Shown: positions 1-64,000 of the stretch, piece by piece
Position numbering within the stretch: position 1 is the first letter of the stretch
Layout of the letters: every line of letters starts with the position of its first letter
Source of the DNA: Alphaproteobacteria bacterium
GTDB taxonomy: Bacteria; Pseudomonadota; Alphaproteobacteria; ATCC43930; CGMCC-115725
Assembly (NCBI GenBank): GCA_028871055.1
Contig: JAGWON010000005.1
Span: 1-64,000 of the forward strand
Reading direction: 5' to 3'
DNA length: 64,000 bases
Notes under the pieces: generated by a model
Databases searched by the model: none
Seen by the model: only the letters and a program-made list of their open reading frames with translations
Told to the model about the DNA's origin: nothing
Position numbers and translations under genes: made by a program

Positions 1-230
1 GTGTCGTCGCGGCGGATGATCTCGACCGTCACGCCTTTCGGCAGGTCCTTGCTGTGCAGCTTGGCGTACAGCGTCAGACCCCTGTCCATCGTGATGCCCG
101 GCGGCGCCATCGGACCCGAATAGGTCGTGATGACGCCGATCTTCACCGTCTCGGCCGCGGCCGGAAACGCCAGCACCGCCGCCAGCGCCGCAACCGCGAC
201 GCCATAAAACCAGTCACGCCGCAAAGTCAT
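1..230 (-). CDS. ABC transporter substrate-binding protein, Leu/Ile/Val type (3' end outside window)
   Basis: Only the first 76 residues are in the window. They show an N-terminal signal peptide (MTLRRDWF followed by an alanine-rich hydrophobic stretch ending AAAE) and the start of a periplasmic binding fold, VKIGVITTYSGPM. The family delivers amino acids or other small organics to a LivHMGF-type permease. The ATG at 228-230 follows a good GGAGGA ribosome site at 235-240. Its mature N-terminus closely resembles the neighbour at 404-1600 (IGVI-TYSGPMA, then the shared RDD), so the two are tandem paralogues. The ligand cannot be told from sequence. Confidence 0.8.
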   Translation of the reverse strand, partial: MTLRRDWFYGVAVAALAAVLAFPAAAETVKIGVITTYSGPMAPPGITMDRGLTLYAKLHSKDLPKGVTVEIIRRDD

Positions 231-403
231 GTTGTCCTCCCCTCACAAGCCCGCGGTTCTGATGGCGCGGTGCCGTGTTCGCCCTGATGAGCCGGATGAT
301 CCTAAGGCAGCGGCGCCGCTCAGGCAATCCGCGGCGCAGAGCGCTTGCCCACGCCCTGCCCACGAAATCGCCACCGGCGGCCGCGGCAACCGTTGCGCGC
401 CGG

Positions 404-1600
404 TTATTTCGCCGGGTGCGTCTCCTTCCACGGATCCTTGACGTTCGGGATCGTGTCGATCTCGACGTTGGCGAGCTTGCCGTTCACCTTCTCGACCCGC
501 CGGATATAGACATTCTCCACGATGTCGCGCGTGGCGGGATCGATGCTGATCGGACCACGCGGGCTGTTGGGATCCTTCCAGCGCTTGATGATCGCCATTG
601 CCTGGTCGGCGGTGAACTTGCCCTTGGTGTCCTTGATCACCGTGTACAGCAGGTTCATGCCGTCCCAGCTGTCGACCGCCATGAAATCGGGGATCATGGA
701 ATCGCCGTACGCTTTCTTCCATGCCGCGAGGAACGCCTTGTTGGCCGGCCGGTTGGCGGTGATGGAATAAGTGCCGGCGGTGATCAGGCCGAGCGGCGCG
801 TCGCCTATCAGCGGCAGCTGCTCGTCCGGCACCAGGTCCTGGGTGCCGACCAGCGCGATCTTGGCGCCCTTGAGGCCGAGATCGTTATAGGCCTTCATCG
901 CCGACGTCGCTTGCGGCCCCGCCGGCACGAAGATGAACAGCACGTCGGGTTTGGCGTCCTTGACGCGCTGGAGGAACGGGACGAAGTCCGGATTCTGCAG
1001 CGGGAACGCGACCGAGCCGATGACCTTGCCGCCGCCATCGGTGAAGCCCTTGGTGAAGGCATCGCCGGCTTCGTGACCGGGCGCGAAATCGCTCACCGCG
1101 ACATAGGCTTTCTTGTAGCCGTGTTGCGCCGCCCATTTGCCCATTGGCTGGCCGTCCTGCCACAGGGTGAACGACGTCCGCGCGAAGTAGGGCGTCTTGC
1201 GCGGCATGTCGACGCCCGCGGCGTTGGTGCTGATGAACGGCACCTTGGCCTCGTCGGCGATCGAGCAGATCGCGTATCCATTCGGCGTCCAGACGACGCC
1301 GATCAGGAACCGCACCTTGTCGCGCGTCACCAGCTCCTGCGCCAGTCGCTTGGCGATGTCGGGAATGGGGCCGGTGTCGTCGCGCTTGACGAGCTCGACC
1401 TTGACTCCCGGCGGCAGTTCCTTTTCGTGCGTTTTGACGTAGAGGCTGAGGCCGTGATCGATCTCCTCGCCTTGGGTCGCCATCGGTCCCGAATAGGTCG
1501 AGATCACGCCGATCTTGATCGTCTCGGCCGATGCCGGCGCCGCGCCGGCCGCCAGCACGGCCGCAACCGCGAGTGTTGACAGCTTGAATCGATTGGTCAT
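404..1600 (-). CDS. ABC transporter substrate-binding protein, Leu/Ile/Val type
   Basis: A 398-residue periplasmic binding protein of the type I (LivK-like) fold. The signal peptide covers about residues 1-25 (MTNRFKLSTLAVAAVLAAG, cleavage after ASA). The mature protein opens with ETIKIGVISTYSGPMATQG and has the family layout of two alpha/beta lobes; GVVWTPNGYAICSIADE lies in the ligand-cleft region. The ATG at 1598-1600 is preferred over longer in-frame starts because the signal peptide begins there. No permease or ATPase gene adjoins it in the window; they may lie beyond position 1. Similar proteins bind branched-chain amino acids, amides or aromatic acids, and the ligand here is unknown. 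Confidence 0.85.
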   Translation of the reverse strand: MTNRFKLSTLAVAAVLAAGAAPASAETIKIGVISTYSGPMATQGEEIDHGLSLYVKTHEKELPPGVKVELVKRDDTGPIPDIAKRLAQELVTRDKVRFLIGVVWTPNGYAICSIADEAKVPFISTNAAGVDMPRKTPYFARTSFTLWQDGQPMGKWAAQHGYKKAYVAVSDFAPGHEAGDAFTKGFTDGGGKVIGSVAFPLQNPDFVPFLQRVKDAKPDVLFIFVPAGPQATSAMKAYNDLGLKGAKIALVGTQDLVPDEQLPLIGDAPLGLITAGTYSITANRPANKAFLAAWKKAYGDSMIPDFMAVDSWDGMNLLYTVIKDTKGKFTADQAMAIIKRWKDPNSPRGPISIDPATRDIVENVYIRRVEKVNGKLANVEIDTIPNVKDPWKETHPAK

Positions 1601-1879
1601 CGCCTCTCCCCCAATATGCGCGTTGTTCTTCCGCGCGGCCACGGCAGCCGCCGGCGCGCGTTTGCGTGACCTTAACCCGCGGGGACGAGAGGGGCAACCG
1701 CCGGTGGTGGGACATTTTGACCGCCGGATCGCGCATCGCCCGATGTCGAGTCTCCCCCTCCCGAGCCCGTCGAGAGACGCCGGCTGGTATACCTGTCGCA
1801 AAACCGACACGGGATAAGCCGCCTGCGACCCTCGCTTTCGGCCGCCGCCTCTGCTAGCTTGCACGCGCTTGGCGCCCTG

Positions 1880-2080
1880 CCAGGAGAGACCGGGTTTCAC
1901 CCCGGCGCCGAAGGAGCAACCGCCCCGGAAACTCTCAGGCAAAAGGACTGGCGGGCAACGGCACTCTGGAAAGCAGGCGGACCGCTCAGGTCGGTGCGCC
2001 TCACCGACGAGGTAAGACGGCGCATTACAAGACGAAGCAGGCGCGCCGACGAATCTTTCAGGTCTTCGGACAGAGGGGGC
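1880..2080 (+). promoter_or_regulatory. Tandem glycine riboswitch (gcvT motif)
   Basis: Two consecutive glycine aptamers are readable. The first has GGAGAGACC (1883), CGCCGAAGGAGCAA (about 1906-1919), AACTCTCAGGCAAAAGGAC (about 1929-1947) and a closing CACTCTGGAAAG. The second has CACCGACGAGGTAAGACGG (about 2001), AATCTTTCAGGT (2052) and CGGACAGAGGGG (about 2068-2079). These are the conserved cores of the gcvT RNA family in the order expected for a cooperative two-aptamer switch. It lies directly upstream of malate synthase rather than the usual glycine-cleavage genes. Confidence 0.93.
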
Positions 2081-2084
2081 TTTT

Positions 2085-2120
2085 CCGCGGCCATTCGGCC
2101 GCGGGCGAGTCTTTTCTTTC
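2085..2120 (+). terminator. Hairpin plus T-rich tail: likely riboswitch expression platform
   Basis: CCGCGGCC (2085-2092), loop ATTC, GGCCGCGG (2097-2104) form a perfect 8-bp stem, followed by GCGAGTCTTTTCTTTC. It sits between the second aptamer and the malate synthase start codon, the position expected for a glycine-controlled intrinsic terminator. The T tract is interrupted, so control of translation is an alternative. Confidence 0.6.
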
Positions 2121-2133
2121 GACCGGAGACACC

Positions 2134-3759
2134 ATGGCGGTACAGACTTCTCTCGCAGGCGCGGACATCGAGACCGTCGAGATTCGCGCGCGGATCAAAC
2201 CCGGCTACGACCGAATCCTGACCCCCGAGGCGATCGCCTTCGTCGCCGGCCTCGAGCGCCGCTTCGGCGCCGAGCGCCGGCGCCTGCTGAAGCTGCGCGC
2301 CGACACCCAGGCCCGGCTCGACGCCGGCTGGCGGCCGGACTTTCCCGCCGAGACGCGCACCATCCGCGAATCGCAATGGACGGTCGCGCCGCTGCCCCGG
2401 GACCTGCTCGACCGCCGGGTCGAGATCACCGGTCCGACCGACCGCAAGATGGTGATCAACGCCCTCAACTCCGGCGCCAACGTGTTCATGGCCGATTTCG
2501 AGGACGCCAACACGCCCTCCTGGGACAACCTGATCGAGGGCCAGATCAACCTTTGCGACGCCGTTCGGCGGACCATCACCTTCGACGATCCGCAGACCAA
2601 AAAGCATTACGCGCTCAAGCCGAAGACCGCGGTGCTGTTGATGCGGCCGCGCGGCTGGCATCTGCCTGAGGAGCACGTCCTGGTCGACGGCGCGCCGATG
2701 GCCGGCGCGTTTTTCGATTTCGGTCTCTATGTCTTCCACAACGCCAAGGAATTGTTGAAGCGCGGCAGCGGTCCCTATTTCTACCTGCCGAAGATCGAAA
2801 GCCGCTTCGAGGCCAAGCTCTGGAACGACGTATTCGTCTACAGCCAGCAGGCGCTCAACATCCCGAAGGGTTCGATCAAGGCAACGGTGCTGATCGAGAC
2901 CATCATGGCCGCCTTCGAGATGGACGAGATCCTCCACGCGCTGCGCGAGCATTCCTCGGGCCTCAATTGCGGCCGCTGGGACTACATCTACAGCTTCATC
3001 AAGAAATTCGCCGAGGACCCGCGGGCGGTGATGCCCGAGCGCGCGCAGGTGACGATGACGAGTCATTTCTTGCGCTCCTACAGCCTGCTGCTGATCCAGA
3101 TCTGCCATCGCCGCAACGTCCACGCCATGGGCGGCATGGCGGCGCAAATTCCAATCCGCGACAATCCCGCGGCGAACCAGGCGGCGATGGAGAAGGTGCG
3201 CGCCGATAAGCTGCGCGAGGCGGGCGACGGGCACGACGGCACCTGGGTGGCGCATCCCGGTCTCGTCGGCATCGCCAAGGATATCTTCGACCGGCAGATG
3301 CCGGAGGCGAACCAGCTCGTGCGCAAGCGGCAGGACGTTCGCGTCGACGCCGCCGATCTGCTCGCGGTGCCGGACGGCACGATCACCGAGGCTGGACTGC
3401 GCCAGAACCTCAACGTCGGCGTGGGCTATCTCGAGGCCTGGCTCAGGGGGGCCGGCTGCGTGCCGCTCTACAACCTGATGGAGGACGCGGCGACTGCCGA
3501 GATCAGTCGCGCCCAGGTCTGGCAGTGGATCCGGCACCAGGCCAAGCTCGCCGACGGCCGCGTCGTCGACCAGGCGCTGTGCCGCAAACTGCTCGACGAG
3601 GAACTCGCCAAGCTCAAGGCGATGGTCGGCGAGGCGGCCTACGACAACGGCCGTTATCAGGATGCGGCCCGCATCTTCGTCGCGTTGATCGAGGCGCCGC
3701 GCTTCCCCGAATGGCTCACCCTGCCGGCCTACGAGCAGATCGTCCGCGAAGGCGCGTGA
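2134..3759 (+). CDS. aceB: Malate synthase (AceB type)
   Basis: 541 residues, the usual length of malate synthase A. It condenses glyoxylate with acetyl-CoA to malate (glyoxylate shunt and photorespiration-like glyoxylate disposal). Family signatures are plain: NSGANVFMADFEDANTPSW (about residues 111-129), LMRPRGWHLPEEH, KIESRFEAKLWNDVF, VLIETIMAAFEMDEI, GLNCGRWDYIYSF, and AMGGMAAQIPI. The C-terminal plug domain with NLNVGVGYLEAWL is present, so it looks complete. ATG at 2134 has a short GGAG at 2125. The leader carries a tandem glycine riboswitch and hairpin, so expression should respond to glycine, which is interconvertible with glyoxylate. Confidence 0.95.
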   Translation: MAVQTSLAGADIETVEIRARIKPGYDRILTPEAIAFVAGLERRFGAERRRLLKLRADTQARLDAGWRPDFPAETRTIRESQWTVAPLPRDLLDRRVEITGPTDRKMVINALNSGANVFMADFEDANTPSWDNLIEGQINLCDAVRRTITFDDPQTKKHYALKPKTAVLLMRPRGWHLPEEHVLVDGAPMAGAFFDFGLYVFHNAKELLKRGSGPYFYLPKIESRFEAKLWNDVFVYSQQALNIPKGSIKATVLIETIMAAFEMDEILHALREHSSGLNCGRWDYIYSFIKKFAEDPRAVMPERAQVTMTSHFLRSYSLLLIQICHRRNVHAMGGMAAQIPIRDNPAANQAAMEKVRADKLREAGDGHDGTWVAHPGLVGIAKDIFDRQMPEANQLVRKRQDVRVDAADLLAVPDGTITEAGLRQNLNVGVGYLEAWLRGAGCVPLYNLMEDAATAEISRAQVWQWIRHQAKLADGRVVDQALCRKLLDEELAKLKAMVGEAAYDNGRYQDAARIFVALIEAPRFPEWLTLPAYEQIVREGA

Positions 3760-3944
3760 GTCCCTGAATCCGGCACGGATTTCTCGACTGCGCCGCGCGG
3801 CTGCGCGATTGCTTACCGCGACCGCGGCGACAGTGACGGCGATGCCCCGGCCGCTCGCGCCGGCAGGCCGGCGCCGCAGCGATCGAATCGTCGCCATGGC
3901 GGTAGCCGGTATCCAGCACTGGCCGCGCCATGTGTATCGTCGGC

Positions 3945-3982
3945 TTGACGCGTAATTGGTTTTACTGTAAATTCAACCAATG
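3945..3982 (+). promoter_or_regulatory. Promoter and overlapping palindromic operator of the TetR gene
   Basis: TTGACG (3945-3950), a 17-bp spacer and TAAATT (3968-3973) make a sigma70-type promoter whose start would fall at about the A of the ATG (3980), suggesting a leaderless mRNA. A nested palindrome covers the -10 and start codon: outer arms ATTGGTT (3955-3961) and AACCAAT (3975-3981), inner TTTACTGTAAA (3961-3971). This is a good candidate autoregulatory operator. Confidence 0.6.
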
Positions 3983-4642
3983 AGCCCGCGACGGTATCAC
4001 GCGCCCAAGCGGCAATCGGTGACGGAGCGGACACGCCGCCGTATCGTCGACGCGGTGATCAAGCTGCACGCTCAGCAGGGCGTCACGCGCACGACTTACG
4101 CCATGATCGCCAAGCGCGCCGACGTGGCGATCCCGACCGTTTACAACCACTTCCCGACCATGGGGGATCTACTTGCGGCCTGTAGCGGCGATGTCCTCAC
4201 CGGCGCGCCGCCGCTCGGGCCGCCGATCTTTGCGGATGTCCCCGATCTCGACGGTCGTCTCCGCGCGCTGGCACGCTCGCTCTGCGCCTATTACCGCTAT
4301 GTCGCGCCGTGGCTGCGCTGGTCTTCGCACGAGGCCGTCCTCGTGCCGGACATTGCCGCGCGGCTCGAGCGGATGGCGGATGCCCGCCGTCAGCTCGTCC
4401 GCCTCGCGCTCGAGCCGGCTTTCGGCCCGCGTCCGCCGGCGCCGTTGATGGCGCTCAGCGAAATCCTGCTCGACTTCCAGGCGTGGCAGCGGCTCGCGCG
4501 CGACAACGACGTCGCCGGCGACGCGGTCGAGATCGCCCTGGCCCAGGCGCTGCTCGCGCTCGCGCGCGACCATCTGGCGGCGGCCGCCACCGATCCGGCC
4601 GGCGAATCCATCGCCCTTCAACGCGGGAGGAAACCGACATGA
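3980..4642 (+). CDS. TetR/AcrR family transcriptional regulator
   Basis: A 220-residue one-component regulator. The N-terminal TetR helix-turn-helix spans about residues 14-58 (RTRRRIVDAVIKLHAQQG, then TTYAMIAKRADVAIPTVYNHF, the typical recognition helix ending). The C-terminal ligand domain is variable, as usual. Its stop overlaps the start of the MBL-fold gene (ATGA at 4639-4642), so both are one translation-coupled operon and it probably controls its partner and itself through the palindrome at 3955-3981. The effector cannot be predicted. Confidence 0.9.
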   Translation: MSPRRYHAPKRQSVTERTRRRIVDAVIKLHAQQGVTRTTYAMIAKRADVAIPTVYNHFPTMGDLLAACSGDVLTGAPPLGPPIFADVPDLDGRLRALARSLCAYYRYVAPWLRWSSHEAVLVPDIAARLERMADARRQLVRLALEPAFGPRPPAPLMALSEILLDFQAWQRLARDNDVAGDAVEIALAQALLALARDHLAAAATDPAGESIALQRGRKPT

Positions 4643-5370
4643 TCACCGATCACGCATCCGGCACCTCGATCGACGAGATCGCTCCAGGCATCTATCGCAT
4701 CAGCACGCCGGTCGACAAGATACCGGGCGGCTTCACCTTCAACCGTTACCTGATCGTCGACGACGAACCGCTGCTGTTTCACACCGGTCTTCGCCGGATG
4801 TTCCCGCTCACCCGGGACGCGATCGGCGCGGTGATGCCGGTCGAACGGCTGCGCCACGTCGCGTTCTCGCATTACGAAGCCGACGAATGCGGCGCGCTCA
4901 ACGAATTCCTGGCCATGGCGCCGCACGCTGTGCCGCTCTGCAACGAGGTCGCCGCGCGGGTGTCGGTGAACGATATCGCCGACCGACCGGCGCGCGCGCT
5001 GGCAGATGGCGAGACCGTCGCGTTGGGACGTCACCGCGTGCGCTGGTTCGATACGCCGCATCTGCCCCATGCGTGGGAATGTGGCTTCCTGATGGAGGAG
5101 ACGACGCGGACGTTGCTCTGCGGCGATCTCTTCGCCCAAGGCGGCGCCAACCACCCGGCGCTCACCGAGACCGACATCCTCGAGCCGAGCGAGGCGTTCC
5201 GCGCCAGCAAGGACTACTACTCGCACACCAAGAATGCGCCCGCGATGATCGAACGGCTCGCCGCGACGCGGCCGACGACCTTGGCCTGCATGCACGGCGC
5301 CGCCTGGCGCGGCGACGGCGCGCGGCTGTTGCGCGCCTTGGGCGAGCGGCTCGACCGCGCCGCGGCGTAG
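4639..5370 (+). CDS. MBL-fold (ODP-like) metalloprotein
   Basis: 243 residues of metallo-beta-lactamase fold. The ligand motif reads SHYEADECGALNEF (about residues 77-90), an H-x-E-x-D arrangement like the di-iron oxygen/NO-reducing flavodiiron proteins (ODP family), not the hydrolase HxHxDH motif. Later metal-ligand candidates are TPHLPHAWECGF, LLCGDLFAQGG and CMHGAAW. There is no flavodoxin or rubredoxin domain, so it is a stand-alone ODP-type protein; activity could be oxygen/NO sensing or reduction with an outside electron donor. It is coupled to the TetR gene by a 4-nt overlap, with AGG at 4628 as part of its ribosome site. Confidence 0.75.
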   Translation: MITDHASGTSIDEIAPGIYRISTPVDKIPGGFTFNRYLIVDDEPLLFHTGLRRMFPLTRDAIGAVMPVERLRHVAFSHYEADECGALNEFLAMAPHAVPLCNEVAARVSVNDIADRPARALADGETVALGRHRVRWFDTPHLPHAWECGFLMEETTRTLLCGDLFAQGGANHPALTETDILEPSEAFRASKDYYSHTKNAPAMIERLAATRPTTLACMHGAAWRGDGARLLRALGERLDRAAA

Positions 5371-5464
5371 CGCGAGAGCGTCGCGCGCCGGCCACCGGAA
5401 GCGGTTGACCCGCCGTGGGCGCGCGCGTTAGCTCGGCGCCGAAGCATCACGCGGGAGAACGCCG

Positions 5465-5869
5465 ATGGGCGCTATCTATGTGGCGCGCAGCGCCAAGCTC
5501 GGCAAATGGGCCTCCGACGTCGGCCTCAGCAAGCACGTCTACAAGCTCGGTTACGGCGACGAGGATTTGAAGGCGCTGGTCGCGCTCGGCTGGGCCGGCG
5601 AGGACGATTGGCAGCTGGTGAAGTCGATCGCGGCCGACGGCCTCGACGAGGCGCAGCTGATCGAGCGCGTCGCCCGCCGCGAGAAGCCGATCGATCCGCG
5701 CTATTACCCGCGCATCCGCGACGCCGCCGGCTTGTTCAAGGTCGATCCCGCCCATGTCGAGAACCACATCCTGGTGGCGCGGGCGCTGGCCGGCGAGGCC
5801 GAGCGCGTCGCCATCAAGCTCAAGCCGGCCGATTTCGCCACTTATCTCATCGATCTGGCGCAGCGGTAG
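5465..5869 (+). CDS. Conserved hypothetical protein, 134 aa
   Basis: I do not recognise the family. The protein is soluble, predicted mainly helical, without signal peptide or membrane segment. It starts MGAIYVARSAKLGKWASDVG and contains an acidic GYGDEDLKALVALGWAGEDD segment. GGGAGAA at 5453-5459 is a reasonable ribosome site for the ATG. Codon use and GC match the neighbours, supporting a real gene. It is followed by a long intergenic region with repeats. Confidence 0.7.
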   Translation: MGAIYVARSAKLGKWASDVGLSKHVYKLGYGDEDLKALVALGWAGEDDWQLVKSIAADGLDEAQLIERVARREKPIDPRYYPRIRDAAGLFKVDPAHVENHILVARALAGEAERVAIKLKPADFATYLIDLAQR

Positions 5870-5907
5870 GATGCGGAATCATAAAATCGTGATCCATGCT
5901 TCCCGGT

Positions 5908-5981
5908 CGTCGCGAGACCGCCCACGGGTCCGGCCGAAGGCCGGCCCGAGGACAGGCTCCGCGGCCGCGGCGATCCAGAAA
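5908..5981 (+). repeat. Dispersed intergenic repeat, copy A
   Basis: CGTCGCGAGACCGCCCACGG through GGCGATCCAGAAAA contains a strong palindrome (GTCCGGCCGAAGGCCGGCC). The reverse complement of 10972-11050 matches it over its whole length with only a few differences, so this is a multi-copy intergenic element present here in opposite orientations. Confidence 0.8.
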
Positions 5982-5990
5982 AGGTCGACC

Positions 5991-6095
5991 GTCATTGCGA
6001 GCGCAGCGAAGCAATCCGGCGCGGCGCAAATTTCTGGTTTACTTCGCCTTTGGCTCGCAACTTCGGTTTCGCTCCCTTCGGGAGTTCGCAATGAC
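5991..6095. repeat. Inverted-repeat element bounded by GTCATTGCGA
   Basis: GTCATTGCGA (5991-6000) and its exact complement TCGCAATGAC (about 6086-6095) bound a roughly 100-bp unit that begins GTCATTGCGAGCGCAGCGAA. This end sequence is, to my knowledge, a common dispersed palindromic repeat in proteobacterial genomes. It lies directly beside repeat copy A. Confidence 0.65.
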
Positions 6096-6140
6096 GATAC
6101 GCGGGCAGCGCTGAGCGGCTGCGCCGCCGCTTCCGCAAAT

Positions 6141-6260
6141 ATTAACCAAGATTAACTTTAACCATTATTAAGCATCTTCTTCGCGAAGTCTATTTCTCTA
6201 TTTGCATTCCTGTGGATCGAGTGATATATGGTTAATCCGAAATCGAACATGGTTAATCGA
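6141..6260 (+). promoter_or_regulatory. AT-rich upstream region with TTAA boxes and spaced direct repeats
   Basis: The region is far more AT-rich than its surroundings. TTAACCAAGATTAA and TTAACCATTATTAA are paired TTAA boxes with 6-bp gaps, reminiscent of CtrA-type sites but one base short of N7. ATGGTTAATC occurs twice, at 6228-6237 and 6249-6258, exactly 21 bp (two helical turns) apart. It is the likely control region of the gene at 6293. Confidence 0.45.
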
Positions 6261-6292
6261 GCAGAATGCTCTTCGGTCCGAAGGAGGCATTC

Positions 6293-7051
6293 ATGCTCGC
6301 GTTTTCCCGCCGCCTGGCGCTCGCGCTGGCCGTCTGCGCCGCGCTGTTCCCGGCTCTGGGGATCCTGAGCGCGCATCCGGCGACGGCGGCGACCTGCAAC
6401 GCGATCACCAGCGGCAGCGCGGTCACCAGCTCGATCAGCGATTGCAGCGAGATCCTGACCATCACCCAGAGCGGCGGCAACTTCAACGTTTCCGTCAGCT
6501 ATCCGAGCAACGGCTCGAGCCTCACCAACCATGGCTTCAACAACAACGGCGTCCTGCTCGGCGTCGTCAACAATACCGGCGTCGCGATCCAGGACCTGAT
6601 GCTGATCGGCTATACCGGCATGCCGATCTTCAACATCGTGCCCAGCGAGACTCTGTGTTTCACCAACCTGGCGCCGGGCAATTGCAACATCGGCAGCACT
6701 GCGACGGCGCCGCACAACCTGGTGACCTATACGATCACCGGCAACGAGGGCAAAATCCTCGGCAATGGCAACCTCGTGTATTTTACAAACATCGGGGTCG
6801 GCAACTCGACCGCCAACAACCAGGGCGACATCGTCTTCGACGGCGGCTTGCCGGCCGGCTTCACTGCCGAGTTCGCGTTGACCAACCTGGCGCAGTCGGT
6901 GTGCGTCACCAACGGCGCCGGCCAATGCATCCCCTCGGTGAACGAGCCGGCGTCGTTGTTCCTGTTCGGCAGCGGGCTGCTCGCCATCGTAGCGTTGCGC
7001 CGGCGCTGGATCGTGCCGCCGTCGCGGCGGCGCTGGAACCGCTGGCGATGA
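6293..7051 (+). CDS. Exported protein with PEP-CTERM-like sorting signal
   Basis: 252 residues when started at the ATG at 6293, which follows an excellent AAGGAGG (6281-6287); a longer in-frame start at 6266 would precede that site. A signal peptide covers about residues 1-33 (MLAFSRRLALALAVCAAL to ATAA). The middle is Ser/Thr/Asn/Gly-rich beta-type sequence. The C-terminus NEPASLFLFGSGLLAIVALR plus RR has the layout of a PEP-CTERM signal (short motif, hydrophobic helix, arginines), processed by exosortase at the inner membrane; here the motif is NEPA. Such proteins usually accompany EPS loci, as here. No exosortase gene is in the window. Confidence 0.8.
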   Translation: MLAFSRRLALALAVCAALFPALGILSAHPATAATCNAITSGSAVTSSISDCSEILTITQSGGNFNVSVSYPSNGSSLTNHGFNNNGVLLGVVNNTGVAIQDLMLIGYTGMPIFNIVPSETLCFTNLAPGNCNIGSTATAPHNLVTYTITGNEGKILGNGNLVYFTNIGVGNSTANNQGDIVFDGGLPAGFTAEFALTNLAQSVCVTNGAGQCIPSVNEPASLFLFGSGLLAIVALRRRWIVPPSRRRWNRWR

Positions 7052-7162
7052 AGAATCACACCCGGTTGTATCGGTTTGACGGCAAATCCTTTTGAGTGAT
7101 CGTGCCGGCCATGCGAGCCTTTTCTAGGGCGTTAACCATGATGATCTTGCTGGAGACTTGCT

Positions 7163-9418
7163 GTGGCTGAGATGAACCATCTGATTCGGGCGGCCGAGAC
7201 GTCGTCGCCGCTGATCCAGCACACCGGCGGCGTCGAGCAGCTCCAGCAGGTCGCCCCCCAGGCTGGCCCGCCGCCGACCGCCTGCCCGCCGCGGTCCGCC
7301 GTGCCGCATGCCGGGCCGCCGGTCGGCCCGCCCATCGCCGTGCACGAGCCGGCGCCGGGCGAGCACGTCGTCATTCCGGTCGTCCCCAACCAGCCGCTGG
7401 CCTTCGACTTCAATCCGCTCGACCTCAAGGCGACCGAGCAGGGCCAGGACGTCACGCTGACCTTCCCCGACGGCGCGCAGGTCACGCTGCACGACATCAT
7501 CGGCTTCTACGGTCCGCAGCCGGTGCCGCTCGAGCTGCCCGACGGCACTGTGATCACGGCCAGCGAGTTGCTCCAGGCGTTCCATCTTTCGCTCGTGGGT
7601 CCCTGCGGCGGCCTGCTGGTCCCCACCGCCCCGCTCGCGCCCAATACCGGATTCGAGACGCTGCCCTTCGAGGTCGGCGGGCTTGGGCCGGGCCTTGCGC
7701 TGCTCGGTCCGCTGGCGCCGACCGGCTTCGGCTACACCAACGAGTTCCTGAAGGGCGTGGGCGGCAGCCCGCCGTCACCGCCGGGACCACCGGGACCGCC
7801 GCCACCGCCACCGCCCAGCACCTTCCTCACCGTGCCCGACCTCGACACGCATCAGTATTTCCTCGGCACCAGCACGCCGGCGCCGCACAATATCGGCGGC
7901 ACCAGTTACACGGTCGACCTCACCGGCAACTACATCAGCGAGGTGGTGTCGTCGTCGCCCGCGGCGTTCATCGACGGTTATTGGACGCCGGGCTCGCCGC
8001 CGCCCGCCTTCGGCACGCACGCCAATCCGGGCGTGTCGCTCGCCGGCCAATTCGGCAGCTTCGTCATGGATTCCGCCGGCAACTACGACTACCAGCTGTC
8101 GGCTGCCAGCGAGCATACCCTCTCGCAGCTCGGCACCGATCTCATGTCGCAATCGGTCAACCAGCCGTTCCATACCTATCAGCCCGGCTTCCAGGACGTG
8201 TTCGACGTCGCCACCGGCAACGGCTTCGAGAGCGCGGGCACCACGCCCGCCGACATCAAGCAGATCCAGTTCGATTTCTACGCCGCCAACGTGGCGTCGA
8301 CCGCGGGCTCCATCAACGTCAGCGCCCATGGCGCCGGCACGACCGAGCTGCTGCTGACCTATACCGATGCCGTCGATCCGGCACACACCTTCCAGCAGCT
8401 GGTGTCCGTCGCCGCCAACGGCCTCATCACGGCGACGCCGGAATCGGGCACAATCGTACAGCCCAACGATCCGGCGCTGGTGACACTCGAATACGTATCG
8501 GGCTCGGGCGCCACGGTGTCGAGCGTCTCGATCGAAGGCGAGAGCTTCAACATTGGCGCGACTCTCGACGCGACGCAGCACGCCTACGCCGATGTCATCA
8601 ACCCGAGGCTCGACGGCTTGGGCGACAACGGCGACACCGGCAGCGCCAGCGCCGCCGGCGCGTCGCAGGACACCAGCGCGAGCAGCGCGACGCTGACCAG
8701 CACGACCGCGTTCAACGACGCCGCGCTGAGCGGGATCAGCGGCACGTTCGGCTACCTCTTCGACGATACCGCGGCGGTTACCAACGCCTCGGCGACCGGC
8801 GCCGGCAACGCCGACGTCATCAACTTCGACGGACCGGCGGGAAGCAACATCGCGCTGACCGGCTCGTCGACCGCGGACAGCACCAACGTCTTCGAGTGGT
8901 CGAGCGCGGCGCTGCTGTCCGACAGCGGCGGCAACACGCCCGGTATCACGATCGACGGCGGCAGCGGCAACGGCCTCAACGTCCTCGAGCTCGAGAGTTC
9001 GACGGCGCAGAACCTCGACTTCACCTCGACGTTGAGCAGCACCACCAATATCAAGAACGTCGAGGTCTTCGACCTCACCGACGGCGCACATTCCAGCACC
9101 GCCAATTCCATCACCCTCACCGCCGACGACGTGTTCAATCTGGCGCACAACGAGCCGACGGCGATCCAGAACGCCGGCGGTGCGGTGGCACTGTGGATCG
9201 ACGGTAATGGCACGAACGACACAGTGAACCTGGCCGGCACCGGCTCGACATGGACCCAGATCAGCCAGCCGGTCACCCAGATCGGTCAGGCCGGAGGGAA
9301 CGCGAGTCAGATGGTCGGCTTCACCGAATACGCCGCGACCACCTCCGGTGGCCAGGCCGTCCACGTTTACGTCGCCAACGCCATCGCCCAAAACCCCGGT
9401 CACGTCGTCGCGCATTGA
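7163..9418 (+). CDS. Large repetitive surface or secreted protein, 751 aa
   Basis: The GTG start at 7163 has GGAG at 7152-7155; the ATG at 7172 is an alternative. There is no Sec signal peptide. The N-terminal part (about 1-190) carries VTLTFPDGAQVTLHDI and LPDGTVITASEL segments; then comes a PPG/poly-proline linker (about 197-216). The rest is Ser/Thr/Asn/Gly/Asp-rich with beta-repeat character (SGISGTFGYLFDD, NADVINFDGPAGSNIALTG, GGSGNGLNVLELESS) like calcium-binding or adhesin-type proteins secreted by type I systems, but without clear GGxGxD repeats. It is the first gene of a pair with the outer-membrane barrel at 9595. An extracellular matrix role is inference. Confidence 0.7.
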   Translation: MAEMNHLIRAAETSSPLIQHTGGVEQLQQVAPQAGPPPTACPPRSAVPHAGPPVGPPIAVHEPAPGEHVVIPVVPNQPLAFDFNPLDLKATEQGQDVTLTFPDGAQVTLHDIIGFYGPQPVPLELPDGTVITASELLQAFHLSLVGPCGGLLVPTAPLAPNTGFETLPFEVGGLGPGLALLGPLAPTGFGYTNEFLKGVGGSPPSPPGPPGPPPPPPPSTFLTVPDLDTHQYFLGTSTPAPHNIGGTSYTVDLTGNYISEVVSSSPAAFIDGYWTPGSPPPAFGTHANPGVSLAGQFGSFVMDSAGNYDYQLSAASEHTLSQLGTDLMSQSVNQPFHTYQPGFQDVFDVATGNGFESAGTTPADIKQIQFDFYAANVASTAGSINVSAHGAGTTELLLTYTDAVDPAHTFQQLVSVAANGLITATPESGTIVQPNDPALVTLEYVSGSGATVSSVSIEGESFNIGATLDATQHAYADVINPRLDGLGDNGDTGSASAAGASQDTSASSATLTSTTAFNDAALSGISGTFGYLFDDTAAVTNASATGAGNADVINFDGPAGSNIALTGSSTADSTNVFEWSSAALLSDSGGNTPGITIDGGSGNGLNVLELESSTAQNLDFTSTLSSTTNIKNVEVFDLTDGAHSSTANSITLTADDVFNLAHNEPTAIQNAGGAVALWIDGNGTNDTVNLAGTGSTWTQISQPVTQIGQAGGNASQMVGFTEYAATTSGGQAVHVYVANAIAQNPGHVVAH

Positions 9419-9468
9419 CCCAGCCGGGAGACTCGCTCGAATCCGACGGATTTCCCGGCAATTTGGCT

Positions 9469-9480
9469 GGCAAATTTGCC
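9469..9480. promoter_or_regulatory. Perfect 12-bp palindrome between adhesin-like and barrel genes
   Basis: GGCAAATTTGCC is a perfect palindrome, preceded within about 15 bp by the near-copy GGCAATTTGGC. It lies in the 176-bp gap before the outer-membrane gene and may be an operator. No obvious promoter hexamers were identified. Confidence 0.3.
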
Positions 9481-9594
9481 ACAGGTCCGTGACAAAGCCG
9501 GGCGTGGCCGTGCGCCGCCCTACCCACGGCGCGGCCGGTTTATTACAATTTGCCCACGCTGCCGCCCTGTCCGTTCAGCAAGGGGATTTCGCGC

Positions 9595-10881
9595 ATGCAC
9601 AAGTGGGGGGTCGTTGTCCTGGCGGCCATTGCGCTCGCCGCGTCGAGCGGCCGTGTGCTGGCGCAAACCGGCCTCTTTCCGACCGAACTCACGCCGCCCG
9701 AGCGCGAGAGCGTGATGCAGCGGGCGCGGCCGGACTACGCGCCGGTCGGCGGCCGTGTCGGTGACTTCTTTCTCTATCCGAGCGCCGAGGCCGAAGGCTA
9801 TTGGGATTCGAACGTCTTCTATGCGCCTCACGCGAAGAGCGACTTCTATGCCTCGTTGCGGCCCGCTTTTTCCGCCCTGTCGGATTGGGGCACCAACCAG
9901 CTCAACTTCCTCGCCAACGCCGAGGTCCGCCGCTTCGCCACCGAGGTGAGCGAGAACCAGACCAACTACAACCTCGCCACCAACGGCCGGCTCGATATCC
10001 TGCACGGCGAATATCTCGAGGGCGGCATGGGCTTCCAGAACCAGCACGAGGAGCGTTACGCGGCGAGCTCGGCGCCGACCCAGGTGCACCCGACCGAATA
10101 CCAGGAAGCGAGCGGTCGGCTCAAATTCGTGCGCGAGCGCGGCATCGTCGGCGTGCAGCTCAACGGCGGCCTCGACTATTACACCTACGACAACACGCTC
10201 ACCACCAGCGGCGCGTCGCTTCGGGAAACCGACCGCAATCGCATCGAGGTCTATGGCGGACCGAAAGTCACCTACGAGATCATTCCGGACTACCATGCCT
10301 TCATCGCCGGCGCGCTCAACGACCGCATCTACCAATCGACCTTCGACGTCAACGGCCTCAAGCGCTCGTCGCACGGCGGCGAGGTCGACGTCGGCACCGA
10401 CGTCGAGATCACGCGCCTGATCACCGGCGAGATTTTCGTCGGCTATCTGCGACAGGAATACGACGATTCGCGCCTGCCGACGATCAGCAGCCCGGGTTTC
10501 GGCGGCAACCTGCTGTGGAACGTGACCGAGGCGACTTCGATCCGCGCCAAAGCGTCGCGCACGATCCAGGAGGTCGACCTGTTCGGGACCACGGCGGCGG
10601 GGACCGTCACCTCGGCCCTGCAGACGGCGGTGGGCGCCTCGATCGAGCACGAGGTGCTACGCAACGTCCTGCTCACCGGCGGCGCCAGCTTCACCTCGGA
10701 CGACTACCAGGGCACGTCGCGGACCGATAACACCGTCGAAGGCGATCTCGGTCTCTCCTACCTGCTCAACCGCATGTGGAGCACCGGTCTCGACGTCTCG
10801 TATCAGAACCGCACGTCGAACACGTCGGGCGTCTCCTACAGCCGCGCGCTGATCGGCGCCAAGATCAGGCTGCAGTACTGA
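9595..10881 (+). CDS. Outer-membrane beta-barrel protein (BBP2/porin-like)
   Basis: 428 residues from the ATG at 9595, which follows AAGGGGA; the upstream in-frame TTG is not needed. The signal peptide covers about 1-23 (MHKWGVVVLAAIALAASSG, cleavage after VLA). The mature protein alternates hydrophobic and polar residues in strands (FFLYPSAEAEGYWDSNVFYA, KVTYEIIPDYHAFIAGAL) and ends in an aromatic residue (IRLQY), the outer-membrane insertion signature. It resembles the putative beta-barrel porin 2 family often found in EPS loci, where it may help polymer export or anchoring. Confidence 0.85.
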   Translation: MHKWGVVVLAAIALAASSGRVLAQTGLFPTELTPPERESVMQRARPDYAPVGGRVGDFFLYPSAEAEGYWDSNVFYAPHAKSDFYASLRPAFSALSDWGTNQLNFLANAEVRRFATEVSENQTNYNLATNGRLDILHGEYLEGGMGFQNQHEERYAASSAPTQVHPTEYQEASGRLKFVRERGIVGVQLNGGLDYYTYDNTLTTSGASLRETDRNRIEVYGGPKVTYEIIPDYHAFIAGALNDRIYQSTFDVNGLKRSSHGGEVDVGTDVEITRLITGEIFVGYLRQEYDDSRLPTISSPGFGGNLLWNVTEATSIRAKASRTIQEVDLFGTTAAGTVTSALQTAVGASIEHEVLRNVLLTGGASFTSDDYQGTSRTDNTVEGDLGLSYLLNRMWSTGLDVSYQNRTSNTSGVSYSRALIGAKIRLQY

Positions 10882-10883
10882 CT

Positions 10884-11077
10884 TAGCAGGGTGTTGAAAA
10901 ACACTCGGCCGGTCGCTGCGAGGAGGCCGAAGGCCGACGCGGCATTCCAGAAACCTATGGATTTCCGTTGTCTTTCTGGATCGCCACGACCACGGAGCCT
11001 GTCCTCGGGCCGGCCTTCGGCCGGACCCGTGGGTGGCCTCGCGATGACGACGGAAAGACTTTTTCAGCAGCCTGTTA
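10884..11077. mobile_element. MITE-like element (~194 bp) with imperfect terminal inverted repeats
   Basis: The left end TAGCAGGGTGTTGAAAAA (10884-10901) pairs with the right end TTTTTCAGCAGCCTGTTA (about 11060-11077) at 15 of 18 positions. The interior has no coding capacity and includes dispersed repeat copy B. Ends of the form CAGGCTGCTGAAAAA are familiar from short non-autonomous elements. The right end contains the stop codon of the FkbM gene. Confidence 0.6.
10972..11050 (-). repeat. Dispersed intergenic repeat, copy B
   Basis: The reverse complement of 5908-5981 (copy A), running from CTTTCTGGATCGCCACGACC to GGGTGGCCTCGCGATGACG, with the palindrome GGCCGGCCTTCGGCCGG in the middle. It lies within the MITE-like element between two convergent genes. 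Confidence 0.8.
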
Positions 11078-11977
11078 GAGGCGACGCAGCGTGGCTTCGA
11101 TCCGCGCGCGCAGCGGCTCCGCCTCCTCGTCGGCGAGAAACAGGAAGTTGTTGACGTAGCGGTCGAAATCGGTGCGCGGCGCACCGGCTCCGAAGTCCGC
11201 GATGTCCGCCGGCCGCTGCATCGTCTCGGCGTCGAACGCATCGATGGACCAGACGGCGCGATCGCGCACGAAATAACCGCGATAGTTGAAGCGCCGCAGG
11301 AAAGTCCGGATGCGCGCGACCGCGCCTGGCGCGCGACTCTCCTCGATCTCGACCAGCAGGCGCGGACGGCAGCGCGCGATGGTCCGCGCCGCGCCAGCGA
11401 GCACGGCTTCTTCGTGCCCCTCGACATCGACCTTGATGAACCCGGCATCGCCGGCGAAGACTTCGTCGAGCGGCAGGGTGCGGACCTCGATTTCCTCGAA
11501 GGCGCCGTCCGCGGCGGCGGCGGCGTCGAGCGTCGCGAGCCCGGTCACGCGCGCGCCGGCGACGACCGGAATGCGCAGGACGGCGGTACCGGACTCGCGC
11601 GACAGGGCGACGTTGCGCACGACGACGCGCGGCGCGAACTTGCGCGCCAACGCCTCCGCCAGCCACGGCACCGGCTCGAAGGCGTAGACCCGCCGCGCGT
11701 ACCGTTTCATGAAGTGGATGTATCCGCCCTCGTTGGCGCCGACGTCGATCGCGTCGCGCTCGCGCGCGCACAGGTGGCGCATCAGGCGCAGCTCGCGCTC
11801 GCCGTATCGCTTGAAATAGCGCGCTTCGCGCCACAGCAGCAGCGGCTTCGGACACAGGCTGCGCACCGCGGACTTGGTCCGGCGCAACAGATCGTTCCGC
11901 TCGGCGAGGGACATGGCAACAACCAGGATGCGGGCGCCAGACCAAACCAGCCCTGGACGCGGATTGCGAGTGTCCAT
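11075..11977 (-). CDS. FkbM family SAM-dependent methyltransferase
   Basis: 300 residues. The FkbM fold is shown by the SAM site AIDVGANEGGYIHFMKRYA (about residues 76-94), VYAFEPVPWLAEAL, and FIKVDVEGHEEAVLAGA (about 180-196). These enzymes O-methylate sugars or other small hydroxyl groups, in keeping with an EPS locus. The start is unsure: ATG at 11977 gives a short leader, and MSLAERN at 11914 is equally possible; neither has a clear ribosome site. It converges on the barrel gene and diverges from the flippase gene, with the EPS motif at 11993-12010 between. Confidence 0.85.
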   Translation of the reverse strand: MDTRNPRPGLVWSGARILVVAMSLAERNDLLRRTKSAVRSLCPKPLLLWREARYFKRYGERELRLMRHLCARERDAIDVGANEGGYIHFMKRYARRVYAFEPVPWLAEALARKFAPRVVVRNVALSRESGTAVLRIPVVAGARVTGLATLDAAAAADGAFEEIEVRTLPLDEVFAGDAGFIKVDVEGHEEAVLAGAARTIARCRPRLLVEIEESRAPGAVARIRTFLRRFNYRGYFVRDRAVWSIDAFDAETMQRPADIADFGAGAPRTDFDRYVNNFLFLADEEAEPLRARIEATLRRL

Positions 11978-11992
11978 CGCGTGGCGCGCGGC

Positions 11993-12010
11993 CCGTCACA
12001 CTTTGATCAC
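11993..12010 (-). promoter_or_regulatory. Shared EPS motif, site 1 (GTGATCAA type)
   Basis: On the minus strand it reads GTGATCAAAGTGTGACGG. The same arrangement recurs at 19803, 21200-21217 and 37074, each time with TTGATCAC pointing toward a downstream EPS gene; here that is the flippase, about 108 bp away. Confidence 0.5.
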
Positions 12011-12117
12011 TCGCAAGCCGGGCGACCGCCCGCTTGAGTGAACCGGCGCCGGATTGCGGGGCGCGCGCCGGAGGCGCGAACCGCGTCTCGGACGGCGCGG
12101 AAAGAGGGGACCATAGG

Positions 12118-13671
12118 GTGGGCGATTTGCCTGAAGAGACGGTCTCCACCGCGTCACCGAAGCGCGACCCCAACGTTCATTTGCGCACCGACCACTTGCG
12201 CCAAGACTTCGCCGGCCGTTCGGTTCGGGGCGGCGCCGTCACCGTCGCGGCGCAGATCATCAAGGTAGCGGTGCAATTCGGCGTGACCGTCATTCTCGCG
12301 CGGCTGTTGCGGCCGGAGGCGTTCGGCCTCGTCGCCATGGTCGCCGTGATCGTCGCCTTTCTCGAGCTGTTCAAGGATTTCGGCCTGTCCGCCGCCACCG
12401 TCCAGCGCGAGACCGTCACCCATGAGGATATCAGCGCCCTGTTCTGGGTGAATGCCGGCCTCGGCGTTGCCGCCGGGCTGGTGATGATCCCGCTGGCGCC
12501 GCTGCTGGCGTGGTTCTACCGCGAACCGGCGCTCGTCGGCGTGACCCTCTGGCTCGGCATCGGGTTCGTGCTGAGCGGCCTGTCGACCCAGCACTTGGCG
12601 GTCCTGCGTCGGCAGATGCGCTTCACCGCGCTGGCGATGATCTTGATGTGGTCCGAGATCATCGGCATGGCCGTGGCCGTGATCGCCGCCTATGCCGGCG
12701 CCGATTATTGGGCGCTCGTCGTGCAGCGGCTGGTGTGGGCGCTGTGCATCGCCATCGGCGCCTGGGTCTTCTGCCCATGGCGGCCCGGCCGCCCGGCCGG
12801 CCTCGGCCGGGTCCGCGACCTTCTGCGCTTCGGCGGGCACGTCACCGGCTCCAATCTCGTCGGCACCTTCGCCCGCAATCTGGACCAGATCCTCATCGGC
12901 TGGTACTGGGGCGCGACACCGCTCGGGCTTTACGAGCGCGCCTACAAGATCCTCCTTGTTCCGATCAACAATCTGAACGCGCCGCTGTTCTCGGTCGCCA
13001 TGCCGGCCTTGAGCCGGCTGGTCGACCGGCCGGCGCTCTACCGCCGCGCCTATCTCGGCACGGTCGAGAAGCTGAACATGGTGACCATGCCGTGCGCCGC
13101 CGTGCTCATCGCCGTTCCTGGACCGGTGGTCCGAGTATTGTTCGGCCCACAATGGCTTGCCGCCACGCCGATCGTCGCTTGGCTCGGTGTCGCCGCCCTC
13201 TACCATCCGATCGGCTATACCTGTAGCTGGCTCTTCATGACGCAGGACCGGACCGCGGAGATGCTCCGCTGGGGATTGTTCGGATCGGCGCTCAACGCGG
13301 CTTTCATCGTCGGCGGCCTGCCCTTCGGACCGGTCGGCGTCGCCGCCAGCCTTGCCGCCGGCGGGCTCGCGGTTCGGATGCCGTTGCTGTTCTGGATGGT
13401 CGGGCGAAGCGGGCCGGTCTCGCGCGGCGACCTGGTACGGAGCATGCTGCCGTCATTCGCCGCGTCGCTCATGATCGTCGGCGCGCTCGTTCTCATCCGG
13501 CACGCCGGGCTCTTCAATGTCGCGACACCGCTGCGCTCGTTCGCAGTTGCCATGGCCGTCGCTGCCGCGGTCGCGCTGGCCTGCTTCGCCAGCATACCGC
13601 AAAGCCGCCGCGCGCTCGTCGAATTCGCCAGACTTCCCCAGCTCCTCGTCCGCCGGCGCGCCAATGCGTGA
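12118..13671 (+). CDS. Lipopolysaccharide/EPS flippase, MOP superfamily (Wzx type)
   Basis: 517 residues and about 12-14 hydrophobic helices. It should flip undecaprenyl-linked oligosaccharide across the inner membrane. The N-terminal RSVRGGAVTVAAQIIKVAVQ, LRPEAFGLVAMV and FKDFGLSAATVQR are typical of the RfbX/Wzx-C group. The GTG at 12118 is preferred because AAAGAGGGGA lies at 12101-12110 and because the paralogue at 24502 starts in the same place; a longer in-frame start at 12034 exists. The following glycosyltransferase overlaps it by 8 bp. The second flippase shares the N-terminus and much of the body. Confidence 0.9.
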   Translation: MGDLPEETVSTASPKRDPNVHLRTDHLRQDFAGRSVRGGAVTVAAQIIKVAVQFGVTVILARLLRPEAFGLVAMVAVIVAFLELFKDFGLSAATVQRETVTHEDISALFWVNAGLGVAAGLVMIPLAPLLAWFYREPALVGVTLWLGIGFVLSGLSTQHLAVLRRQMRFTALAMILMWSEIIGMAVAVIAAYAGADYWALVVQRLVWALCIAIGAWVFCPWRPGRPAGLGRVRDLLRFGGHVTGSNLVGTFARNLDQILIGWYWGATPLGLYERAYKILLVPINNLNAPLFSVAMPALSRLVDRPALYRRAYLGTVEKLNMVTMPCAAVLIAVPGPVVRVLFGPQWLAATPIVAWLGVAALYHPIGYTCSWLFMTQDRTAEMLRWGLFGSALNAAFIVGGLPFGPVGVAASLAAGGLAVRMPLLFWMVGRSGPVSRGDLVRSMLPSFAASLMIVGALVLIRHAGLFNVATPLRSFAVAMAVAAAVALACFASIPQSRRALVEFARLPQLLVRRRANA

Positions 13672-15037
13672 CGCGCATGAAATCGCACCGGTGCTGAACC
13701 AAGCGGGCGCGGGCGAACGACCGCTTCGCGTCGCGGTCTTCGCGCACGAGTTTCCGGCCCTGAGCGAGACCTTCGTCCTCGGCCACATCACCGGATTGAT
13801 CGACCACGGCAACGACGTGACGGTTTTCGCGACCGGCCCGCGTCCGGACGATCCGTCGGTCCACGCCGATTTCCGGCGCTATCGCCTCGACCAGCGGCTG
13901 CGCTACCGCGCGATGCCGCGCAGCCGGGCACGCCGCGCGCTGAGCGCATCGGGCATCCTGCTGCGCCGCCGCCTGGCGCCGCCGATGCTGCGCGCCCTCG
14001 ATGCGCTGCGCTATCGACGCGACGCGGCGTCGCTGTCGCTGCTGCACTGGGCCGATTGCCTGCTCGACCAGCCGCCCTTCGACATCATCCACTGCCATTT
14101 CGGCCAGGTCGGGCGCAACGTCGCGTTCCTGCGCGAGATCGGCGCCATTCGCGGCCGGCTTGTCGTCATGTTTCACGGCGTCGACGTCACCGCCTTCCTC
14201 GACCAGAATCCCGAGCTCTATCGTCATCTCTTCGCCACTGGCGATCTCTTCCTGCCGGTCTCGGCCCATTTCCAGCGGCGGCTCGTCCGCCACGGCTGCG
14301 ATCCCGAGCGGACCAAAGTCCATCATCTGGGCGTCGACCTCGCCCGCTTTCCGTACCGGCCGCGGCAGCCGCGCGCCGACCGGCCCTTCACCGTGCTGAC
14401 GATCGCCCGGCTGGTCGAGAAAAAGGGCGTCGTCCTCGGCCTGCAGGCGGTGGCGCGGCTCGCCCGGGCCGGCGTGCCGATCCGCTACGCCGTCGTCGGC
14501 GACGGGCCGCTGCGCGGCGTGCTCGAAGCCGCCGTCCGCGACCTCGGCATCGGCGCGCAGGCGACGTTCCATGGCTGGAAGACCCAGGACGAGATCGTCG
14601 CCCTGATGCAAGGCGTCGACGCCCTGCTCTTCCCCAGCATCACCGGCGCCAACGGCGATCAGGAGGGTTCGCCCGTCGTCCTCAAGGAGGCGATGGCGAC
14701 CGGCCTGCCCATCATCGCCAGCCGTCATGCCGGCATCGACGAGATCGTCGATCACGGCGTCTCGGGCTTCCTCGTCGCGGAGCGCGACGCGGGCGGCATG
14801 GCGGACGCCCTGCACGCGCTGCTGCGCGATCCCGAGCTGTGCGCCCGGATCGGCGCGGCGGCGCGGTCGAAAGTGGCGGCCGAATTCGACATCGATCGGC
14901 TGAACCGCCAGCTGCAACAGTACTATCGGTCGCTCCTCGAGCGGCAACGCCACGCCCGTGCCGAACGCCGCGACGGCTTTCCTCCAAAAGGTAATGCCGA
15001 TGCCGAACCCGCAAACTTGGGCCGCGACCAAGGCTGA
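13664..15037 (+). CDS. GT4 family glycosyltransferase (WcaL-like)
   Basis: 457 residues of GT-B fold. N-terminal acceptor domain: VAVFAHEFPALSETFVLGHI (about 24-43), as in colanic acid WcaL-type enzymes. C-terminal donor domain: FTVLTIARLVEKKGV, VVGDGPLRGVLE, and the GT4 signature FPSITGANGDQEGSPVVLKE (about 324-343) with the catalytic E-x7-E pattern. The start ATG overlaps the flippase stop by 8 bp, so translation is probably coupled. It adds a sugar to the lipid-linked EPS unit; donor and linkage are unknown. Confidence 0.88.
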   Translation: MRDAHEIAPVLNQAGAGERPLRVAVFAHEFPALSETFVLGHITGLIDHGNDVTVFATGPRPDDPSVHADFRRYRLDQRLRYRAMPRSRARRALSASGILLRRRLAPPMLRALDALRYRRDAASLSLLHWADCLLDQPPFDIIHCHFGQVGRNVAFLREIGAIRGRLVVMFHGVDVTAFLDQNPELYRHLFATGDLFLPVSAHFQRRLVRHGCDPERTKVHHLGVDLARFPYRPRQPRADRPFTVLTIARLVEKKGVVLGLQAVARLARAGVPIRYAVVGDGPLRGVLEAAVRDLGIGAQATFHGWKTQDEIVALMQGVDALLFPSITGANGDQEGSPVVLKEAMATGLPIIASRHAGIDEIVDHGVSGFLVAERDAGGMADALHALLRDPELCARIGAAARSKVAAEFDIDRLNRQLQQYYRSLLERQRHARAERRDGFPPKGNADAEPANLGRDQG

Positions 15038-15770
15038 GCTTCACAACGGCCGCTGGCGCGCCTCCCGCGACCCCGCCGAGGTCACGGTCGGCTCGCGCAT
15101 CATCGGCGATATCTTGACCGACACCTACGAGCGCCTGCTGAGAACGCATGCGCGGGGCGTCCTCGTCGATGTCGGATGCGGCAAAGCGCCGTACTTCGGA
15201 ATATATCGAGGCATTGTGACCAAAAGCGTCGGTGTCGACTGGGAATCGAGCATTCACGCCAGCGACCAGGTCGACATCAAGTGCGACTTGAACGAGAAAA
15301 TCGCGCTTCCCGACGCGTTTGCCGACACGATCTTGTGCACCGACGTTCTCGAGCATCTTTTCGAGCCGCAGCGGGCATGGAACGAGATCGCTCGGATACT
15401 CAAGCCAGGCGGAAAGGCGATCATCGGCGTTCCGTTTCTATATTGGATTCACGAAGCGCCGCATGACTATCACCGGTATACATCGTTCGCCTTGCGAAAA
15501 TACGCGACGGTTGCCGGACTATGCGTGGAGTCGCTGGAGGCGGCCGGAGGACTCTCGCAGGTGCTCGCCGATCTTCTCTGCAAATCCGTACGACCGGGAC
15601 TGCTTCAATCGCTTGTGGATCGCGCTTGTCGGCTCGCCCTTCGAGTATCGATGCGAAGGAACACCCGAAGCGATACGCCGTTTCCCCTTTGCTACGTTCT
15701 CGTCGCTTCGAAGCCCCGCGTTTCGGCGCCAGCGCCGGCGTCCCGCGGGAATGCAACGGCGACTTTGTGA
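15000..15770 (+). CDS. Class I SAM-dependent methyltransferase
   Basis: 256 residues. The SAM motif VLVDVGCGKAPYFGIYRG (about 55-72) is followed by VGVDWE, FADTILCTDVLEHLFEPQRA and EIARILKPGGKAIIGVPF, the standard order of motifs I-IV. The ATG at 15000 has AAAAGG 8 bp upstream (14986-14991); the ATG at 14994 is possible. It overlaps the glycosyltransferase end by 38 bp. Base composition is slightly less GC-rich than the preceding genes. It likely modifies a sugar in the EPS unit. Confidence 0.85.
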   Translation: MPNPQTWAATKAELHNGRWRASRDPAEVTVGSRIIGDILTDTYERLLRTHARGVLVDVGCGKAPYFGIYRGIVTKSVGVDWESSIHASDQVDIKCDLNEKIALPDAFADTILCTDVLEHLFEPQRAWNEIARILKPGGKAIIGVPFLYWIHEAPHDYHRYTSFALRKYATVAGLCVESLEAAGGLSQVLADLLCKSVRPGLLQSLVDRACRLALRVSMRRNTRSDTPFPLCYVLVASKPRVSAPAPASRGNATATL

Positions 15771-15889
15771 GAGGATCGGAACACAGGTTGGTCGACGCTT
15801 GGCATAGACGTCTGCACGCCGCGGAGGGGTGTCCCAGCATCGGCGCGGCGGCGCGGGCGGCCGAAAATGACGAGCGGAGGCGTCGGGGC

Positions 15890-16768
15890 GTGGAAACCAC
15901 GATTGACGGACCCTTTGGCAAGGCCAGTCACGTCCTTTCGCTGCCCACCGACGACGTCGTTGTCAGTTATCGCCGGAAATGCGGTGCCGATGTCGCGCGC
16001 TGGTTCGGCGAGCTGCACGAGATCCATTTGTTCGAATGCAACGAAACCGGATACCGCTTCTGGCGCCCTGCCTCGATCGTCGGCGACGAGCAGTTCTACA
16101 AATACCTCGGCGGATTGAAGCGCGACTACTATCACGCCGAACGCTGGGAATATCCGTTCGTGAGGAGCCTGCTGGCGCAGTCGGACAGCGTGATCGAGGT
16201 CGGTTGCGGACGAGGATTCTTTCTCCGCGGCATCGAGGACCGCGTTGCCGAAGCGATAGGCGTCGAGTTCAATCGCGAGGCGATCGCTGCCAAGGCGACG
16301 CGCTTCGACGTTATCAACACGTCGATCGAGCGCGTCGCCGAGTCGAAATCCGAAAGCTTCAGCGTCGTCTGCAGTTTCCAGGTCCTCGAGCACGTCGTCG
16401 ATCCGCATTCCTTTCTCGCCGCCTGCGTGCGATGCCTGCGGCCAGGCGGCGTCCTGGCGTTGGCCACGCCCAACTACGGCTCGGCGATGCTCGCCAACCG
16501 CGAAGACGCCTTCGACCTTCCGCCTCATCATATGGGGCATTTTTCGGAGGCCGTTTACCGGCGCGTGGCGCCGCGCTACGGCCTCGACGTCGAGCGCATC
16601 CACGTCGAGAAGCGGTATTTCGAGCTGAACGACACTGTCACGGCGGCGACGCGCACGCGATTTCTCTATCGCGTGGCAAGGCGGCTTTCGAGCACGATGA
16701 TGAGCTTCGCCTATGGCGCGGCGCGGGAGCCGGGCAACAACATTCTTGCCATCCTGAGAAAGCGCTGA
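15890..16768 (+). CDS. Class I SAM-dependent methyltransferase with N-terminal recognition domain
   Basis: 292 residues from the GTG at 15890, preceded by GGAGG at 15876-15880. The first 90 residues (RKCGADVARWFGELHEIHLF, ETGYRFWRPASIVGDEQFYK) resemble the head of methyltransferases that act on NDP-sugars or lipid-linked glycans. The SAM site is VIEVGCGRGFFLRGIEDRV (about 103-121), followed by VCSFQVLEHVVDPHSFL and CLRPGGVLALATPNYG. It stands apart from the previous gene by 119 bp. The exact substrate is unknown. Confidence 0.8.
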   Translation: METTIDGPFGKASHVLSLPTDDVVVSYRRKCGADVARWFGELHEIHLFECNETGYRFWRPASIVGDEQFYKYLGGLKRDYYHAERWEYPFVRSLLAQSDSVIEVGCGRGFFLRGIEDRVAEAIGVEFNREAIAAKATRFDVINTSIERVAESKSESFSVVCSFQVLEHVVDPHSFLAACVRCLRPGGVLALATPNYGSAMLANREDAFDLPPHHMGHFSEAVYRRVAPRYGLDVERIHVEKRYFELNDTVTAATRTRFLYRVARRLSSTMMSFAYGAAREPGNNILAILRKR

Positions 16769-16830
16769 CCGTCGCGTCGGCGAGTGCGGCCGTCACACGC
16801 GATCGCTCAACCTTCCCGGCGGCCCCCCGC

Positions 16831-16956
16831 TTCGCCAAGAGGCTGAAAGGCCTCTAGAATCTCGCCTCCTACGAGTACATCCGCAAAATCTGGACAGAGA
16901 CGCCGGAACGCATCAGGCTGCATGCCCTCCATCACATGGTGGGACCGTACGTCTGG
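16831..16956 (+). pseudogene. Relic of an IS transposase C-terminus (IS481/IS3-like)
   Basis: In one frame the DNA reads FAKRLKGL, stop (TAG 16855-16857), then NLASYEYIRKIWTETPERI and LHALHHMVGPYVW. This matches the well-known C-terminal end of integrase-type transposases of the form LTPYEYICKIWTxEPERF...HH. An in-frame stop and missing upstream catalytic DDE region show a decayed fragment. It runs in frame into the following open frame, explaining the spurious extra N-terminus of the TupA-like gene. Confidence 0.65.
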
Positions 16957-17073
16957 AGCGCAGTAGCACCATTCAGCCAACTAGTAGAGTCTCGACGGGC
17001 TGACGCCGGTCGCGTTTGCGCCCCCACGCTACTTATGACCGAGAGCAATGCAGGACGCAGGTCAGAAATAACG

Positions 17074-17934
17074 ATGTATAGCTTGCTCAAAACAACTGCA
17101 AAGGAACTGGCGCCGGACCTTTACACTCTCCTGCGCATAATGTGGTCGTATAAAAAGAGCCTCGGTGTTTTTCCGAACCTTATTCACCCGAAAACCTTCA
17201 ATGAAAAAATACAATACAGAAAGCTGCACGACCGCAGACCGCTTCTGACGTTATTGGTCGATAAATACGGCGCCCGCGAGTACGTCGCGGGAAAAATCGG
17301 GGAACAGGCACTGCCGAAGTTGTTGTTCGTGACTGAAAATCCGTCTGATATTCCTTTCGGCGCTCTCCCGGACAAGTTTGTCGTAAAACCCACGCACGGC
17401 GCCGGATGGGTGTGCATCGTGACGAACAAGCAATCGGCTGACACCGCCGAAATCGTCCGAAAATGTAACTTCTGGATGAATCAGAACTACTATAACTGGA
17501 CCCGTGAATGGGCTTACAGGGACGTTAAGCCGCGTATTATCGTCGAGGAGTTCATCGGCGACGAAACCGGAGCGGTTCCGATCGATTACAAGCTCTTTGT
17601 CTTTGCGGGCAAAGTTGCATTTATCCAGGTTGATATCGGCCGGTTCAAAGATCTTCGACGGAATATTTACGACACAACATGGAACAGAATTGATGTGGTC
17701 TTGGATTATCCGAATTCTCCGGATGAAATTCCTCGACCGCCACACTTGGAAACGATGATCGGCTACGCTCAGGTGCTGGCCGAAGGTATCGATTTTGTCA
17801 GCGTCGATCTCTACGACACGAATGAAAAGGTCTATTTCGGCGAATTCACGCTGGCACCCGGACACGGCTTCGTGCGTTTTTGTCCGAAGAAATTCGATGA
17901 CTACCTCGGTAGCTTGTGGCGCATTTCTTTATGA
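17074..17934 (+). CDS. TupA-like ATP-grasp protein
   Basis: 286 residues. It resembles the TupA-like ATP-grasp family (named from teichuronopeptide synthesis), found in polysaccharide loci where it may ligate an amino acid or acidic group. Typical segments are HPKTFNEKIQYRKLHDRRP (about 31-49), LVDKYGAREYV, FVVKPTHGAGWVCIVT (about 104-119), IVEEFIGDETG and PIDYKLFVFAGKVAFIQVD, then FGEFTLAPGHGF. The ATG at 17074 (MYSLLKTT) starts the conserved part; upstream codons come from the transposase relic. Base composition is clearly less GC-rich than the neighbours, a sign of acquisition. Confidence 0.8.
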   Translation: MYSLLKTTAKELAPDLYTLLRIMWSYKKSLGVFPNLIHPKTFNEKIQYRKLHDRRPLLTLLVDKYGAREYVAGKIGEQALPKLLFVTENPSDIPFGALPDKFVVKPTHGAGWVCIVTNKQSADTAEIVRKCNFWMNQNYYNWTREWAYRDVKPRIIVEEFIGDETGAVPIDYKLFVFAGKVAFIQVDIGRFKDLRRNIYDTTWNRIDVVLDYPNSPDEIPRPPHLETMIGYAQVLAEGIDFVSVDLYDTNEKVYFGEFTLAPGHGFVRFCPKKFDDYLGSLWRISL

Positions 17935-18105
17935 GACTTTTTGCGCGAAATTCGCAGTAAGCGGCGCCAGACGATGTCGCCGCGGCGGGTGGTGTCGTGC
18001 TGATTGATCGCGCCTGTCGCTGCCTTCCTGCGAGGCCGGTAGCGCTTGCGCGGATGACCCTCGCTGCCGTGAACGCGCCGGCTTGGCGAAAACTTCAGAC
18101 AACCA

Positions 18106-19455
18106 TCACGCATTGGCGAGGCGCACGGCGGCGCCAGCGGCGGCGCGCCGCTGGCTCGCGGCCAAAGCCGTGCGATAGAGGGCGTGATAGCGGTCGGCGA
18201 CCACGGCAATGTCGAATTCGGCCTCGACCTTGGCCCGGGCGCGCAGCCCCAACGCGCTGCCGGCACGGACCTCCGCGAGACACCAGCCGATGCCGCGGGC
18301 GAGGTCGTCGGCACCGAACGGCTCGGCGAGGTAGCCGTCCACGCGGTGGTCGATGATGTCGCGCGGGCCGCCGCTGTCAAACGCGACTACCGGCGTGCCG
18401 CAGGCCATCGCCTCGATCACGGTCTTGCCGAACGCCTCCTGCAGCGACGGCATCACCGCGATGTCGGCGGCGGCATAGAGCCGCGCGAGGCGCCGGTCGT
18501 CGTCGATATAGCCGAGGTAGCGGGACTCGATACCGAGATCGGGGAGATCGCCGGGCTTGAGGTCGCCGAACACGACGAGCAGTACGTTCTCGCTCTCCGC
18601 CGTGTGGCGAAATTTCTCCAGGGCCGCGAGCAACTCCCGAAACCCCTTGCGCGGATCGCGGGTCGCGCGCATCGCGCCGTAGATGACGATCGGGCGGTCG
18701 GCGGGCAGACTGCAGAGCTCGCGCGCGCGTACCTTGTCGATCGGCTGGAAGCGGCCGAGATCGAGGCCGTTGGGAATCACCTCGATCGGCGCAGCGTGGA
18801 GCAGCGCGCTCGACCGCGCGCAATCCGCAAGCCAGTCGCTGATGGGGACCACCCACAGATCGACATCGGCCCAATGCCGGCGCTTGCGGTTCCAGATCAC
18901 GCGGCTGAGATCGCCTTCCTGGTCCGAATGCAGCTGCGGGCACGCGCCGCAACCGCGCTCATAGCGGTTGCAGCCGTCGGTGTAATGGCAGCCGCCGGTG
19001 AACGCCCACATGTCGCGCAGCGTCCACACCACGGGACAACGGAATTGGCGCAGCGCCTGGATTGGCAGAAAGCCGCCGCCGACCCAGTGAAGATGGACGA
19101 TGTCGGGGGCGAATCGCCTGGCCAAGGAGCCCATGCGGCTCGGCACCCAGCCGACGGTCCAGAAGGAAGCCATCGGCCCATGTCCGCCGTTGCGGCGCAG
19201 CGGCAGCAGGTCGAGCTTCATGCGGGCGACCGCCCAAAACCGCGCCAGCGAATTCGGCAGTGGCAGGATCGTCGTGTCGGCGCTGCGTTTGAAACCGACC
19301 ACCATCGTCGAATCGCAGCCGCGCTCGCGCAGTGCGCGATGCAGCCACAGCGCGCCGCGCGCCGCTCCGTCACTGCTGTCGAAGGTGCTGAGGTGAAGAA
19401 CCCTTAGGCGTCGCTCACCTCCAGTTCGGATGCCGAACCCCCCACTGTCGCGCAT
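18106..19455 (-). CDS. GT4 family glycosyltransferase (WcaC-like)
   Basis: 449 residues. The acceptor domain has RVLHLSTFDSSDGAARGALW (about 18-37) and WTLRDMWAFTGGCHYTDGC (about 144-162) followed by a cysteine cluster (CGACPQL), typical of the WcaC-like group. The donor domain has PIVIYGAMRATRDPRKGF, then MPSLQEAFGKTVIEAMACGT (about 339-358) with the E-x7-E catalytic motif. Stand-alone on the minus strand with a 350-bp upstream gap. Substrate unknown. Confidence 0.87.
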   Translation of the reverse strand: MRDSGGFGIRTGGERRLRVLHLSTFDSSDGAARGALWLHRALRERGCDSTMVVGFKRSADTTILPLPNSLARFWAVARMKLDLLPLRRNGGHGPMASFWTVGWVPSRMGSLARRFAPDIVHLHWVGGGFLPIQALRQFRCPVVWTLRDMWAFTGGCHYTDGCNRYERGCGACPQLHSDQEGDLSRVIWNRKRRHWADVDLWVVPISDWLADCARSSALLHAAPIEVIPNGLDLGRFQPIDKVRARELCSLPADRPIVIYGAMRATRDPRKGFRELLAALEKFRHTAESENVLLVVFGDLKPGDLPDLGIESRYLGYIDDDRRLARLYAAADIAVMPSLQEAFGKTVIEAMACGTPVVAFDSGGPRDIIDHRVDGYLAEPFGADDLARGIGWCLAEVRAGSALGLRARAKVEAEFDIAVVADRYHALYRTALAASQRRAAAGAAVRLANA

Positions 19456-19802
19456 CGCTGCTCTCCCGTCGCCGTGGTCACCGGATCGAAAGTATTTTTC
19501 CTGCTGGCCGACCCTGCCGATGACGATCGAAAGCGCGGCGCCATGCGCCTATTTTCGAAAAATCTCCGCTCAACGAGGCCGAAGAGGAGGAAAAGGAGGG
19601 AGGAGAAAGTAAAAAAGCCGATGAAGACCGGGAAACCAACTCCGTTCGATCGCGGAGCTTGCGCGGAGGGTCGGCTTGCCACTCAATCGTTACGCACACA
19701 CCCCGCTCCTCGCTGCGCCGCGCGCCCGACCGGACGTCCGCGGATCATCGGCCAATAGACGACTGGGAAATTATTGTGACCACCCGTGAACCGTCAGGGG
19801 TT
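19456..19802. other. Long intergenic region without a supported gene
   Basis: No convincing coding frame was found on either strand. It contains a 29-bp pure purine tract (19581-19609) followed by an A-run, and TTATTGTGACC near 19780. It is the upstream region of the minus-strand glycosyltransferase starting at 19455. Confidence 0.5.
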
Positions 19803-19820
19803 GTGATCAATCTGAGACGG
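19803..19820 (+). promoter_or_regulatory. Shared EPS motif, site 2 (GTGATCAA type)
   Basis: GTGATCAATCTGAGACGG on the plus strand; seen from the minus strand its TTGATCAC end points to the glycosyltransferase starting at 19455. It overlaps the stop codon of the next gene upstream (19807-19809), so it is the only site partly within a coding region. Confidence 0.4.
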
Positions 19821-21081
19821 CGCAATCCCGCGGCGCGTTTGCGCGACGCCTACGAGGGCTTCCGGAGCCAATAGGCGGCGTCGCCGCTGTCGGGACCTTT
19901 CGCCGGCCGGACGTCGACGACGCCGCGCCGTCACGGAGGATGGTGCAGAGCGCCGCCGCGTCCTCGTCGGCGACGAAGGCGCTGGCGGGCTGCGCCGCGA
20001 GCCGCCGCCGTCTCTGCAGATGCTCGGCGGCGGTCAGCGTCTCGAAGAAATGCGTGAGCGAGTCCTCGAGCGGCTCGCCGAAAGTCCAACCGACGCGCGT
20101 GCGCTCGATCATGTTGCCGAATTCGAAGCCGTGCACCGCAAGGCAAGGCACGCCGAACAGGCCGGCTTCGTAAAACCGGTTCGGCAGTAGCCAGCGCGAA
20201 TTGTCGTTGGTGTTTTCGAGATCCAACGCCCAGACGAAGTCGGCACCGCGGTACAGCGCCGCTAGCCCCTCGGGATTGGCGTATTCGCCGTCATACGCCA
20301 TGTTCGGCTGCTGCTCGAGCGCCGCACGGAACTGCGCCTCGCCCACCGTGGTGAAGATGCCGGCAAACCGGAACATCACCTTGTGCTGCAGGCGCCGGGC
20401 GAGACGCAGCATCAGCGCAAAGGTAGCCTCGCCGCGGATCAGGCCGAAATAGCCGACGACCCAGCGATCGTCGCCGTGCGGGCGCGGCAGTGCCAACGCG
20501 TCGCGCGGCGGCGCGCAAACGAGCGCCGAGCGATGCAGCTTGTTCTCGAGCAGGAACCATTCGCCGGCAAAACGCTGCCGCGCGGCGTAGAAGTTCCTGT
20601 AGAAGGCCGGCGACGACACCACCAGGACATGCACACCGCGCAGGCAGCGCCGCTCGATCCAGCGCAGCAACGTGCCGCGCCAGCCGGTTGCGACGAAAAG
20701 CGGCTGGATGTCGAGAACCTCGTAGCCGACGACGGCACGCCGATTGAAGAGCCGCCGCGCCAGGAGCGCGAGCGCAAGCTGGTCGACGTTGCGCGCATAG
20801 TACACGCGCGCGGCGCGCAGATGGTGCCGGTTGGCGAGCAGCCGCGGAACCGCGCCGAGCAGGGCGCGCAGCCGGTGCCAGTAGCGCGCGTCGCGCGTTG
20901 CGCCAAGCACGATATGCGGCCACTCCGGCCGATAGCCGGAATTGTAGCGGCCGCGGCGGAAGCCGAAGACGACGGGCGCGAAGCCGTTGTCGACGAATTC
21001 CTGGACGCGCTTGACGGTATTGGTTTCGGTGATGTCCGGCGTGAAAAAGATCAGAGTGCGGCTTTCGCCCGACTGCGCCAC
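19807..21081 (-). CDS. Glycosyltransferase (GT4-like, ExoL-type)
   Basis: 424 residues. It begins LIFFTPDITETNTVKRVQEF (about 10-29), like succinoglycan ExoL-type enzymes, with a Rossmann-like N-domain (YYARNVDQLALALLARRLF; VLVVSSPAFYRNFY) and a donor domain (WVVGYFGLIRGEATFALML; GADFVWALDLENTNDNSRWL; NRFYEAGLFGVPCLAVHG). The usual E-x7-E is weak, so it is a divergent GT-B enzyme. The last 30 residues are a basic, low-complexity tail. The start ATG at 21081 lacks a strong ribosome site. Confidence 0.75.
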   Translation of the reverse strand: MAQSGESRTLIFFTPDITETNTVKRVQEFVDNGFAPVVFGFRRGRYNSGYRPEWPHIVLGATRDARYWHRLRALLGAVPRLLANRHHLRAARVYYARNVDQLALALLARRLFNRRAVVGYEVLDIQPLFVATGWRGTLLRWIERRCLRGVHVLVVSSPAFYRNFYAARQRFAGEWFLLENKLHRSALVCAPPRDALALPRPHGDDRWVVGYFGLIRGEATFALMLRLARRLQHKVMFRFAGIFTTVGEAQFRAALEQQPNMAYDGEYANPEGLAALYRGADFVWALDLENTNDNSRWLLPNRFYEAGLFGVPCLAVHGFEFGNMIERTRVGWTFGEPLEDSLTHFFETLTAAEHLQRRRRLAAQPASAFVADEDAAALCTILRDGAASSTSGRRKVPTAATPPIGSGSPRRRRANAPRDCAVSD

Positions 21082-21199
21082 TGTTCCGGTCTCCGCGCTG
21101 GCTGATCCTAACCGGCGAAAAAATTATTGATCGCATCATGCTGGCGCTTATGTGACCATTTTGTGTTACGGCCGCCCGATAATTTCCGCGCTGTGCTCC

Positions 21200-21217
21200 G
21201 CGCCACACCTTGATCAC
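21200..21217 (-). promoter_or_regulatory. Shared EPS motif, site 3 (GTGATCAA type)
   Basis: On the minus strand it reads GTGATCAAGGTGTGGCGC, nearly the same as site 1. The plus-strand TTGATCAC end points to the glycosyltransferase starting at about 21225, so the motif lies at or just before its transcription start. Confidence 0.5.
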
Positions 21218-21224
21218 TGGCTGC

Positions 21225-22463
21225 ATGGCGGGCCCGGATGTTCCTCTCAGGCGCCGGTCCGGACCGGGGGTACGGAATAGCGGTCGCCACGTGTCAACGG
21301 TTCACCTTCATCCTGCCGAAGTCGTCCGCGTCACGCCGCCGCAGCGCCAGCTGCGCTTCGAGCGCGTCGCGATCTCGTGCGTCTTCGGCGATCCGTCGGA
21401 ACCGCGCACCTGGTCGGGCGCGCCCTTCAACCTGGCGGCGGCATTGCGGCGGCTCGGCATCGAAGTCGAAGCCATCCATCCCGCGCTCGGCCGCGCCCGC
21501 CGCGCGGCCTATGCCGCACGCTGGCTGCTCGACGGCTACGGTCGGCTGTCGACCAGCGAGCAGGTGCTGCGCGCAGCGCCGGCACGCGACCACCACGCCA
21601 TCATGGTGGCCGAGGCGACGGCGCGGCTCGGCCTGCGACACGTGCTCCATACCGGCACGCTCGACCTGCCCGCGTTCGACCTGCTGCCCGACATCCGGCA
21701 CTATCTCTATTGCGACCAGAGCTGGAACCTGTCCCTCCGGCACCGGCCCGACGCGGCGCAATACACGCCACGGGCGCTCGCCGAATACGAGCGGCTCGAG
21801 CGCGAATCGCTGGCGTCGGTGGCGCATGTCTTCACCTTCAGCGGACGGACGCGCGACGACATCGTCGAGCATTACGGCCTGCCGGCCGAGCGCGTCACCG
21901 TCGTCGGCTCGGGCATGGGCGGTATCGCGCCCTATCTCGGTCCCAAGGATTACCGGACGCCGCGGCTGCTGTTCGTCGCCAAGCATCTGTTCCGCGCCAA
22001 GGGCGGCCCGCTGCTGCTGCGGGCCTTCGCGCTGGCGCGGCGCAGCCGGCCGGACCTTTCGCTCACCATCGTCGGCGATGCGCGCAGCCGTGCCTACGTG
22101 CCACGCGATCCGCGGATCGTATTCTTCGCGCACGTGACGTGGGACGCGCTGCGCCGGCTCTATGCCGATGCGACGCTGCTGGCGCAGCCGATGATCAACG
22201 ACCCCTGGGGCCAGGTCTACCTCGAGGCGCTGGCCTCGCGGACGCCGGTTCTGGGCCTCAATCGCAACGGCCTGCCCGAGATCGTCGAGGGTGGTCGGCA
22301 CGGCTTCCTGGTCGACGAGGCGACGCCCGAAGCGGTCGCCGCCGGCATCCTCAGCGCGCTTTCCGATCCGGCGCGCCTCCAGCGCATGGGCGAGAGCGGC
22401 CAGCGCCATGTGATCACCACCTATTCGTGGGACCGCGTGGCCGAGCGGATCGCCTATCTCTGA
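21225..22463 (+). CDS. GT4 family glycosyltransferase
   Basis: About 412 residues. The conserved part begins [20 protein letters not shown]. The donor domain has [43 protein letters not shown], and [20 protein letters not shown] with the conserved glutamates. The N-terminus is uncertain: the first possible codon (TTG at 21210) lies inside the regulatory motif, so I take the ATG at 21225, but GTG at 21291 would still leave a full enzyme. It heads the gmd-fcl-flippase operon (20-bp gap to gmd), suggesting it may use GDP-fucose or GDP-mannose. Confidence 0.82.
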
Positions 22464-23537
22464 GCTCTGATCGAGGAGATCGAATGACCGACAAGATCGC
22501 GCTCATCACCGGCATAACCGGGCAGGACGGCGCCTACCTCGCCGAATTCCTGCTCAACCGCGGCTACGTCGTGCATGGCATCAAGCGCCGCGCCTCGCTG
22601 ATCAACACGCATCGCGTCGACCATCTCTACCGCGACCTGCACGAAGGCAATGGGCGCTTCGTCCTGCATTACGGCGACATGACCGATTCGCTCAACCTGC
22701 TCCGGCTGCTGGAGGAGATCCACCCGACCGAGATCTACAACCTCGCGGCGCAGAGCCACGTCCAGGTCAGCTTCGAGACGCCCGAGTACACCGCGAACAC
22801 CGACGCGCTCGGCACGCTCAGGCTGCTCGAGGCGATCCGCATCCTCAAGATGGCCGACCGCGTGCGCTTCTATCAGGCATCGACGTCGGAGCTCTTCGGC
22901 AAGGTGATGGAGACGCCGCAGCGCGAGCTGACGCCGTTCTATCCGCGCAGCCCCTATGCCGTGGCCAAGCTCTATGCGTATTGGATCACGGTGAACTATC
23001 GCGAGGCCTATGGTCTCCATGCCTCGAACGGCATCCTGTTCAACCACGAATCGCCGGTGCGCGGCGAAACATTCGTCACCCGCAAGATCACGCGCGCGGT
23101 CGCCGCGATCGAGGGCGGCCTGCAGCAGCGACTCTATCTCGGCAATATCGACGCCAAGCGCGACTGGGGCCACGCCCGCGACTATGTCGAGGGCATGTGG
23201 CTCATCCTCCAGCAGGAGCGGCCCGACGACTACGTGCTCGCCACTGGCGAGACCCATACCGTGCGCGAATTCGTCGAGCGCGCGTTCGGCTGCATCGGCC
23301 GGACCATCGTCTGGTCCGGAACGGGCGTCGACGAGCGCGGCCTGTGCACGCGCACCGGCGAGTGCCTGGTCGCGATCGATCCCCATTACTACCGCCCGAC
23401 CGAAGTGGACCTGCTGCTCGGTAATCCGGCAAAGGCGCACGAGCGTCTCGGCTGGCGTCACCGGACGAGCTTCGACCAGCTCGTCGCCGAGATGGTCGAG
23501 GCCGACCGCCGGGCGGTGCAACGCGGAGACGCCGAGC

Positions 23538-24501
<964 letters not shown>

Positions 24502-24515
<14 letters not shown>

Positions 24516-26025
24516 CGCCACCAAGGCGCTCGCCACCGATCACCTCCTCGCCGATATCCGCGGCCGCTCGGTGCGCGGCGGCGCCATCACCTTCGGCGCC
24601 CAGGCGGGCAAGGTCATCATCCAGCTCGCCAGCATCGTCGTGTTGGTGCGGATGCTGCCGCCGGGCGCGTTCGGATTGATCGCCATGGTCGCGGCGCTGT
24701 CGTCGGTGCTCGATTTCGTCAAGGAACTCGGCCTGTCGGCGGCGACCATCCGCAAGACCGACATCGACCACGCCCAGGTCTCGGCGCTGTTCTGGATCAA
24801 CGTCGCCGCCGGCGCGCTGATCGCAGCGCTCCTGTTCCTAGCGGCGCCGCTCATCGCCGATTTCTATCGTGTGCCGGCCGTGGCGTCGGTGACGCGCTGG
24901 CTCGCGCTGAGCTTCCTCATGAGCGGCCTGACAGTGCAGCACTGGGCGCTGTTGCGGCGCCAGATGCGCTTCACCGCGGCTATCTGCGTCGATATCGGCG
25001 GCGATCTCGCCGGCCTCGTCGTCGCCGTGGCGCTCGCGCTCGCCGGCGCCGGCTATTGGGCGCTGGTGGCGCAGCGCCTTACCGTCCCGGCGATCGCCCT
25101 GATCGGCAGCTGGTCGCTGTGCCGCTGGCGGCCCTCCTGGCCGCGATCGGCGGCGGGCGTGCGCGAGCTCTTCGCCTTCGGCGCTTCGGTAACCGGCGTC
25201 AACCTCGCCGGCGCTCTCAGCCGCAGCATCGACCAGGTCCTGATCGGCTGGGCGTGGGGCCCCGATGTGCTCGGCCTCTACGAGCGCGCCGTGAAGCTGC
25301 TGCTGACGCCGATCACCAACCTCGCCGTGCCGCTCTATGCCGTCGGCCTGCCGATGCTGAGCCGCATCGCGCACCAGGATGAACGTTATCGCCGCGCCTT
25401 CGGCGAACTGTTCGAGAACCTGGCGATGGCCATTCTGCCTTGCGCCGCGCTGTTGGCGGTGACGGCCGACTGGGTGGTCCATATCCTGTTCGGCGCGCGC
25501 TGGGAGGCCGCCGCGCCGCTGGTGGCGTGGTTTGCGGCCACCGCAGTCTTCCTGCCGCTGGTGCAGACCGTCGGCCTGCTCTATCTGAGCCAGAACCGGG
25601 GGCCGGAGATGCTGCGCGCCGGCCTCGTCGACCTGGCCCTGTGCGTGGCCGCGGTCGCCGCCGGCGTGCATTTCGGCGCCGTTGCGGTCGCCGCCGCGCT
25701 GGCGGTGGTCGGCATCGGCCTACGGATGCCGATCGGATTCTGGCTGGCGACGCGACGCGGCGCCGTCTGCTTCGGCGATTTGTGGCCGGCGCTGGTGCCG
25801 GCTGCGCTCGCGGCCCTGGCGACGGGCGGCGCGGCCGTGACGTTGCGCCGGTTCCTGTTGCCCGCCGCAACGCCGGCGCTGGCCGGCCTGATGCTGGCGA
25901 TCCTCGTGGCCGCAACCGCCGCGCTGGCGACCTACTTGGCGGTGCCGCGCTCGCGCCGCATGCTTCAGGGGCTTGGACGGCTAGCGCACGATTTGCGCCG
26001 ACGGCAACCCGCTCTCAAGGCTTAG
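24502..26025 (+). CDS. Second EPS flippase, MOP superfamily (Wzx type)
   Basis: 507 residues, polytopic. RGRSVRGGAITFGAQAGKVI, LPPGAFGLIAMVAAL and VKELGLSAATIRKTD match the flippase at 12118 segment by segment, so the two are paralogues. The TTG start at 24502 overlaps fcl by 14 bp; no better start is near. It ends tail to tail with the beta-helix gene (4-bp overlap). Two different flippases may serve two lipid-linked units or be partly redundant. Confidence 0.9.
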
Positions 26026-27254
26026 GTACCGACCGGCGTACCGTCGTCGTCGTCGGTGGGCGTACCGCGCTTGATGCGCAGCTTGCCGCCGCGGTCGATC
26101 CATAGGCGGTAGTCGCCGAGCTGCGGCAGGTTGCGGCTCTGCCACTGAGCGCCGAAGCGCACGCCGCCGTTCGGCCCGCCGATCTCCAGCGCCTCGAAGC
26201 CGTTGCTGTACTGCACGGCGCCGCTGCAGCCGATCAACGTCGCGTCGGCCGAGCGCGTGCCGCCGAGCCGCGCCAGCCCGGCTTTGGCCGCGGTGCCACC
26301 GCCGCTGCCGGTACAACCGACCATGGTGAGGCGCGAGGCGACGAAGGCGCGAATCAGCCCGGTCTGGTGGAAGACCGAATAGGCGGTGCAGCCGACCAGC
26401 GTGCCGAAGGTGTTCAAGTTCACGCCGCAATCGCCGCCGGCGAAATCCTTGGCCGCGGCGTGGTTGTTCTCGAAGCCGCAATTCGACAGCAGCGTGCAGC
26501 CATTGCCGGCGAGCAGGCCGAACTTGGCGTTGAGCAGGAAATAGCAGCCGTGGAAGGCGACGTCGTAGCAGTTGCGGATCATCGCCGCGCCGTTCTCGCC
26601 GTTCTGGCCGAACACCGCACCGAAAACGTGCAGTGCCGACAGAATACCCTCGGCGCCGTGCGCGAAGGTCGCGCCGTTGCCCTTGTTGCCGCGGAAATAG
26701 GCGTTGACGATCTGCCCTTCGAATACGTTCCCGACCAGGCGGCACCCGTCGCCGCCGCAATTCTGCACGTTCACGTCGCGCACGCAGAAATTGTAGAAAT
26801 AGGTACCCTTGTGATCGCATTCGACGTAGAGGCCATGGCCCTCGCGGCCGCGGCCGAGAATGTCGAGCCCGTCGATCAGCACGAAGCGGACGGTGGCGCG
26901 GCAGAGAATCTCGAGCACATTGCCGCCGTCGGCGATCTCGGAATCGAGCCGCGCGCCGTGCCCGACGATGCCGCTCTGCCGCCCCAAATTGGCGCCGTGC
27001 GCGAATTCGACGCGCAGCGTGCGGGTCACGCGATAGGTGCCGGGCGGAATCACGAGTAGCGCACCGCCTTCCACGAAGGCGTGGTCCAGCGCCTTCTGCA
27101 GCGCCGCGGTATCGTCCGCGCGACCGTCGCCTCGGGCGCCATAATCGCCGGCATTGAGCACACGCAACGGCGGCGCGGCCGCCGTCGGCAGCGGCGCGGC
27201 GGCAAGACCGAGCGCGGCACCCGCACCGAACAGTCCGCGTCGCGACAGCGTCAT
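26022..27254 (-). CDS. Tat-exported right-handed beta-helix protein (pectate lyase-like fold)
   Basis: 410 residues. The N-terminus LSRRGLFGAGAALGLAAAPL carries a twin-arginine signal. The mature part starts VLNAGDYGARGDGRADDTAA (about 32-51), the usual opening of the pectate-lyase-3/GH28-like beta-helix, followed by GGALLVIPPGTYRV and repeated NG/GC-rich coils (CGGDGCRLVGNVFEGQIVNA, NCYDVAFHGCYFLLNAKF). It may cut or edit EPS in the periplasm or be a structural beta-helix; clear catalytic residues are not identifiable. It lies 1 bp after the polymerase gene in the same operon. Confidence 0.8.
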   Translation of the reverse strand: MTLSRRGLFGAGAALGLAAAPLPTAAAPPLRVLNAGDYGARGDGRADDTAALQKALDHAFVEGGALLVIPPGTYRVTRTLRVEFAHGANLGRQSGIVGHGARLDSEIADGGNVLEILCRATVRFVLIDGLDILGRGREGHGLYVECDHKGTYFYNFCVRDVNVQNCGGDGCRLVGNVFEGQIVNAYFRGNKGNGATFAHGAEGILSALHVFGAVFGQNGENGAAMIRNCYDVAFHGCYFLLNAKFGLLAGNGCTLLSNCGFENNHAAAKDFAGGDCGVNLNTFGTLVGCTAYSVFHQTGLIRAFVASRLTMVGCTGSGGGTAAKAGLARLGGTRSADATLIGCSGAVQYSNGFEALEIGGPNGGVRFGAQWQSRNLPQLGDYRLWIDRGGKLRIKRGTPTDDDDGTPVGT

Positions 27255-27255
27255 G

Positions 27256-28611
27256 TCAGCCCGTCCCGCCCCGGCGCCAGGCCGGCCGCGGCAGCAGGGG
27301 TCCGGCGCGCGGATAGCGCGGCGTCGGCATCGGAGCGGCGCGTACCGCCTCGCGATCGACCAGAATGACGCAGGCGGCGCTCAGCAGCAGGACGGTCCAG
27401 GTCTTCGGCCCGACATAGGCGCCCGAGGCCTGGCCCAACCCCACCCAGACCATCCAGCAGAACGGCACGCTCGACACGCCGAGCACCTTGAGCCAGAGGC
27501 TGAGCCCGATCAGGACCAGCGTGCCCCACACCAGGCCGAGATAGATCCAGTGCAGCCAGAAATAATTGGTCAGCACGCTCGCCGTGTCGGAGATATCCCA
27601 GGCCGAGGAGAACGCCGCCGAGCGCATGTAGACGTTCGCGACTTCGTTGGCGATGAATTGCTCGCCGGTGAGGCCGGCGCCGGCGAACGGGTGATGCTCG
27701 ACGACGCTGCGCGCCACCAGCGCCGGGCCCGTGACGCGGTAGAAGAAGCTGGCGTCCTCGCCGGAGGCGATTTGGTTCATGCGCTCCGAGAAGACGGAAT
27801 GGCCGAGCCAGTCGAACACCACGACGACGACGATGGCAAAGACGACGAGCAACGCCATGCGCGCGAACGCGGGCGTCCACGACCGCGCGCGCAGGAGCTG
27901 ATAGGGGACGAGGAGCGGCACCATCAGCAGCAGGGTCGGCCCGGGCATAACGACGATACCCACCGCCATCAGCACGAGATATTTCAGCGGCGCCCAGCGC
28001 GTTCGCGTCGTCATCAGCCAGGTGAAGGCGAAGAGCGTGTAGGCGAAGGTGACGGCCGACGGCTCGCTGGTGAACAACTTGGGCCGGATGCGGCCATAGA
28101 GCACCTCGTCGCGCAAATCGGCGTCGTAGACGTTGATCGCCTTGTAGACCGCGTGGCGGACCGCGTCGCTGATCGGGCGCAACCCGGCGTAATCCTCGAG
28201 CAGACAGCCGATCACGATGACGATGCAGAAGCCGAGGAACAGGTGCGCGATCTGATTGCGGCTGGCGCGAATGACCGTGAGGAAGAGCGCGTAGGCGATC
28301 ACCAGCGAATACGTGATCTGGATCAGCCCGGTGAACCGCTTGCCGAGATGGGCGAGATCGGTCGCCGACAGCACCGAGCCGATATAGAGCAGCTCGACCA
28401 CGAGCAGCGCGCCGAGATGGGACGGCGTGATGTCGTCGCGGCGGCGCCACAGCAGCAACACACCGGCAATGCCGGACGGCACCGACGGAAACGGAATCCG
28501 AGCGCTGATCTGGAGGGTGTAGCCGGTGTAGATCCCGATCATGAACAGGATCAGGAGCAGCATGTCGGCCACGCCGAGACGTGGCTCGGCCGGAGCGGCG
28601 CGGACAGCCAT
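27256..28611 (-). CDS. EPS/O-antigen polymerase-like membrane protein (Wzy type)
   Basis: 451 residues, about 10-12 transmembrane helices (MLLLILFMIGIYTGYTLQIS; LVVFAIVVVVVFDWLGHSV) and a large periplasmic loop before the C-terminal helices, the Wzy/WaaL layout. HPFAGAGLTGEQFIANEVAN resembles the conserved H-P-x-x-G-x-G of O-antigen ligase/polymerase proteins. The ATG at 28611 overlaps the preceding glycosyltransferase stop (TGATG), so translation is coupled. It probably polymerises repeat units at the outer leaflet; no other Wzy candidate was seen here. Confidence 0.75.
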   Translation of the reverse strand: MAVRAAPAEPRLGVADMLLLILFMIGIYTGYTLQISARIPFPSVPSGIAGVLLLWRRRDDITPSHLGALLVVELLYIGSVLSATDLAHLGKRFTGLIQITYSLVIAYALFLTVIRASRNQIAHLFLGFCIVIVIGCLLEDYAGLRPISDAVRHAVYKAINVYDADLRDEVLYGRIRPKLFTSEPSAVTFAYTLFAFTWLMTTRTRWAPLKYLVLMAVGIVVMPGPTLLLMVPLLVPYQLLRARSWTPAFARMALLVVFAIVVVVVFDWLGHSVFSERMNQIASGEDASFFYRVTGPALVARSVVEHHPFAGAGLTGEQFIANEVANVYMRSAAFSSAWDISDTASVLTNYFWLHWIYLGLVWGTLVLIGLSLWLKVLGVSSVPFCWMVWVGLGQASGAYVGPKTWTVLLLSAACVILVDREAVRAAPMPTPRYPRAGPLLPRPAWRRGGTG

Positions 28612-29798
28612 CACAGCGCCGACACCGCCGCGAGGAAGTGCCGGCCGCGGCTCGGCCAGTCGAAGGCGTCGCGACACCGCTCGAAGGCCCTGTTCTGCAG
28701 ACGGTTGAGGCGTCCGAGATCGTCGATGGCCCGCCACACGCCCGTCGCCAGCGCCCGCTGGTCCGGATAGAGCTGGATGCTGTCGTCGCGCTCGAGCGGC
28801 ACGCCGGCGACCGAGCCTTCGAGAGCGAAGATCGGCGTCCGGTTGAAGATGTATTCCAGCACCTTCAGCTTGAAGCCGCCGCCGTTGCGCTCGGGAACGA
28901 TGGCAATCCGCGCCGATTCCATATAGCGATCGACCCGGTCGACCGTTCCGGTGAAATGGGTCGCAACGACCGATTTCTGCATCTGATCGAAGAAGGCGCG
29001 ATCGCCGCTGCCGACCACTTCCAGCTCGACGCCGTGCGCCGCGAAGATCGGATCGGCGACATTGATGAATTCCTCGATGTTCAGGCGCTTGGCGATCCAA
29101 TCGAAGCTTCCGACGACGACCGCGCGGCGCGGCAAGTCGGGCGTGATCTGACGCTCGGAAATCGCGCGGCCGCGGTAACCCGGCGTCAGCACCTCGATTC
29201 GCTTGCGCGGCCATTCGGCGCCGTAAAGGGCGTGATCTTCGGGCGTGATCGCGGTGACGAGATCGGCTTCGGCGACCAGCGCGCGCTCGAGCCGGGTGAC
29301 CTTGTAGGCATCGAGCTTCAGCCCGTGGCGTTTCAGAAAGCCGGGATGATTTTCGGCAAGCGCCTTGCGCAAGCTGCTTTCGTGGTTGTGCGAGACATAG
29401 ACGATTTTTGGCCGCTTGCGGCGCCGCGGCCAGCGGCTCGTCACCCGCCGCAGCGCCCATCCGGCCGAAATGCCGTCGAACACCACCGTGTCGAAATCGG
29501 CGCCGGCAAGAACCTCGTCGAGCATGCGGCGCATCGTCGGCGTGGTGCAGCGCTTGGCCATGTTGGGCAGCCGCGAGGTCAGGCTCGCCCGTGGCGACAG
29601 CGGCTTGTCGGCAGCGAGCCGCCACAGCACGCGTCCGTCGCGCGCGCCGTCGTGCCGCTGTGAATCGAGGCGCGCCAGGCCAACGACGACGACCTCGGCG
29701 CCGGCGCCCGCGATGGCGTCGATCAAGCCTCCGGAATAGAGATATTGGCCATTATACTCCGGCGTCGGGTCGGCGAGCGTCAACCAGAGGAACCGCAT
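28611..29798 (-). CDS. Glycosyltransferase (GT4-like)
   Basis: 395 residues of GT-B type. The N-domain begins MRFLWLTLADPTPEYNGQYL with the GG(L)IDAIA segment and DFDTVVFDGISAGWAL. The C-domain has RRAVVVGSFDWIAKRLNIEE (about 228-247), VELEVVGSGDRAFFDQM and IAIVPERNGGGFKLKVLEYI (about 309-328), the donor-site motif of this group. First gene of the initiating phosphotransferase operon's downstream part; 18 bp separate it from the sugar transferase. Confidence 0.83.
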   Translation of the reverse strand: MRFLWLTLADPTPEYNGQYLYSGGLIDAIAGAGAEVVVVGLARLDSQRHDGARDGRVLWRLAADKPLSPRASLTSRLPNMAKRCTTPTMRRMLDEVLAGADFDTVVFDGISAGWALRRVTSRWPRRRKRPKIVYVSHNHESSLRKALAENHPGFLKRHGLKLDAYKVTRLERALVAEADLVTAITPEDHALYGAEWPRKRIEVLTPGYRGRAISERQITPDLPRRAVVVGSFDWIAKRLNIEEFINVADPIFAAHGVELEVVGSGDRAFFDQMQKSVVATHFTGTVDRVDRYMESARIAIVPERNGGGFKLKVLEYIFNRTPIFALEGSVAGVPLERDDSIQLYPDQRALATGVWRAIDDLGRLNRLQNRAFERCRDAFDWPSRGRHFLAAVSAL

Positions 29799-29816
29799 GG
29801 CCCCGCCGATTTCCCG

Positions 29817-31307
29817 TCAATAGGCCCGCGCATCGGTGAATCCCACCATGATGGTTCGGAGGATGATTTTCAGATCGAGCAGGATCGACCAGTGCTCGAT
29901 GTAATAGAGATCGTATTCGACGCGGCGCTGGATTTGTTCGATGGTCTGGGTCTCGCCGCGCCAGCCATTGATCTGCGCCCAGCCGGTGATGCCCGGCTTC
30001 ATGCGATGGCGCGCGTCGTAGTAGCGCACGGCATCGTGATAGAGCACGCCGCCTGCCTTGGCCGAAATCGCGTGCGGCCGCGGCCCGACGATCGACATCT
30101 CGCCGCGCAGCACGTTGAAGAATTGCGGCAGCTCGTCGAGGGTCGTGCGCCGGAGGATGGCACCGACACGGGTCACGCGCGGATCGTCGCGCGTCGTCAG
30201 CTTTTCGGCATTCGGATCGCGGGCGTGGTGATACATGGTGCGGAATTTCAGCACCTCGATGAGCTCGCGATTGAAGCCATAGCGCTTCTGCCGAAAGAAC
30301 ACCGGGCCGGGGCTGTCGAGCTTGATCGCGATCGCGATCGCCGCCAAGAGCGGCGAGATCAGCAGCAGAATGACCGCCGCGAGCACGCGATCCTCGATCG
30401 CCTTGGCAATCCATTTCCATTCGCTCACCGGCCGATCGATGACGTTGAACATCGTGAGGCCGTTGATCTGGCTGACTTGGCAGGGGCCCACGTCGAAGAC
30501 GAACGATTCGGAACACAGCCGTACGTCGACCGGAACCAGACGCAGCTTGCTCATCGTGTCGGCGAGGCGAAGGTCGGCGGCGGCCGGCATCGCGACGATC
30601 ACCATATCGATGCGGCCGTTGCGGACGTCGCCGATGAGATCGTCGATGTCGCCCAGGACCGCATGGCCGGCACAGTGCGCAACGGCATGGGGCTCGCGCC
30701 GATCGCGATAGACGCCGACGATGTCGACTTCGGGATCAGACGCCGCGGCGCAATGGCCCAGGAAGCGCTCCGCCAGCCGGCCGACGCCGACCACCGCGGT
30801 CCGGCGGCGCAGTCGCCCGGTGCGCTGCCACGCGCGCACGCGGCCCGAGAATACCATGCGCACGGCGGCCAGGCCGGCCGAGCCGACCATGAGCCACAGC
30901 AGCAGCCAGATATGCGTCGTGCCGCTATTGAGGCCGCTGACGCGCAAGGCGACGAACAACGCGCCGATCGCGGCGAGCCACGCCGCGAAGGCCTGGGCCA
31001 GGGCCAGCTGCGCGTGGGCCAGATTGGCGAAACGGTAGCCGCCGAGCACCTGCAGGAGATTCACAAACAGGATCGTGCCGACGACAGCGAGAATTCGGAA
31101 AAGCTGCGCGTCGACCTCGATGTGACGCAACAGCCAATAGAGCGAGAACAGCCCGGCGCCGAAGACGACGCCCAAGTCGCAGGCGGCGACGATTGCGGGG
31201 GTGACGCGAAGCGAAACCGGGCGGGACGCATGCGCACGCCGCGCCTTCCTCGTATGGTCGGCCGAGGCGGAGGCGCCATCGAGAGATGGATCTTTTTTAC
31301 CAAACAT
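29817..31307 (-). CDS. Undecaprenyl-phosphate sugar phosphotransferase (WcaJ/GumD type)
   Basis: 496 residues. It transfers a sugar-1-phosphate, usually glucose or galactose, to undecaprenyl phosphate and so starts the EPS unit. About four N-terminal transmembrane helices (residues 35-130) are followed by a nucleotide-binding-like region ([18 protein letters not shown]) and the bacterial sugar transferase domain from about residue 300: helix [69 protein letters not shown], and [17 protein letters not shown]. The ATG at 31307 follows CGGAG; a longer in-frame extension exists but lies before the ribosome site. Confidence 0.92.
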
Positions 31308-31495
31308 CACACCACTCCGAAAAAACCAACCCTTGTGGTCTCTATCGGCTTCCTCCGGCACGCGCTTTTTCTGTTCTTCGCCCGTGCCGGAATTGTCCCC
31401 GCGGCGCCTCGCGCCGGGGTGTGACCTTGTTGAGAGCCATTGTGACTTTCTTAGGACCGCGGCCGGCGATCGGCGACTGCGTTCCGGCGCCGCGT

Positions 31496-33928
31496 TCAAC
31501 CTTCGGCCACGCTGGCGAAGACCAACTCTGCGAAGCGGTCGGGCGTATTGCGCGCGACGAACGCGCGCGCCCGTTGCGGATCGATGAAGCGATGGGGTCC
31601 CTCGTGCACGAACCGCACGATGCCTGCGGCGAGTGCCTCGGGCTGGTCGACGTCGATCGCCAGACCGAGCCGATAGTTGCGGACCAGCGGCCCGATCATG
31701 CCGAAATCCTGAGTCAGCAGCGGTTTGCCGGCCCGCGCCGCCCACAGCAGCACGCCGCTCGAGCCGACAAAGCGCTGGTAAGGCGCCAGCACCACGTCGG
31801 CGCGCGCCACCAGCGCCTCGATCTCGCCGGTCGACAGCCGGCGATCGACGATCTCGAGCACGAGATCGGGCTGCAGCGCCGCCAGCCGGGCGCGCAGCGC
31901 GGCAACGCGGCCGGCGATCGCCGGATCGAGCTTGCCGGCCAGAACCACAGCGACCCGGGATGCGGTGCCCTCGGGGACCAGGAACAGCGACTCGAGCAGG
32001 GCCAGCGTTCCCTTGCGCTCGGTCAGATGCCCGAACAGCAGGAAGGCGACCCGACCGGGCGGCACGGCGTCGGCCAAGGCGCGATCGCTATCGACAAGCG
32101 GCACGGCCGGATGGACCGGATCGGGCACCGCGCGCACCTTGCTGCCGGCGCGATAGAACCGCGCCGCGTGGCGCGGAAAGAACGGATCGAGCGTGAGCAC
32201 GACACCAAGCGCGCGGTTGAGCAGCATGAGACGGTAGAGCGCCGCCTTGCGCAGATCGCGCAGCCATTCGCGCGCCCGCGGATGGTAGGCGCCGAGCAGG
32301 CGGTAATGCACCGATGGCCGGAACAGAATGCCGCCGATGCGCCGGCCATTGCCGGCGCCGAGCCCCAGCGCCAGCGGCAGCGATAGCAGGTCGAGCGACA
32401 GGAATTGCCCGGCCTGGGCGCCAGTCCTGGCAAGATAACGGCGCATCCACCACCAGCGGGCGAAGCCGCTGATCACCAGCCGGCGATGGGTGCACAGTCG
32501 CGCCGCCAGGAGCGACAGCGGCAGGATGCGGACGCGATCGGTCTGCGCGTCGTCGATCCGCGCCGCAAGCTCGCGATAGAGTGCCGGCGCGACGATGAAC
32601 GAAACCGTCTGCGCCGACGCGGCGTGGCAGATGAAATCGATCAGATGGCAAAGCCATTCGTACGGATGGCCCTCGCTGTCCGGCTCGAAAACCAGCGTAT
32701 GGCGCGGCGGCGGCGGCGCGGCCAGCATGCGCGTCAGCACCGCGAACCGGCCGAGCACCAGCGGTTTGGCGCAGTGTTGCTCGACGAAGCGCCGGCCGTT
32801 TGCGCCGAGCTCGGCGCACCGCGCCGGATCGTCGACGAGCCGCAACACCGCCTCGGCAAGGGCGCGCGCGTCGTTGGGCGGCGCACAGAGAAACGCGCTG
32901 CTCTCTTCCATCATCCGCCACAGCGGGCTGCCCCGCAGCGCCGTGGCCACGAACGGCCGACCCGCCGCCATGATGTTGAAGACCTTGCTCGGCACCGCAA
33001 AAGCGGCGGCGTCGGGATCCTGCGGCACCAGGTGGATGTCGCCTTCGGCCAGCCCGTCGCCGAGCCGTTCCGCCGGCAGCAGCCCGGCGAGCCGCACGTT
33101 GGTCAAGCCGGCGGCGACGATCGACGCGCACAGCGCGTCGCGCGTGCCGCCGTCGCCGCGCAGGACGATCGCGACGTCCGGCCGCTCGCGCTGCAGCCTG
33201 GCGGCCAGCGCGACGATCTGGTGCAGCCCCTGCTTGCGGCCGAAATTGCCGCTGTAAAGCAGGACTGGCGCGGTGCGGCGCGCCGACGGCGCCGCCAGCA
33301 GGCGCTCGGTGTCGACCCAGATCGGCATCACCTCGATCGGCACGACGACGCCGTTGAGACGCAGCTCGTCGCGCATCGCGCGATCGAGAACGACGACCAA
33401 GTCGGTACGATTGAGCACCGTGCGCTCGCACCAGCGCATCGCCGCTACCAGCACGCCACTGCCGACCATGCCGAGGCCACGCGCTAGGCCTGACTGGATG
33501 TCGTGCACGATGGCGATATGCCGGCCGCCGCGCCGTGCCGCGGCGCCGAGCGCCACGGTCAGGATCGAGGGACAGAGCGAGACCACCACCGGCCGGCGCG
33601 GAACGCGGCCCCGCACCAGCGCCCATAGGCCGGCCAACAGGAAATGCGCCTCGCTCAGGATGCGCAGCGCCGCCGCCGACCGGCGCGGAATCCAATGCCG
33701 CAGGCGCAGCACCTCGATCCCCGACAGGCGCTCGCGCCGCGGCGGATTGGAGCGGTAGGCCGGAAACACCGCGTGTCCGGGATAATGCGGCAGGCCGGCG
33801 ACGACGGTAACCGGCGCACCCGTCGTCTGGAGCCATTCCGCGAGATCGCCGCAGTAGGGACCGGAGCCGACCAGCTCCGGTCGGTAATATTGCGTCACCA
33901 GCAGGATCGCAGGCGTCGCCGCCGGCAC
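31496..33928 (-). CDS. Double glycosyltransferase: two GT4-type modules fused
   Basis: 810 residues from the GTG at 33928, five bases after the wzc stop and preceded by a G-rich site. Module 1 (about 1-405) is WcaI-like: ILLVTQYYRPELVGSGPYCG, then VLLYSGNFGRKQGLHQIVAL and HLVPQDPDAAAFAVPSKVFN. Module 2 (about 410-810) begins HTLVFEPDSEGHPYEWLCHL and has a separate donor domain: AFLLFGHLTERKGTLALLES, VVLAGKLDPAI, VVLAPYQRFVGSSGVLLWAA. So one chain may add two successive sugars. No frameshift is needed; the linker is PPPPRH-rich. Confidence 0.85.
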   Translation of the reverse strand: MPAATPAILLVTQYYRPELVGSGPYCGDLAEWLQTTGAPVTVVAGLPHYPGHAVFPAYRSNPPRRERLSGIEVLRLRHWIPRRSAAALRILSEAHFLLAGLWALVRGRVPRRPVVVSLCPSILTVALGAAARRGGRHIAIVHDIQSGLARGLGMVGSGVLVAAMRWCERTVLNRTDLVVVLDRAMRDELRLNGVVVPIEVMPIWVDTERLLAAPSARRTAPVLLYSGNFGRKQGLHQIVALAARLQRERPDVAIVLRGDGGTRDALCASIVAAGLTNVRLAGLLPAERLGDGLAEGDIHLVPQDPDAAAFAVPSKVFNIMAAGRPFVATALRGSPLWRMMEESSAFLCAPPNDARALAEAVLRLVDDPARCAELGANGRRFVEQHCAKPLVLGRFAVLTRMLAAPPPPRHTLVFEPDSEGHPYEWLCHLIDFICHAASAQTVSFIVAPALYRELAARIDDAQTDRVRILPLSLLAARLCTHRRLVISGFARWWWMRRYLARTGAQAGQFLSLDLLSLPLALGLGAGNGRRIGGILFRPSVHYRLLGAYHPRAREWLRDLRKAALYRLMLLNRALGVVLTLDPFFPRHAARFYRAGSKVRAVPDPVHPAVPLVDSDRALADAVPPGRVAFLLFGHLTERKGTLALLESLFLVPEGTASRVAVVLAGKLDPAIAGRVAALRARLAALQPDLVLEIVDRRLSTGEIEALVARADVVLAPYQRFVGSSGVLLWAARAGKPLLTQDFGMIGPLVRNYRLGLAIDVDQPEALAAGIVRFVHEGPHRFIDPQRARAFVARNTPDRFAELVFASVAEG

Positions 33929-33932
33929 GGCG

Positions 33933-36302
33933 TTACCCCCCCAATTGGGCGAGTGACGGCCGCGCGTATTCGTAATTGAGGTGGCTGTAAGCGAATTCCC
34001 GGTACCGCTTGGCATCGACGCGCGACATCACCAGGCCGGGGATGTCGGCGCCGGCCTCGAGCAACTGCTTCAGCCCGTCAAGCGCCACCTCGCGCCTTGT
34101 GTGGCCCCAGCGCACCGTATAGATGACCTTGTCGACCATGCGCGAGAGCTGCAGCACCTCGGCGCCGACCAGGACCGGCGGCGTGTCCAGGATGACGAGG
34201 TCGTAGTTCTTGCCGAAGGTCTGAAGCACCGCGCGCATCCGTGCCGAGGTGAGCAGCTGCATCGAATGCGGATTCCAGCCGCCCGATACGATCACGTCGA
34301 CGCCCGAAAGCGGATCGTTGTAGATCACGTCGCTCAATGGCACGCCTTCGTCGGCCAGCAGCGAGGCGAGGCCGTTCTTGTCCGAACGCTGGAAAACGCG
34401 GTGCAGGGTCGGCGCCCGCCAATCGCAGTCGATGAGCATGATGCGCTTGCCGTTGCGCGCCAGCAGCCGCGCCAGCGACGCCACCAACACCGATTTGCCC
34501 TCGCCCGGCGTCGCCGACGAGAACATCACCGTCTTCGGCGGTTGCGCCGCCTCGGAGAGCTGCAAGCCGACGTAGATCTTGCGCAGCGATTCGCTGAACC
34601 CCGAGATCGGCTTGCGCAGGACGTGGACGCTGGGCTGGGTCGTACCCTTGAGATCCGGCACCATCGCGATCACCGGCAGGCCGGTCGCCTGCTCGATCTC
34701 GTCGGAGCGCCGGAAGGTGTGGTCGGTGCTCTCGCGCATCAGCGCGGCGAGCGAGCCGGCGAAGAGACCGCCGCAGACGCTCAGCAGCATGATCAGCAAC
34801 TTCGGCGGATAGGTGGGGCTGACCGGCGGCGCCGCTGCCGTGATCAGCTTGGCGTCCGGCGTCTCGATCTGCTCGCGGCCGATCGTCTCCTTGGCGCGGG
34901 CCAGCATGGCTTCGAGCAGATTCTGATTCACCGTGGCATCGCGCTCCAGTGCCTCGAGACGGATCGCCTTCTCGTTCACCCCGCCCATCTGGGTCTCGCT
35001 CGTGTGGAAATTCTTGGTGAGCGCCGCGTAGCGTGCGTCGGCGGTGCGCGCCGTGCGCTTCAGGCCCTCGACGATGCGCGCGGTTTCGGCGTTGATCTTG
35101 CGGCTGACGTCGGCGACCTGGTTGCGCGCCTGGATGACCGCGGGATAACGCGGCCCGTAATTGGCGCTCACCTCGGCCAAGGTTTGCGCCGCCTGGGCCT
35201 GCTGCGCCTTGAGGGTCTGGATCAGCGGCGAATCGAGCACCGCGGGCACGGTGCTATTGCTTTCCGCCACGTTGTGCCGCAGGGCTTCTGCCTCCTGGAC
35301 GGCCGCGTCCGCCGTCGCCTTTTCGGTCTGCGCCTGGACAAGCTGCGTGTTGAGTTCGGTCAGCTGTTGTGTCGTCACGTTGGCGTTGGTCATACCCTCG
35401 TAGAGGCCGTTCTCGCGCCGGTAATCCGCCGCCGCCTTCTCCGAGGTCTCGACCGCCTCGCGTAGCTGGGCGATGCGGGCCCTCAGGTACTGCATGACGC
35501 GGTCTGTCGACTTGATCTTGTCGCCACGCTGCTCGCGCAGATAGTTGGTCGCAAAGGCGTTGGCGATGTTGGCGGCGAGCGCCGAATTGACCGATTCGGC
35601 GTCGACGTCGAGCACGTGCGAGCGGCCCTCGACGGAAACGGCGACGCGCGACAAGAGCCGATCGGTGATCCGGTCCATCTTCGGGTCGTCCGGCGGGATG
35701 ACGGGAAGCGTCGGCACCGCCGCGTCGAGCGCGGTGTCTTGGCCCGGCCCGGCAGCTGTTGCGGCGGCGGCCGCGGCCGGTGCGCTGGAGGCGGCATCCG
35801 CAGGTTGCGCCGGTTGCGCCGGCTGCGTCGGGCTCGCGCCGAACAGACCGCCGAATGTCAGCAGGCGCTGCCACCAGCTCGGCTTCGTGTCCGGCACGGC
35901 GAACTCGGGATTGTCGGCGAGGCGCAGCTGCTCGATCACCGTGCGCGCCAGTTCGGGCGACTGCATGGCGATGCGCTCGTTCTCGACCTTCTCCGTATCC
36001 GCGTCGCCGCCGCCGAAACGCAGATCGGTGCTGAAAATCTGCACGGCCGGAACGCCGACCTCGACCTTGGCCTCGCCGACGTAGAGCGACGGCAAGCGCC
36101 AAAGCACGGCGAACGCGACGACGGCAAACGCCGCCGTGACCGCAAGAACCATGAAGCGGTGCCGCCAGATGCGACGAACCGTGTCGATCAGGTCCTGCTG
36201 CGGCGGACCGGAAGGTCCTCCGACATACTGGACCGGAACGCGCTCATACGCTTCGCGCCGCAGGACTGACTGGCGCGCGTGCAGCGGCTCGAGAAATGAC
36301 AT
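33933..36302 (-). CDS. wzc: EPS co-polymerase with autokinase domain (Wzc type)
   Basis: 789 residues. N-terminal Wzz domain: first membrane helix RFMVLAVTAAFAVVAFAVLW (about 49-68), a long coiled-coil periplasmic part with an unusual Ala/Pro-rich insert (about 160-190), second helix LLIMLLSVCGGLFAGSLAAL (about 500). C-terminal BY-kinase: Walker A SSATPGEGKSVLVASLARL (about 590-608), Walker A' IMLIDCDWR (about 618), Walker B DLVILDTPPVL (about 700). The tail has a tyrosine cluster (YREFAYSHLNYEY), the expected autophosphorylation site. It controls chain length and works with Wza. No Wzb-type phosphatase is in the window. Its ATG overlaps the wza stop by 1 nt. Confidence 0.95.
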   Translation of the reverse strand: MSFLEPLHARQSVLRREAYERVPVQYVGGPSGPPQQDLIDTVRRIWRHRFMVLAVTAAFAVVAFAVLWRLPSLYVGEAKVEVGVPAVQIFSTDLRFGGGDADTEKVENERIAMQSPELARTVIEQLRLADNPEFAVPDTKPSWWQRLLTFGGLFGASPTQPAQPAQPADAASSAPAAAAAATAAGPGQDTALDAAVPTLPVIPPDDPKMDRITDRLLSRVAVSVEGRSHVLDVDAESVNSALAANIANAFATNYLREQRGDKIKSTDRVMQYLRARIAQLREAVETSEKAAADYRRENGLYEGMTNANVTTQQLTELNTQLVQAQTEKATADAAVQEAEALRHNVAESNSTVPAVLDSPLIQTLKAQQAQAAQTLAEVSANYGPRYPAVIQARNQVADVSRKINAETARIVEGLKRTARTADARYAALTKNFHTSETQMGGVNEKAIRLEALERDATVNQNLLEAMLARAKETIGREQIETPDAKLITAAAPPVSPTYPPKLLIMLLSVCGGLFAGSLAALMRESTDHTFRRSDEIEQATGLPVIAMVPDLKGTTQPSVHVLRKPISGFSESLRKIYVGLQLSEAAQPPKTVMFSSATPGEGKSVLVASLARLLARNGKRIMLIDCDWRAPTLHRVFQRSDKNGLASLLADEGVPLSDVIYNDPLSGVDVIVSGGWNPHSMQLLTSARMRAVLQTFGKNYDLVILDTPPVLVGAEVLQLSRMVDKVIYTVRWGHTRREVALDGLKQLLEAGADIPGLVMSRVDAKRYREFAYSHLNYEYARPSLAQLGG

Positions 36303-36982
36303 CAGAAGAACCGCTCGGGAATCGTGATGACATCGCCAGGACGGACCGGCGTATCGTCGCCGGCGTCGAGTTCGACGTGTTTGCCGCCCTCGACGCGCTT
36401 GATGTGGAAGTTGTCGTCCTTCGCGCGATAGGTGAAGCCGCCCGCGAGCGCTGCCGCATTGATGACGGTCATGCCGCTGACGTAGGGATAGGCGCCGGGT
36501 TTGTTCACCTCGCCGAGGATATAGAACGGCCGATAGTTCAGGACTTCGACGCTGACGCTCGGATGACGGATATAATCGGGGCTGAGCTTGGACGTGATCG
36601 TCTGCTGCAACTGGGCCGCGGTCAGGCCACCGGCGTGCACCCGTCCGATCAGCGGAAAGGCCAGCATGCCGGCGCCGTCGATCTGGTAATTATTGGTCAT
36701 ATCTTGCTGGCCGAAGACGGTGATGTGAAGCTGATCGCCCGGACCAAGCCGATAGCTCGAGTCGTTCGCGATCGGCTGGTTCGCCGGTTGCGTCGACGCC
36801 AAGTTTTGCGACGGATGCGACGGCAGACCCTGCGGCGTCGGCAGCGCCGGATTGTACGTCGGCAGCGCCGGATTGCCGGGCCCGGATTGCGCCGAAGCGG
36901 CTGCCGAGAACGCGAGGATGGCGGCAAAGCTCAACGCCGCCACTGTCGTGATCGATGCAATACCGATGTTGAAGCGCCGCAT
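36302..36982 (-). CDS. wza: Polysaccharide export outer-membrane protein (Wza/GumB type)
   Basis: 226 residues from the ATG at 36982, which has GGAG 7 bp upstream. A signal peptide ends near ASAQ (about residue 33), with no lipobox cysteine, so unlike E. coli Wza it may not be a lipoprotein. After a Pro/Asn-rich stretch comes the poly-export domain YRLGPGDQLHITVFGQQDMT (about 76-95) and SLBB-type RPFYILGEVNKPGAYPYVSG (about 151-170). It forms the periplasmic/outer-membrane exit channel. It heads the wza-wzc-glycosyltransferase operon; site 4 of the EPS motif lies about 92 bp upstream. Confidence 0.93.
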   Translation of the reverse strand: MRRFNIGIASITTVAALSFAAILAFSAAASAQSGPGNPALPTYNPALPTPQGLPSHPSQNLASTQPANQPIANDSSYRLGPGDQLHITVFGQQDMTNNYQIDGAGMLAFPLIGRVHAGGLTAAQLQQTITSKLSPDYIRHPSVSVEVLNYRPFYILGEVNKPGAYPYVSGMTVINAAALAGGFTYRAKDDNFHIKRVEGGKHVELDAGDDTPVRPGDVITIPERFF

Positions 36983-37073
36983 GGCATCACTCCATCGATC
37001 GATGCGCTCGTCCGTCGCCAAAACGGACGCAGCATAACGAACGTATTGTGCGGCGCGGCAGCAGCCGCCGGTT

Positions 37074-37091
37074 GTGATCAAACCGGGTCTG
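37074..37091 (+). promoter_or_regulatory. Shared EPS motif, site 4 (GTGATCAA type)
   Basis: GTGATCAAACCGGGTCTG; its minus-strand TTGATCAC end points to wza, whose start is at 36982. The first eight bases are identical to the other three sites; the distal half differs more. Confidence 0.45.
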
Positions 37092-37180
37092 TCCCTTCGC
37101 GGATGCAAAAGGCCATTCCGCCGCTCGAATTTGGTCAGGCTCCGCCGGCCTCGGTGGCCTCGGGCCTCGCCAATGTCATG

Positions 37181-37457
37181 TCAGCGCCGCGCGGCGTCCG
37201 GCTGGCGTTCGAGCGCATCGGCGGCGGCGCAGTCGCGCCGGTGAGCCGCCTCGACGAGATCCTTGAGCCGCCCAACCGCAGCGTCGATCAGCGTCAACGC
37301 TCGTTGCGCGCGCACGTTATCGCCGGGCACGGCGCGCCGCAGTGGCTCGAGCGACGACTGGATTGTGGCGAGCGACCCTTTCAGGGCGTGCGCGGTCTCG
37401 TCCGCCGCCACGCGCAGATCGCGCCCGATGCCGGCGAGCGCCGCTACCGGCGACCCA
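37181..37457 (-). pseudogene. Truncated sensor histidine kinase: HisKA segment only
   Basis: Directly after the response regulator stop, one frame encodes VAALAGIGRDLRVAADETAH, ALKGSLATIQSSLEPLRRAV, then ALTLIDAAVGRLKDLVEAAH before a stop at 37181. This is the H-box and second helix of a histidine kinase dimerisation domain (H in ETAHALKG). There is no sensor region and no HATPase domain, and no convincing start: the nearest in-frame codon is GTG at 37411. It is probably the remnant of the partner kinase, or less likely a small phosphotransfer protein. Confidence 0.6.
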
Positions 37458-38291
37458 TCAGGCCGGCTGCGCGGGCGCGGTGCGCCAGCGATAGCCGAAC
37501 GCGGGGAAGTTCTCGATTTCGCCGAACTCTGCATCGAGCGACCGGAATTTGTTGCGGATCCGCTTGATCGACGAGCGGACGTTGGTGCGATAGCCCTCGT
37601 CGCCGTTGCCGGCGACGAAGCCGGCGTGATGGACGCAGTCATAGATCGAGCGATAGGTCACGTGCTCGCCGGCGTGCGACACCATCAGATGAACGATGTT
37701 GAATTCCGTCACCGTAAGGTTGGCGTCCTTGCCATCCCAGAACGCGCGGCTCACATCCGGCCGCAGCGTCAACTTGCCGCACGCCAGGGCCGCCTTGTCC
37801 GGCGTCTCGCGCGCACGGCGGTGGGAATCAAGGATAAGACGGATGCGCTTCGCCAGGATGGGCACGCCGCGCGCTTTGTCGACGAAATCGAGCGCGCCGC
37901 GATCGAGTGCTGCGCTCTCGTACGCGGTGGCGGGCATGCCCGTGAGGAACACCACAGGCAGCCGGATGCCGCGGTCGTGCAGCTTGGGCAGCAGGTCGAT
38001 GCCGAGGCCGGTCGGCAGCTTCCAGTCGAGCACGATCACGTCAGCGTTGTTGTTCTGCGCGAAATATTCGAGCATCTCTTCGCCGGTGGCGAATGCGACC
38101 ACGTCGAACGCGAGCTCCGCGAGCTCGGCTGACGCCGCCTCGCGATAGTCCGCGTCATCATCGACCAGGAGCAACCTGATGCGGGTTCCGGCAGGTGAGT
38201 CGACTCGTTCGGCTTGGCCCGTCGCGTCGCTCGCGAGCGCGACGTTCGTCGTCGACCAAGTCGAAGCGGCTTCCTTCTGTAGCGTCGTCAT
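37458..38291 (-). CDS. Response regulator with winged-helix output (OmpR/ChvI-like)
   Basis: 277 residues. The receiver domain spans about 37-155: LLLVDDDADYREAASAELAE (acidic pocket DDD), phospho-acceptor in VIVLDWKLPTGLGIDLLPKL (about residue 86), VVFLTGMPA and DFVDKARG (conserved Lys). The output wing-helix spans about 175-270 (LTVTEFNIVHLMVSHAGEHV, YRTNVRSSIKRIRNKFRSLD). A 35-residue N-terminal extension is unusual. It lies between the EPS export genes and the ECF locus and may regulate EPS synthesis. The adjacent kinase remnant suggests its original partner is damaged, so it may be driven by another kinase. Confidence 0.88.
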   Translation of the reverse strand: MTTLQKEAASTWSTTNVALASDATGQAERVDSPAGTRIRLLLVDDDADYREAASAELAELAFDVVAFATGEEMLEYFAQNNNADVIVLDWKLPTGLGIDLLPKLHDRGIRLPVVFLTGMPATAYESAALDRGALDFVDKARGVPILAKRIRLILDSHRRARETPDKAALACGKLTLRPDVSRAFWDGKDANLTVTEFNIVHLMVSHAGEHVTYRSIYDCVHHAGFVAGNGDEGYRTNVRSSIKRIRNKFRSLDAEFGEIENFPAFGYRWRTAPAQPA

Positions 38292-38564
38292 CGCTGTTCA
38301 CCTCACACAAAATGAGCCCGACACACGCGTCTTCGTTATCGACGTGCGGACAGTCCGGTAGAATAGAGCGAGACCGATCGCGGTGTTCCCCGACTCCTCG
38401 TTGGCCGGGAACGTCATGCTGCTGATATGACGCCCCCTCGACGGCAATCCGACGCGCAGCGCGCATCGGCAGCCGTGGCAAAATCTAACCGCGCAAATGG
38501 GGCACAAATTTGACGCGGACCGGCAGCCATCCGCGCCACCGCCCTCGGCGGTATCACGGAATGG

Positions 38565-38777
38565 TCACAGTTGACCGGGCCGGCACCGGCCCGCCGTGCG
38601 GGGCGGCAGGCGCAACCCGGCAACAATGCGACGCACCTCGGCGGCGGTTACCCCATCGCGCGCCATTACGGCGCACACCACCGGGTCGGACCGCGCCTCT
38701 TCGAACGGCGGCTCGATTCCGGGTTCGGCGTAGGGCAGCCGGCGAGGCGGCGAACGCGGCGGAAGGATGCGCGACAT
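38565..38777 (-). CDS. Small protein under ECF-type promoter, 70 aa
   Basis: I do not recognise the family. The ATG at 38777 follows a strong CGGAGGAAA ribosome site, 6 bp away. The sequence is proline- and arginine-rich (MSRILPPRSPPRRLPYAEPG), acidic in the middle (PPFEEARSDP), and has a helix DGVTAAEVRRIVAGLRLPP. No signal peptide or membrane segment. The upstream ECF-like promoter (38818-38843) leaves a leader of about 35 nt, supporting a real expressed gene of the same regulon as the anti-sigma and GalU-like genes. Confidence 0.65.
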   Translation of the reverse strand: MSRILPPRSPPRRLPYAEPGIEPPFEEARSDPVVCAVMARDGVTAAEVRRIVAGLRLPPRTAGRCRPGQL

Positions 38778-38817
38778 CGTGTTTCCTCCGGGTCGACAAT
38801 CGCTGTTGTCGACGACG

Positions 38818-38843
38818 GACGCCCGCACAGTCGGTATATTCCC
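38818..38843 (-). promoter_or_regulatory. ECF sigma-type promoter P3 (70-aa gene)
   Basis: On the minus strand GGGAATAT (-35, 38843-38836), a 15-bp spacer and GTCCGT (-10, from 38820). The same spacing and words occur before the anti-sigma gene and the GalU-like gene. Confidence 0.6.
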
Positions 38844-38874
38844 GCGCGATACTCGGTATATTCCCGCGCGATAC
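38831..38874. repeat. Perfect 22-bp tandem duplication
   Basis: TCGGTATATTCCCGCGCGAT plus AC occurs twice without a mismatch (38831-38852 and 38853-38874). Each copy contains a GGGAATAT -35-like element on the minus strand; only the gene-proximal copy has a GTC -10 at the right distance. Confidence 0.95.
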
Positions 38875-38923
38875 GCAGTAAAGCGCCCATCGTCGAGTCG
38901 CACAGGTGGCGAGCGTGCCGCCG

Positions 38924-39397
38924 TTACCGGCCGGCTGTAAGGAATACGTGCGGCACGACAGTCCAGTCGCCGCCCGCCGCGACCGACCAGGCTGTTGCGG
39001 TGGCGACAGCCGCCGCCGCGCTCCAGGCCAAGATGTGTCGGCCGCGCTGCTGCGCCAGGCGGCGGGCGAATTGCGCCGCCAAATAGGTCACTGCAGGCGA
39101 TGGCGGCTCGCGTACCAGCTGCCGCAAGACGCGGTTCTGGTGGCGATAGGCGGCGGCATCGGCCGCCGCCGCCGGGTGCCGCGCCAAGAACGAGCGCACG
39201 CGCTCGCGCCGCGCGGCATCGAGCGCGTCATCGACGAAAGCTTGCAGCTCGTAGTCGCTGATCGTCGATTCGATCCGGAACGCGTCGTCGGGCGCCCTCG
39301 GTTCCCGGCGCCGCGCCGGCCGCAACAGCGCTGCAATCGGCCGGCGCGCTCGACGGCGCGGCAGCATGACGACGTTGCTCGTACGACGTTCCAACAT
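38924..39397 (-). CDS. Probable anti-sigma factor (membrane-anchored)
   Basis: 157 residues. ISDYELQAFVDDALDAARRE (about 47-66) and FLARHPAAAADAAAYRHQNR resemble the N-terminal sigma-binding domain of alphaproteobacterial anti-sigma factors (the DLHAYVDGQLD-type pattern). One membrane helix follows near the C-terminus (ILAWSAAAAVATATAWSVAA), and about 15 residues would face the periplasm, a short sensor part. The ATG at 39397 is favoured because the promoter at 39440-39465 excludes the earlier start at 39457. It probably restrains the ECF sigma factor at 42056-42607, although that gene lies 3 kb away. Confidence 0.72.
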   Translation of the reverse strand: MLERRTSNVVMLPRRRARRPIAALLRPARRREPRAPDDAFRIESTISDYELQAFVDDALDAARRERVRSFLARHPAAAADAAAYRHQNRVLRQLVREPPSPAVTYLAAQFARRLAQQRGRHILAWSAAAAVATATAWSVAAGGDWTVVPHVFLTAGR

Positions 39398-39439
39398 GGG
39401 GCCCCGCCCGGGGTTGACATCACCCGTGACAGGGATACG

Positions 39440-39465
39440 GACGACACCCGGGCGCAATTATTCCC
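39440..39465 (-). promoter_or_regulatory. ECF sigma-type promoter P1 (anti-sigma gene)
   Basis: On the minus strand GGGAATAA (39465-39458), 15-bp spacer, GTCCGTAT (from 39442). It would start transcription about 35-40 nt before the ATG at 39397. Confidence 0.62.
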
Positions 39466-39518
39466 GGCATCGACATCCGCATTTCATCGCGCCGATAAGC
39501 GGCCGAAACGCGCCGCCG

Positions 39519-39544
39519 GGGAATAATCCGGCCGCTTCCGCGTC
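39519..39544 (+). promoter_or_regulatory. ECF sigma-type promoter P2 (GalU-like operon)
   Basis: GGGAATAA (39519-39526), 15-bp spacer, GTCTTTAC (from 39542), 51 bp before the ATG at 39593. It diverges from P1; the two -35 elements form an inverted repeat in the 195-bp shared intergenic region. Confidence 0.62.
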
Positions 39545-39592
39545 TTTACCAGCGGCGGGTTCACGCCAGACTGCAATCGACCGCGAGGGACC

Positions 39593-40540
39593 ATGAAGCC
39601 ACGACACGTTCGCAGGGCGATCATTCCCGCAGGCGCGCTCGGCACCCGATTCCTTCCCGCGACCAAGGCCTTGCCGACGGAAATGCTGCCGCTGGTCGAC
39701 CGACCGCTCGTTCAATACGCCGTCGATGAAGCGCTCGCCGCCGGCATCGAGAAGATCGTGGTCGTCACCGGCCGCGGCAAGGCCGCGATCGAGGATCATT
39801 TCGACTGCGCGCGCGAGCTCGAGGACACGCTTCGCCGCCATGGCAAGCGGGGCGCGCTTCAGGCGGTCGAGGACAGCTGCGCGCGGCCCGGCGTCATCGC
39901 ATATATGAGGCAACAGCAGCCATTGGGCCTGGCTCACGCCCTGTGGTGCGCGCGGCATGTGATCGGCGACGAGCCCTTTGCGGTCCTGGCGCCGGACGAC
40001 GTGATCCTGGCGAAGGTCCCTTGCCTGGTGCAGATGGTCGCGGCCTATCGGGAAATTGGCGACAATCTGGTCGCGGTGACTCCGTTGGCGCGCAGCGGGA
40101 CCGCGCGCAACGGTGCGATCGCGGCGACCGCGCGTAACGGCCGCTTGCTCACCGCATCCGGCATCGCCGCGCAACCCGCGTCCGCTGGCTTGGCGTCGAA
40201 ATGGGCGGTCGCCGGCCGTTATATCCTCGATTCGGCGATCCTTCGCCGCCTGGGCGAGCGGCCGCCGAACCCCGACGGCGACGTCCCATTCATCGACGCG
40301 CTCGCGCGCCTGGCCGGCGACGGCGCGCTCCGCGGCTATGCCTTCGCCGGACGCCACTTCGATTGCAGCGACGTGCCGGGCCTGCTCGAGGCCAATATCG
40401 CTTTTGCCCTGGACCGAACCGATCTCGCGCCGACAGTGCGGCACGTGTTGTCACGGTATGCCCGACTCGTCGGCCATACCGTCGACCATACCGGCCGGCC
40501 GCGACCGGTCGAGACGCCGGAAATGGCGGTGCCGGCATGA
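39593..40540 (+). CDS. GalU-like nucleotidyltransferase with altered catalytic motifs
   Basis: 315 residues of the UTP-glucose-1-phosphate uridylyltransferase fold: AIIPAGALGTRFLPATKALP (about 9-28), LPLVDRPLVQYAVDEALAAG, VVVTGRGKAAIEDHFD, PLGLAHALWCARHVIGDEPF, FAVLAPDDVI and WAVAGRYIL. Key positions differ from normal GalU: the nucleotide loop ends PTEM instead of PKEM; the VEKP motif, whose lysine contacts the sugar nucleotide, reads AAQP (about residue 193); and the GE-QLTDA motif reads GDVPFIDA. It may be inactive, regulatory or use another substrate. The next gene overlaps it by 4 nt. Confidence 0.8.
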   Translation: MKPRHVRRAIIPAGALGTRFLPATKALPTEMLPLVDRPLVQYAVDEALAAGIEKIVVVTGRGKAAIEDHFDCARELEDTLRRHGKRGALQAVEDSCARPGVIAYMRQQQPLGLAHALWCARHVIGDEPFAVLAPDDVILAKVPCLVQMVAAYREIGDNLVAVTPLARSGTARNGAIAATARNGRLLTASGIAAQPASAGLASKWAVAGRYILDSAILRRLGERPPNPDGDVPFIDALARLAGDGALRGYAFAGRHFDCSDVPGLLEANIAFALDRTDLAPTVRHVLSRYARLVGHTVDHTGRPRPVETPEMAVPA

Positions 40541-42048
40541 AGATGAACGGCACGCACTACCGCACGAGCGGCGCATTCTCGGACGGCCGCCTGCGTCCGG
40601 AGCGAATCGGATCGCCGGCGGCACGACGCACGATCGGCAAGCGCCTCATCGATCCCGCGAACCTGCGCGAGGACGACATACGCGGGATCGTCGGCAAGAC
40701 GCTCGACGACGCCGATGCCGGTGCGCTCGGCGCCGCTTTCGGAACGCTGGTATCCGAGCGCGGCGGCCGCACGGTCGCGCTGGGCTTCGACGGCCGCTTG
40801 ACCTCGCGCGCCTTGGCCGTCGCGTTCGCCCGCGGCCTGATCGCGACCGGGATCCACGTTGCCCGTGTCGGCCTCGGTCCGACGCCGATGCTCTATTTCG
40901 CCAATGCGATGCTGCGGACCGACGCGGCGGTCATGGTGACCGGTTCGCACGACCCACCCGAATACAACGGCTTCAAGCTGACGGTCCGCGGTCGCACCCT
41001 GCGTCGCACCGACATCTGGCGCTTGGGCGAGATCGCCGCCGCCGGCGCCTTCGCGCCGGGCGCCGGCCTTATCCTCGACCGCCCGGTGATCGACGCCTAT
41101 GTCGAGCGCCTCATCGGCGACCTTTCGCTCGCGCGACCGCTTGCCGTGGTGTGGGACGCGAGCAACGGCGCCGCTGGCGCCGTGCTGACCAAACTATGCA
41201 CGCGGATTCCGGGCCGCCATGTCCTGCTGAACGAGATGGTGGACGGCACCTTCCCGTCGCACCGCCCCGATCCGACGACGCCCGACGCGCTCGATCAGCT
41301 CCGCAAGATCGTGGTCGCCGAGGAATGCGAACTCGGCGTCGCCTTCGACGGCGACGGCGACCGCATCGGCGTCATCGACGGCGAGGGGCGCGTGCTGTGG
41401 GGCGATCAGATCCTGCTGCTGCTCGCGCGCGACGTGCTGCGCGAGCGTCCCGGCGCGACGATCATCGCCGACGTCAAGGCCAGCCAGACCCTCTTCGACG
41501 AGATCGCCAGACTCGGCGGTCGCCCGGTCATCGCGCGCGCCGGCCGCCTGCCGATCGAGGCCAAGATCGCCGAGACCGGCGCGCCGCTCGCCGGCGAGAT
41601 GAGCGGCCATATCTACCTCGGCGACAAATATTACGGATACGACGATGCGCTCTATGCGGCGCTGCGGCTGATGAACGTCGTGTCGCGCGCGGATCGCAGC
41701 CTGGCCGCTCTGCGCGACGGCATGCCGCAGACCTTCAACACGCCGGAACTGTCCCTGCCCTGCGCGGACGGCCGCAAGCTCGTGGTGATCGACGAGATTC
41801 GCGCGCGCCTCGCGGCCGCCGGCGCGGAGGTCATCGCCATCGACGGCGTGAGGGTCCGGACTGACGACGGTTGGTGGCTATTGCGCGCCTCGACCATGCG
41901 AGACGCATTGGTCGCGTGCTGCGAAGCGACGACCGAAGCCGGTCTGATCCGGGTGAAGGAGACGCTGCGCGAACAGCTCGAGCGCAGCGGCGTGCCGGCG
42001 GCCGCGCTTGGCGAATTTTACGAGGATCCGATCGCGACGATCGGCTGA
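40537..42048 (+). CDS. Phosphomannomutase/phosphoglucomutase family enzyme
   Basis: 503 residues, alpha-D-phosphohexomutase family, which interconverts hexose-6-phosphate and hexose-1-phosphate. Motifs in order: active-site serine loop VTGSHDPPEYNGFK (about 133-146), metal loop AFDGDGDRIGVIDG (about 269-282), sugar-binding GEMSGHIYLGDKYYGYDDAL (about 354-373), and phosphate-binding RASTMRDAL near residue 450. The usual SHNP is SHDP, a mild change. Its product would feed the GalU-like partner, with which it overlaps by ATGA, and GDP-mannose synthesis for gmd. PMM versus PGM specificity cannot be fixed from sequence. Confidence 0.9.
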   Translation: MKMNGTHYRTSGAFSDGRLRPERIGSPAARRTIGKRLIDPANLREDDIRGIVGKTLDDADAGALGAAFGTLVSERGGRTVALGFDGRLTSRALAVAFARGLIATGIHVARVGLGPTPMLYFANAMLRTDAAVMVTGSHDPPEYNGFKLTVRGRTLRRTDIWRLGEIAAAGAFAPGAGLILDRPVIDAYVERLIGDLSLARPLAVVWDASNGAAGAVLTKLCTRIPGRHVLLNEMVDGTFPSHRPDPTTPDALDQLRKIVVAEECELGVAFDGDGDRIGVIDGEGRVLWGDQILLLLARDVLRERPGATIIADVKASQTLFDEIARLGGRPVIARAGRLPIEAKIAETGAPLAGEMSGHIYLGDKYYGYDDALYAALRLMNVVSRADRSLAALRDGMPQTFNTPELSLPCADGRKLVVIDEIRARLAAAGAEVIAIDGVRVRTDDGWWLLRASTMRDALVACCEATTEAGLIRVKETLREQLERSGVPAAALGEFYEDPIATIG

Positions 42049-42055
42049 CGACGGC

Positions 42056-42607
42056 TCAGACGACGCGCAGATGGCCGCGGCGCACGGCGACGCTGCGCAA
42101 TGGCGACGACGGTAGCCGGTCGCGGCCTTCGGTCAGGCGGCGGAGCGCCTCCCGGCCCCGCGACAGCCGCGACATCACCGTACCGATCGGGACATCGAGC
42201 GTTTCGGCCGCCTGCTGATAGCTCATGCCCTCGAGGCCGACGAGCAGGACGACTTCGCGCTGCTCCACCGGCAGATGTTGCAGCGCGCGCTCGAGATCCT
42301 TGAGTTCGACCGCGGCCGTCTGGGTCTCGGCGCACGCCGTGCGGCCGCCGACCGTCAGCTGGAGCTCGATGTAATTCCGTTGGCGGCGACGGCTGGCAAG
42401 CCAATCGACGTAGGCATTGTGCATGATGGCGAAAAGATAGGCGCGCGGATCCCGGATGCGGCTCCACAGCCGCGCTTGCGCGATCGCGCGGACCAAACAT
42501 TCCTGCACCAGTTCGTCGGCCTCGCCGGCGTGGCCGACCAGCGCGCGCGCATAGCGCCGCAGATCGGCCGTGTATCGCCGAACCGACTCGTCGAGTGCCG
42601 CGCTCAT
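42056..42607 (-). CDS. ECF RNA polymerase sigma factor
   Basis: 183 residues from the ATG at 42607 (a G-rich site upstream). Region 2: ARALVGHAGEADELVQECLV, AQARLWSRIRDPRAYLFAIM, HNAYVDWLASRRR (about 22-78). Region 4: ALQHLPVEQREVVLLVGLEG, MSYQQAAETLDVPIGTVMSR (about 113-155). No region 3, as usual for ECF. It converges on the mutase gene (7-bp gap). The likely anti-sigma gene lies on the other side of the galU-like/mutase operon rather than adjoining it. Likely target promoters are P1-P3; its own upstream region shows no copy of that motif. Confidence 0.93.
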   Translation of the reverse strand: MSAALDESVRRYTADLRRYARALVGHAGEADELVQECLVRAIAQARLWSRIRDPRAYLFAIMHNAYVDWLASRRRQRNYIELQLTVGGRTACAETQTAAVELKDLERALQHLPVEQREVVLLVGLEGMSYQQAAETLDVPIGTVMSRLSRGREALRRLTEGRDRLPSSPLRSVAVRRGHLRVV

Positions 42608-42716
42608 CCGCCCCTGTCCATGTTGCCGTGCAGAAATAAACCGTGCGGCCAAATCCGACTCGTGACAAAAAAGCGCTTCGCACCGCGGCGGCGCGTCCGA
42701 ATTCCGCCACATTCGA

Positions 42717-42741
42717 GGAACGGATCGTGCCGCGTGTCGTT
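42717..42741 (+). promoter_or_regulatory. EcfG-type general stress promoter before otsB
   Basis: GGAAC (42717-42721), 16-bp spacer, CGTT (42738-42741), an exact match to the alphaproteobacterial EcfG consensus. It overlaps the favoured GTG start at 42727; if active, translation would begin at GTG 42760. Confidence 0.45.
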
Positions 42742-43524
42742 CGGTCCGCAGGGGTCCGCGTGAGCCGCGCCGTAACCGGAATCGCCGCACCGCAATCGCC
42801 GCCGCCGTTGGCGCGCGGCGACGCGCTGTTCATCGATTTCGACGGCACGCTGGTCGAGATCGCGGCGATGCCCGATCGCGTCGAAGTCATGGCCGGCGTG
42901 CCCGCGCTGCTGCAGCGGGCGGCCGTGCGCCTGGGCGGCGCGCTGGCGGTGATCAGCGGTCGGCCGCTCGCCGAGCTCGGGCGCTTCCTCGCCGGTTATA
43001 CCGGCGCCGCCGCCGGCATCCACGGCCTCGAACGCCGCAGCGCTTCCGGCGAGACGCACGTGCCCACACCCGATCCGGTACTCGACCTGGTTTGGCCGGT
43101 CGTGCGCCAATTCGCGGCCGTGACCCAGGGCGTGCTGATCGAGGACAAGCGCCTGTCGATCGCCATCCACTACCGGGGCCGGCCCGAGCTTGCCGAAGCG
43201 TGCCGACGCCTGGCCGAGCAGGCGGTCATCCTGTCGAAAGAGCGGCTGGCGATGCGGCCCGGCAAGATGGTGGTCGAGCTTCATCCGCGTGACGTCGACA
43301 AGGGCCGCGCCGTGCGTGCGTTTCTTGCCGAGCCGGAATTCGCGGGCCGTCGGCCGGTCTTTGTCGGCGACGACCGCACCGACGAGGACGGCTTCGCGTT
43401 CGTCAACGAGCACGGCGGGATTTCGGTCCACGTCGGCACCGCCGACGACACCTTTGCGCGCTACCGGCTCGATGGCGTCGATGCGGTGATCCGTTGGCTC
43501 GAGGATTTCCTCGCCGAAGGCTAA
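42727..43524 (+). CDS. otsB: Trehalose-6-phosphate phosphatase
   Basis: 265 residues, HAD superfamily. It removes phosphate from trehalose-6-phosphate to give trehalose, an osmotic and desiccation protectant. HAD motif I is FIDFDGTLVEIA (nucleophile Asp), motif II AVISGRP, motif III lysine in KMVVELHPRDVDKG, motif IV VFVGDDRTDEDGF. The start is ambiguous: GTG 42727 with GAGGA before it, GTG 42760 with AGGGG, or GTG 42643. No trehalose-phosphate synthase (otsA) gene is in the window. Its stop codon overlaps the end of the convergent ABC exporter gene. Confidence 0.92.
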   Translation: MPRVVRSAGVRVSRAVTGIAAPQSPPPLARGDALFIDFDGTLVEIAAMPDRVEVMAGVPALLQRAAVRLGGALAVISGRPLAELGRFLAGYTGAAAGIHGLERRSASGETHVPTPDPVLDLVWPVVRQFAAVTQGVLIEDKRLSIAIHYRGRPELAEACRRLAEQAVILSKERLAMRPGKMVVELHPRDVDKGRAVRAFLAEPEFAGRRPVFVGDDRTDEDGFAFVNEHGGISVHVGTADDTFARYRLDGVDAVIRWLEDFLAEG

Positions 43525-45287
43525 GCGGCGCGCTGCTGCCGCAGCCGGCTCATTTCGCGCGCCAGCAACTCGCGATAGGGCCCGTTGCGCCGCACCAGGT
43601 CGCCCGGCGCGCCGTCTTCCACCACCCGGCCGGCGCCCAGCACCACGAGGCGGTCGAAATTGCGCAGGGTAGCGAGGCGATGGGCGATGGCGATAACGGT
43701 GCGGCCGCGCATCAGGCGATCGAGCGCATCGCGCACCACCTCTTCCGACTCCGGATCGAGCGACGATGTCGCCTCGTCGAGCAGCAGGATCGGCGAGTCC
43801 TTGAGCAGCGCGCGCGCGATCGCTATGCGCTGGCGCTGGCCGCCCGACAGCATGACGCCGCGCTCGCCGACAATGGTGTCGATGCCCTGCGGAAGGGCGG
43901 CGATGAAGTCGTCGCAATGCGCCGCCTTGGCCGCGGCCGCGACGTCGGCATCGCTCGCCTCGGGCCGGCCGTAGCGGATGTTCTCAAGCACCGACCGGTG
44001 CAGCATCGACAGATCCTGCGGCACGAAGGCGATCGCCTGGCGCAGGCTCTCCTCCTTTAGGCGGGCGATGTCCTGCCCGTCGATCAGGATGCGACCGCCC
44101 TGCACGGCGTGAAAACGCTGGACCAGCGCGAAGATCGTCGATTTGCCGCCGCCCGAGGGACCGACGAGCCCGGTGCGCTTTCCTGCGGCGAAGCGCAGGC
44201 TGAAATCCCAGAACACCTCGCGACCGTCCGGATAGGCGAAGGTGACGCGTTCGAAGGCGACGCCGTGGCCGACCGGCCGGAACGGCGCCGCCTCGGGATG
44301 GTCGGTCAGCGCGTGCGGCACCAGCAGCGTCGCGATCGCCTCGGACAAACGCGCCATGTGCTGGGTCACGTCGACCAGCGCGACGGCGAGATCGCGCGTC
44401 GCATGGAGAATGGTGAAGCCGAGCGTGCAAACCAGCACGACGTCGCCGGTCGTCGCCTGGCCGCGCTGCCACATCACCAGCGCCCACGCCAGCAGCGCAA
44501 AAGTCAGCACGATGGTGATGCCGGCATGAATCAGGCGCAGCTTCTCGAGATAAAGCAGGCTCTTGCGCCGCGCCGCCATCTCCTGGCCGACGGCAGCGTC
44601 GAACCGGCGGTGTTCGCGCGCCAGCGCGCCGAAGGCACGGACCAGCTGCATGTTGCCGATGACGTCGACCATCTCGCCGTCGACGCGCGCCGCCTTGTCG
44701 GCGAAGCCGCGGTGGAGCGGCGCGCCGGCCGCGGCCAGCCGGAACAGCACCACCGCCAGGACCGCGGCTACCGCCGCCAGCGTCGCCGTCATCGCCGGAC
44801 TGACGAGGGCGAGATAGGCGATCGCGCCCAGCGTCGCGAGACAAGGCGGCAGTACGTTCCACATCAGCATGTTTTCGACCGTGAACACCGCGTTCGAGGT
44901 CGCGGTGATCCGCCCGCTCAGCATGCCGGGAAGCCGTTCGCTGAAGAAATGGGGCGCGTGGCCGGTCAGATGGCGGAAGAGATCGCCGCGGACGTCGCCG
45001 GTGACGACGACGAAGGCGCGGCTCGCGATCAGGCCGCCGACGCGCCACAGCAGATTGTCGCCGGCGATCAGCGCCACGAGCAGCACGAAGGCCCGCCACA
45101 TCGGCGCCGCGGGACCGGCGGCCAGGGTATCGACCAGGAATTTGATGCCGTATTGCTGGCTGACCGAGCAGCCGACGGCGGCCAGCACGGCGAACAGGAT
45201 GGCGCCGTGCGCAACCGGGCGCTTGGCGACGTAGCGCCAGAAGAAAGCGAGCGGGCGCGACGCATAGGCGGTCAAGTCGTCCATCAT
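43521..45287 (-). CDS. ABC exporter, fused permease-ATPase
   Basis: 588 residues starting at MMDDLTAYASRP. Six-helix transmembrane domain (about 20-310), then the nucleotide-binding domain: Walker A GLVGPSGGGKSTIFALVQRF (about 365-385), Q-loop AFVPQDLSMLH, signature VMLSGGQRQRIAIARALL, Walker B ILLLDEATSSLDPES and switch His IAIAHRL. Type IV half-exporter of the MsbA/lipid A or polysaccharide class, acting as a homodimer. Neighbouring glycosyltransferase suggests a glycolipid or glycan substrate, but this is inference. The start lacks a clear ribosome site. Confidence 0.87.
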   Translation of the reverse strand: MMDDLTAYASRPLAFFWRYVAKRPVAHGAILFAVLAAVGCSVSQQYGIKFLVDTLAAGPAAPMWRAFVLLVALIAGDNLLWRVGGLIASRAFVVVTGDVRGDLFRHLTGHAPHFFSERLPGMLSGRITATSNAVFTVENMLMWNVLPPCLATLGAIAYLALVSPAMTATLAAVAAVLAVVLFRLAAAGAPLHRGFADKAARVDGEMVDVIGNMQLVRAFGALAREHRRFDAAVGQEMAARRKSLLYLEKLRLIHAGITIVLTFALLAWALVMWQRGQATTGDVVLVCTLGFTILHATRDLAVALVDVTQHMARLSEAIATLLVPHALTDHPEAAPFRPVGHGVAFERVTFAYPDGREVFWDFSLRFAAGKRTGLVGPSGGGKSTIFALVQRFHAVQGGRILIDGQDIARLKEESLRQAIAFVPQDLSMLHRSVLENIRYGRPEASDADVAAAAKAAHCDDFIAALPQGIDTIVGERGVMLSGGQRQRIAIARALLKDSPILLLDEATSSLDPESEEVVRDALDRLMRGRTVIAIAHRLATLRNFDRLVVLGAGRVVEDGAPGDLVRRNGPYRELLAREMSRLRQQRAA

Positions 45288-45460
45288 CAGCGATGATGGG
45301 CAGTCGCGGGCGCAATGGCTGTGACAAATCCGCGTTCGCCGCCGGCATTCGAAATACACGGCCTCCTCCCGCGACAATATGTCGGACGCAAAAAGTCCCT
45401 AGTTGCCGCGTATCTCTCTCTTCACCGCTTGAAGAGCATTTCGGAATGGAGGGTATCCTT

Positions 45461-46513
45461 ATGCGTATTGCACAGATTGCGCCGCTGACGGAGGCAATCC
45501 CGCCCAAGTTCTACGGGGGGACCGAGCGTGTGGTCTCGTGGCTGACCGAGGAGCTCGTTGCGCTCGGCCACGACGTGACGCTGTTCGCGAGCGGCGATTC
45601 GATCACCTCGGCCAGGCTCGAGCCGATGTGGCCGCGCGCACTGCGCCTCGACGGATCGATCCGCGACCCGATCGCACTGCATATGGTGATGCTGGAACGG
45701 ATGCGGCGGCGCGCCCCCGAGTTCGATTTGCTGCATTTCCATCTCGATTATTATCCGTTCTCGCTGTTCTCGCGGCAGACGACGCCGTTCCTGACGACAC
45801 TGCACGGTCGGCTCGATCTGCACGAGCATCAGCCGGTTTTCGAGATCTTTGACGACGTGCCGGTAGTCTCGATCTCGCAGGCCCAGCGCCAACCGATACC
45901 GAATGCGCACTGGGTCAAGACCGTTCATCACGGCCTGCCGGAGCGGCTGCTGACGCCGCAGCCGGTCGCGCCGGAGTACCTCGCCGTCCTGGGTCGGATC
46001 TCGCCGGAAAAGGGTATCGACCGCGCCGTCCGCATCGCCGGTCTGGCGAACACGCCGCTGCGCATCGCCGCCAAGGTGGATCCGGTCGATCGCGATTATT
46101 TCGAGCGTGAAATCCGGCCGCTCTTCGCACGGCGCGGCGTCGATTTCATCGGCGAGATCAGCGACCGCGAGAAATCGGATTTCCTGAGCGGCGCCAAGGC
46201 GCTGCTCATGCCGATCGAATGGCCGGAGCCGTTCGGACTGGTCATGATCGAGGCGATGGCCTGCGGCACGCCGGTGATCGCCTACAAGAGTGGCTCGGTG
46301 CCGGAGATCGTCGAGCACGGTATTACCGGATTCATCGTCGACGACGAGCGCACCGCCGCCGAGGCGGTCCAGCAGATCGGTCGCCTGTCGCGCGCCGAGA
46401 TCCGCCGCCGCTTCGAAGAGCGCTTCACTGCCCGCCGGATGGCCCAGGACTACGAGGCCATCTATCACTGGATGGTCACGACGGCGAAGCCGCGGCTGCG
46501 CGTGGTCGGCTGA
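45461..46513 (+). CDS. GT4 family glycosyltransferase
   Basis: 350 residues from the ATG at 45461, 7 bp after GGAGGG (45448-45453). The N-domain MRIAQIAPLTEAIPPKFYGG and TERVVSWLTEELVALGHDVT is typical of a GT4 subgroup common in alphaproteobacteria. Donor domain: EYLAVLGRISPEKGIDRAVR, then MPIEWPEPFGLVMIEAMACG (about 248-267) with the E-x7-E motif. It is divergent from the ABC exporter. Its own single-gene unit makes its acceptor unclear. Confidence 0.88.
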   Translation: MRIAQIAPLTEAIPPKFYGGTERVVSWLTEELVALGHDVTLFASGDSITSARLEPMWPRALRLDGSIRDPIALHMVMLERMRRRAPEFDLLHFHLDYYPFSLFSRQTTPFLTTLHGRLDLHEHQPVFEIFDDVPVVSISQAQRQPIPNAHWVKTVHHGLPERLLTPQPVAPEYLAVLGRISPEKGIDRAVRIAGLANTPLRIAAKVDPVDRDYFEREIRPLFARRGVDFIGEISDREKSDFLSGAKALLMPIEWPEPFGLVMIEAMACGTPVIAYKSGSVPEIVEHGITGFIVDDERTAAEAVQQIGRLSRAEIRRRFEERFTARRMAQDYEAIYHWMVTTAKPRLRVVG

Positions 46514-46765
46514 AATCGCGGACTGGCGGCGCAGCGCTGTGCCTGATTTCAGTCACAGCGCGTGACCAATCGGTGCAAGACGCTTTCGTCCTTCTCATGC
46601 CGCATGGATGGCGTATATCGGACTCAGACGCGTAGAGCGTTGCCCGCGCCTTCCCTGTCGATCCTCCCCCCACCGGCAGGATGGCCAGCGCGCTCTACGC
46701 GCCGCCTTTTTCGGGAGCCGCATCGCACGAAGCGAGCGGCTATTGCGTGCAGAGGAGACGACATC

Positions 46766-47188
46766 ATGAAGCAGTTTACCAAAATCAGCCTTGCGGCCGG
46801 GACCGCCCTCGCCGCGATGACTCTCGCGCCGGGTTTCGGACCGAATGACAGCGGCGTCGGCGTGCCGTCGAGCTTCGCCCAAAGCGGCGCGAGCGGCGGT
46901 GCTGGCGTTGGGATCGGCGTCGGCGCAGGCGGCGCCGGCGTCGGCACGAAGAGCGGCGTCAATGCCGGCGTCAACGGCGACGTCAACGCCAACCCGGGTC
47001 TCGCCGGCAGCGGCACCGTCAACGGCACCGGCGACCTGAACTCGCAGGGTCAGCTCGGCAGCACCCAATATAACGACAACGCGTCGGGCGGCGCCGGCGC
47101 CGGAGCGGGCGTCAACGGCGGCGACCGGCCGGTGGGCGTCGGCACCGGCTTCAACGGCGGCATCGGCGCCGGAACCGGCGGTCGCTAG
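46766..47188 (+). CDS. Small exported glycine-rich protein
   Basis: 140 residues. The ATG follows GAGGAG (46752-46757). The N-terminus MKQFTKISLAAGTALAAMTL is a signal peptide, with cleavage plausible after SFA (about residue 38). The mature part is Gly/Asn/Val-rich with alternating GVG/GAG/NAG units (GGAGVGIGVGAGGAG; SGVNAGVNGDVNANPG), so it is low-complexity and probably secreted or cell-wall associated. No family recognised. Confidence 0.72.
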   Translation: MKQFTKISLAAGTALAAMTLAPGFGPNDSGVGVPSSFAQSGASGGAGVGIGVGAGGAGVGTKSGVNAGVNGDVNANPGLAGSGTVNGTGDLNSQGQLGSTQYNDNASGGAGAGAGVNGGDRPVGVGTGFNGGIGAGTGGR

Positions 47189-47264
47189 GCTTCGATCCTG
47201 ATTTCGCGTTCGGCGTCGCGCTCCCGTTCGCGCGGCGCCGTTCGCTTGTCTGCGCGCCTGCGCG

Positions 47265-47699
47265 CTAGACGGCGCCGGTGATGAACTGGCGCATCGATGT
47301 CGCTTCCGATTCGATTTCCTCGAGCCGGTTCTTCACCACGTCGCCGATGCTGACCAGACCAACGAGACGACCGCGGTCGACGACCGGCAGGTGACGGATG
47401 CGGCTGCGCGTCATCTCGGCCATCAACTCGGCAATCGTGTCGCCCGGTGCGCAAGTCACGACCCGTCGCGTCATCAGATCGGACACGCGCAGATCGAGCA
47501 ATCCTGTGCCGCGATCGGCCAGCGCGTGCACGATATCGCGCTCGGACAGGATGCCGTCGAGCCGCTGCCCGTCCGCGCTCACCACCAAAGCGCCGATCCC
47601 CATGCGGCGCAGCAGCCGCACAGCGTCCGCCACGGCGGCATCGGGCGCGACGGTCACGACCTGGCGGCCCTTGGCCTTGAGAATGGCTTCGACGTTCAT
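47265..47699 (-). CDS. CBS-domain pair protein
   Basis: 144 residues, two CBS domains and nothing else (MNVEAILKAKGRQVVTVAPD; IGALVVSADGQRLDGILSER, DIVHAL; DLMTRRVVTCAPGDTIAELM; HLPVVDRGRLVGLVSIGDVV, K). Such stand-alone pairs bind adenine nucleotides and act as energy or stress sensors. The ATG at 47699 is 4 bp after GGAGGG; a GTG at 47711 is less likely. A sigma70-like promoter lies about 70 bp upstream. Confidence 0.9.
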   Translation of the reverse strand: MNVEAILKAKGRQVVTVAPDAAVADAVRLLRRMGIGALVVSADGQRLDGILSERDIVHALADRGTGLLDLRVSDLMTRRVVTCAPGDTIAELMAEMTRSRIRHLPVVDRGRLVGLVSIGDVVKNRLEEIESEATSMRQFITGAV

Positions 47700-47770
47700 C
47701 AGACCCTCCACGCTGAGCTTGGAGCGGCCTTCGCCAGCGCGGCGAAAAGCCGCTCCCCTGGATCGAAGCC

Positions 47771-47799
47771 ATTATAGCGCCAAGGCGCCGAGGCCCCAA
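47771..47799 (-). promoter_or_regulatory. Sigma70-like promoter of the CBS gene
   Basis: On the minus strand TTGGGG (47799-47794), 17-bp spacer, TATAAT (47776-47771). The -10 is perfect; the -35 matches three bases of TTGACA. Confidence 0.5.
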
Positions 47800-47921
47800 A
47801 CTCGGCGCCCATCGGGATGCCCCGAATTGGTCACGCCCATTGGGTTGTCCGGGGCCTGGCGAGCGCATTAAAATTGCACCAAATTTTAGCAAACGGCAAG
47901 GCGCCGTCCACGGAGACCGCC

Positions 47922-48539
47922 ATGAGATGGATCGTTGCCGCCGCCATGGCGGCGTCTTGGGCGCTAGCAGGCGCGGCGGCGGCGGAACAGCCGAGTGCGA
48001 GCGTACCGATCGAACCTGCGCCGACGTCGATCGGCACGGCCCCGAGCGTGCCGCCGCCGGTTGTCGCGCCGATGCCGCCGGATGCGGGTGCGCTGTCACA
48101 AATCGATCCGACCGCCGGTCCGGTCGCGCCCCATAAAGCGGCGCTCAAGCCGGCGCACAAGTCACTGCACCACCCTCTTGCGGCCTCGACCAATCGCGAG
48201 CAACGGCGCGAGTCCAAAGCGCTCAACTGGCTCTCCGCCGAGGGCTATGGCCAGTTCCACGACGTGCGCCGCATCGGACACGCCTACCGGGCGACCGTCG
48301 ACGATCCGGCCGGCAGCTATGTCGTCACCGTCGATCCGAATACCGGGCGGATCACGCCGGCAAGCGTCGCAGCCAACCGTACGACGCGCGCGCTCAACCT
48401 GCTTGCCGATCGCGGCTACGTTCAGGTCAGCGCATTGCGGCCCGCCGGCACGAACTTCATCGCGACGGTGACGCAACACGGGCGGCCGGTCGACGTTACC
48501 GTCGATCCTGACCGCGGCCAGGTGACACGAGGCAACTGA
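47922..48539 (+). CDS. Exported protein with two PepSY-like repeats
   Basis: 205 residues; ATG preceded by GGAG (47912-47915). Signal peptide MRWIVAAAMAASWALAGAAA, then a Pro/Ala-rich spacer (about 24-90). The rest consists of two similar units: ALNWLSAEGYGQFHDVRRIG then ATVDDPAGSYVVTVDPNTGRI, and ALNLLADRGYVQVSALRPAG then ATVTQHGRPVDVTVDPDRGQ. They have the character of PepSY domains, which are small periplasmic modules often linked to envelope stress or protease control. Tail to tail with the FAH gene (2-bp gap). Confidence 0.72.
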   Translation: MRWIVAAAMAASWALAGAAAAEQPSASVPIEPAPTSIGTAPSVPPPVVAPMPPDAGALSQIDPTAGPVAPHKAALKPAHKSLHHPLAASTNREQRRESKALNWLSAEGYGQFHDVRRIGHAYRATVDDPAGSYVVTVDPNTGRITPASVAANRTTRALNLLADRGYVQVSALRPAGTNFIATVTQHGRPVDVTVDPDRGQVTRGN

Positions 48540-48541
48540 AT

Positions 48542-49408
48542 TCACGCCGCGCGGACCGGAACCTCCATCCGGCCTATACGCTCGAATTCGAGCGTCATGG
48601 TGTCGCCGGGAACGACGCGGCCGACACCCTCGCAGGTGCCGGTCATGATGATGTCGCCCGGCAAGAGCGTGTAGAACGTCGACGCCCACGCGATCTGGCG
48701 CGGGATGCCCATCACCATCAGGCTCGTGTTCGAGGCCTGGCGGATTTCACCGTTGACCTTGAGCGAGAAGGCGAGCTTCGACGGGTCGCCGATCTCGTCC
48801 GCCGTCACCAGCCACGGACCGAGCACCGCGTAGCTATCGATCGATTTGCGGAAGCTGCGGTCTTCGGAGCCGCGCACGACCATGTCGAGGGCAATGGCAT
48901 AGCCGGCGACGTAATCGAGCGCCTGTGATTCGGGAACATTGGCGGCGCGCCGGCCGATGACGAGGCCAAGCTCGGCCTCGTGATCGGTACGGCGATCGGG
49001 AAAGCGCACGGCAACGCCCTCGGATGGTCCGACCAGCGCGCTGATCGCCTTGAGGAACAGGCCCTGCTCCTCGATCGGCCGCGCGCGCGCCGACGGCGAA
49101 TAGACGGCGATCTCCTTGTCCTTGTCGGCTTCGAGCCGGTGCGCGTGGTAGTTGACCGGCGTGCCGATGATCTTCGACGGATTGGCGACCGGGCTCAGCA
49201 GCTTCACCGCGGCGACCGGCAGCGGCTTGGCTTGGTCGGCGAGCGCTTTGAATTTCGGCCGCAGGCTTTCGAGCCGCGTGATCAGCGGATCGCCGAACGC
49301 GAGCGGATAGCGCTGCACTGGTAGCTCGTCGACGATGGCGGTCACGTCGTGCACCGCGCCGCCGCGGACGATGCCGATGCGGTTGTCGTTGAAGCGGCAG
49401 AGTTTCAT
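48542..49408 (-). CDS. Fumarylacetoacetate hydrolase family protein
   Basis: 288 residues starting MKLCRFNDNRIGIVRG. The FAH fold is shown by KIIGTPVNYHAHRLEADKD (about 82-100), TDHEAELGLVIGRRA (metal-binding glutamates, about 144-158), YVAGYAIALDMVVR, ASTFYTLLPGDIIMTGTCEG (about 248-267) and VGRVVPGDTMTLEFERIG. Members hydrolyse or decarboxylate ring-cleavage products or acylpyruvates with a divalent metal. It may feed the catabolic cluster that starts at 49816, but the two are on different strands. Confidence 0.88.
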   Translation of the reverse strand: MKLCRFNDNRIGIVRGGAVHDVTAIVDELPVQRYPLAFGDPLITRLESLRPKFKALADQAKPLPVAAVKLLSPVANPSKIIGTPVNYHAHRLEADKDKEIAVYSPSARARPIEEQGLFLKAISALVGPSEGVAVRFPDRRTDHEAELGLVIGRRAANVPESQALDYVAGYAIALDMVVRGSEDRSFRKSIDSYAVLGPWLVTADEIGDPSKLAFSLKVNGEIRQASNTSLMVMGIPRQIAWASTFYTLLPGDIIMTGTCEGVGRVVPGDTMTLEFERIGRMEVPVRAA

Positions 49409-49477
49409 GGCGCCCCCTTCGTGAAGGGGCAAAATAGCCGTCCGGAAGGCGGGCGCGGAGCAAAATCTTTGCGGGGT

Positions 49478-49651
49478 TTAGAACAGAGCGTTGCCGGCCA
49501 TCAGCCCCAGGAGCAGGAGCGCCAGGAAGGTCACCAGGAAAATGAAGAACAAGATCTTGGCGATTCCCGCCGCCGCTGCGGAGATGCCGGTAAAGCCGAG
49601 AATGCCAGCGACGATCGAGATAATCAGAAAGAACAGCGCCCACCTCAACAT
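49478..49651 (-). CDS. Small membrane protein, DUF1328/YtjA type
   Basis: 57 residues, two transmembrane helices: [20 protein letters not shown] and [20 protein letters not shown], with the [11 protein letters not shown] turn typical of the family. The ATG follows GGGAGAGA at 5 bp. Function unknown; often stress-induced. A perfect GGAAC-N16-CGTT promoter precedes it. Confidence 0.9.
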
Positions 49652-49677
49652 GGATCTCTCCCAGGGTGCTCCGGCAG

Positions 49678-49702
49678 AACGGCGCGTCGTGCGGTTGGTT
49701 CC
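49678..49702 (-). promoter_or_regulatory. EcfG-type general stress promoter of the DUF1328 gene
   Basis: On the minus strand GGAAC (49702-49698), 16-bp spacer, CGTT (49681-49678), about 27 bp before the start codon: an exact match to the alphaproteobacterial EcfG consensus. Confidence 0.65.
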
Positions 49703-49815
49703 TGCCCACGCGCCGTCCCACGTCGGCGCCCGTCCGGCTGCGGCACCGCATTGACAGGGGCCACGCCATCGACTGACATGACGCGCAAAACGACGGCACA
49801 CGCAATCGGGGAAAC

Positions 49816-50601
49816 ATGGCCGGGCATAACGAGACCAGAACGACGCTGCATGGCTGTGGCATCCACGTGCTCCGTGGCGGAACCGGAGCGCCGTTGGTCT
49901 ATCTCCATGGCTCGGGCGGCGGCGGCTTGTGGCTGCCGTGGATGGAGGACCTAGCCAAGACGTTCAGCGTCATCGCACCCGAGCATCCGGGCTTCGGCCG
50001 CTCCGACATGCCCGAGTGGCTCGACGGCGTCCACGACATCGCGCTGTTCTATCTCGATTTTCTCGCCGCCGAGAATCTGACCGGCGTCCATCTTATGGGC
50101 GGCTCGCTCGGCGGCTGGATCGCCGCCGAGATAGCGATGCTCGATGCCTCGCGGCTCAAGACGCTGACGCTGATCGGCCCGGCTGGCATTCACGTGCCCG
50201 GCGTCAAGAAGCCCGATCTGTTCCTGTGGTCGGCCGAAGAGATGGCGCGGCGATTGTTTCACGACCAGGCGATGGGCGAGGAGGCGGCAAAGCGCGCGGT
50301 CGATCCGGCGGGCGACGACGCGCGGATGAAGAACATCTATACCGTGGCGCGCCTCGCCTGGCATCCGCGCTTCTACGATCCGCTGCTGATGAAATGGCTG
50401 AAGCGCGTCGCGCTTCCGACTCTCATCCTGTGGGGCCGCGAGGATGCGGTGCTGCCGGTGGCGCTTGCCAGGGGCTTTGCCGAGCGCCTGCCACAATCGC
50501 AGATCGAGATCGTTCCCGATTGCGGCCATCTGCCCCAGCTCGAAAAGAAGGACGTCTTCGTCGAGCGGGTGACGCGCTTCATCGCAGGGAGCGGCCGATG
50601 A
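49816..50601 (+). CDS. Alpha/beta hydrolase (MhpC-like)
   Basis: 261 residues. [20 protein letters not shown] (oxyanion region, about 25-44), [12 protein letters not shown], nucleophile elbow [14 protein letters not shown] (Ser about residue 97), acid in [11 protein letters not shown] (about 206-216) and His in [13 protein letters not shown]. The arrangement is that of C-C bond or ester hydrolases in ring-cleavage pathways. Its stop overlaps the next start (ATGA, 50598-50601), coupling it to the luciferase-like monooxygenase. Confidence 0.88.
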
Positions 50602-51770
50602 AATTTTTCTTCTTTCACCTGATGCCCTACGCCTATCTCGATCCCGATTACGACAAGGATTACGTCACCGACTGGCTGCTCTATCCCAACAGCAACTACG
50701 ACCCGAAGCAGGGCGCCGAGCTCTACAACCGCTACCTCGACGAGATCGAGTACGCCGACGAGCTGGGATTCGACGGCGTCTGCGTCAACGAGCACCATCA
50801 GACGGCTTACGGCCTGATGCCGACGCCGGGCGTGCTGGCGGGCGCGCTGTCGCGCCGCACCAAGCAGGTCAAGATCGCGGTGTTGGGCCGCGCCCTGCCG
50901 CTGTTGAACAACCCGCTGACCGTGGCCGAGGAATACGCGATTCTCGACAACATCACGCGCGGCCGACTGATCGCCGGATTCGTGCGCGGCATCGGCGTCG
51001 AGTATCACGCCAGCGGCGTCAACCCGACCGAAAGCCACGACCGCTTCCACGAGGCACACGATCTCATCCTGCGCGCCTGGACCCAGCCGGGCCCGTTTCC
51101 GTTCGAGGGCAAGTACTATCACTTCGATTACGTCAACGTCTGGCCGCGGCCCTATCAGCAGCCGCATCCGCCGGTGTGGATTCCGTCGCAGGGTTCGAGC
51201 GAGACCATCCGCTGGGCTTCGGCCAAGGAGCGGCGCTACGTCTATCTCCAGACCTTCAACCCGGTGACGGCGCTGTTCCGCTACATGGACATGTACCGCG
51301 AGGAAGCGCGTAAATCGGGCTACGAGGCAAGTCCGGACCAACTCGGCTGGTCGATCACAACTTATGTCGCCAAGACCGACGAGCAGGCGCTCAAAGAGGC
51401 GAAACCGCACATCGAATTCTTCGTCAACAAGTTCCTGCGCATGCCGATGGAGATGCTGCTGCCACCGGGCTATCTGTCGCTGTCGTCGATGAAGGGCGTG
51501 GCGGCGGCAAAGGCGAGCCTCGGCCGGCGGCGCACCATGGAAGAGCTGATCGAGAACGGCCAGTTCATCTGCGGCAGCCCGGAGACCGTAGGGCGCCGGC
51601 TAACAGAATTCCAGGATCGCGCCGGCTTCAACCTGGTCCTGCCCAATCTCCATTTCGGTACCCTGCCCGCCGACCTGACGTGCCGGAACACCGAGCTGTT
51701 CGCGCGCGAGGTGATGCCGGCCTTGCGCGACCGACTGCCCGAAGGCGCCCGGGAGAAGGCCCGCGCCTGA
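50598..51770 (+). CDS. LLM-class flavin-dependent oxidoreductase
   Basis: 390 residues, bacterial luciferase-like TIM barrel that uses reduced FMN from a partner reductase. Hallmarks: EIEYADELGFDGVCVNEHHQ (about 49-68), KIAVLGRALPLLNNPLTVAE, LDNITRGRLIAGFVRGIGVE (about 116-135), HDRFHEAHDLILRAW, PHPPVWIPSQGSSETIRWAS and ICGSPETVGRRL. Related enzymes oxygenate heterocycles, nitrilotriacetate-like compounds or sulfonates. No reductase gene is nearby. Coupled to the hydrolase, so the two should act in sequence. Confidence 0.88.
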   Translation: MKFFFFHLMPYAYLDPDYDKDYVTDWLLYPNSNYDPKQGAELYNRYLDEIEYADELGFDGVCVNEHHQTAYGLMPTPGVLAGALSRRTKQVKIAVLGRALPLLNNPLTVAEEYAILDNITRGRLIAGFVRGIGVEYHASGVNPTESHDRFHEAHDLILRAWTQPGPFPFEGKYYHFDYVNVWPRPYQQPHPPVWIPSQGSSETIRWASAKERRYVYLQTFNPVTALFRYMDMYREEARKSGYEASPDQLGWSITTYVAKTDEQALKEAKPHIEFFVNKFLRMPMEMLLPPGYLSLSSMKGVAAAKASLGRRRTMEELIENGQFICGSPETVGRRLTEFQDRAGFNLVLPNLHFGTLPADLTCRNTELFAREVMPALRDRLPEGAREKARA

Positions 51771-51881
51771 CGCCGGACGTGCCCGCGCCAGGCGGGGCTT
51801 GAAAACTGAACCTGTTCGGGTTTGAGTGTGCGTCGCGGCGGACCGCGCGGGACAAGCGCGGCCGCGGCAAGGGAGGGAGCC

Positions 51882-52889
51882 ATGCGTAAACACGTCGTCA
51901 TCGCGTTCGTTGCCGCCGCATTGCTGGCGCTCGGCCTGGGCGCCGCGCGTGCCGAGCCGCTCAAGATCCGCATCGGCTGGGTGGTCTGCCCGCCCGAGCT
52001 GACGCCGGTGCTGCTCGCGCCGCCCGGCGTGGCGCGGCACCTCGGCAAAAGCTACGCCTTCGAGCCCCAGCATTTCCAAGGCACGCCGGCGATGATCACG
52101 GCGCTGGCCGCGGGCCAGCTCGACATCGCGCCCTTCACCTATCCGACCTTCGGCACGGCGATCGAGAACGCCGGCATCAGCGACCTGCGCGTCGTCTTCA
52201 ACGAGTTCGAGGACGGCGTGCCGGGCTATTTCACCGAGCCCTACCTGGTGCTGAAATCGAGCGGCATCGGCAAGGTCGAGGACCTGAAAGGCAAGGTCCT
52301 CGCCACCAACGCCGTCGGCAGCGGCGTCGACATCGCGATGCGCGCGATGCTCAAGAAGCACGGCCTCGAAGACAAGCGCGACTACAGCGTGGTCGAGATC
52401 GCTTTCCCGAACATGAAATCGGTTCTGCTCGAGGGCAAGGTGTCGCTGATCACCGCGACGGTGCTGAGCGCCAACGATCCCGAGCTCAAGGTAAAAGCGA
52501 AGACCCTGTTCACCGAGAAGGATGCCGTCGGCGAGACCCAGTTCGCGCTGTGGACGGCGCGCGAGAGCTACATCAAGGCGCATCGCGCCGCGCTGGTCGA
52601 TTTCATGGAGGACAGTCTGCGCGCGCTGCGCTGGTATCTCGATCCCAAGAACCACGACCAGGCGGTCAAGATCGTGGCCGATTTCATCAAGCGGCCGCCG
52701 CAGCTCTTCACCGGCTGGCTGCTCACGCACCAGGATCAGTACCGCGATCCCAACGGACTGCCGAACGTCCCGGCCTTGCAGCGCAACCTCGATACGGCGC
52801 AACGGTTGGGATTTCTCAAGAGCCGGCTCGAGGCGTCGAAATATCTCGATCTGAGCCTCGTCAAGGCGGCGGCGGCGCGGCTCAAGTAG
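51882..52889 (+). CDS. ABC substrate-binding protein, NMT1/SsuA type
   Basis: 335 residues with signal peptide MRKHVVIAFVAAALLALGLG (cleavage after ARA). The fold is that of the THI5/nitrate/sulfonate binding proteins: PLKIRIGWVVCPPELTPVLL, PAMITALAAGQLDIAPFTYP (about 67-86), IGKVEDLKGKVLATNAVGSG, VEIAFPNMKSVLLEGKVSL. A strong GGGAGGGA site lies 3 bp before the ATG. Paralogue of the protein at 56076-57077. No permease or ATPase lies nearby. Ligand unknown; context suggests the compound degraded by the cluster. Confidence 0.85.
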   Translation: MRKHVVIAFVAAALLALGLGAARAEPLKIRIGWVVCPPELTPVLLAPPGVARHLGKSYAFEPQHFQGTPAMITALAAGQLDIAPFTYPTFGTAIENAGISDLRVVFNEFEDGVPGYFTEPYLVLKSSGIGKVEDLKGKVLATNAVGSGVDIAMRAMLKKHGLEDKRDYSVVEIAFPNMKSVLLEGKVSLITATVLSANDPELKVKAKTLFTEKDAVGETQFALWTARESYIKAHRAALVDFMEDSLRALRWYLDPKNHDQAVKIVADFIKRPPQLFTGWLLTHQDQYRDPNGLPNVPALQRNLDTAQRLGFLKSRLEASKYLDLSLVKAAAARLK

Positions 52890-52938
52890 CGCGCGGCATC
52901 CGCCTCTTTTTCACCTGTACCGCACCAGAAAGGCCCGC

Positions 52939-54690
52939 ATGACCACGCACACCGCCGCCCATCACCTGCTCCAGGGCCTGGTCGATCTCGGCATCGACTA
53001 TGTTTTCGCCAATCTGGGCACCGATCACGCGCCGATCATCGAGGAGCTGGCGCGCTGGGAGAAGACCAACCGCAAGCATCCCGACGTGATCGTCTGCCCG
53101 CATGAGAACGTCGCCGTGCACATGGCGGGCGGCTATGCGCTCGCCACCGGCAAGGGCCAGGCGGTTCTGGTGCATGTCGACGCCGGTACGGCCAACGCGG
53201 CGATGGCGCTGCACAATCTCGCTCGGACGCGGCTGCCGGTGCTGGTGATGGCCGGCCGCGCGCCCTTCACCATCCATGGCGAGCTGACCGGCTCGCGCGA
53301 CACCTATGTCCATTTCGTCCAGGACCCCTACGACATGGCCGGCATCGTCCGGCCCTACGTCAAATGGGAGTACATGCTGCCGTCGGGTGTGGTGGTGAAC
53401 GAGGTGCTGCGCCGCGCCCACACCATGATGCAGAGCGATCCCAAGGGCCCGGTCTACCTGACCCTGCCGCGCGAAATCCTCGCGGCGGAGATCGACGACG
53501 ACAAGGTATCGAGCTTTCCCGAATCCAAGTACGGGCCGGTCAAGGCCGGCGGCATCGCGCCCGAGGACGCCGACGCCATCGCCGCCGAGCTGATGGCGGC
53601 CAACAACCCGATCGCGGCGACGACGTATCTCGGCCGCACGGCCGAAGGGGTTGCCGTGCTCGACGCGCTCGCGCGCGAATGCGGCATCCGCGTCTTCGAG
53701 AGCTTTCCGGCGATGCTCAACATCCCGCACGACTCGCCGTGCTTCGGCGGCTTCAACGTCGGCGAAGGCCTCAAGGACGCCGATCTCGGGCTGTTGCTCG
53801 ATACCGACGTGCCGTTCATCCCGCAGGACCAGCCCAAAGCCGCCGCGTTGCGCTGGATCCAGATCGACGTCGACCCGCTCAAGGAGAACATTCCGGTGTG
53901 GGGCTTCGCCACCGACCGTCGCTATCAGGCCGATTGTGCGACGGTGCTGCGCCAGGTGCTGGACGCGGTCCGCCGCCGCGCCGATGACGGCTTCCGCCGG
54001 CGGATCAAGACGCGCATCGAGAGCTGGACTCCGGCGCGCGAGGCGCGCGCCAAGCGTCTCGTCGCCGCAGCGGCGAACGCCGGCGGCAGCGACGCGATGA
54101 CGGTCGCATACCTCGCCGCCACGCTCAACCAGCGGCTGACGCCGGACGACATCGTGGTCAACGAGGCGGTACGCAACACGGCCGCGATGCTGAACCAGAT
54201 GCCGCGCACCAAGCCGCTGACCTATTTCGCCCATGCCGGAGGCGGCCTCGGCGGCAGCGGCGGCATCGCGCTCGGCGTCAAGCTCGCCTGGCCCGAGCGT
54301 CGCGTCGTCCAGGTGGTCGGCGACGGCTCGTTCCACTTCATGAGCCCCGACGCGGTCTACGCGGTTTCGCAGCAGTTCGTCCTGCCGATCTTCACCGTGG
54401 TGCTCGACAACCGCGGCTGGCAGGCGGTGAAGGCTTCGGTGCAGCGCGTCTATCCCGAGGGCGTTGCCGCCGAGAGCGAGAAGTTCCAGGCACGGCTGTC
54501 GAGCGGCAAGCCGGAGGAACGGCGCCGCTTCGACGAGCTCGCGCGCGCCTTCGGCGCCCACGGCGAATACGTCGCCGAGCCCGGCGATCTGGGTCCGGCG
54601 ATCGACCGCTGCTTCGCCGCGCTCAAGGCAAAGCGCTCGGCGGTGCTGACGGCGCGCGTCACCTCGCTGTCGGACGTGGCCAAGGGCTGA
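52939..54690 (+). CDS. Thiamine diphosphate-dependent enzyme (acetolactate synthase-like)
   Basis: 583 residues with the three-domain ThDP layout. N-terminal Pyr domain with catalytic glutamate in VIVCPHENVAVHMAGGYALA (about 50-69); middle domain about 200-345; C-terminal PP domain with VVQVVGDGSFHFMSPDAVYA (about 456-475) and VLDNRGWQ (Mg/ThDP site GDG-x-N). It resembles acetolactate synthase or benzoylformate decarboxylase-like proteins without a regulatory subunit. In this cluster it could decarboxylate a 2-oxo acid. Its stop codon overlaps the amidase start (TGATG). Confidence 0.85.
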   Translation: MTTHTAAHHLLQGLVDLGIDYVFANLGTDHAPIIEELARWEKTNRKHPDVIVCPHENVAVHMAGGYALATGKGQAVLVHVDAGTANAAMALHNLARTRLPVLVMAGRAPFTIHGELTGSRDTYVHFVQDPYDMAGIVRPYVKWEYMLPSGVVVNEVLRRAHTMMQSDPKGPVYLTLPREILAAEIDDDKVSSFPESKYGPVKAGGIAPEDADAIAAELMAANNPIAATTYLGRTAEGVAVLDALARECGIRVFESFPAMLNIPHDSPCFGGFNVGEGLKDADLGLLLDTDVPFIPQDQPKAAALRWIQIDVDPLKENIPVWGFATDRRYQADCATVLRQVLDAVRRRADDGFRRRIKTRIESWTPAREARAKRLVAAAANAGGSDAMTVAYLAATLNQRLTPDDIVVNEAVRNTAAMLNQMPRTKPLTYFAHAGGGLGGSGGIALGVKLAWPERRVVQVVGDGSFHFMSPDAVYAVSQQFVLPIFTVVLDNRGWQAVKASVQRVYPEGVAAESEKFQARLSSGKPEERRRFDELARAFGAHGEYVAEPGDLGPAIDRCFAALKAKRSAVLTARVTSLSDVAKG

Positions 54691-56066
54691 TGGCGCCGGC
54701 GGCGCTCTCGCTCGACGAGATCGGCCGGGCGTTCGACGAGCGCCGTCTGTCGGCGCGCGAGCTCGCCGAGCAGGCGATCGCCAATCATGCGCGTTGGGAC
54801 GCGAAGCTCGGCGCCTATTCGCTGTGGGCGCCCGAGGTCGCGCGCGACCTGGCGCGACGCGCCGATGCGGCGCTCGCCGAGGGCCGCCGGCTCGGACCTT
54901 TCCACGGCATTCCGGTCGCACCCAAGGATCTGTTCGCGGTATCCGGCATGCCGACCTACGCCGGCAGTCCCCGCCGGCTGCCGGCGCGGTGGGAGCAGGA
55001 CGGGCCGGTGATCGCCGCGATCCGCCGCCAACGGGGCGTCTTCGCCGGCAAGACGCACATGGTCGAATTCGCCTTCGGCGGCACCGGCGTCAACGCGCAT
55101 TGGGGCTGCCCGCGCAATCCGTGGGACGCGGCCGAGGTCCGCTCGCCCGGCGGCTCGTCGAGCGGCGCCGGCGTGGCGCTGCTCGAGGGCTCGGCGCTCA
55201 TCGCGCTCGGCACCGACACCGCCGGCTCGGTCCGCATCCCAGCCAGCGCCACGGGCAACGTCGGACTGAAGATAACCGCCGGACGATGGTCGACCGACGG
55301 CATCGTGCCGCTGAGCCATACCTTCGACACGCCGGGCGTGCTGGCGCGCAGCGTCGCCGATGCGGCGTCGGCTTTCGCGGGCATCGACGGTGCCCGGCCC
55401 ATCGCGCCGTCACGCCTGGCGGGCCTGCGCATCGGCATCGACGACGCGATGTGGCAGGGCTGCACGGCCGGCATTGCCGAGACCGCGAAAGCGGCGCTCG
55501 ACCGCCTGGCGCGCGCCGGCGCCAGCCTCGTGCCGAAGGCGCTGCCGGAATTCGCCGGTGCGGTCCAGGTCTTCCACGAGGGCGGCGTCTCGGCGATCGA
55601 GTTGCGCCAGTTCCTCGACCGCGAGCTGCCGGAATGGATCGCGACCCTCGATCCGATCAACGCGCCGGTGATCGCGCGCGCCGCCGCGGTTCCGGCCGAA
55701 CTCTATCGCGATCGACTGGCCCGGTTGGCGGCGCTTTCCATATCGGCGGCCGCGACCATGGCCGACATCGATGTCATCGCGTCGCCGACGCTGACGATCA
55801 CGCCGCCGTTGCTGTCGGCGATCCGCGACAGCGACAGCCATTGGCAGGCCAATCGCGCCCTCACCCGCAACACCGTGCCGGCCAACTATCTCGGCCTGTG
55901 CGCGATCTCGCTGCCGGTCGGCTTCGACGCCGCGCGCATGCCCGTGGGTCTGCAATTCACCGCCCGCGCGCGACAGGAGGAAACGCTGCTCGCGGCGGCG
56001 CTGGCGGCCGAGCGCGTCCTCGGTACGGCGCGCGATATCCTGGGCGTGCCGCCGCTGCTTGCCTGA
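54690..56066 (+). CDS. Amidase (AS signature family)
   Basis: 458 residues. Ser-cisSer-Lys triad visible: Lys in GIPVAPKDLFAVSGMPTYAG (about residue 78), cis-Ser in RSPGGSSSGAGVALLEGSAL (about 152-171) and nucleophile Ser in IALGTDTAGSVRIPASATG (about 178). It hydrolyses an amide or releases ammonia. ATG shares a base with the TPP-enzyme stop, so translation is coupled. The second amidase of the region (58430-59695) is a divergent relative. Confidence 0.9.
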   Translation: MAPAALSLDEIGRAFDERRLSARELAEQAIANHARWDAKLGAYSLWAPEVARDLARRADAALAEGRRLGPFHGIPVAPKDLFAVSGMPTYAGSPRRLPARWEQDGPVIAAIRRQRGVFAGKTHMVEFAFGGTGVNAHWGCPRNPWDAAEVRSPGGSSSGAGVALLEGSALIALGTDTAGSVRIPASATGNVGLKITAGRWSTDGIVPLSHTFDTPGVLARSVADAASAFAGIDGARPIAPSRLAGLRIGIDDAMWQGCTAGIAETAKAALDRLARAGASLVPKALPEFAGAVQVFHEGGVSAIELRQFLDRELPEWIATLDPINAPVIARAAAVPAELYRDRLARLAALSISAAATMADIDVIASPTLTITPPLLSAIRDSDSHWQANRALTRNTVPANYLGLCAISLPVGFDAARMPVGLQFTARARQEETLLAAALAAERVLGTARDILGVPPLLA

Positions 56067-56075
56067 AGCGCTCGG

Positions 56076-57077
56076 TTATTTGCCGACGTGCCGGCCCGCT
56101 TCCTTCACCAGGCTGAGATCGGCGTATTTGCGGACGTCGATCCGCTCCTTGAGCAGACCGAGCTGACGCTCGGTGTCGAGGTTGCGCTGCAAGGCGCCGA
56201 GATCGGGCACGCCGCTCCGGTCGCGGTAGTCGTCGCCCTTGGTGAAAAGCCACTTCTGAAACAGCGCCGGCGGCCGCTTCATGAAGCCGGCGACGATCTG
56301 GACCGCCTCGTCGTGGTTCTTCGGATCGGTGTACCAGCGGATGGCGCGGATCGCGTCCTCCATGAAGTCGATGATCTGGGCGCGGTGCTGCTTGATGAAG
56401 CCGGCGCGCGCCGTCAACATCGTCAGCTGCGTCACGCCCATCGCGTCCTTCATGGTGAAGAGCGTGCGCGCCTTGTCGCGCAGCGCGGGATCGTAGGAGA
56501 ACGGCGGCACGAAGGTGGCGAGGTCGGCCTTGTGCTCGAGCAGCACCGATTTCATGTTGGGAAAGCTGACTTCGATGACCGAGAAATCGCGCTTGTCCTC
56601 GAGACCGTGGCGCCGCGCAATCGCCTTCATGCCGATGTCGACCGCGGTGCCGATGGCGTTGGTCGCCAGCACCTTGCCCTTGAGATCCTCGATCTTATGG
56701 ATCGGGCTGTCCTTCGGCACCATGAACTCGTTGCTGTAATAGCCGTGCGCGCCGTCCTGCACGCCGTCGAAGATGACGCGCAGATCCTGCATGTTGGCAT
56801 TCTGGATGGCGGCACCGACGGCCGAATAGGCCAGGTTGGCGAGGTCGAGGTCGCCGGTGGCCAGCGCCTGAAGCTGCTGCGTGGTGCCGGCGAAATGAAT
56901 CGGCTCCAGCACATAGGACTTGCCGTTGTGGACGGCGATGCCCGGCTTGGCGAAATAGATCGGCTCGAGCGAGGCGGGCACCACCACCCAGCCGATCCTG
57001 AGCTTGAGCGGCTCGGCGCGCGCCGTTCCCGCCGCAACCAGCAATCCCGCAATCAGAAGAACCGCGACGCGACGCAT
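56076..57077 (-). CDS. ABC substrate-binding protein, NMT1/SsuA type (paralogue)
   Basis: 333 residues; signal peptide MRRVAVLLIAGLLVAAGTAR. The mature part EPLKLRIGWVVVPASLEPIY, ATGDLDLANLAYSAVGAAIQ, IHKIEDLKGKVLATNAIGTA, VSFPNMKSVLLEHKADLATF aligns segment by segment with the protein at 51882-52889; about half the residues look identical by eye. It faces the opposite way, at the end of the amidase gene. ATG at 57077 follows GGAGGGG. Also lacks a nearby permease. Confidence 0.85.
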   Translation of the reverse strand: MRRVAVLLIAGLLVAAGTARAEPLKLRIGWVVVPASLEPIYFAKPGIAVHNGKSYVLEPIHFAGTTQQLQALATGDLDLANLAYSAVGAAIQNANMQDLRVIFDGVQDGAHGYYSNEFMVPKDSPIHKIEDLKGKVLATNAIGTAVDIGMKAIARRHGLEDKRDFSVIEVSFPNMKSVLLEHKADLATFVPPFSYDPALRDKARTLFTMKDAMGVTQLTMLTARAGFIKQHRAQIIDFMEDAIRAIRWYTDPKNHDEAVQIVAGFMKRPPALFQKWLFTKGDDYRDRSGVPDLGALQRNLDTERQLGLLKERIDVRKYADLSLVKEAGRHVGK

Positions 57078-57200
57078 GGGCCCCCTCCCACTCATGGTTG
57101 TCATGCCGGCATGATGGACTTGCCGTTGACCTGAATCCCTAGCACAAAGAGCGCCGCGCGCGGAGTGCCGTCGCGTTCCGTGCCGCCAGGGAGCTCGCCC

Positions 57201-58433
57201 GTGAAGCACAGCACCGATCGCATCCTCACCACCCACGTCGGCAGCCTGATCCGGCCGCCCAAGCTGCTCGAGTTCCTGCGCGCGAAGCAGGCGGGTCGAC
57301 CCTATGACGAGCACGCCTACGCGGCGTGCCTCAAGGAATCGGTCGCCGAAGTCGTGCGGCAGCAGGCTACCGCCGGTGTCGACGTGGTGAGCGACGGCGA
57401 GTTCGGCAAGGCGATCAGCTGGTCGCAATACGCGCTCGAGCGGCTGTCTGGATTCGAGCGGCGGCCCTTCGCCGGCGGCAATCCCTGGATGCGCGGCGCC
57501 GATCGCGAGCGCTTCAAGGGCTTCTATGCGGAGATGGACGGCAAGGACCAGGGTGCGACGACCACCGACTCGATCGTCGTCGGTCCGCTCCGCTATACCG
57601 GCCAGGCCGCGCTGCAGCGCGACATCGACGACTTCAAGGCGGCACTCGAGGGCGTCGACGTGGTCGAGGCGTTCCTGCCGGTGGCGGCGCCGTCGAGCGT
57701 CGTGCCCGACAAGAAGAACGAGTACTACAAGGACGAGGACGCGCTGCAGATTGCGGTCGCCGAGGCGATGCGCACCGAATACAAGACCATCGTCGACGCC
57801 GGCTTCCTGGTGCAGCTCGACGATGCGCGCGCAGCCGTCACCTACGACCGCATGGTACCGCCCAAGACGTTCAAGGATTATCACCGCTGGCTCGAACGTC
57901 AGATCGAGATCATGAACCACGCGCTCGAGGGCATCGATCCGTCGCGCGTGCGTTATCACGTGTGCTGGGGCAGCTGGCCGGGACCGCACGTCAGCGACGT
58001 GCCGCTCCGGGATATCGTCAAGACGCTGCTTAAGGCGCGCGTCGGTGCCTTCGTCATCGAGGGCGCCAATCCGCGCCACGAGCACGAGTGGCGGGTGTGG
58101 GGCGACGTCGACCTCAAGGACAAGATCCTGATCAGCGGCGTCATCAGCCACGCCACCAACGTGGTCGAGCATCCCGAGCTGGTCGCGGAGCGCATCGTGC
58201 GGCTCGCCAATCTCATCGGCCGCGAACGCGTCATCGCCGGCACGGATTGCGGCTTCGCCCAGGGACCGTTCTACCGCCGCGTCCATCCCGAGATCATGTG
58301 GGCGAAGCTCGAGGCGCTGGCCGCGGGTGCACGGCTCGCCAGCAAGGAATTGTGGCGCCGCCGAGCCGGGCGGCGGTCCGTCCGCACGACGCCGCGCCGC
58401 CGGATCAGGCGGCGCGCCAGCGCCCGTCGTTAG
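57201..58433 (+). CDS. MetE-like (cobalamin-independent methionine synthase C-terminal) protein
   Basis: 410 residues from the GTG at 57201 with AGGGAG 7 bp before. TTHVGSLIRPPKLLEFLRAK (about 10-29), GVDVVSDGEFGKAISWSQYA (about 60-79), VRYHVCWGSWPGPHVSD (Cys/His ligand region), FVIEGANPRHEHEWRVW and VIAGTDCGFAQGPFYRRVHP are the pattern of the UROD/MetE-like family with a zinc site (H, C, C). It lacks the MetE N-terminal domain. In catabolic clusters such proteins may accept methyl groups or act as C-S/C-C lyases; the role is uncertain. The basic C-terminal tail (RRRAGRRSVRTTPRRRIRRR) is odd and overlaps the convergent amidase gene. Confidence 0.8.
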   Translation: MKHSTDRILTTHVGSLIRPPKLLEFLRAKQAGRPYDEHAYAACLKESVAEVVRQQATAGVDVVSDGEFGKAISWSQYALERLSGFERRPFAGGNPWMRGADRERFKGFYAEMDGKDQGATTTDSIVVGPLRYTGQAALQRDIDDFKAALEGVDVVEAFLPVAAPSSVVPDKKNEYYKDEDALQIAVAEAMRTEYKTIVDAGFLVQLDDARAAVTYDRMVPPKTFKDYHRWLERQIEIMNHALEGIDPSRVRYHVCWGSWPGPHVSDVPLRDIVKTLLKARVGAFVIEGANPRHEHEWRVWGDVDLKDKILISGVISHATNVVEHPELVAERIVRLANLIGRERVIAGTDCGFAQGPFYRRVHPEIMWAKLEALAAGARLASKELWRRRAGRRSVRTTPRRRIRRRASARR

Positions 58434-59695
58434 CCCAGCGCCGCCTCGACCCAGCGGCCGCCGGCGAGCAGCCGCGCCGCGCCGCGTGGCGGGCCGATCA
58501 GTTGCACGCCGAGCGGCAGGCCGCCGGGTCCCGTGCCGCAGGGCACGGTCAGGCACGGCACGCCCAGCAGAGTCCACAGCCAGTTGAAGACCGGATCGCC
58601 CGTCGATTCGAGCCCCTTGGGCGCCTCGCCCGGCGCCGGCAGCGTCAGCCAGAAAGCGCAATCGGCGAAAGCGCCGGCGACGAGCCGCCGCGCCGCCTCG
58701 ACCGCCTCGCGCGCGGCGATGTAATCGGCGAAGGCGATCGCCATGCCGTCGGCGACGTTGCGCGCGAAGGCAGCGCTCAAGCCCTCGCGGCGGTTGAACC
58801 ATTCGTAGGCATAGGCGCGCGCAAGCTCGTAGCCGGTGACGAGGCGCGAGCGCTCGTGCGCGGCTATGAACGCGGGATCGAGCGCCACGTCGCGCAGGAT
58901 CGCGCCCGCCTTGGCGAGACGCCGCGCCGCGTCCTCGAACGCCGCCTGCGCCGCCGGCGATGCCTTGTCCCACGCGATGCCGCGGACCAGCCCGATGCGC
59001 GGCGGCTGGTCGAGTACCTTGTCGTAGGACGCCATCGGCGCGCCGGTGAAGGCGGCAAGCACCGGCGGGATATCGGCGACGGCGCGCACGAAGAGGCCGA
59101 TGGTGTCGGCAGACTCCGAGGCACATTTGAGACCGGCGCGGTTGATCGCGCCATAGCTCGGCTTGAAGCCGACGATGCCGCAAAAGGCTGCCGGACGGAT
59201 CACCGAGCCGAGCGTCTGCGTGCCCAGTGCCGCCGGCACCATCCCCGCCGCCACCGCCGCCGCCGAGCCCGAGGACGAGCCGCCCGGCGTATATGCCGGA
59301 TTGTGCGGATTGCGCGTCTTGCCCGGATGCCTCATGGCGAATTCGGTGGTGACCGTCTTGCCGAGCGCGACCGCGCCGGCGGCGCGCAGCAACGCCACGC
59401 AGGCCGCGTCCGCCGCGGGCCGATGGCCGGCATAGATCGGCGAGCCGTAGGATGTGGGCATGTCGGCCGTATCGAAGATGTCCTTGATGCCGACCGCGAC
59501 ACCCTGCAGCGGGCCCTTGTCGCGCGCCCGGTCGCGCAACCGTGCCTCGGCCAACGCGCGCTCGGGATCGAGAAAGGCCCAGGCGCCGATCTCCGCCTCG
59601 CGCGCGGCAATGCGCTCGAGGCAGGCGCGGGTTTCGGCTTCGGCTGTCGTCTCGCCGGCGGCGACACGCTTCAGGATGTCACGGACGCCGCGCAT
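58430..59695 (-). CDS. Amidase (AS signature family), second copy
   Basis: 421 residues. Triad: Lys in GVAVGIKDIFDTADMPTSYG (about residue 70), cis-Ser in YTPGGSSSGSAAAVAAGMVP and Ser in ALGTQTLGSVIRPAAFCGIV (about 155-175). TQTLGS in place of DTAGS sets it apart from the first amidase (allophanate hydrolase/AtzF-like subgroup). The ATG at 59695 has a weak site. Role by context: hydrolysis of an amide or urea-like intermediate of the same pathway. Confidence 0.9.
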   Translation of the reverse strand: MRGVRDILKRVAAGETTAEAETRACLERIAAREAEIGAWAFLDPERALAEARLRDRARDKGPLQGVAVGIKDIFDTADMPTSYGSPIYAGHRPAADAACVALLRAAGAVALGKTVTTEFAMRHPGKTRNPHNPAYTPGGSSSGSAAAVAAGMVPAALGTQTLGSVIRPAAFCGIVGFKPSYGAINRAGLKCASESADTIGLFVRAVADIPPVLAAFTGAPMASYDKVLDQPPRIGLVRGIAWDKASPAAQAAFEDAARRLAKAGAILRDVALDPAFIAAHERSRLVTGYELARAYAYEWFNRREGLSAAFARNVADGMAIAFADYIAAREAVEAARRLVAGAFADCAFWLTLPAPGEAPKGLESTGDPVFNWLWTLLGVPCLTVPCGTGPGGLPLGVQLIGPPRGAARLLAGGRWVEAALG

Positions 59696-59765
59696 GGACT
59701 CTCCGCCAATGGGCCTAAGCGGCGCAGTATCCGCACGCCGGCGGTCCGAGGCAAGGGTGAGTGGC

Positions 59766-60254
59766 CTAACCGGCCGTGATTCGCACGCGTTCCTCGAGAT
59801 AGCGGGCGATGAACGGCACGAGCGGTCGGGCCAAGGCCGCTTGCGGCGTCATGAACCGCGCCGCAATCACTTCCCGGCCGTCGGGCTTCAGCACCGGCGG
59901 CCGGGCCAGGCGCAGCTCGAAGATGTGGACGTGGTCATAGCGCGCCTCATAGCGTTCCATGAGGTCGCCGACGAAGGTCAAGGCCGCGGCCGGCACATCG
60001 AGTGCGAGCTCTTCGCGCAGCTCGCGCACCGCGGCAGCGACGGCGCGCTCGCCGGGCCGGACGCCGCCGCCTGGCCAGCTCAATGGGCGCCGATAGGAAT
60101 GTTGCACCATGAGGATCTGCGGCCCCAGCCAGATCGCGACGACCGCGCCCCGGTGATAGGGGCGGCGCAGCCACCACCAGACGCGCAACAGCCGGTAGGC
60201 CGTCCACAGTGCAGCCCGCGCGGCGTGGTCGGCCAGGGGGCGGAACCGGCGCAC
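59766..60254 (-). CDS. NUDIX hydrolase
   Basis: 162 residues from the GTG at 60254, 4 bp after AAGGAG; a longer frame from 60290 precedes that site. The NUDIX box G-x5-E-x7-REUxEE is complete: GGGVRPGERAVAAAVRELRE then ELALDV (about 64-90). An N-terminal tryptophan-rich helix (LWTAYRLLRVWWWLRRPYHR) may bind membrane or nucleotide. Substrate unknown; NDP-sugars or oxidised nucleotides are typical. Confidence 0.88.
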   Translation of the reverse strand: MRRFRPLADHAARAALWTAYRLLRVWWWLRRPYHRGAVVAIWLGPQILMVQHSYRRPLSWPGGGVRPGERAVAAAVRELREELALDVPAAALTFVGDLMERYEARYDHVHIFELRLARPPVLKPDGREVIAARFMTPQAALARPLVPFIARYLEERVRITAG

Positions 60255-60386
60255 GGCGCTCCTTTCGGGGAATCGTGCCTCACGATGCACCCGATCTTAG
60301 GCCGAACTTCGGGATCCGCGATCGGCTTTGTTGTGCCGGAAGCGCCGGTCATGGGCCGCGGGCAGCGATCCAACGCGGCTTGCGAC

Positions 60387-60587
60387 TCAACCCGATGCTT
60401 GGTTCTGGCTCTCGGCTGCGGACGCGGTCTCGACACTCGCCGTCGCGATCTTTGACTTCGAGCCGCGGTATTTCTTCTGCCGTTCGAGCGAGAGGTTGTC
60501 GCGATAGCGATAGCCCAGCCGGAAGCCGAGCCAGAACACGCTGGCGACCATCGCGATCAGCAATAGCAGGCCGAAAACGTCGCCCAT
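60387..60587 (-). CDS. Small predicted membrane protein, 66 aa
   Basis: One N-terminal helix (VFGLLLLIAMVASVFWLGFR) followed by a basic, polar tail (LGYRYRDNLSLERQKKYRGS). No family recognised and no clear ribosome site, but the hydrophobic helix and position in a gap make it plausible. Confidence 0.4.
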   Translation of the reverse strand: MGDVFGLLLLIAMVASVFWLGFRLGYRYRDNLSLERQKKYRGSKSKIATASVETASAAESQNQASG

Positions 60588-60846
60588 CGGATGCGCTCAA
60601 GTCTTCTTATCGCCGCTGGCGCGGCGTTTTCGTTCTCTGGTGCCCAGCATACCGGGCTGTCGTCAAACTGTCATTCGCGCCGCGGCGGGCGGGCGCCGCC
60701 GCGAAACCATCGGCGAAAATCCGGCGATCGGCGAAAAATACGGGGAATGCGCGGGGCGCGGGCGACCGCGTCAAAGCGAAGCCGCCGCGCATGAAGCGAG
60801 ACCCGTGCCGGCGGCGCGGTCGGGTCGGAAACGGCGATCGCCACGG

Positions 60847-60939
60847 TTATCGCCACATCCCGTGGATGGCGACACCCATCAGTGAGGCAAAGAGGCCGAT
60901 CAGAATTTCGACCAAACGGGTTCCGATTGAATTGCGCAT
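60847..60939 (-). CDS. Possible 30-aa membrane peptide
   Basis: Starts MRNSIGTRLVEILIGLFASL and ends HGMWR: a single amphipathic or transmembrane helix. No obvious ribosome site; weakly supported. Confidence 0.2.
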   Translation of the reverse strand: MRNSIGTRLVEILIGLFASLMGVAIHGMWR

Positions 60940-61069
60940 CGCCGTTCTCGGCTGGTGATCCTATGCCGCCAGAGTATCGGCCAAACCTTTCGGAAAAATT
61001 AACGCTAATGCTCGATAACTTTACCGCGAGCGGCGGCGGCCCTGGAGCAGGCTTCCAAGCCGCGGCCGA

Positions 61070-61801
61070 TCAAATCCGCATCCGCTTGAAGAAGCGCTCC
61101 GGAATGGCGCGAATGACGGTCATGACCAGCCACCAAATCGGCCGGACGTAGATCACGTCGCGGCCCTTCGCTTCGGCGGCAAGGATGGCGTCGGCGACCT
61201 CGGCGGGTTCGGCCGTCAAAAGCCGGGGCGTCGCCATGCCCTCGGTCATGCGCGTCGCCACATATCCCGGCAGGACGGTGATGACACGCACGCCGCTGCC
61301 GTGGAGCCGGTTGCGCAGTCCCGAGAGAAACGCGGTGAACCCCGCCTTGGCCGAGCCGTAGACGTAATTGCGGGCGCGGCCGCGCTCGCCCGCGACCGAC
61401 GAGATGCCGATGATGACGCCGGAGCCGCGCGCCGTCATGCGCTGCGCCGCCTCGCCCAGGATCGCCGCCGGGCCGACATAGTTGCTGCGCATGACCAAAG
61501 TGGCGGCTTCGGGATCGCGCTCGTTCTGCGCCTGCTCGCCCATGAATCCCGCCACCGAGATCACGGTATCGGGCAGCTCGCCCAGCGCATCGAGAAACCG
61601 CGCGTGGCCGGCGACATCGAGGACGTCGAATTCGACGGCGCACGCCGCGACGCCGTAGCGCAGGCCGAGATCGGCGACATCGGAGGCCAGGCGCTCGTGC
61701 CGGCGCGCCGCCAGGATCACGGCGCGCCCGGCCTTGGCGTAGGCCCGCGCGATGGCTCGCGCCATGTCCGAGGCGGCGCCCAGGATCAGCACCGTGCTCA
61801 T
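61070..61801 (-). CDS. dprE2: SDR, DprE2-like 2-keto reductase
   Basis: 243 residues, classical short-chain dehydrogenase. VLILGAASDMARAIARAYAK (about 4-23; glycine-rich NAD site), SVAGFMGEQ, IIGISSVAGERGRARNYVYG with the catalytic Ser and Y-x3-K (YGSAK, about 148-152). The C-terminal amphipathic stretch (WWLVMTVIRAIPERFFKRMR) is typical of DprE2, which reduces the 2-keto intermediate formed by DprE1 to polyprenyl-phospho-arabinose. It overlaps the dprE1-like gene by 4 nt (ATGA), strongly supporting this pairing. Confidence 0.85.
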   Translation of the reverse strand: MSTVLILGAASDMARAIARAYAKAGRAVILAARRHERLASDVADLGLRYGVAACAVEFDVLDVAGHARFLDALGELPDTVISVAGFMGEQAQNERDPEAATLVMRSNYVGPAAILGEAAQRMTARGSGVIIGISSVAGERGRARNYVYGSAKAGFTAFLSGLRNRLHGSGVRVITVLPGYVATRMTEGMATPRLLTAEPAEVADAILAAEAKGRDVIYVRPIWWLVMTVIRAIPERFFKRMRI

Positions 61802-63117
61802 AGGCCGAGCCTCAGCGATTGCAGCGAGGCGAATTTATGGCCGGGATCGACCGCCTGGCGCACCGTCGCGAATTCGTCGAGCGTTCCATAGCCGCGGCGG
61901 AAATCCGCGGCCGCGATGCGCGCATCCTTGGCGAGATAGATGCGCCCGCCATGCGCGGCGACGATGGCGTCGAGTTCGGAGAGGAGCGCGAGGCTCGCCG
62001 CATCGGCGCGGAAATCGAGCGCGAGCGTATAACCCTTCATCGGGAACGAGAGCATACCGCGGCCGGGACCGAGAAGCTTCAGGACCGAGAGGAACGAGCC
62101 GGCGCCTGCCCGGGCGATGCGGCCCAAGAGCGCCGTCAGCCCCGCGCGCGAGGCATCCTTGGGCAGCACGCATTGATATTGGACGAAGCCGCGCCGGCCA
62201 TAGATGCGATTCCATTCCAGGATCGCATCGAGCGGATAGAAGAAGCGGTCGTAATCGACGATCGCGGTGCCCGGCCGGCCGTGCCGGTAATAGATCCGGT
62301 TGAAGACGGCGACGCTCCAGCGGTTGAGGGCGCAGCCCGGAAAATCGACCGGCACGCGCCGCGCGCGTCGCGCCGGCACGGCGAAGGGTGCGCCGTGTTT
62401 GTCGGCCGAAAGCTCGTCGCGCCGCGCGTGCTCGCCGCGATAGAGCAGCGCGCGGCCGAGCGCCGGCCCGCGCGCCAGGCAGTCGATCCAGGCGACGCTG
62501 TAGGTCCAGTCGCGCGAGGCTTCGAACAGCGCCATCGTCTCGTCGAGGTCGCGGGCGCGCAGTGTTTCCTCGCGGACATAGGCGGTCTCGATCGGCTGCA
62601 ACTTGAGCCGCGCGCTCAGGATGACGCCGGTCAGGCCCATGCCGCCCAGCGTCGCCGCAAAGAGCGCCGGATTGTCGTCGCGCGCGCAGCGCACCACGCT
62701 TCCGTCGCCGAGCCCCAGATCGAGGCTTTCGACGTGATCGCCGATCGCGCCCGTCTTGTGGTGGTTCTTGCCGTGGACGTCGGCCGCCAGCATGCCGCCC
62801 AGCGTCACGAACTTGGTGCCGGGCGTGACCGGCGGAAACCAGCCGCGCGGCATCAGGCTCTCGAGGATATCGGCCAGGAGCACGCCGGCCTCGGCCTCGA
62901 GCACGCCAGAGGCATCGTCGAAGGCGATGAAGCGATCGCGGTGACGCAGCGCCAGGGTCAGATCGGGATTGAGCGCCGAATCGCCGTAAGCGCGGCCGTT
63001 GCCGCGGGCGATGAGGCTGTTCTGCGCGGCCAGCGTCGCGATCAGCTCATCTCGCTCGTGCGGCGCGACGACGCGGCATTCGGCGCGCGGATAGCGGCCC
63101 CAGCCCGCGAGCATCAT
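61798..63117 (-). CDS. dprE1: FAD-linked oxidase, DprE1-like (polyprenyl-phosphoribose 2-oxidase)
   Basis: 439 residues from the ATG at 63117 (overlapping the GtrA stop). FAD-binding domain: LIARGNGRAYGDSALN (about 36-51), GWFPPVTPGTKFVTLGGMLA (about 90-109), DVHGKNHH (flavin-contact His/Lys). C-terminal ALO-type domain: LSVLKLLGPGRGMLSFPMKG, IYLAKDARIAAADFRRGYG (conserved Lys). In Mycobacterium DprE1 oxidises decaprenyl-phospho-ribose at C2. The segment GYTLALDF has Ala where mycobacterial DprE1 has the benzothiazinone-reactive cysteine (GWNICVDF). Confidence 0.88.
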   Translation of the reverse strand: MMLAGWGRYPRAECRVVAPHERDELIATLAAQNSLIARGNGRAYGDSALNPDLTLALRHRDRFIAFDDASGVLEAEAGVLLADILESLMPRGWFPPVTPGTKFVTLGGMLAADVHGKNHHKTGAIGDHVESLDLGLGDGSVVRCARDDNPALFAATLGGMGLTGVILSARLKLQPIETAYVREETLRARDLDETMALFEASRDWTYSVAWIDCLARGPALGRALLYRGEHARRDELSADKHGAPFAVPARRARRVPVDFPGCALNRWSVAVFNRIYYRHGRPGTAIVDYDRFFYPLDAILEWNRIYGRRGFVQYQCVLPKDASRAGLTALLGRIARAGAGSFLSVLKLLGPGRGMLSFPMKGYTLALDFRADAASLALLSELDAIVAAHGGRIYLAKDARIAAADFRRGYGTLDEFATVRQAVDPGHKFASLQSLRLGL

Positions 63118-63521
63118 GGCGCGGGACGGAAGACGAACCGGCGATCGAGCCGGTATTTCGCGGTATAGCCGATGGCGAGGCCGATGGCGGCACCGAGAAA
63201 GCGCAGCCGGCCGCGGCTGGCCGCATCGAACGCGAGCTCGGTCGCCCAGAAGAGCGCCGTCGTCAGCACGCCCATCGCCGTGTAGGCGGTGAATTTCCAG
63301 GCATGGAGCACGACGCCGGTGCCGGGATCGCGGAAGATCCAGCGTTTGTCGAGCACGTATTTGAACGCCAGGCCGGTGGCGGTGCCGAATGCCATGGCGA
63401 GCGGCAGGCCGAGCGGGCCGCGGTAGAGCGCGAGGCTGGCCCACTGGCTGGCAATGTTCGCCGCCGTCGCCAGCGTGGCGAACAGCGCGTAGAGCGCGAC
63501 AATCTCGACCCGGCGGGACAT
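63114..63521 (-). CDS. GtrA family membrane protein
   Basis: 135 residues, four transmembrane helices (IVALYALFATLATAANIASQ; GLPLAMAFGTATGLAFKYVL; MGVLTTALFWATELAFDA; GAAIGLAIGYTAKYRLDRRF). The motif KYVLDKRWIF and its repeat KYRLDRRFVF are the GtrA signature. Such proteins help flip or organise polyprenyl-phosphate sugars; a GtrA protein also adjoins dprE1 in mycobacteria. Overlaps the dprE1 start and follows the UbiA gene by 7 bp. Confidence 0.9.
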   Translation of the reverse strand: MSRRVEIVALYALFATLATAANIASQWASLALYRGPLGLPLAMAFGTATGLAFKYVLDKRWIFRDPGTGVVLHAWKFTAYTAMGVLTTALFWATELAFDAASRGRLRFLGAAIGLAIGYTAKYRLDRRFVFRPAP

Positions 63522-63528
63522 GACGCCT

Positions 63529-64000
63529 TCAAATGCTGAACGCGCCGATGACGATCACGAGGACGCCGCAAACCAGGCTCTTCAGGTCGCTCGCGGCGAA
63601 GACGACGGGATCGTCATGCATCTCGCCACGATGCGTCAACAGCAGGACGCGGCTGATCCAGTAGAACAATACCAGGCAGATGGCCCAGAGATATTCGGGC
63701 GTGCGGTAGAGCGCGGCGACCGCCGGGCTGTTGATATAGAGCGCAAAGATCATGATCGCGACATAGCCGGTGCCGGCGGCCATCGCCTCGAGCATCGGCA
63801 GATCGCGCTGGATGTAGCCGCGACCCTGGGGATCGCCGCTGTTCTTGGCGATACGGTCGACGATCTCGGTGCAGCGCTTGACCAAGGCGAGGCAGAGAAA
63901 GAAGAACACCGAAAAGGCCACGAACCACGGTGACAGCGGCACTGCGACGGCGACAGCGCCGGCCGCCAGGCGCATGCCATAGAGGCAGGCCAGCGTCACG
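63529..64000 (-). CDS. UbiA-family prenyltransferase (5' end outside window)
   Basis: The last 156 residues are present. Hydrophobic helices alternate with KRCTEIVDRI, GRGYIQRDLPMLEAM, FALYINSPAVAALYRTPEYL and YWISRVLLLTHRGEMHDDPV, the C-terminal part of UbiA-type enzymes that often carry an N-terminal HAD phosphatase domain. By analogy with the mycobacterial ubiA (decaprenyl-phosphate 5-phosphoribosyltransferase) it would make the polyprenyl-phospho-ribose substrate of the DprE1-like protein. The N-terminal half and start lie beyond the window. Confidence 0.82.
   Translation of the reverse strand, partial: VTLACLYGMRLAAGAVAVAVPLSPWFVAFSVFFFLCLALVKRCTEIVDRIAKNSGDPQGRGYIQRDLPMLEAMAAGTGYVAIMIFALYINSPAVAALYRTPEYLWAICLVLFYWISRVLLLTHRGEMHDDPVVFAASDLKSLVCGVLVIVIGAFSI

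Follow-up and report, generated by a model that had tools for sequence, protein, structure and literature searches.

Three copies of a bipartite motif within 730 bp of a 64,000-nucleotide alphaproteobacterial stretch (hereafter, the window) are likely to serve as promoters for RNA polymerase bound to the ECF26-like sigma factor encoded in the same neighborhood (P1–P3, Table 1). On sequence comparison, a small regulon of familiar type is well supported; its layout is both unusual and conserved, and its anti-sigma factor lacks the sensor part. A preliminary description had placed GGGAATAW-N15-GTCY in front of the anti-sigma gene (P1), the GalU-like/mutase operon (P2) and the gene of a 70-aa protein (P3), and we found all three sites to be exact, with 15 bp between GGGAATAW and GTC in three out of three cases. 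Each site is oriented towards its gene, with 40–48 nt from GTC to the start codon; the preliminary description gave 41–51 bp from −10 to start. The sigma factor gene, said to lie 3 kb off, is real and starts about 3 kb from P2.

Table 1. Features of the predicted ECF26-type regulon, in window positions
Feature	Position	Strand	Description
P1, predicted ECF26-type promoter of anti-sigma gene	39440..39465	-	GGGAATAATTGCGCCCGGGTGTCGTC then C; GGGAATAA-N15-GTC; 42 nt to ATG
P2, predicted ECF26-type promoter of galU-like/pgmG operon	39519..39544	+	GGGAATAATCCGGCCGCTTCCGCGTC then T; 48 nt to ATG
P3, predicted ECF26-type promoter of 70-aa protein gene	38818..38843	-	GGGAATATACCGACTGTGCGGGCGTC then C; 40 nt to ATG
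21-bp direct repeat TATCGCGCGGGAATATACCGA	38831..38873	-	period 22; duplicates −35 region of P3
OmpR-type response regulator	37458..38291	-	adjoins anti-sigma gene here and in f58 loci (47–50% identical); outside promoter set
70-aa protein	38565..38777	-	no assigned function; weak homologues in 11 further family genomes
Anti-sigma factor, 157 aa	38924..39397	-	class-I-like anti-sigma domain followed by a single TM helix and a 17-residue tail; extracytoplasmic sensor domain missing
GalU-like nucleotidyltransferase, divergent paralogue	39593..40540	+	TIGR01099 248 bits, cut-off 326.8; VEKP replaced by AAQP
PgmG-type phosphoglucomutase/phosphomannomutase, second copy	40537..42048	+	start overlaps galU-like stop
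ECF sigma factor (ECF26-like)	42056..42607	-	Sigma70 regions 2 and 4; convergent with pgmG; upstream region lacks a GGAATA motif

Dinucleotide shuffles of the window yielded 0.10 expected matches to a looser N13–17 form of the motif, compared with three in the window itself. For the exact form, a first-order Markov model gave an expectation of 0.006 per 64 kb versus three observed, an optimistic figure, as the motif was derived from the same three sites; real support for the same reason has to come from other genomes. The genome-wide search that had been suggested earlier returned four matches of the N14–16 form in 3.07 Mb, and only P1–P3 lie outside a coding frame; the fourth (C3:10850) was rejected as a further target, being located inside a 298-aa frame. 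A relaxed GGAATA-N16/17-GTC pattern matched 29 times across the genome, nearly always within long frames, and the site at C12:15880, 59 nt upstream of a dxr-like start, is the sole one of these that is even plausible as a further target. At P3, the distal copy of the 21-bp repeat is not accompanied by a −10 at the right spacing.

Judged by its sequence, the motif is the ECF26 promoter already mapped in Sinorhizobium meliloti and hence not new. The S. meliloti ECF26 sigma factors RpoE1, RpoE4 and RpoE6 use a −35 GGAATA and a −10 GT(C) at a spacing of 15–16 bp, with one base difference among promoters (PMC6180224, PMC6527743), and the same elements, 15–16 bp apart, are present at P1–P3 and all conserved counterparts. 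Across 80 named sigma relatives, fetched by similarity, plus 16 family loci, we counted 77 instances of GGAATA-N16/17-GT[CT] no more than 2 kb from the sigma gene, compared with two of the reversed pattern. Many of the 80 named relatives carry the motif near the sigma gene, and the spacing peaks among relatives are sharp (N16: GTC 17, GTT 9; N17: GTT 24, GTC 5). The closest named relative of the window sigma factor (58%), from Geminicoccaceae KatS3mg117 (L136), shares the window's GGGAATAA-N15-GTC promoter in the gap upstream of its sigma/anti-sigma operon. Unlike the window, this locus has the canonical sigma-then-anti-sigma order and a 339-aa anti-sigma factor with a long C-terminal part; the 12 kb covered contained no detected match to galU.

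Orthologous genes in other genomes carry the same promoters. In G002, a member of the same genus, the block is kept in synteny, and counterparts of P1 and P2 occur as TGGAATAA-N15-GTC, 43 and 46 nt before the starts, respectively (P1 counterpart, TGGAATAAAGTCGGCACCTGGCCGTC). In G003, also of this genus, galU begins 49 nt after GGGAATAT-N15-GTC, with the ABC and glycosyltransferase orthologues next to it; a frameshift and a deletion of ~35 residues disrupt the sigma gene, the P2 motif persists, and the contigs read showed neither an anti-sigma gene nor pgmG. In another family of Alphaproteobacteria (f58), three genomes (G314, G219 and G390) keep the arrangement of response regulator, then anti-sigma, then the divergent promoter pair, then galU and sigma, and GGAATA-N16-GTC is found at all six promoters of the divergent pairs. 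The anti-sigma frame appears degraded in G314, and galU was recovered in part in G390. As P1/P2 thus recur before the orthologous genes of other species and of another family, and the published ECF26 consensus is matched, the local ECF regulon put forward in the preliminary description is well supported. P3 with its 70-aa gene was seen in the window genome alone, both being absent at the G002 locus, and no motif lies close upstream of the homologues of the 70-aa protein in the 11 other family genomes. Two f58 genomes contain a further GGAATA-N16-GTC facing away from the sigma gene (L264 near 7561 and L265 near 4742, both on the minus strand in sigma-forward orientation), with no clear gene start behind.

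The same genome encodes a second ECF26-type sigma factor (G000, C21:3326-3814), which is RpoE6-like and clusters with S. meliloti RpoE6 (100/92). It belongs to a canonical sigma/anti-sigma operon (C21:3249-4700; L216) with a full-length anti-sigma factor and its own promoter (GGAATAATTCACATCCGAACCCGTT), a GGAATA-N16-GTT site that is nearly unchanged in all four genus members checked. P1–P3 could accordingly be ECF26-type promoters driven mainly by this factor, or by both, a scenario to which we assign a small but real probability: its promoter shares the −35 and the spacing, ECF26 sigma factors cross-activate one another's promoters in S. meliloti, and G003 retains the P2 motif despite its broken local sigma gene. 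However, the −10 differs consistently, being invariably GTC at the P1/P2 sites of six genomes and GTT before the C21 sigma gene in four genus members, and P1/P2 travel with the window sigma gene across two families. The GTC/GTT split therefore favors the window sigma factor as the likely driver of P1–P3, perhaps with some cross-talk. It is highly improbable that the motif words are instead operator sites of a DNA-binding regulator such as the OmpR-type response regulator; its gene adjoins the locus in conserved synteny, but the fixed 15-bp spacing, the similar start-codon distance, the constant orientation to the gene and the match to mapped ECF26 promoters all argue against operators, and P1 and P2 each consist of one asymmetric site without repeats. 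Chance resemblance in a GC-rich genome, as the 29 looser matches might suggest, is next to impossible in view of the exact-form expectation and is already refuted by conservation at orthologous genes.

The window sigma factor, our preferred driver of P1–P3, is 39% identical to S. meliloti RpoE6 and groups with motif-bearing relatives in the tree, the deep forks of which, including the placement relative to RpoE6, are not settled. Co-transcription of the sigma with the anti-sigma gene and autoregulation are usual (PMC3511301). At the window locus, these typical ECF26 traits are missing: the two genes are separated by galU-like/pgmG, and the sigma/otsB intergenic region of neither the window nor G002 contains a GGAATA motif directed at the sigma gene. 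We thus rejected sigma autoregulation, which is not visible at the sequence level. An EcfG-like GGAAC-N17-GTT string before otsB was likewise discarded, since inspection by eye showed it to be unconserved in G002. Upstream of the sigma gene, TTTTGTCACGAGT is conserved between the window (near 42660-42675, minus strand) and G002 (L079, near 9830-9842), representing a possible binding site for control of sigma; in f58 loci, TTTGTCACG is located upstream of sigma, with a second TGTCAC about 22 bp on. The same-family sigma homologues L080-L094 (~50% identity) were rejected as regulon orthologues, lacking a comparable GGAATA motif and having different neighbors. Several of these family f1 loci carry an upstream TTACAA..TTACA element together with divergently oriented receiver-like sequence, and they look like a different regulatory type.

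The putative partner of this sigma factor is the 157-aa anti-sigma factor. Alignment, hydropathy, structure model and weak but consistent Foldseek hits all point to an N-terminal anti-sigma domain followed by a TM helix. AlphaFold predicted confident helices in both regions (pLDDT ~88–96 by block, 77.9 overall), and 14 out of 15 Foldseek hits with this model were chains of anti-sigma complexes, each individually weak; a PDB sequence profile search gave no convincing hit. The C-terminal extracytoplasmic domain, typical of ECF26 anti-sigma factors if not strictly defining, is missing: 17 residues follow the TM window here, 16 in G002 and 61 in f58, compared with a conserved stretch of ~130–190 residues in ~40 canonical homologues beside related sigma genes. 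No free-standing gene for the missing domain was found in the genome with a query that also missed the genome's own canonical ECF26 anti-sigma factor, so that this negative carries little weight. In S. meliloti 1021, a frameshift interrupting EcfR1 goes along with raised RpoE1 targets (PMC3511301), and by analogy the shortened window anti-sigma factor may be leaky. Since the sensor part is missing, the 'envelope stress' reading is unsupported. Of the earlier proposal linking envelope stress sensing to sugar-nucleotide supply, only the supply half can therefore be retained, as a plausible ancestral output.

That output would be set by the genes behind P2. By both the curated cut-off and the VEKP motif, the window protein falls outside GalU proper, and the Glu-Lys of VEKP, residues lining the active site of Escherichia coli GalU, is lost in the window species and G002. 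The galU behind P2 keeps VEKP in G003 and the f58 family, making sugar-nucleotide supply plausible in sequence terms as the ancestral role. The second gene product exceeds the NCBIfam PgmG cut-off (NF046027; 615.1 versus 600 bits) and has SHDP in place of SHNP. In the G002 copy (L079 10479-11966, minus strand), the sugar-binding loop reads GEANGH instead of GEMSGH, and this copy may be losing activity. A canonical galU-pgmG pair resides elsewhere in the genome (C5:58554-60807). The surroundings form an exopolysaccharide locus with a Wza-type export protein, a Wzc-type chain-length/kinase protein, glycosyltransferases and an ABC transporter. By position, the syntenic OmpR-type response regulator is a possible upstream input. 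Beside it, a frame at 37181-37457 (minus strand) contains a HALKGSLATIQ-like stretch that recalls the histidine kinase dimerization motif, with no visible ATPase domain. Upstream of the response regulator, ATGGGGCACAAATTTGACGCGG is identical in two species (window 38499-38520; L079 near 13600-13620) and is a possible regulatory element.

Together, these observations suggest the following mechanism. Region 4 of the sigma factor would recognize GGAATA and region 2 (C)GTC, 16 bp apart, and the free factor would activate P1, and with it its own inhibitor, as well as P2 (galU-like/pgmG operon) and P3 (70-aa protein), resulting in negative feedback without self-amplification. The anti-sigma domain would hold the sigma factor at the membrane; because the extracytoplasmic sensor is gone, release would have to take another route, via the membrane segment, sigma abundance or the neighboring response regulator. 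The output would be sugar-nucleotide metabolism beside an exopolysaccharide locus. More tentatively, and with somewhat less than even confidence, we envision a separate alphaproteobacterial ECF26-like lineage, in which the sigma/anti-sigma pair was split around galU, sigma self-activation and the anti-sigma sensor were lost, and the input shifted to another component, perhaps the syntenic OmpR-type response regulator, so that the anti-sigma factor would now act as a pure feedback brake.

ECF26 sigma factors, experimentally tied so far mainly to sulfite metabolism, would thereby gain a second conserved candidate output in UDP-glucose type sugar-nucleotide genes; our literature search found no paper tying galU to an ECF26 sigma factor. 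Moreover, these loci provide a natural experiment on the role of the extracytoplasmic domain in ECF26 anti-sigma factors, as two families have it shortened or missing but keep the promoters.

In Pseudomonas, AlgU/MucA (ECF02) controls sugar supply for alginate, and the periplasmic domain of MucA is cut by proteases. Like the window, this system places an ECF sigma factor and a membrane anti-sigma factor over exopolysaccharide/sugar-phosphate genes, but it belongs to another ECF group, uses another promoter and retains the periplasmic domain. Closer in kind are the ECF26 systems RpoE1/EcfR1 and RpoE4/EcfR4 of S. meliloti, which regulate sorT and their own operons (PMC3511301, PMC6180224). They share with the window GGAATA and CGTC at 15–16 bp, a small regulon of few genes, an anti-sigma factor under (here, predicted) sigma control, and an anti-sigma domain with one TM helix. 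In S. meliloti, however, sigma and anti-sigma genes are co-transcribed and autoregulated and the anti-sigma factor has a periplasmic domain, whereas in the window the sigma gene is split off and has no motif and the anti-sigma sensor is missing. The targets differ as well, being sulfite oxidation in S. meliloti and, in the window, probably the galU-like/pgmG pair.

Follow-up and report, generated by a model that had tools for sequence, protein, structure and literature searches.

This locus raises the question of what a bacterium does with a GalU-like protein that has lost the signature lysines of its family and is encoded in one operon with a mutase. The two enzyme families catalyse consecutive steps of UDP-glucose synthesis, PgmG converting Glc-6-P to Glc-1-P and GalU converting Glc-1-P to UDP-Glc. 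In the window, by which we mean the whole stretch of 64,000 nucleotides analysed, altered relatives of both are encoded side by side and are marked here with an asterisk:

39593 to 40540, forward strand: galU*, an ATG to TGA open reading frame of 315 aa for a predicted GalU-fold protein with five functionally critical residues replaced
40537 to 42048, forward strand: pgmG*, for a predicted phosphohexomutase-fold protein; the start overlaps the galU* stop (ATGA), the substrate loops are altered and the phosphoserine and metal loop are kept

The reading we favour, with a probability of about one half, is that galU*-pgmG* is an ECF-controlled, matched pair of pseudoenzymes derived from two consecutive UDP-glucose enzymes and acting as non-catalytic modulators. 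The original prediction had offered a regulator, a sugar sensor or an enzyme of new specificity for galU*. A regulator fits best, because catalytic residues are lost while tetramer residues are kept, the gene is under purifying selection, its promoter motif is nearly private and a canonical GalU is encoded elsewhere in the genome. For GalU* a new enzymatic specificity is disfavoured, since the ortholog of the sister species carries other residues at most catalytic sites that have changed.

Gene module and promoters

The genome of the window (G000) is an assembly of 3.07 Mb in 33 contigs. Among three other genomes of the same genus (G001, G002 and G003), one, G002, has both orthologs in synteny (galU* 62%, pgmG* 70% identity), with neighbours conserved over the 19 kb examined. 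In G000 and G002 the pair is part of a four-gene module, with a putative anti-sigma gene and an ECF sigma gene, that lies between a response regulator gene and otsB (window 38300-42640). Capsule-type export genes adjoin galU*-pgmG*, and a trehalose-phosphate synthase relative is encoded on contig C14 of G000. The further features are:

38818 to 38842, reverse strand: third, weaker motif GGAATA-N15-CGTC (relaxed motif match)
38924 to 39397, reverse strand: putative anti-sigma gene, 157 aa from the ATG at 39397, with a hydrophobic stretch near the C-terminus; role from position only
39440 to 39465, reverse strand: second, divergent copy of the ECF-type motif, 42 bp upstream of the putative anti-sigma ATG
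39519 to 39544, forward strand: ECF-type promoter motif GGGAATAAT-N13-CGTC, with 48 bp between its end and the galU* ATG
42056 to 42790, reverse strand: ECF sigma factor gene, longest open reading frame (with a true start possibly closer to 42625), convergent to pgmG* and closing the module
42643 to 43524, forward strand: otsB, trehalose-phosphatase (TIGR00685 160 bits, cut-off 68), present as well in G001 and G003, which are without the module at that place

An ECF promoter had been proposed, and an ECF-type promoter motif is present. Genome-wide, the strict motif GGGAATAA-N(13-17)-CGTC has two matches, the divergent pair listed above, against no match for the reversed motif in the genome and none in shuffles of the window. 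The relaxed motif matched the genome at 11 places and its reversed control at 1; eight of the 11 lie outside the window, and the one on contig C19 is in no evident promoter position. A similar divergent pair, GGAATAAA-N13-CGTC, is found in G002. The distance from motif to start codon is also alike, being 48 bp for galU*, 46 bp for its G002 ortholog, 49 bp for a second galU in G001 and 42 bp for the anti-sigma gene, while the canonical galUs of the genus (4/4) are without the motif in the 160 bp searched upstream. The adjacent ECF sigma factor probably reads these promoters. Its product matches TIGR02937 (sigma70-ECF) with 77.7 bits at a cut-off of 42.9, and among 43 genomes of the order copies at least 70% identical to its gene were found only in G000 and G002, others reaching at most 53%. 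The putative anti-sigma product has no Pfam match, and a homologous open reading frame (47% identity) is present in G002. The third motif lies about 530 bp before the response regulator open reading frame and adjoins a short direct repeat; no copy of it was seen in the G002 stretch.

Distribution

At the corresponding place in G003 (L175) and on contig C161 of G001 (L176) the module is absent, and the response regulator gene directly adjoins otsB. Contig C22 of G001 carries a second galU with intact motifs and the same promoter motif (ATG at L095 7516), which adjoins an ECF gene and a related ABC transporter. This contig may be foreign to the G001 bin, because its GC (61.7%) is poorer than that of two other G001 contigs (about 65%). 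The genus is a natural series, with an intact-motif second galU (G001), the altered pair (G000 and G002) and neither found (G003). As for side observations, the G001 ECF gene (L095, C22; 6059-6604, 6129-6308) appears frameshifted, with its N- and C-terminal halves in different frames, and the ABC-glycosyltransferase stretch that follows otsB is likewise absent there in G003.

A canonical galU, whose absence would have counted against the original prediction, was found at G000:C5:58548-59414, in a canonical galU-pgmG pair with unchanged motifs and with both products above their family cut-offs (347.8 and 751.5 bits). A two-row GalU* profile gave its two members 653 and 619 bits and all else listed at most 360, in 43 genomes of the order and 385 of the class (385 genomes drawn, at most five candidates scored per genome); a PgmG* profile gave 1067 and 1051 for the two members and at most 604 for all else listed in the order. 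There was no galU* ortholog among the best 80 of 356 confirmed loci in a search of genome contigs (43-49% identity), nor in 140 plasmid records, all under 60%. In the GalU tree galU* and its G002 ortholog form a sister pair (100/100) with a long stem (2.29), and their placement among the GalUs is ambiguous, the AU test rejecting neither a union with the second galU of G001 (p 0.345) nor one with the genus's canonical galUs (p 0.135).

Lost catalytic residues in GalU*

The altered motifs noted at the outset were confirmed in the open reading frame and in the motif columns, with PTEM, AAQP and GDVPFIDA at the sites of canonical PKEM, VEKP and GE-QLTDA. In window numbering, G15, K29, E193, K194 and E230 are replaced by A, T, A, Q and D, and these five residues are intact in 107/107 other distinct GalU sequences. 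For this set identical sequences were collapsed first and only loci with a retrieved sequence were compared, the genome-contig matches among them, so that plasmid matches and some listed family members without a locus are left out. Two other near-invariant sites are changed as well, G to A in GGLGTR and K to V in GDK. Two other genomes of the family, G014 and G035, have two GalU copies each (G014:C36:20640-21500; G035:C140/C150), of which the C36 copy of G014 (41% identity) was left out of the residue comparison.

The five positions correspond to G17, K31, E201, K202 and E238 of KpUGP, whose catalytic residues were placed on galU* by motif and a constant offset. From the ten catalytic residues G17, R21, K31, E32, Q109, G114, D137, E201, K202 and E238, the window protein keeps 5/10 (R21, E32, Q109, G114 and D137) and the G002 ortholog 6/10. 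According to the Klebsiella GalU study PMC11796359, the single mutants G17A, K31A, E201A and K202A have 0.56%, 0.45%, 0.67% and 6.0% activity, and E238A about 2%. Window G15A is the exact same change as G17A. At the altered catalytic sites the two orthologs have A/D, Q/W and T/K (window/G002), and only G15A and E230D are common to both; E230D in both orthologs and E193D in G002 are conservative changes.

GalU* matches the GalU equivalog model TIGR01099 over most of its length, with 248 bits, and its G002 ortholog scores 233.2 bits, both under the cut-off of 326.8, which the canonical galU (347.8) and the second galU of G001 (328.0) exceed. The PF00483 (NTP_transferase) match of 64.6 bits is above the gathering cut-off of 21.2. 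The residue losses suggest that GalU* can hardly make UDP-glucose.

Predicted fold and tetramer residues

That the GalU fold is kept, as the original prediction held, is supported by an AlphaFold2 model with a mean pLDDT of 85.5 and a pTM of 0.85. Its best Foldseek match in the PDB is 2ux8, the GalU (UgpG) of Sphingomonas elodea (TM 0.82 by query, 0.91 by target), and the top PDB matches are GalUs. This closest solved relative is like GalU* in predicted fold, in length and at 47% of residues, and unlike it in the five critical positions and in the equivalog score. In the one model made, without a canonical GalU control, pLDDT drops to 67-73 at residues 11-30, 161-170, 191-200 and 221-230, altered loops included.

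The study PMC11796359 further states that the GalU tetramer is broken by loss of K27, K65, D73 or R108, and that K10R is harmless. All four tetramer residues are retained in both GalU* orthologs, and K10 is R in both. The difference between 4/4 tetramer and 5/10 catalytic residues kept is not significant alone (p 0.22), and the tetramer residues are located in the better-conserved N-terminal part of the protein. A tetramer-type assembly of GalU* is suggested by these residues.

The altered mutase

The mutase of the operon had been described as intact, which it is not, and one odd protein thereby becomes a jointly altered pair. In both species PgmG* is altered at the N-terminal Tyr of LREYDIRG, the loop-1 Asn of SHNP, the TGHSxIK loop and the Asn-Thr of the RxSNT phosphate clamp. 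With the codon at 40540 as residue 1, the window changes are Y45D, N138D, T334A, H336R, S337L, K340E, N452T and T453M, and each site is conserved in 30/30 canonical relatives. Retained in the window protein are R48, S136 (the phosphoserine), K146, DGDGDR, K313, E353, S355, H357, R449 and S451. The phosphoserine and the DGDGDR metal loop are also kept in G002, where K313 and S355 are additionally lost. In Xanthomonas PGM the equivalent Asn and Thr (by motif) bind the substrate phosphate, and a water bridge involves Tyr9. The K285A mutant described in PMC3369874 retains 10% of kcat/Km, so K313G of G002 PgmG* need not abolish activity.

The structure model of PgmG* has a mean pLDDT of 88.1 and finds P. 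aeruginosa PMM/PGM as its best Foldseek matches in the PDB; the matches include structures that by title are GlmM-CdaA complexes, which count as a precedent for the modulator reading. Against the PgmG model NF046027 (cut-off 600), window PgmG* scores 615.1 bits, the G002 ortholog 539.2 and the canonical product 751.5. The altered window mutase passing its equivalog cut-off is a warning for annotation. It is less certain for window PgmG* than for GalU* that the protein is dead, and judging from the residues kept the window PgmG* could still be active, as a mutase of altered taste.

Selection and pattern of change

Selection was estimated from the G000-G002 comparison by pairwise maximum likelihood, with a script of our own (GY94 type, F3x4). 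The dN/dS is 0.152 for galU* (dS 1.9) and 0.072 for pgmG* (dS 2.5), values that are approximate because dS near 2 is close to saturation. A dN/dS of 1 is rejected for both (LRT 118.5 and 323.6), and both genes are under purifying selection. The canonical genes give 0.031 (galU) and 0.054 (pgmG), the constraint on galU* being about five times weaker than on its canonical counterpart. The ECF sigma gene has 0.136, and the neighbours have 0.158 (otsB), 0.126 (Wza-like), 0.086 (Wzc-like), 0.067 (response regulator), 0.047 (ABC) and 0.047 (FAH-like).

Near-invariant GalU columns, defined as those conserved in at least 95% of 43 canonical rows, number 87, with 59 kept in both orthologs, 17 lost in both, 5 lost in the window only and 6 in G002 only. 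Conservation is higher up to residue 135 than beyond it (44/54 vs 15/33 columns, p 0.0008). For PgmG there are 167 columns, of which both orthologs retain 122 and both have lost 21, with 4 lost in the window only and 20 in G002 only, and the end branch in the tree is 0.10 for the window against 0.46 for G002. The replacement is the same at 7/17 of the columns jointly lost in GalU* and at 15/21 of those jointly lost in PgmG*. This pattern makes a good pseudoenzyme case for GalU* of either species and for the PgmG* of G002.

Modulators or another function

If the pair are modulators, the ECF sigma factor, once freed from the anti-sigma factor, would transcribe galU*-pgmG*. GalU* would most likely assemble with itself or with housekeeping GalU as a non-catalytic subunit, through which UDP-glucose supply could be tuned to surface polysaccharide or trehalose, and PgmG* would act likewise beside housekeeping PgmG. 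Both the hetero-assembly and the direction of regulation are presumed here. More tentatively, the sigma/anti-sigma genes may form a switch by which envelope stress retunes UDP-glucose output, swapping pseudoenzyme subunits into mixed GalU/PgmG complexes. The modulator view is limited by the pair being carried by only two species, G000 and G002.

It is conceivable, though unlikely, that PgmG*, at least that of the window species, and perhaps also GalU* are neofunctionalised enzymes that use a different sugar phosphate or nucleotide and supply the neighbouring polysaccharide genes with a special precursor. The phosphotransfer centre of PgmG* is kept, most joint changes are identical in both species, the window branch is short and the dN/dS is near the canonical value, and GalU* keeps R19, E30, Q107, G112, D135 and D257. 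The few shared replacements in GalU*, however, do not amount to a conserved new active site, and the loss of K313 and S355 in G002 points to mutase erosion in that species; a new specificity is thus less likely for GalU* and may still apply to window PgmG*. We also doubt that a former second galU-pgmG pair, now useless, is slowly eroding, with a low dN/dS left from the time before function was lost. This is kept as a rival because a pairwise dN/dS estimate cannot date the constraint, and it fits the further losses in both G002 proteins, the weaker constraint on galU* and the presence in G001 of a second galU with intact motifs. Several losses are nevertheless common to both species, and are most simply older than their split, yet the frames are open and dN/dS is well under 1 over a dS of about 2. 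Such values, together with the other reading frames taken as controls, argue against decaying pseudogenes, and the value of galU* is similar to those of otsB and Wza.

Less can be said for a stress-induced sensor, in which GalU* and PgmG* would bind a sugar phosphate or a nucleotide, leave it unconverted and signal its presence, for instance to the ECF/anti-sigma pair. The nucleotide-side residues of GalU* are largely kept and the genes adjoin such a pair, but the lost residues include sugar and phosphate contacts, and a domain search found no signalling domain, which makes this reading very improbable. It is hardly credible that the two proteins simply serve under stress as one more ordinary UDP-glucose pyrophosphorylase and mutase and are active in spite of their substitutions: the intact-motif second galU of G001 does carry the same promoter motif, but five critical residues are changed in GalU* and both orthologs fall below the equivalog cut-off that the canonical and G001 proteins pass.

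Comparison with known systems

Among known proteins, GalF of enterobacteria is the nearest precedent and resembles GalU* in being a near-inactive GalU paralog encoded near polysaccharide genes, with a canonical GalU elsewhere. We know of no altered mutase partner of GalF. GalU* is not a GalF, because its losses are at other residues and it stays below the cut-offs of the GalF models (TIGR01105, 161.3 against 659.2; NF007516, 169.5 against 534). According to published work, GalF has lost T20/R21 and kept E201/K202, whereas GalU* keeps T18/R19 in both orthologs (the GalF-type change to Met/His is not present) and has lost the equivalents of G17, K31, E201, K202 and E238. The same sources describe GalF as a monomer or dimer, while GalU* keeps the tetramer residues. 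They give about 0.06% activity for Klebsiella GalF, report that E. coli GalF interacts with GalU and alters its thermal resistance, and, for Klebsiella, consider stable GalF-GalU hetero-oligomers unlikely there; a Salmonella sigma-E ChIP-seq paper mentions galF. The role of GalF is still disputed, and galU* is a second case with different losses, kept tetramer residues, an altered mutase partner and a nearly private promoter motif. Such a case would open to direct test the question whether UDP-glucose supply is regulated by inactive GalU subunits.

PgmG and PMM/PGM of P. aeruginosa and Xanthomonas share with window PgmG* the fold, phosphoserine, metal loop and sugar-contact Glu/Ser, and differ from it in the N-terminal Tyr, loop-1 Asn, TGHSxIK loop and clamp Asn-Thr, which are replaced in PgmG*. 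Vertebrate PGM5, a further precedent, is likewise a phosphohexomutase with serine and metal site kept and is itself inactive, and the human protein has a changed loop-1 Asn and a different loop 4. PGM5 is unlike PgmG* in being eukaryotic and without a pseudo-pyrophosphorylase partner. Further literature for comparison is found in PMC4643126, PMC6443537 and PMC7761743. A literature search limited in wording and to one library found no published account of an altered galU*-pgmG* pair. A pseudo-GalU itself is of a known kind, and what is new here is that its partner is an altered mutase and that the promoter is nearly private.

Antisense frames

Open antisense frames extend over galU* (39458-40444, reverse strand) and pgmG* (41194-41610, reverse strand). 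For galU*, the dN/dS is 1.1-4.4 in four of five other frames and 0.286 in antisense+1, and the three antisense frames of pgmG* have 1.6, 0.159 and 8.5. The two low values (antisense+1, 0.286 and 0.159) are read as mirrors of codon position 3 and not as genes, because dN/dS is lower in the sense frames, which also have family matches. They could mislead a screen for overlapping genes.
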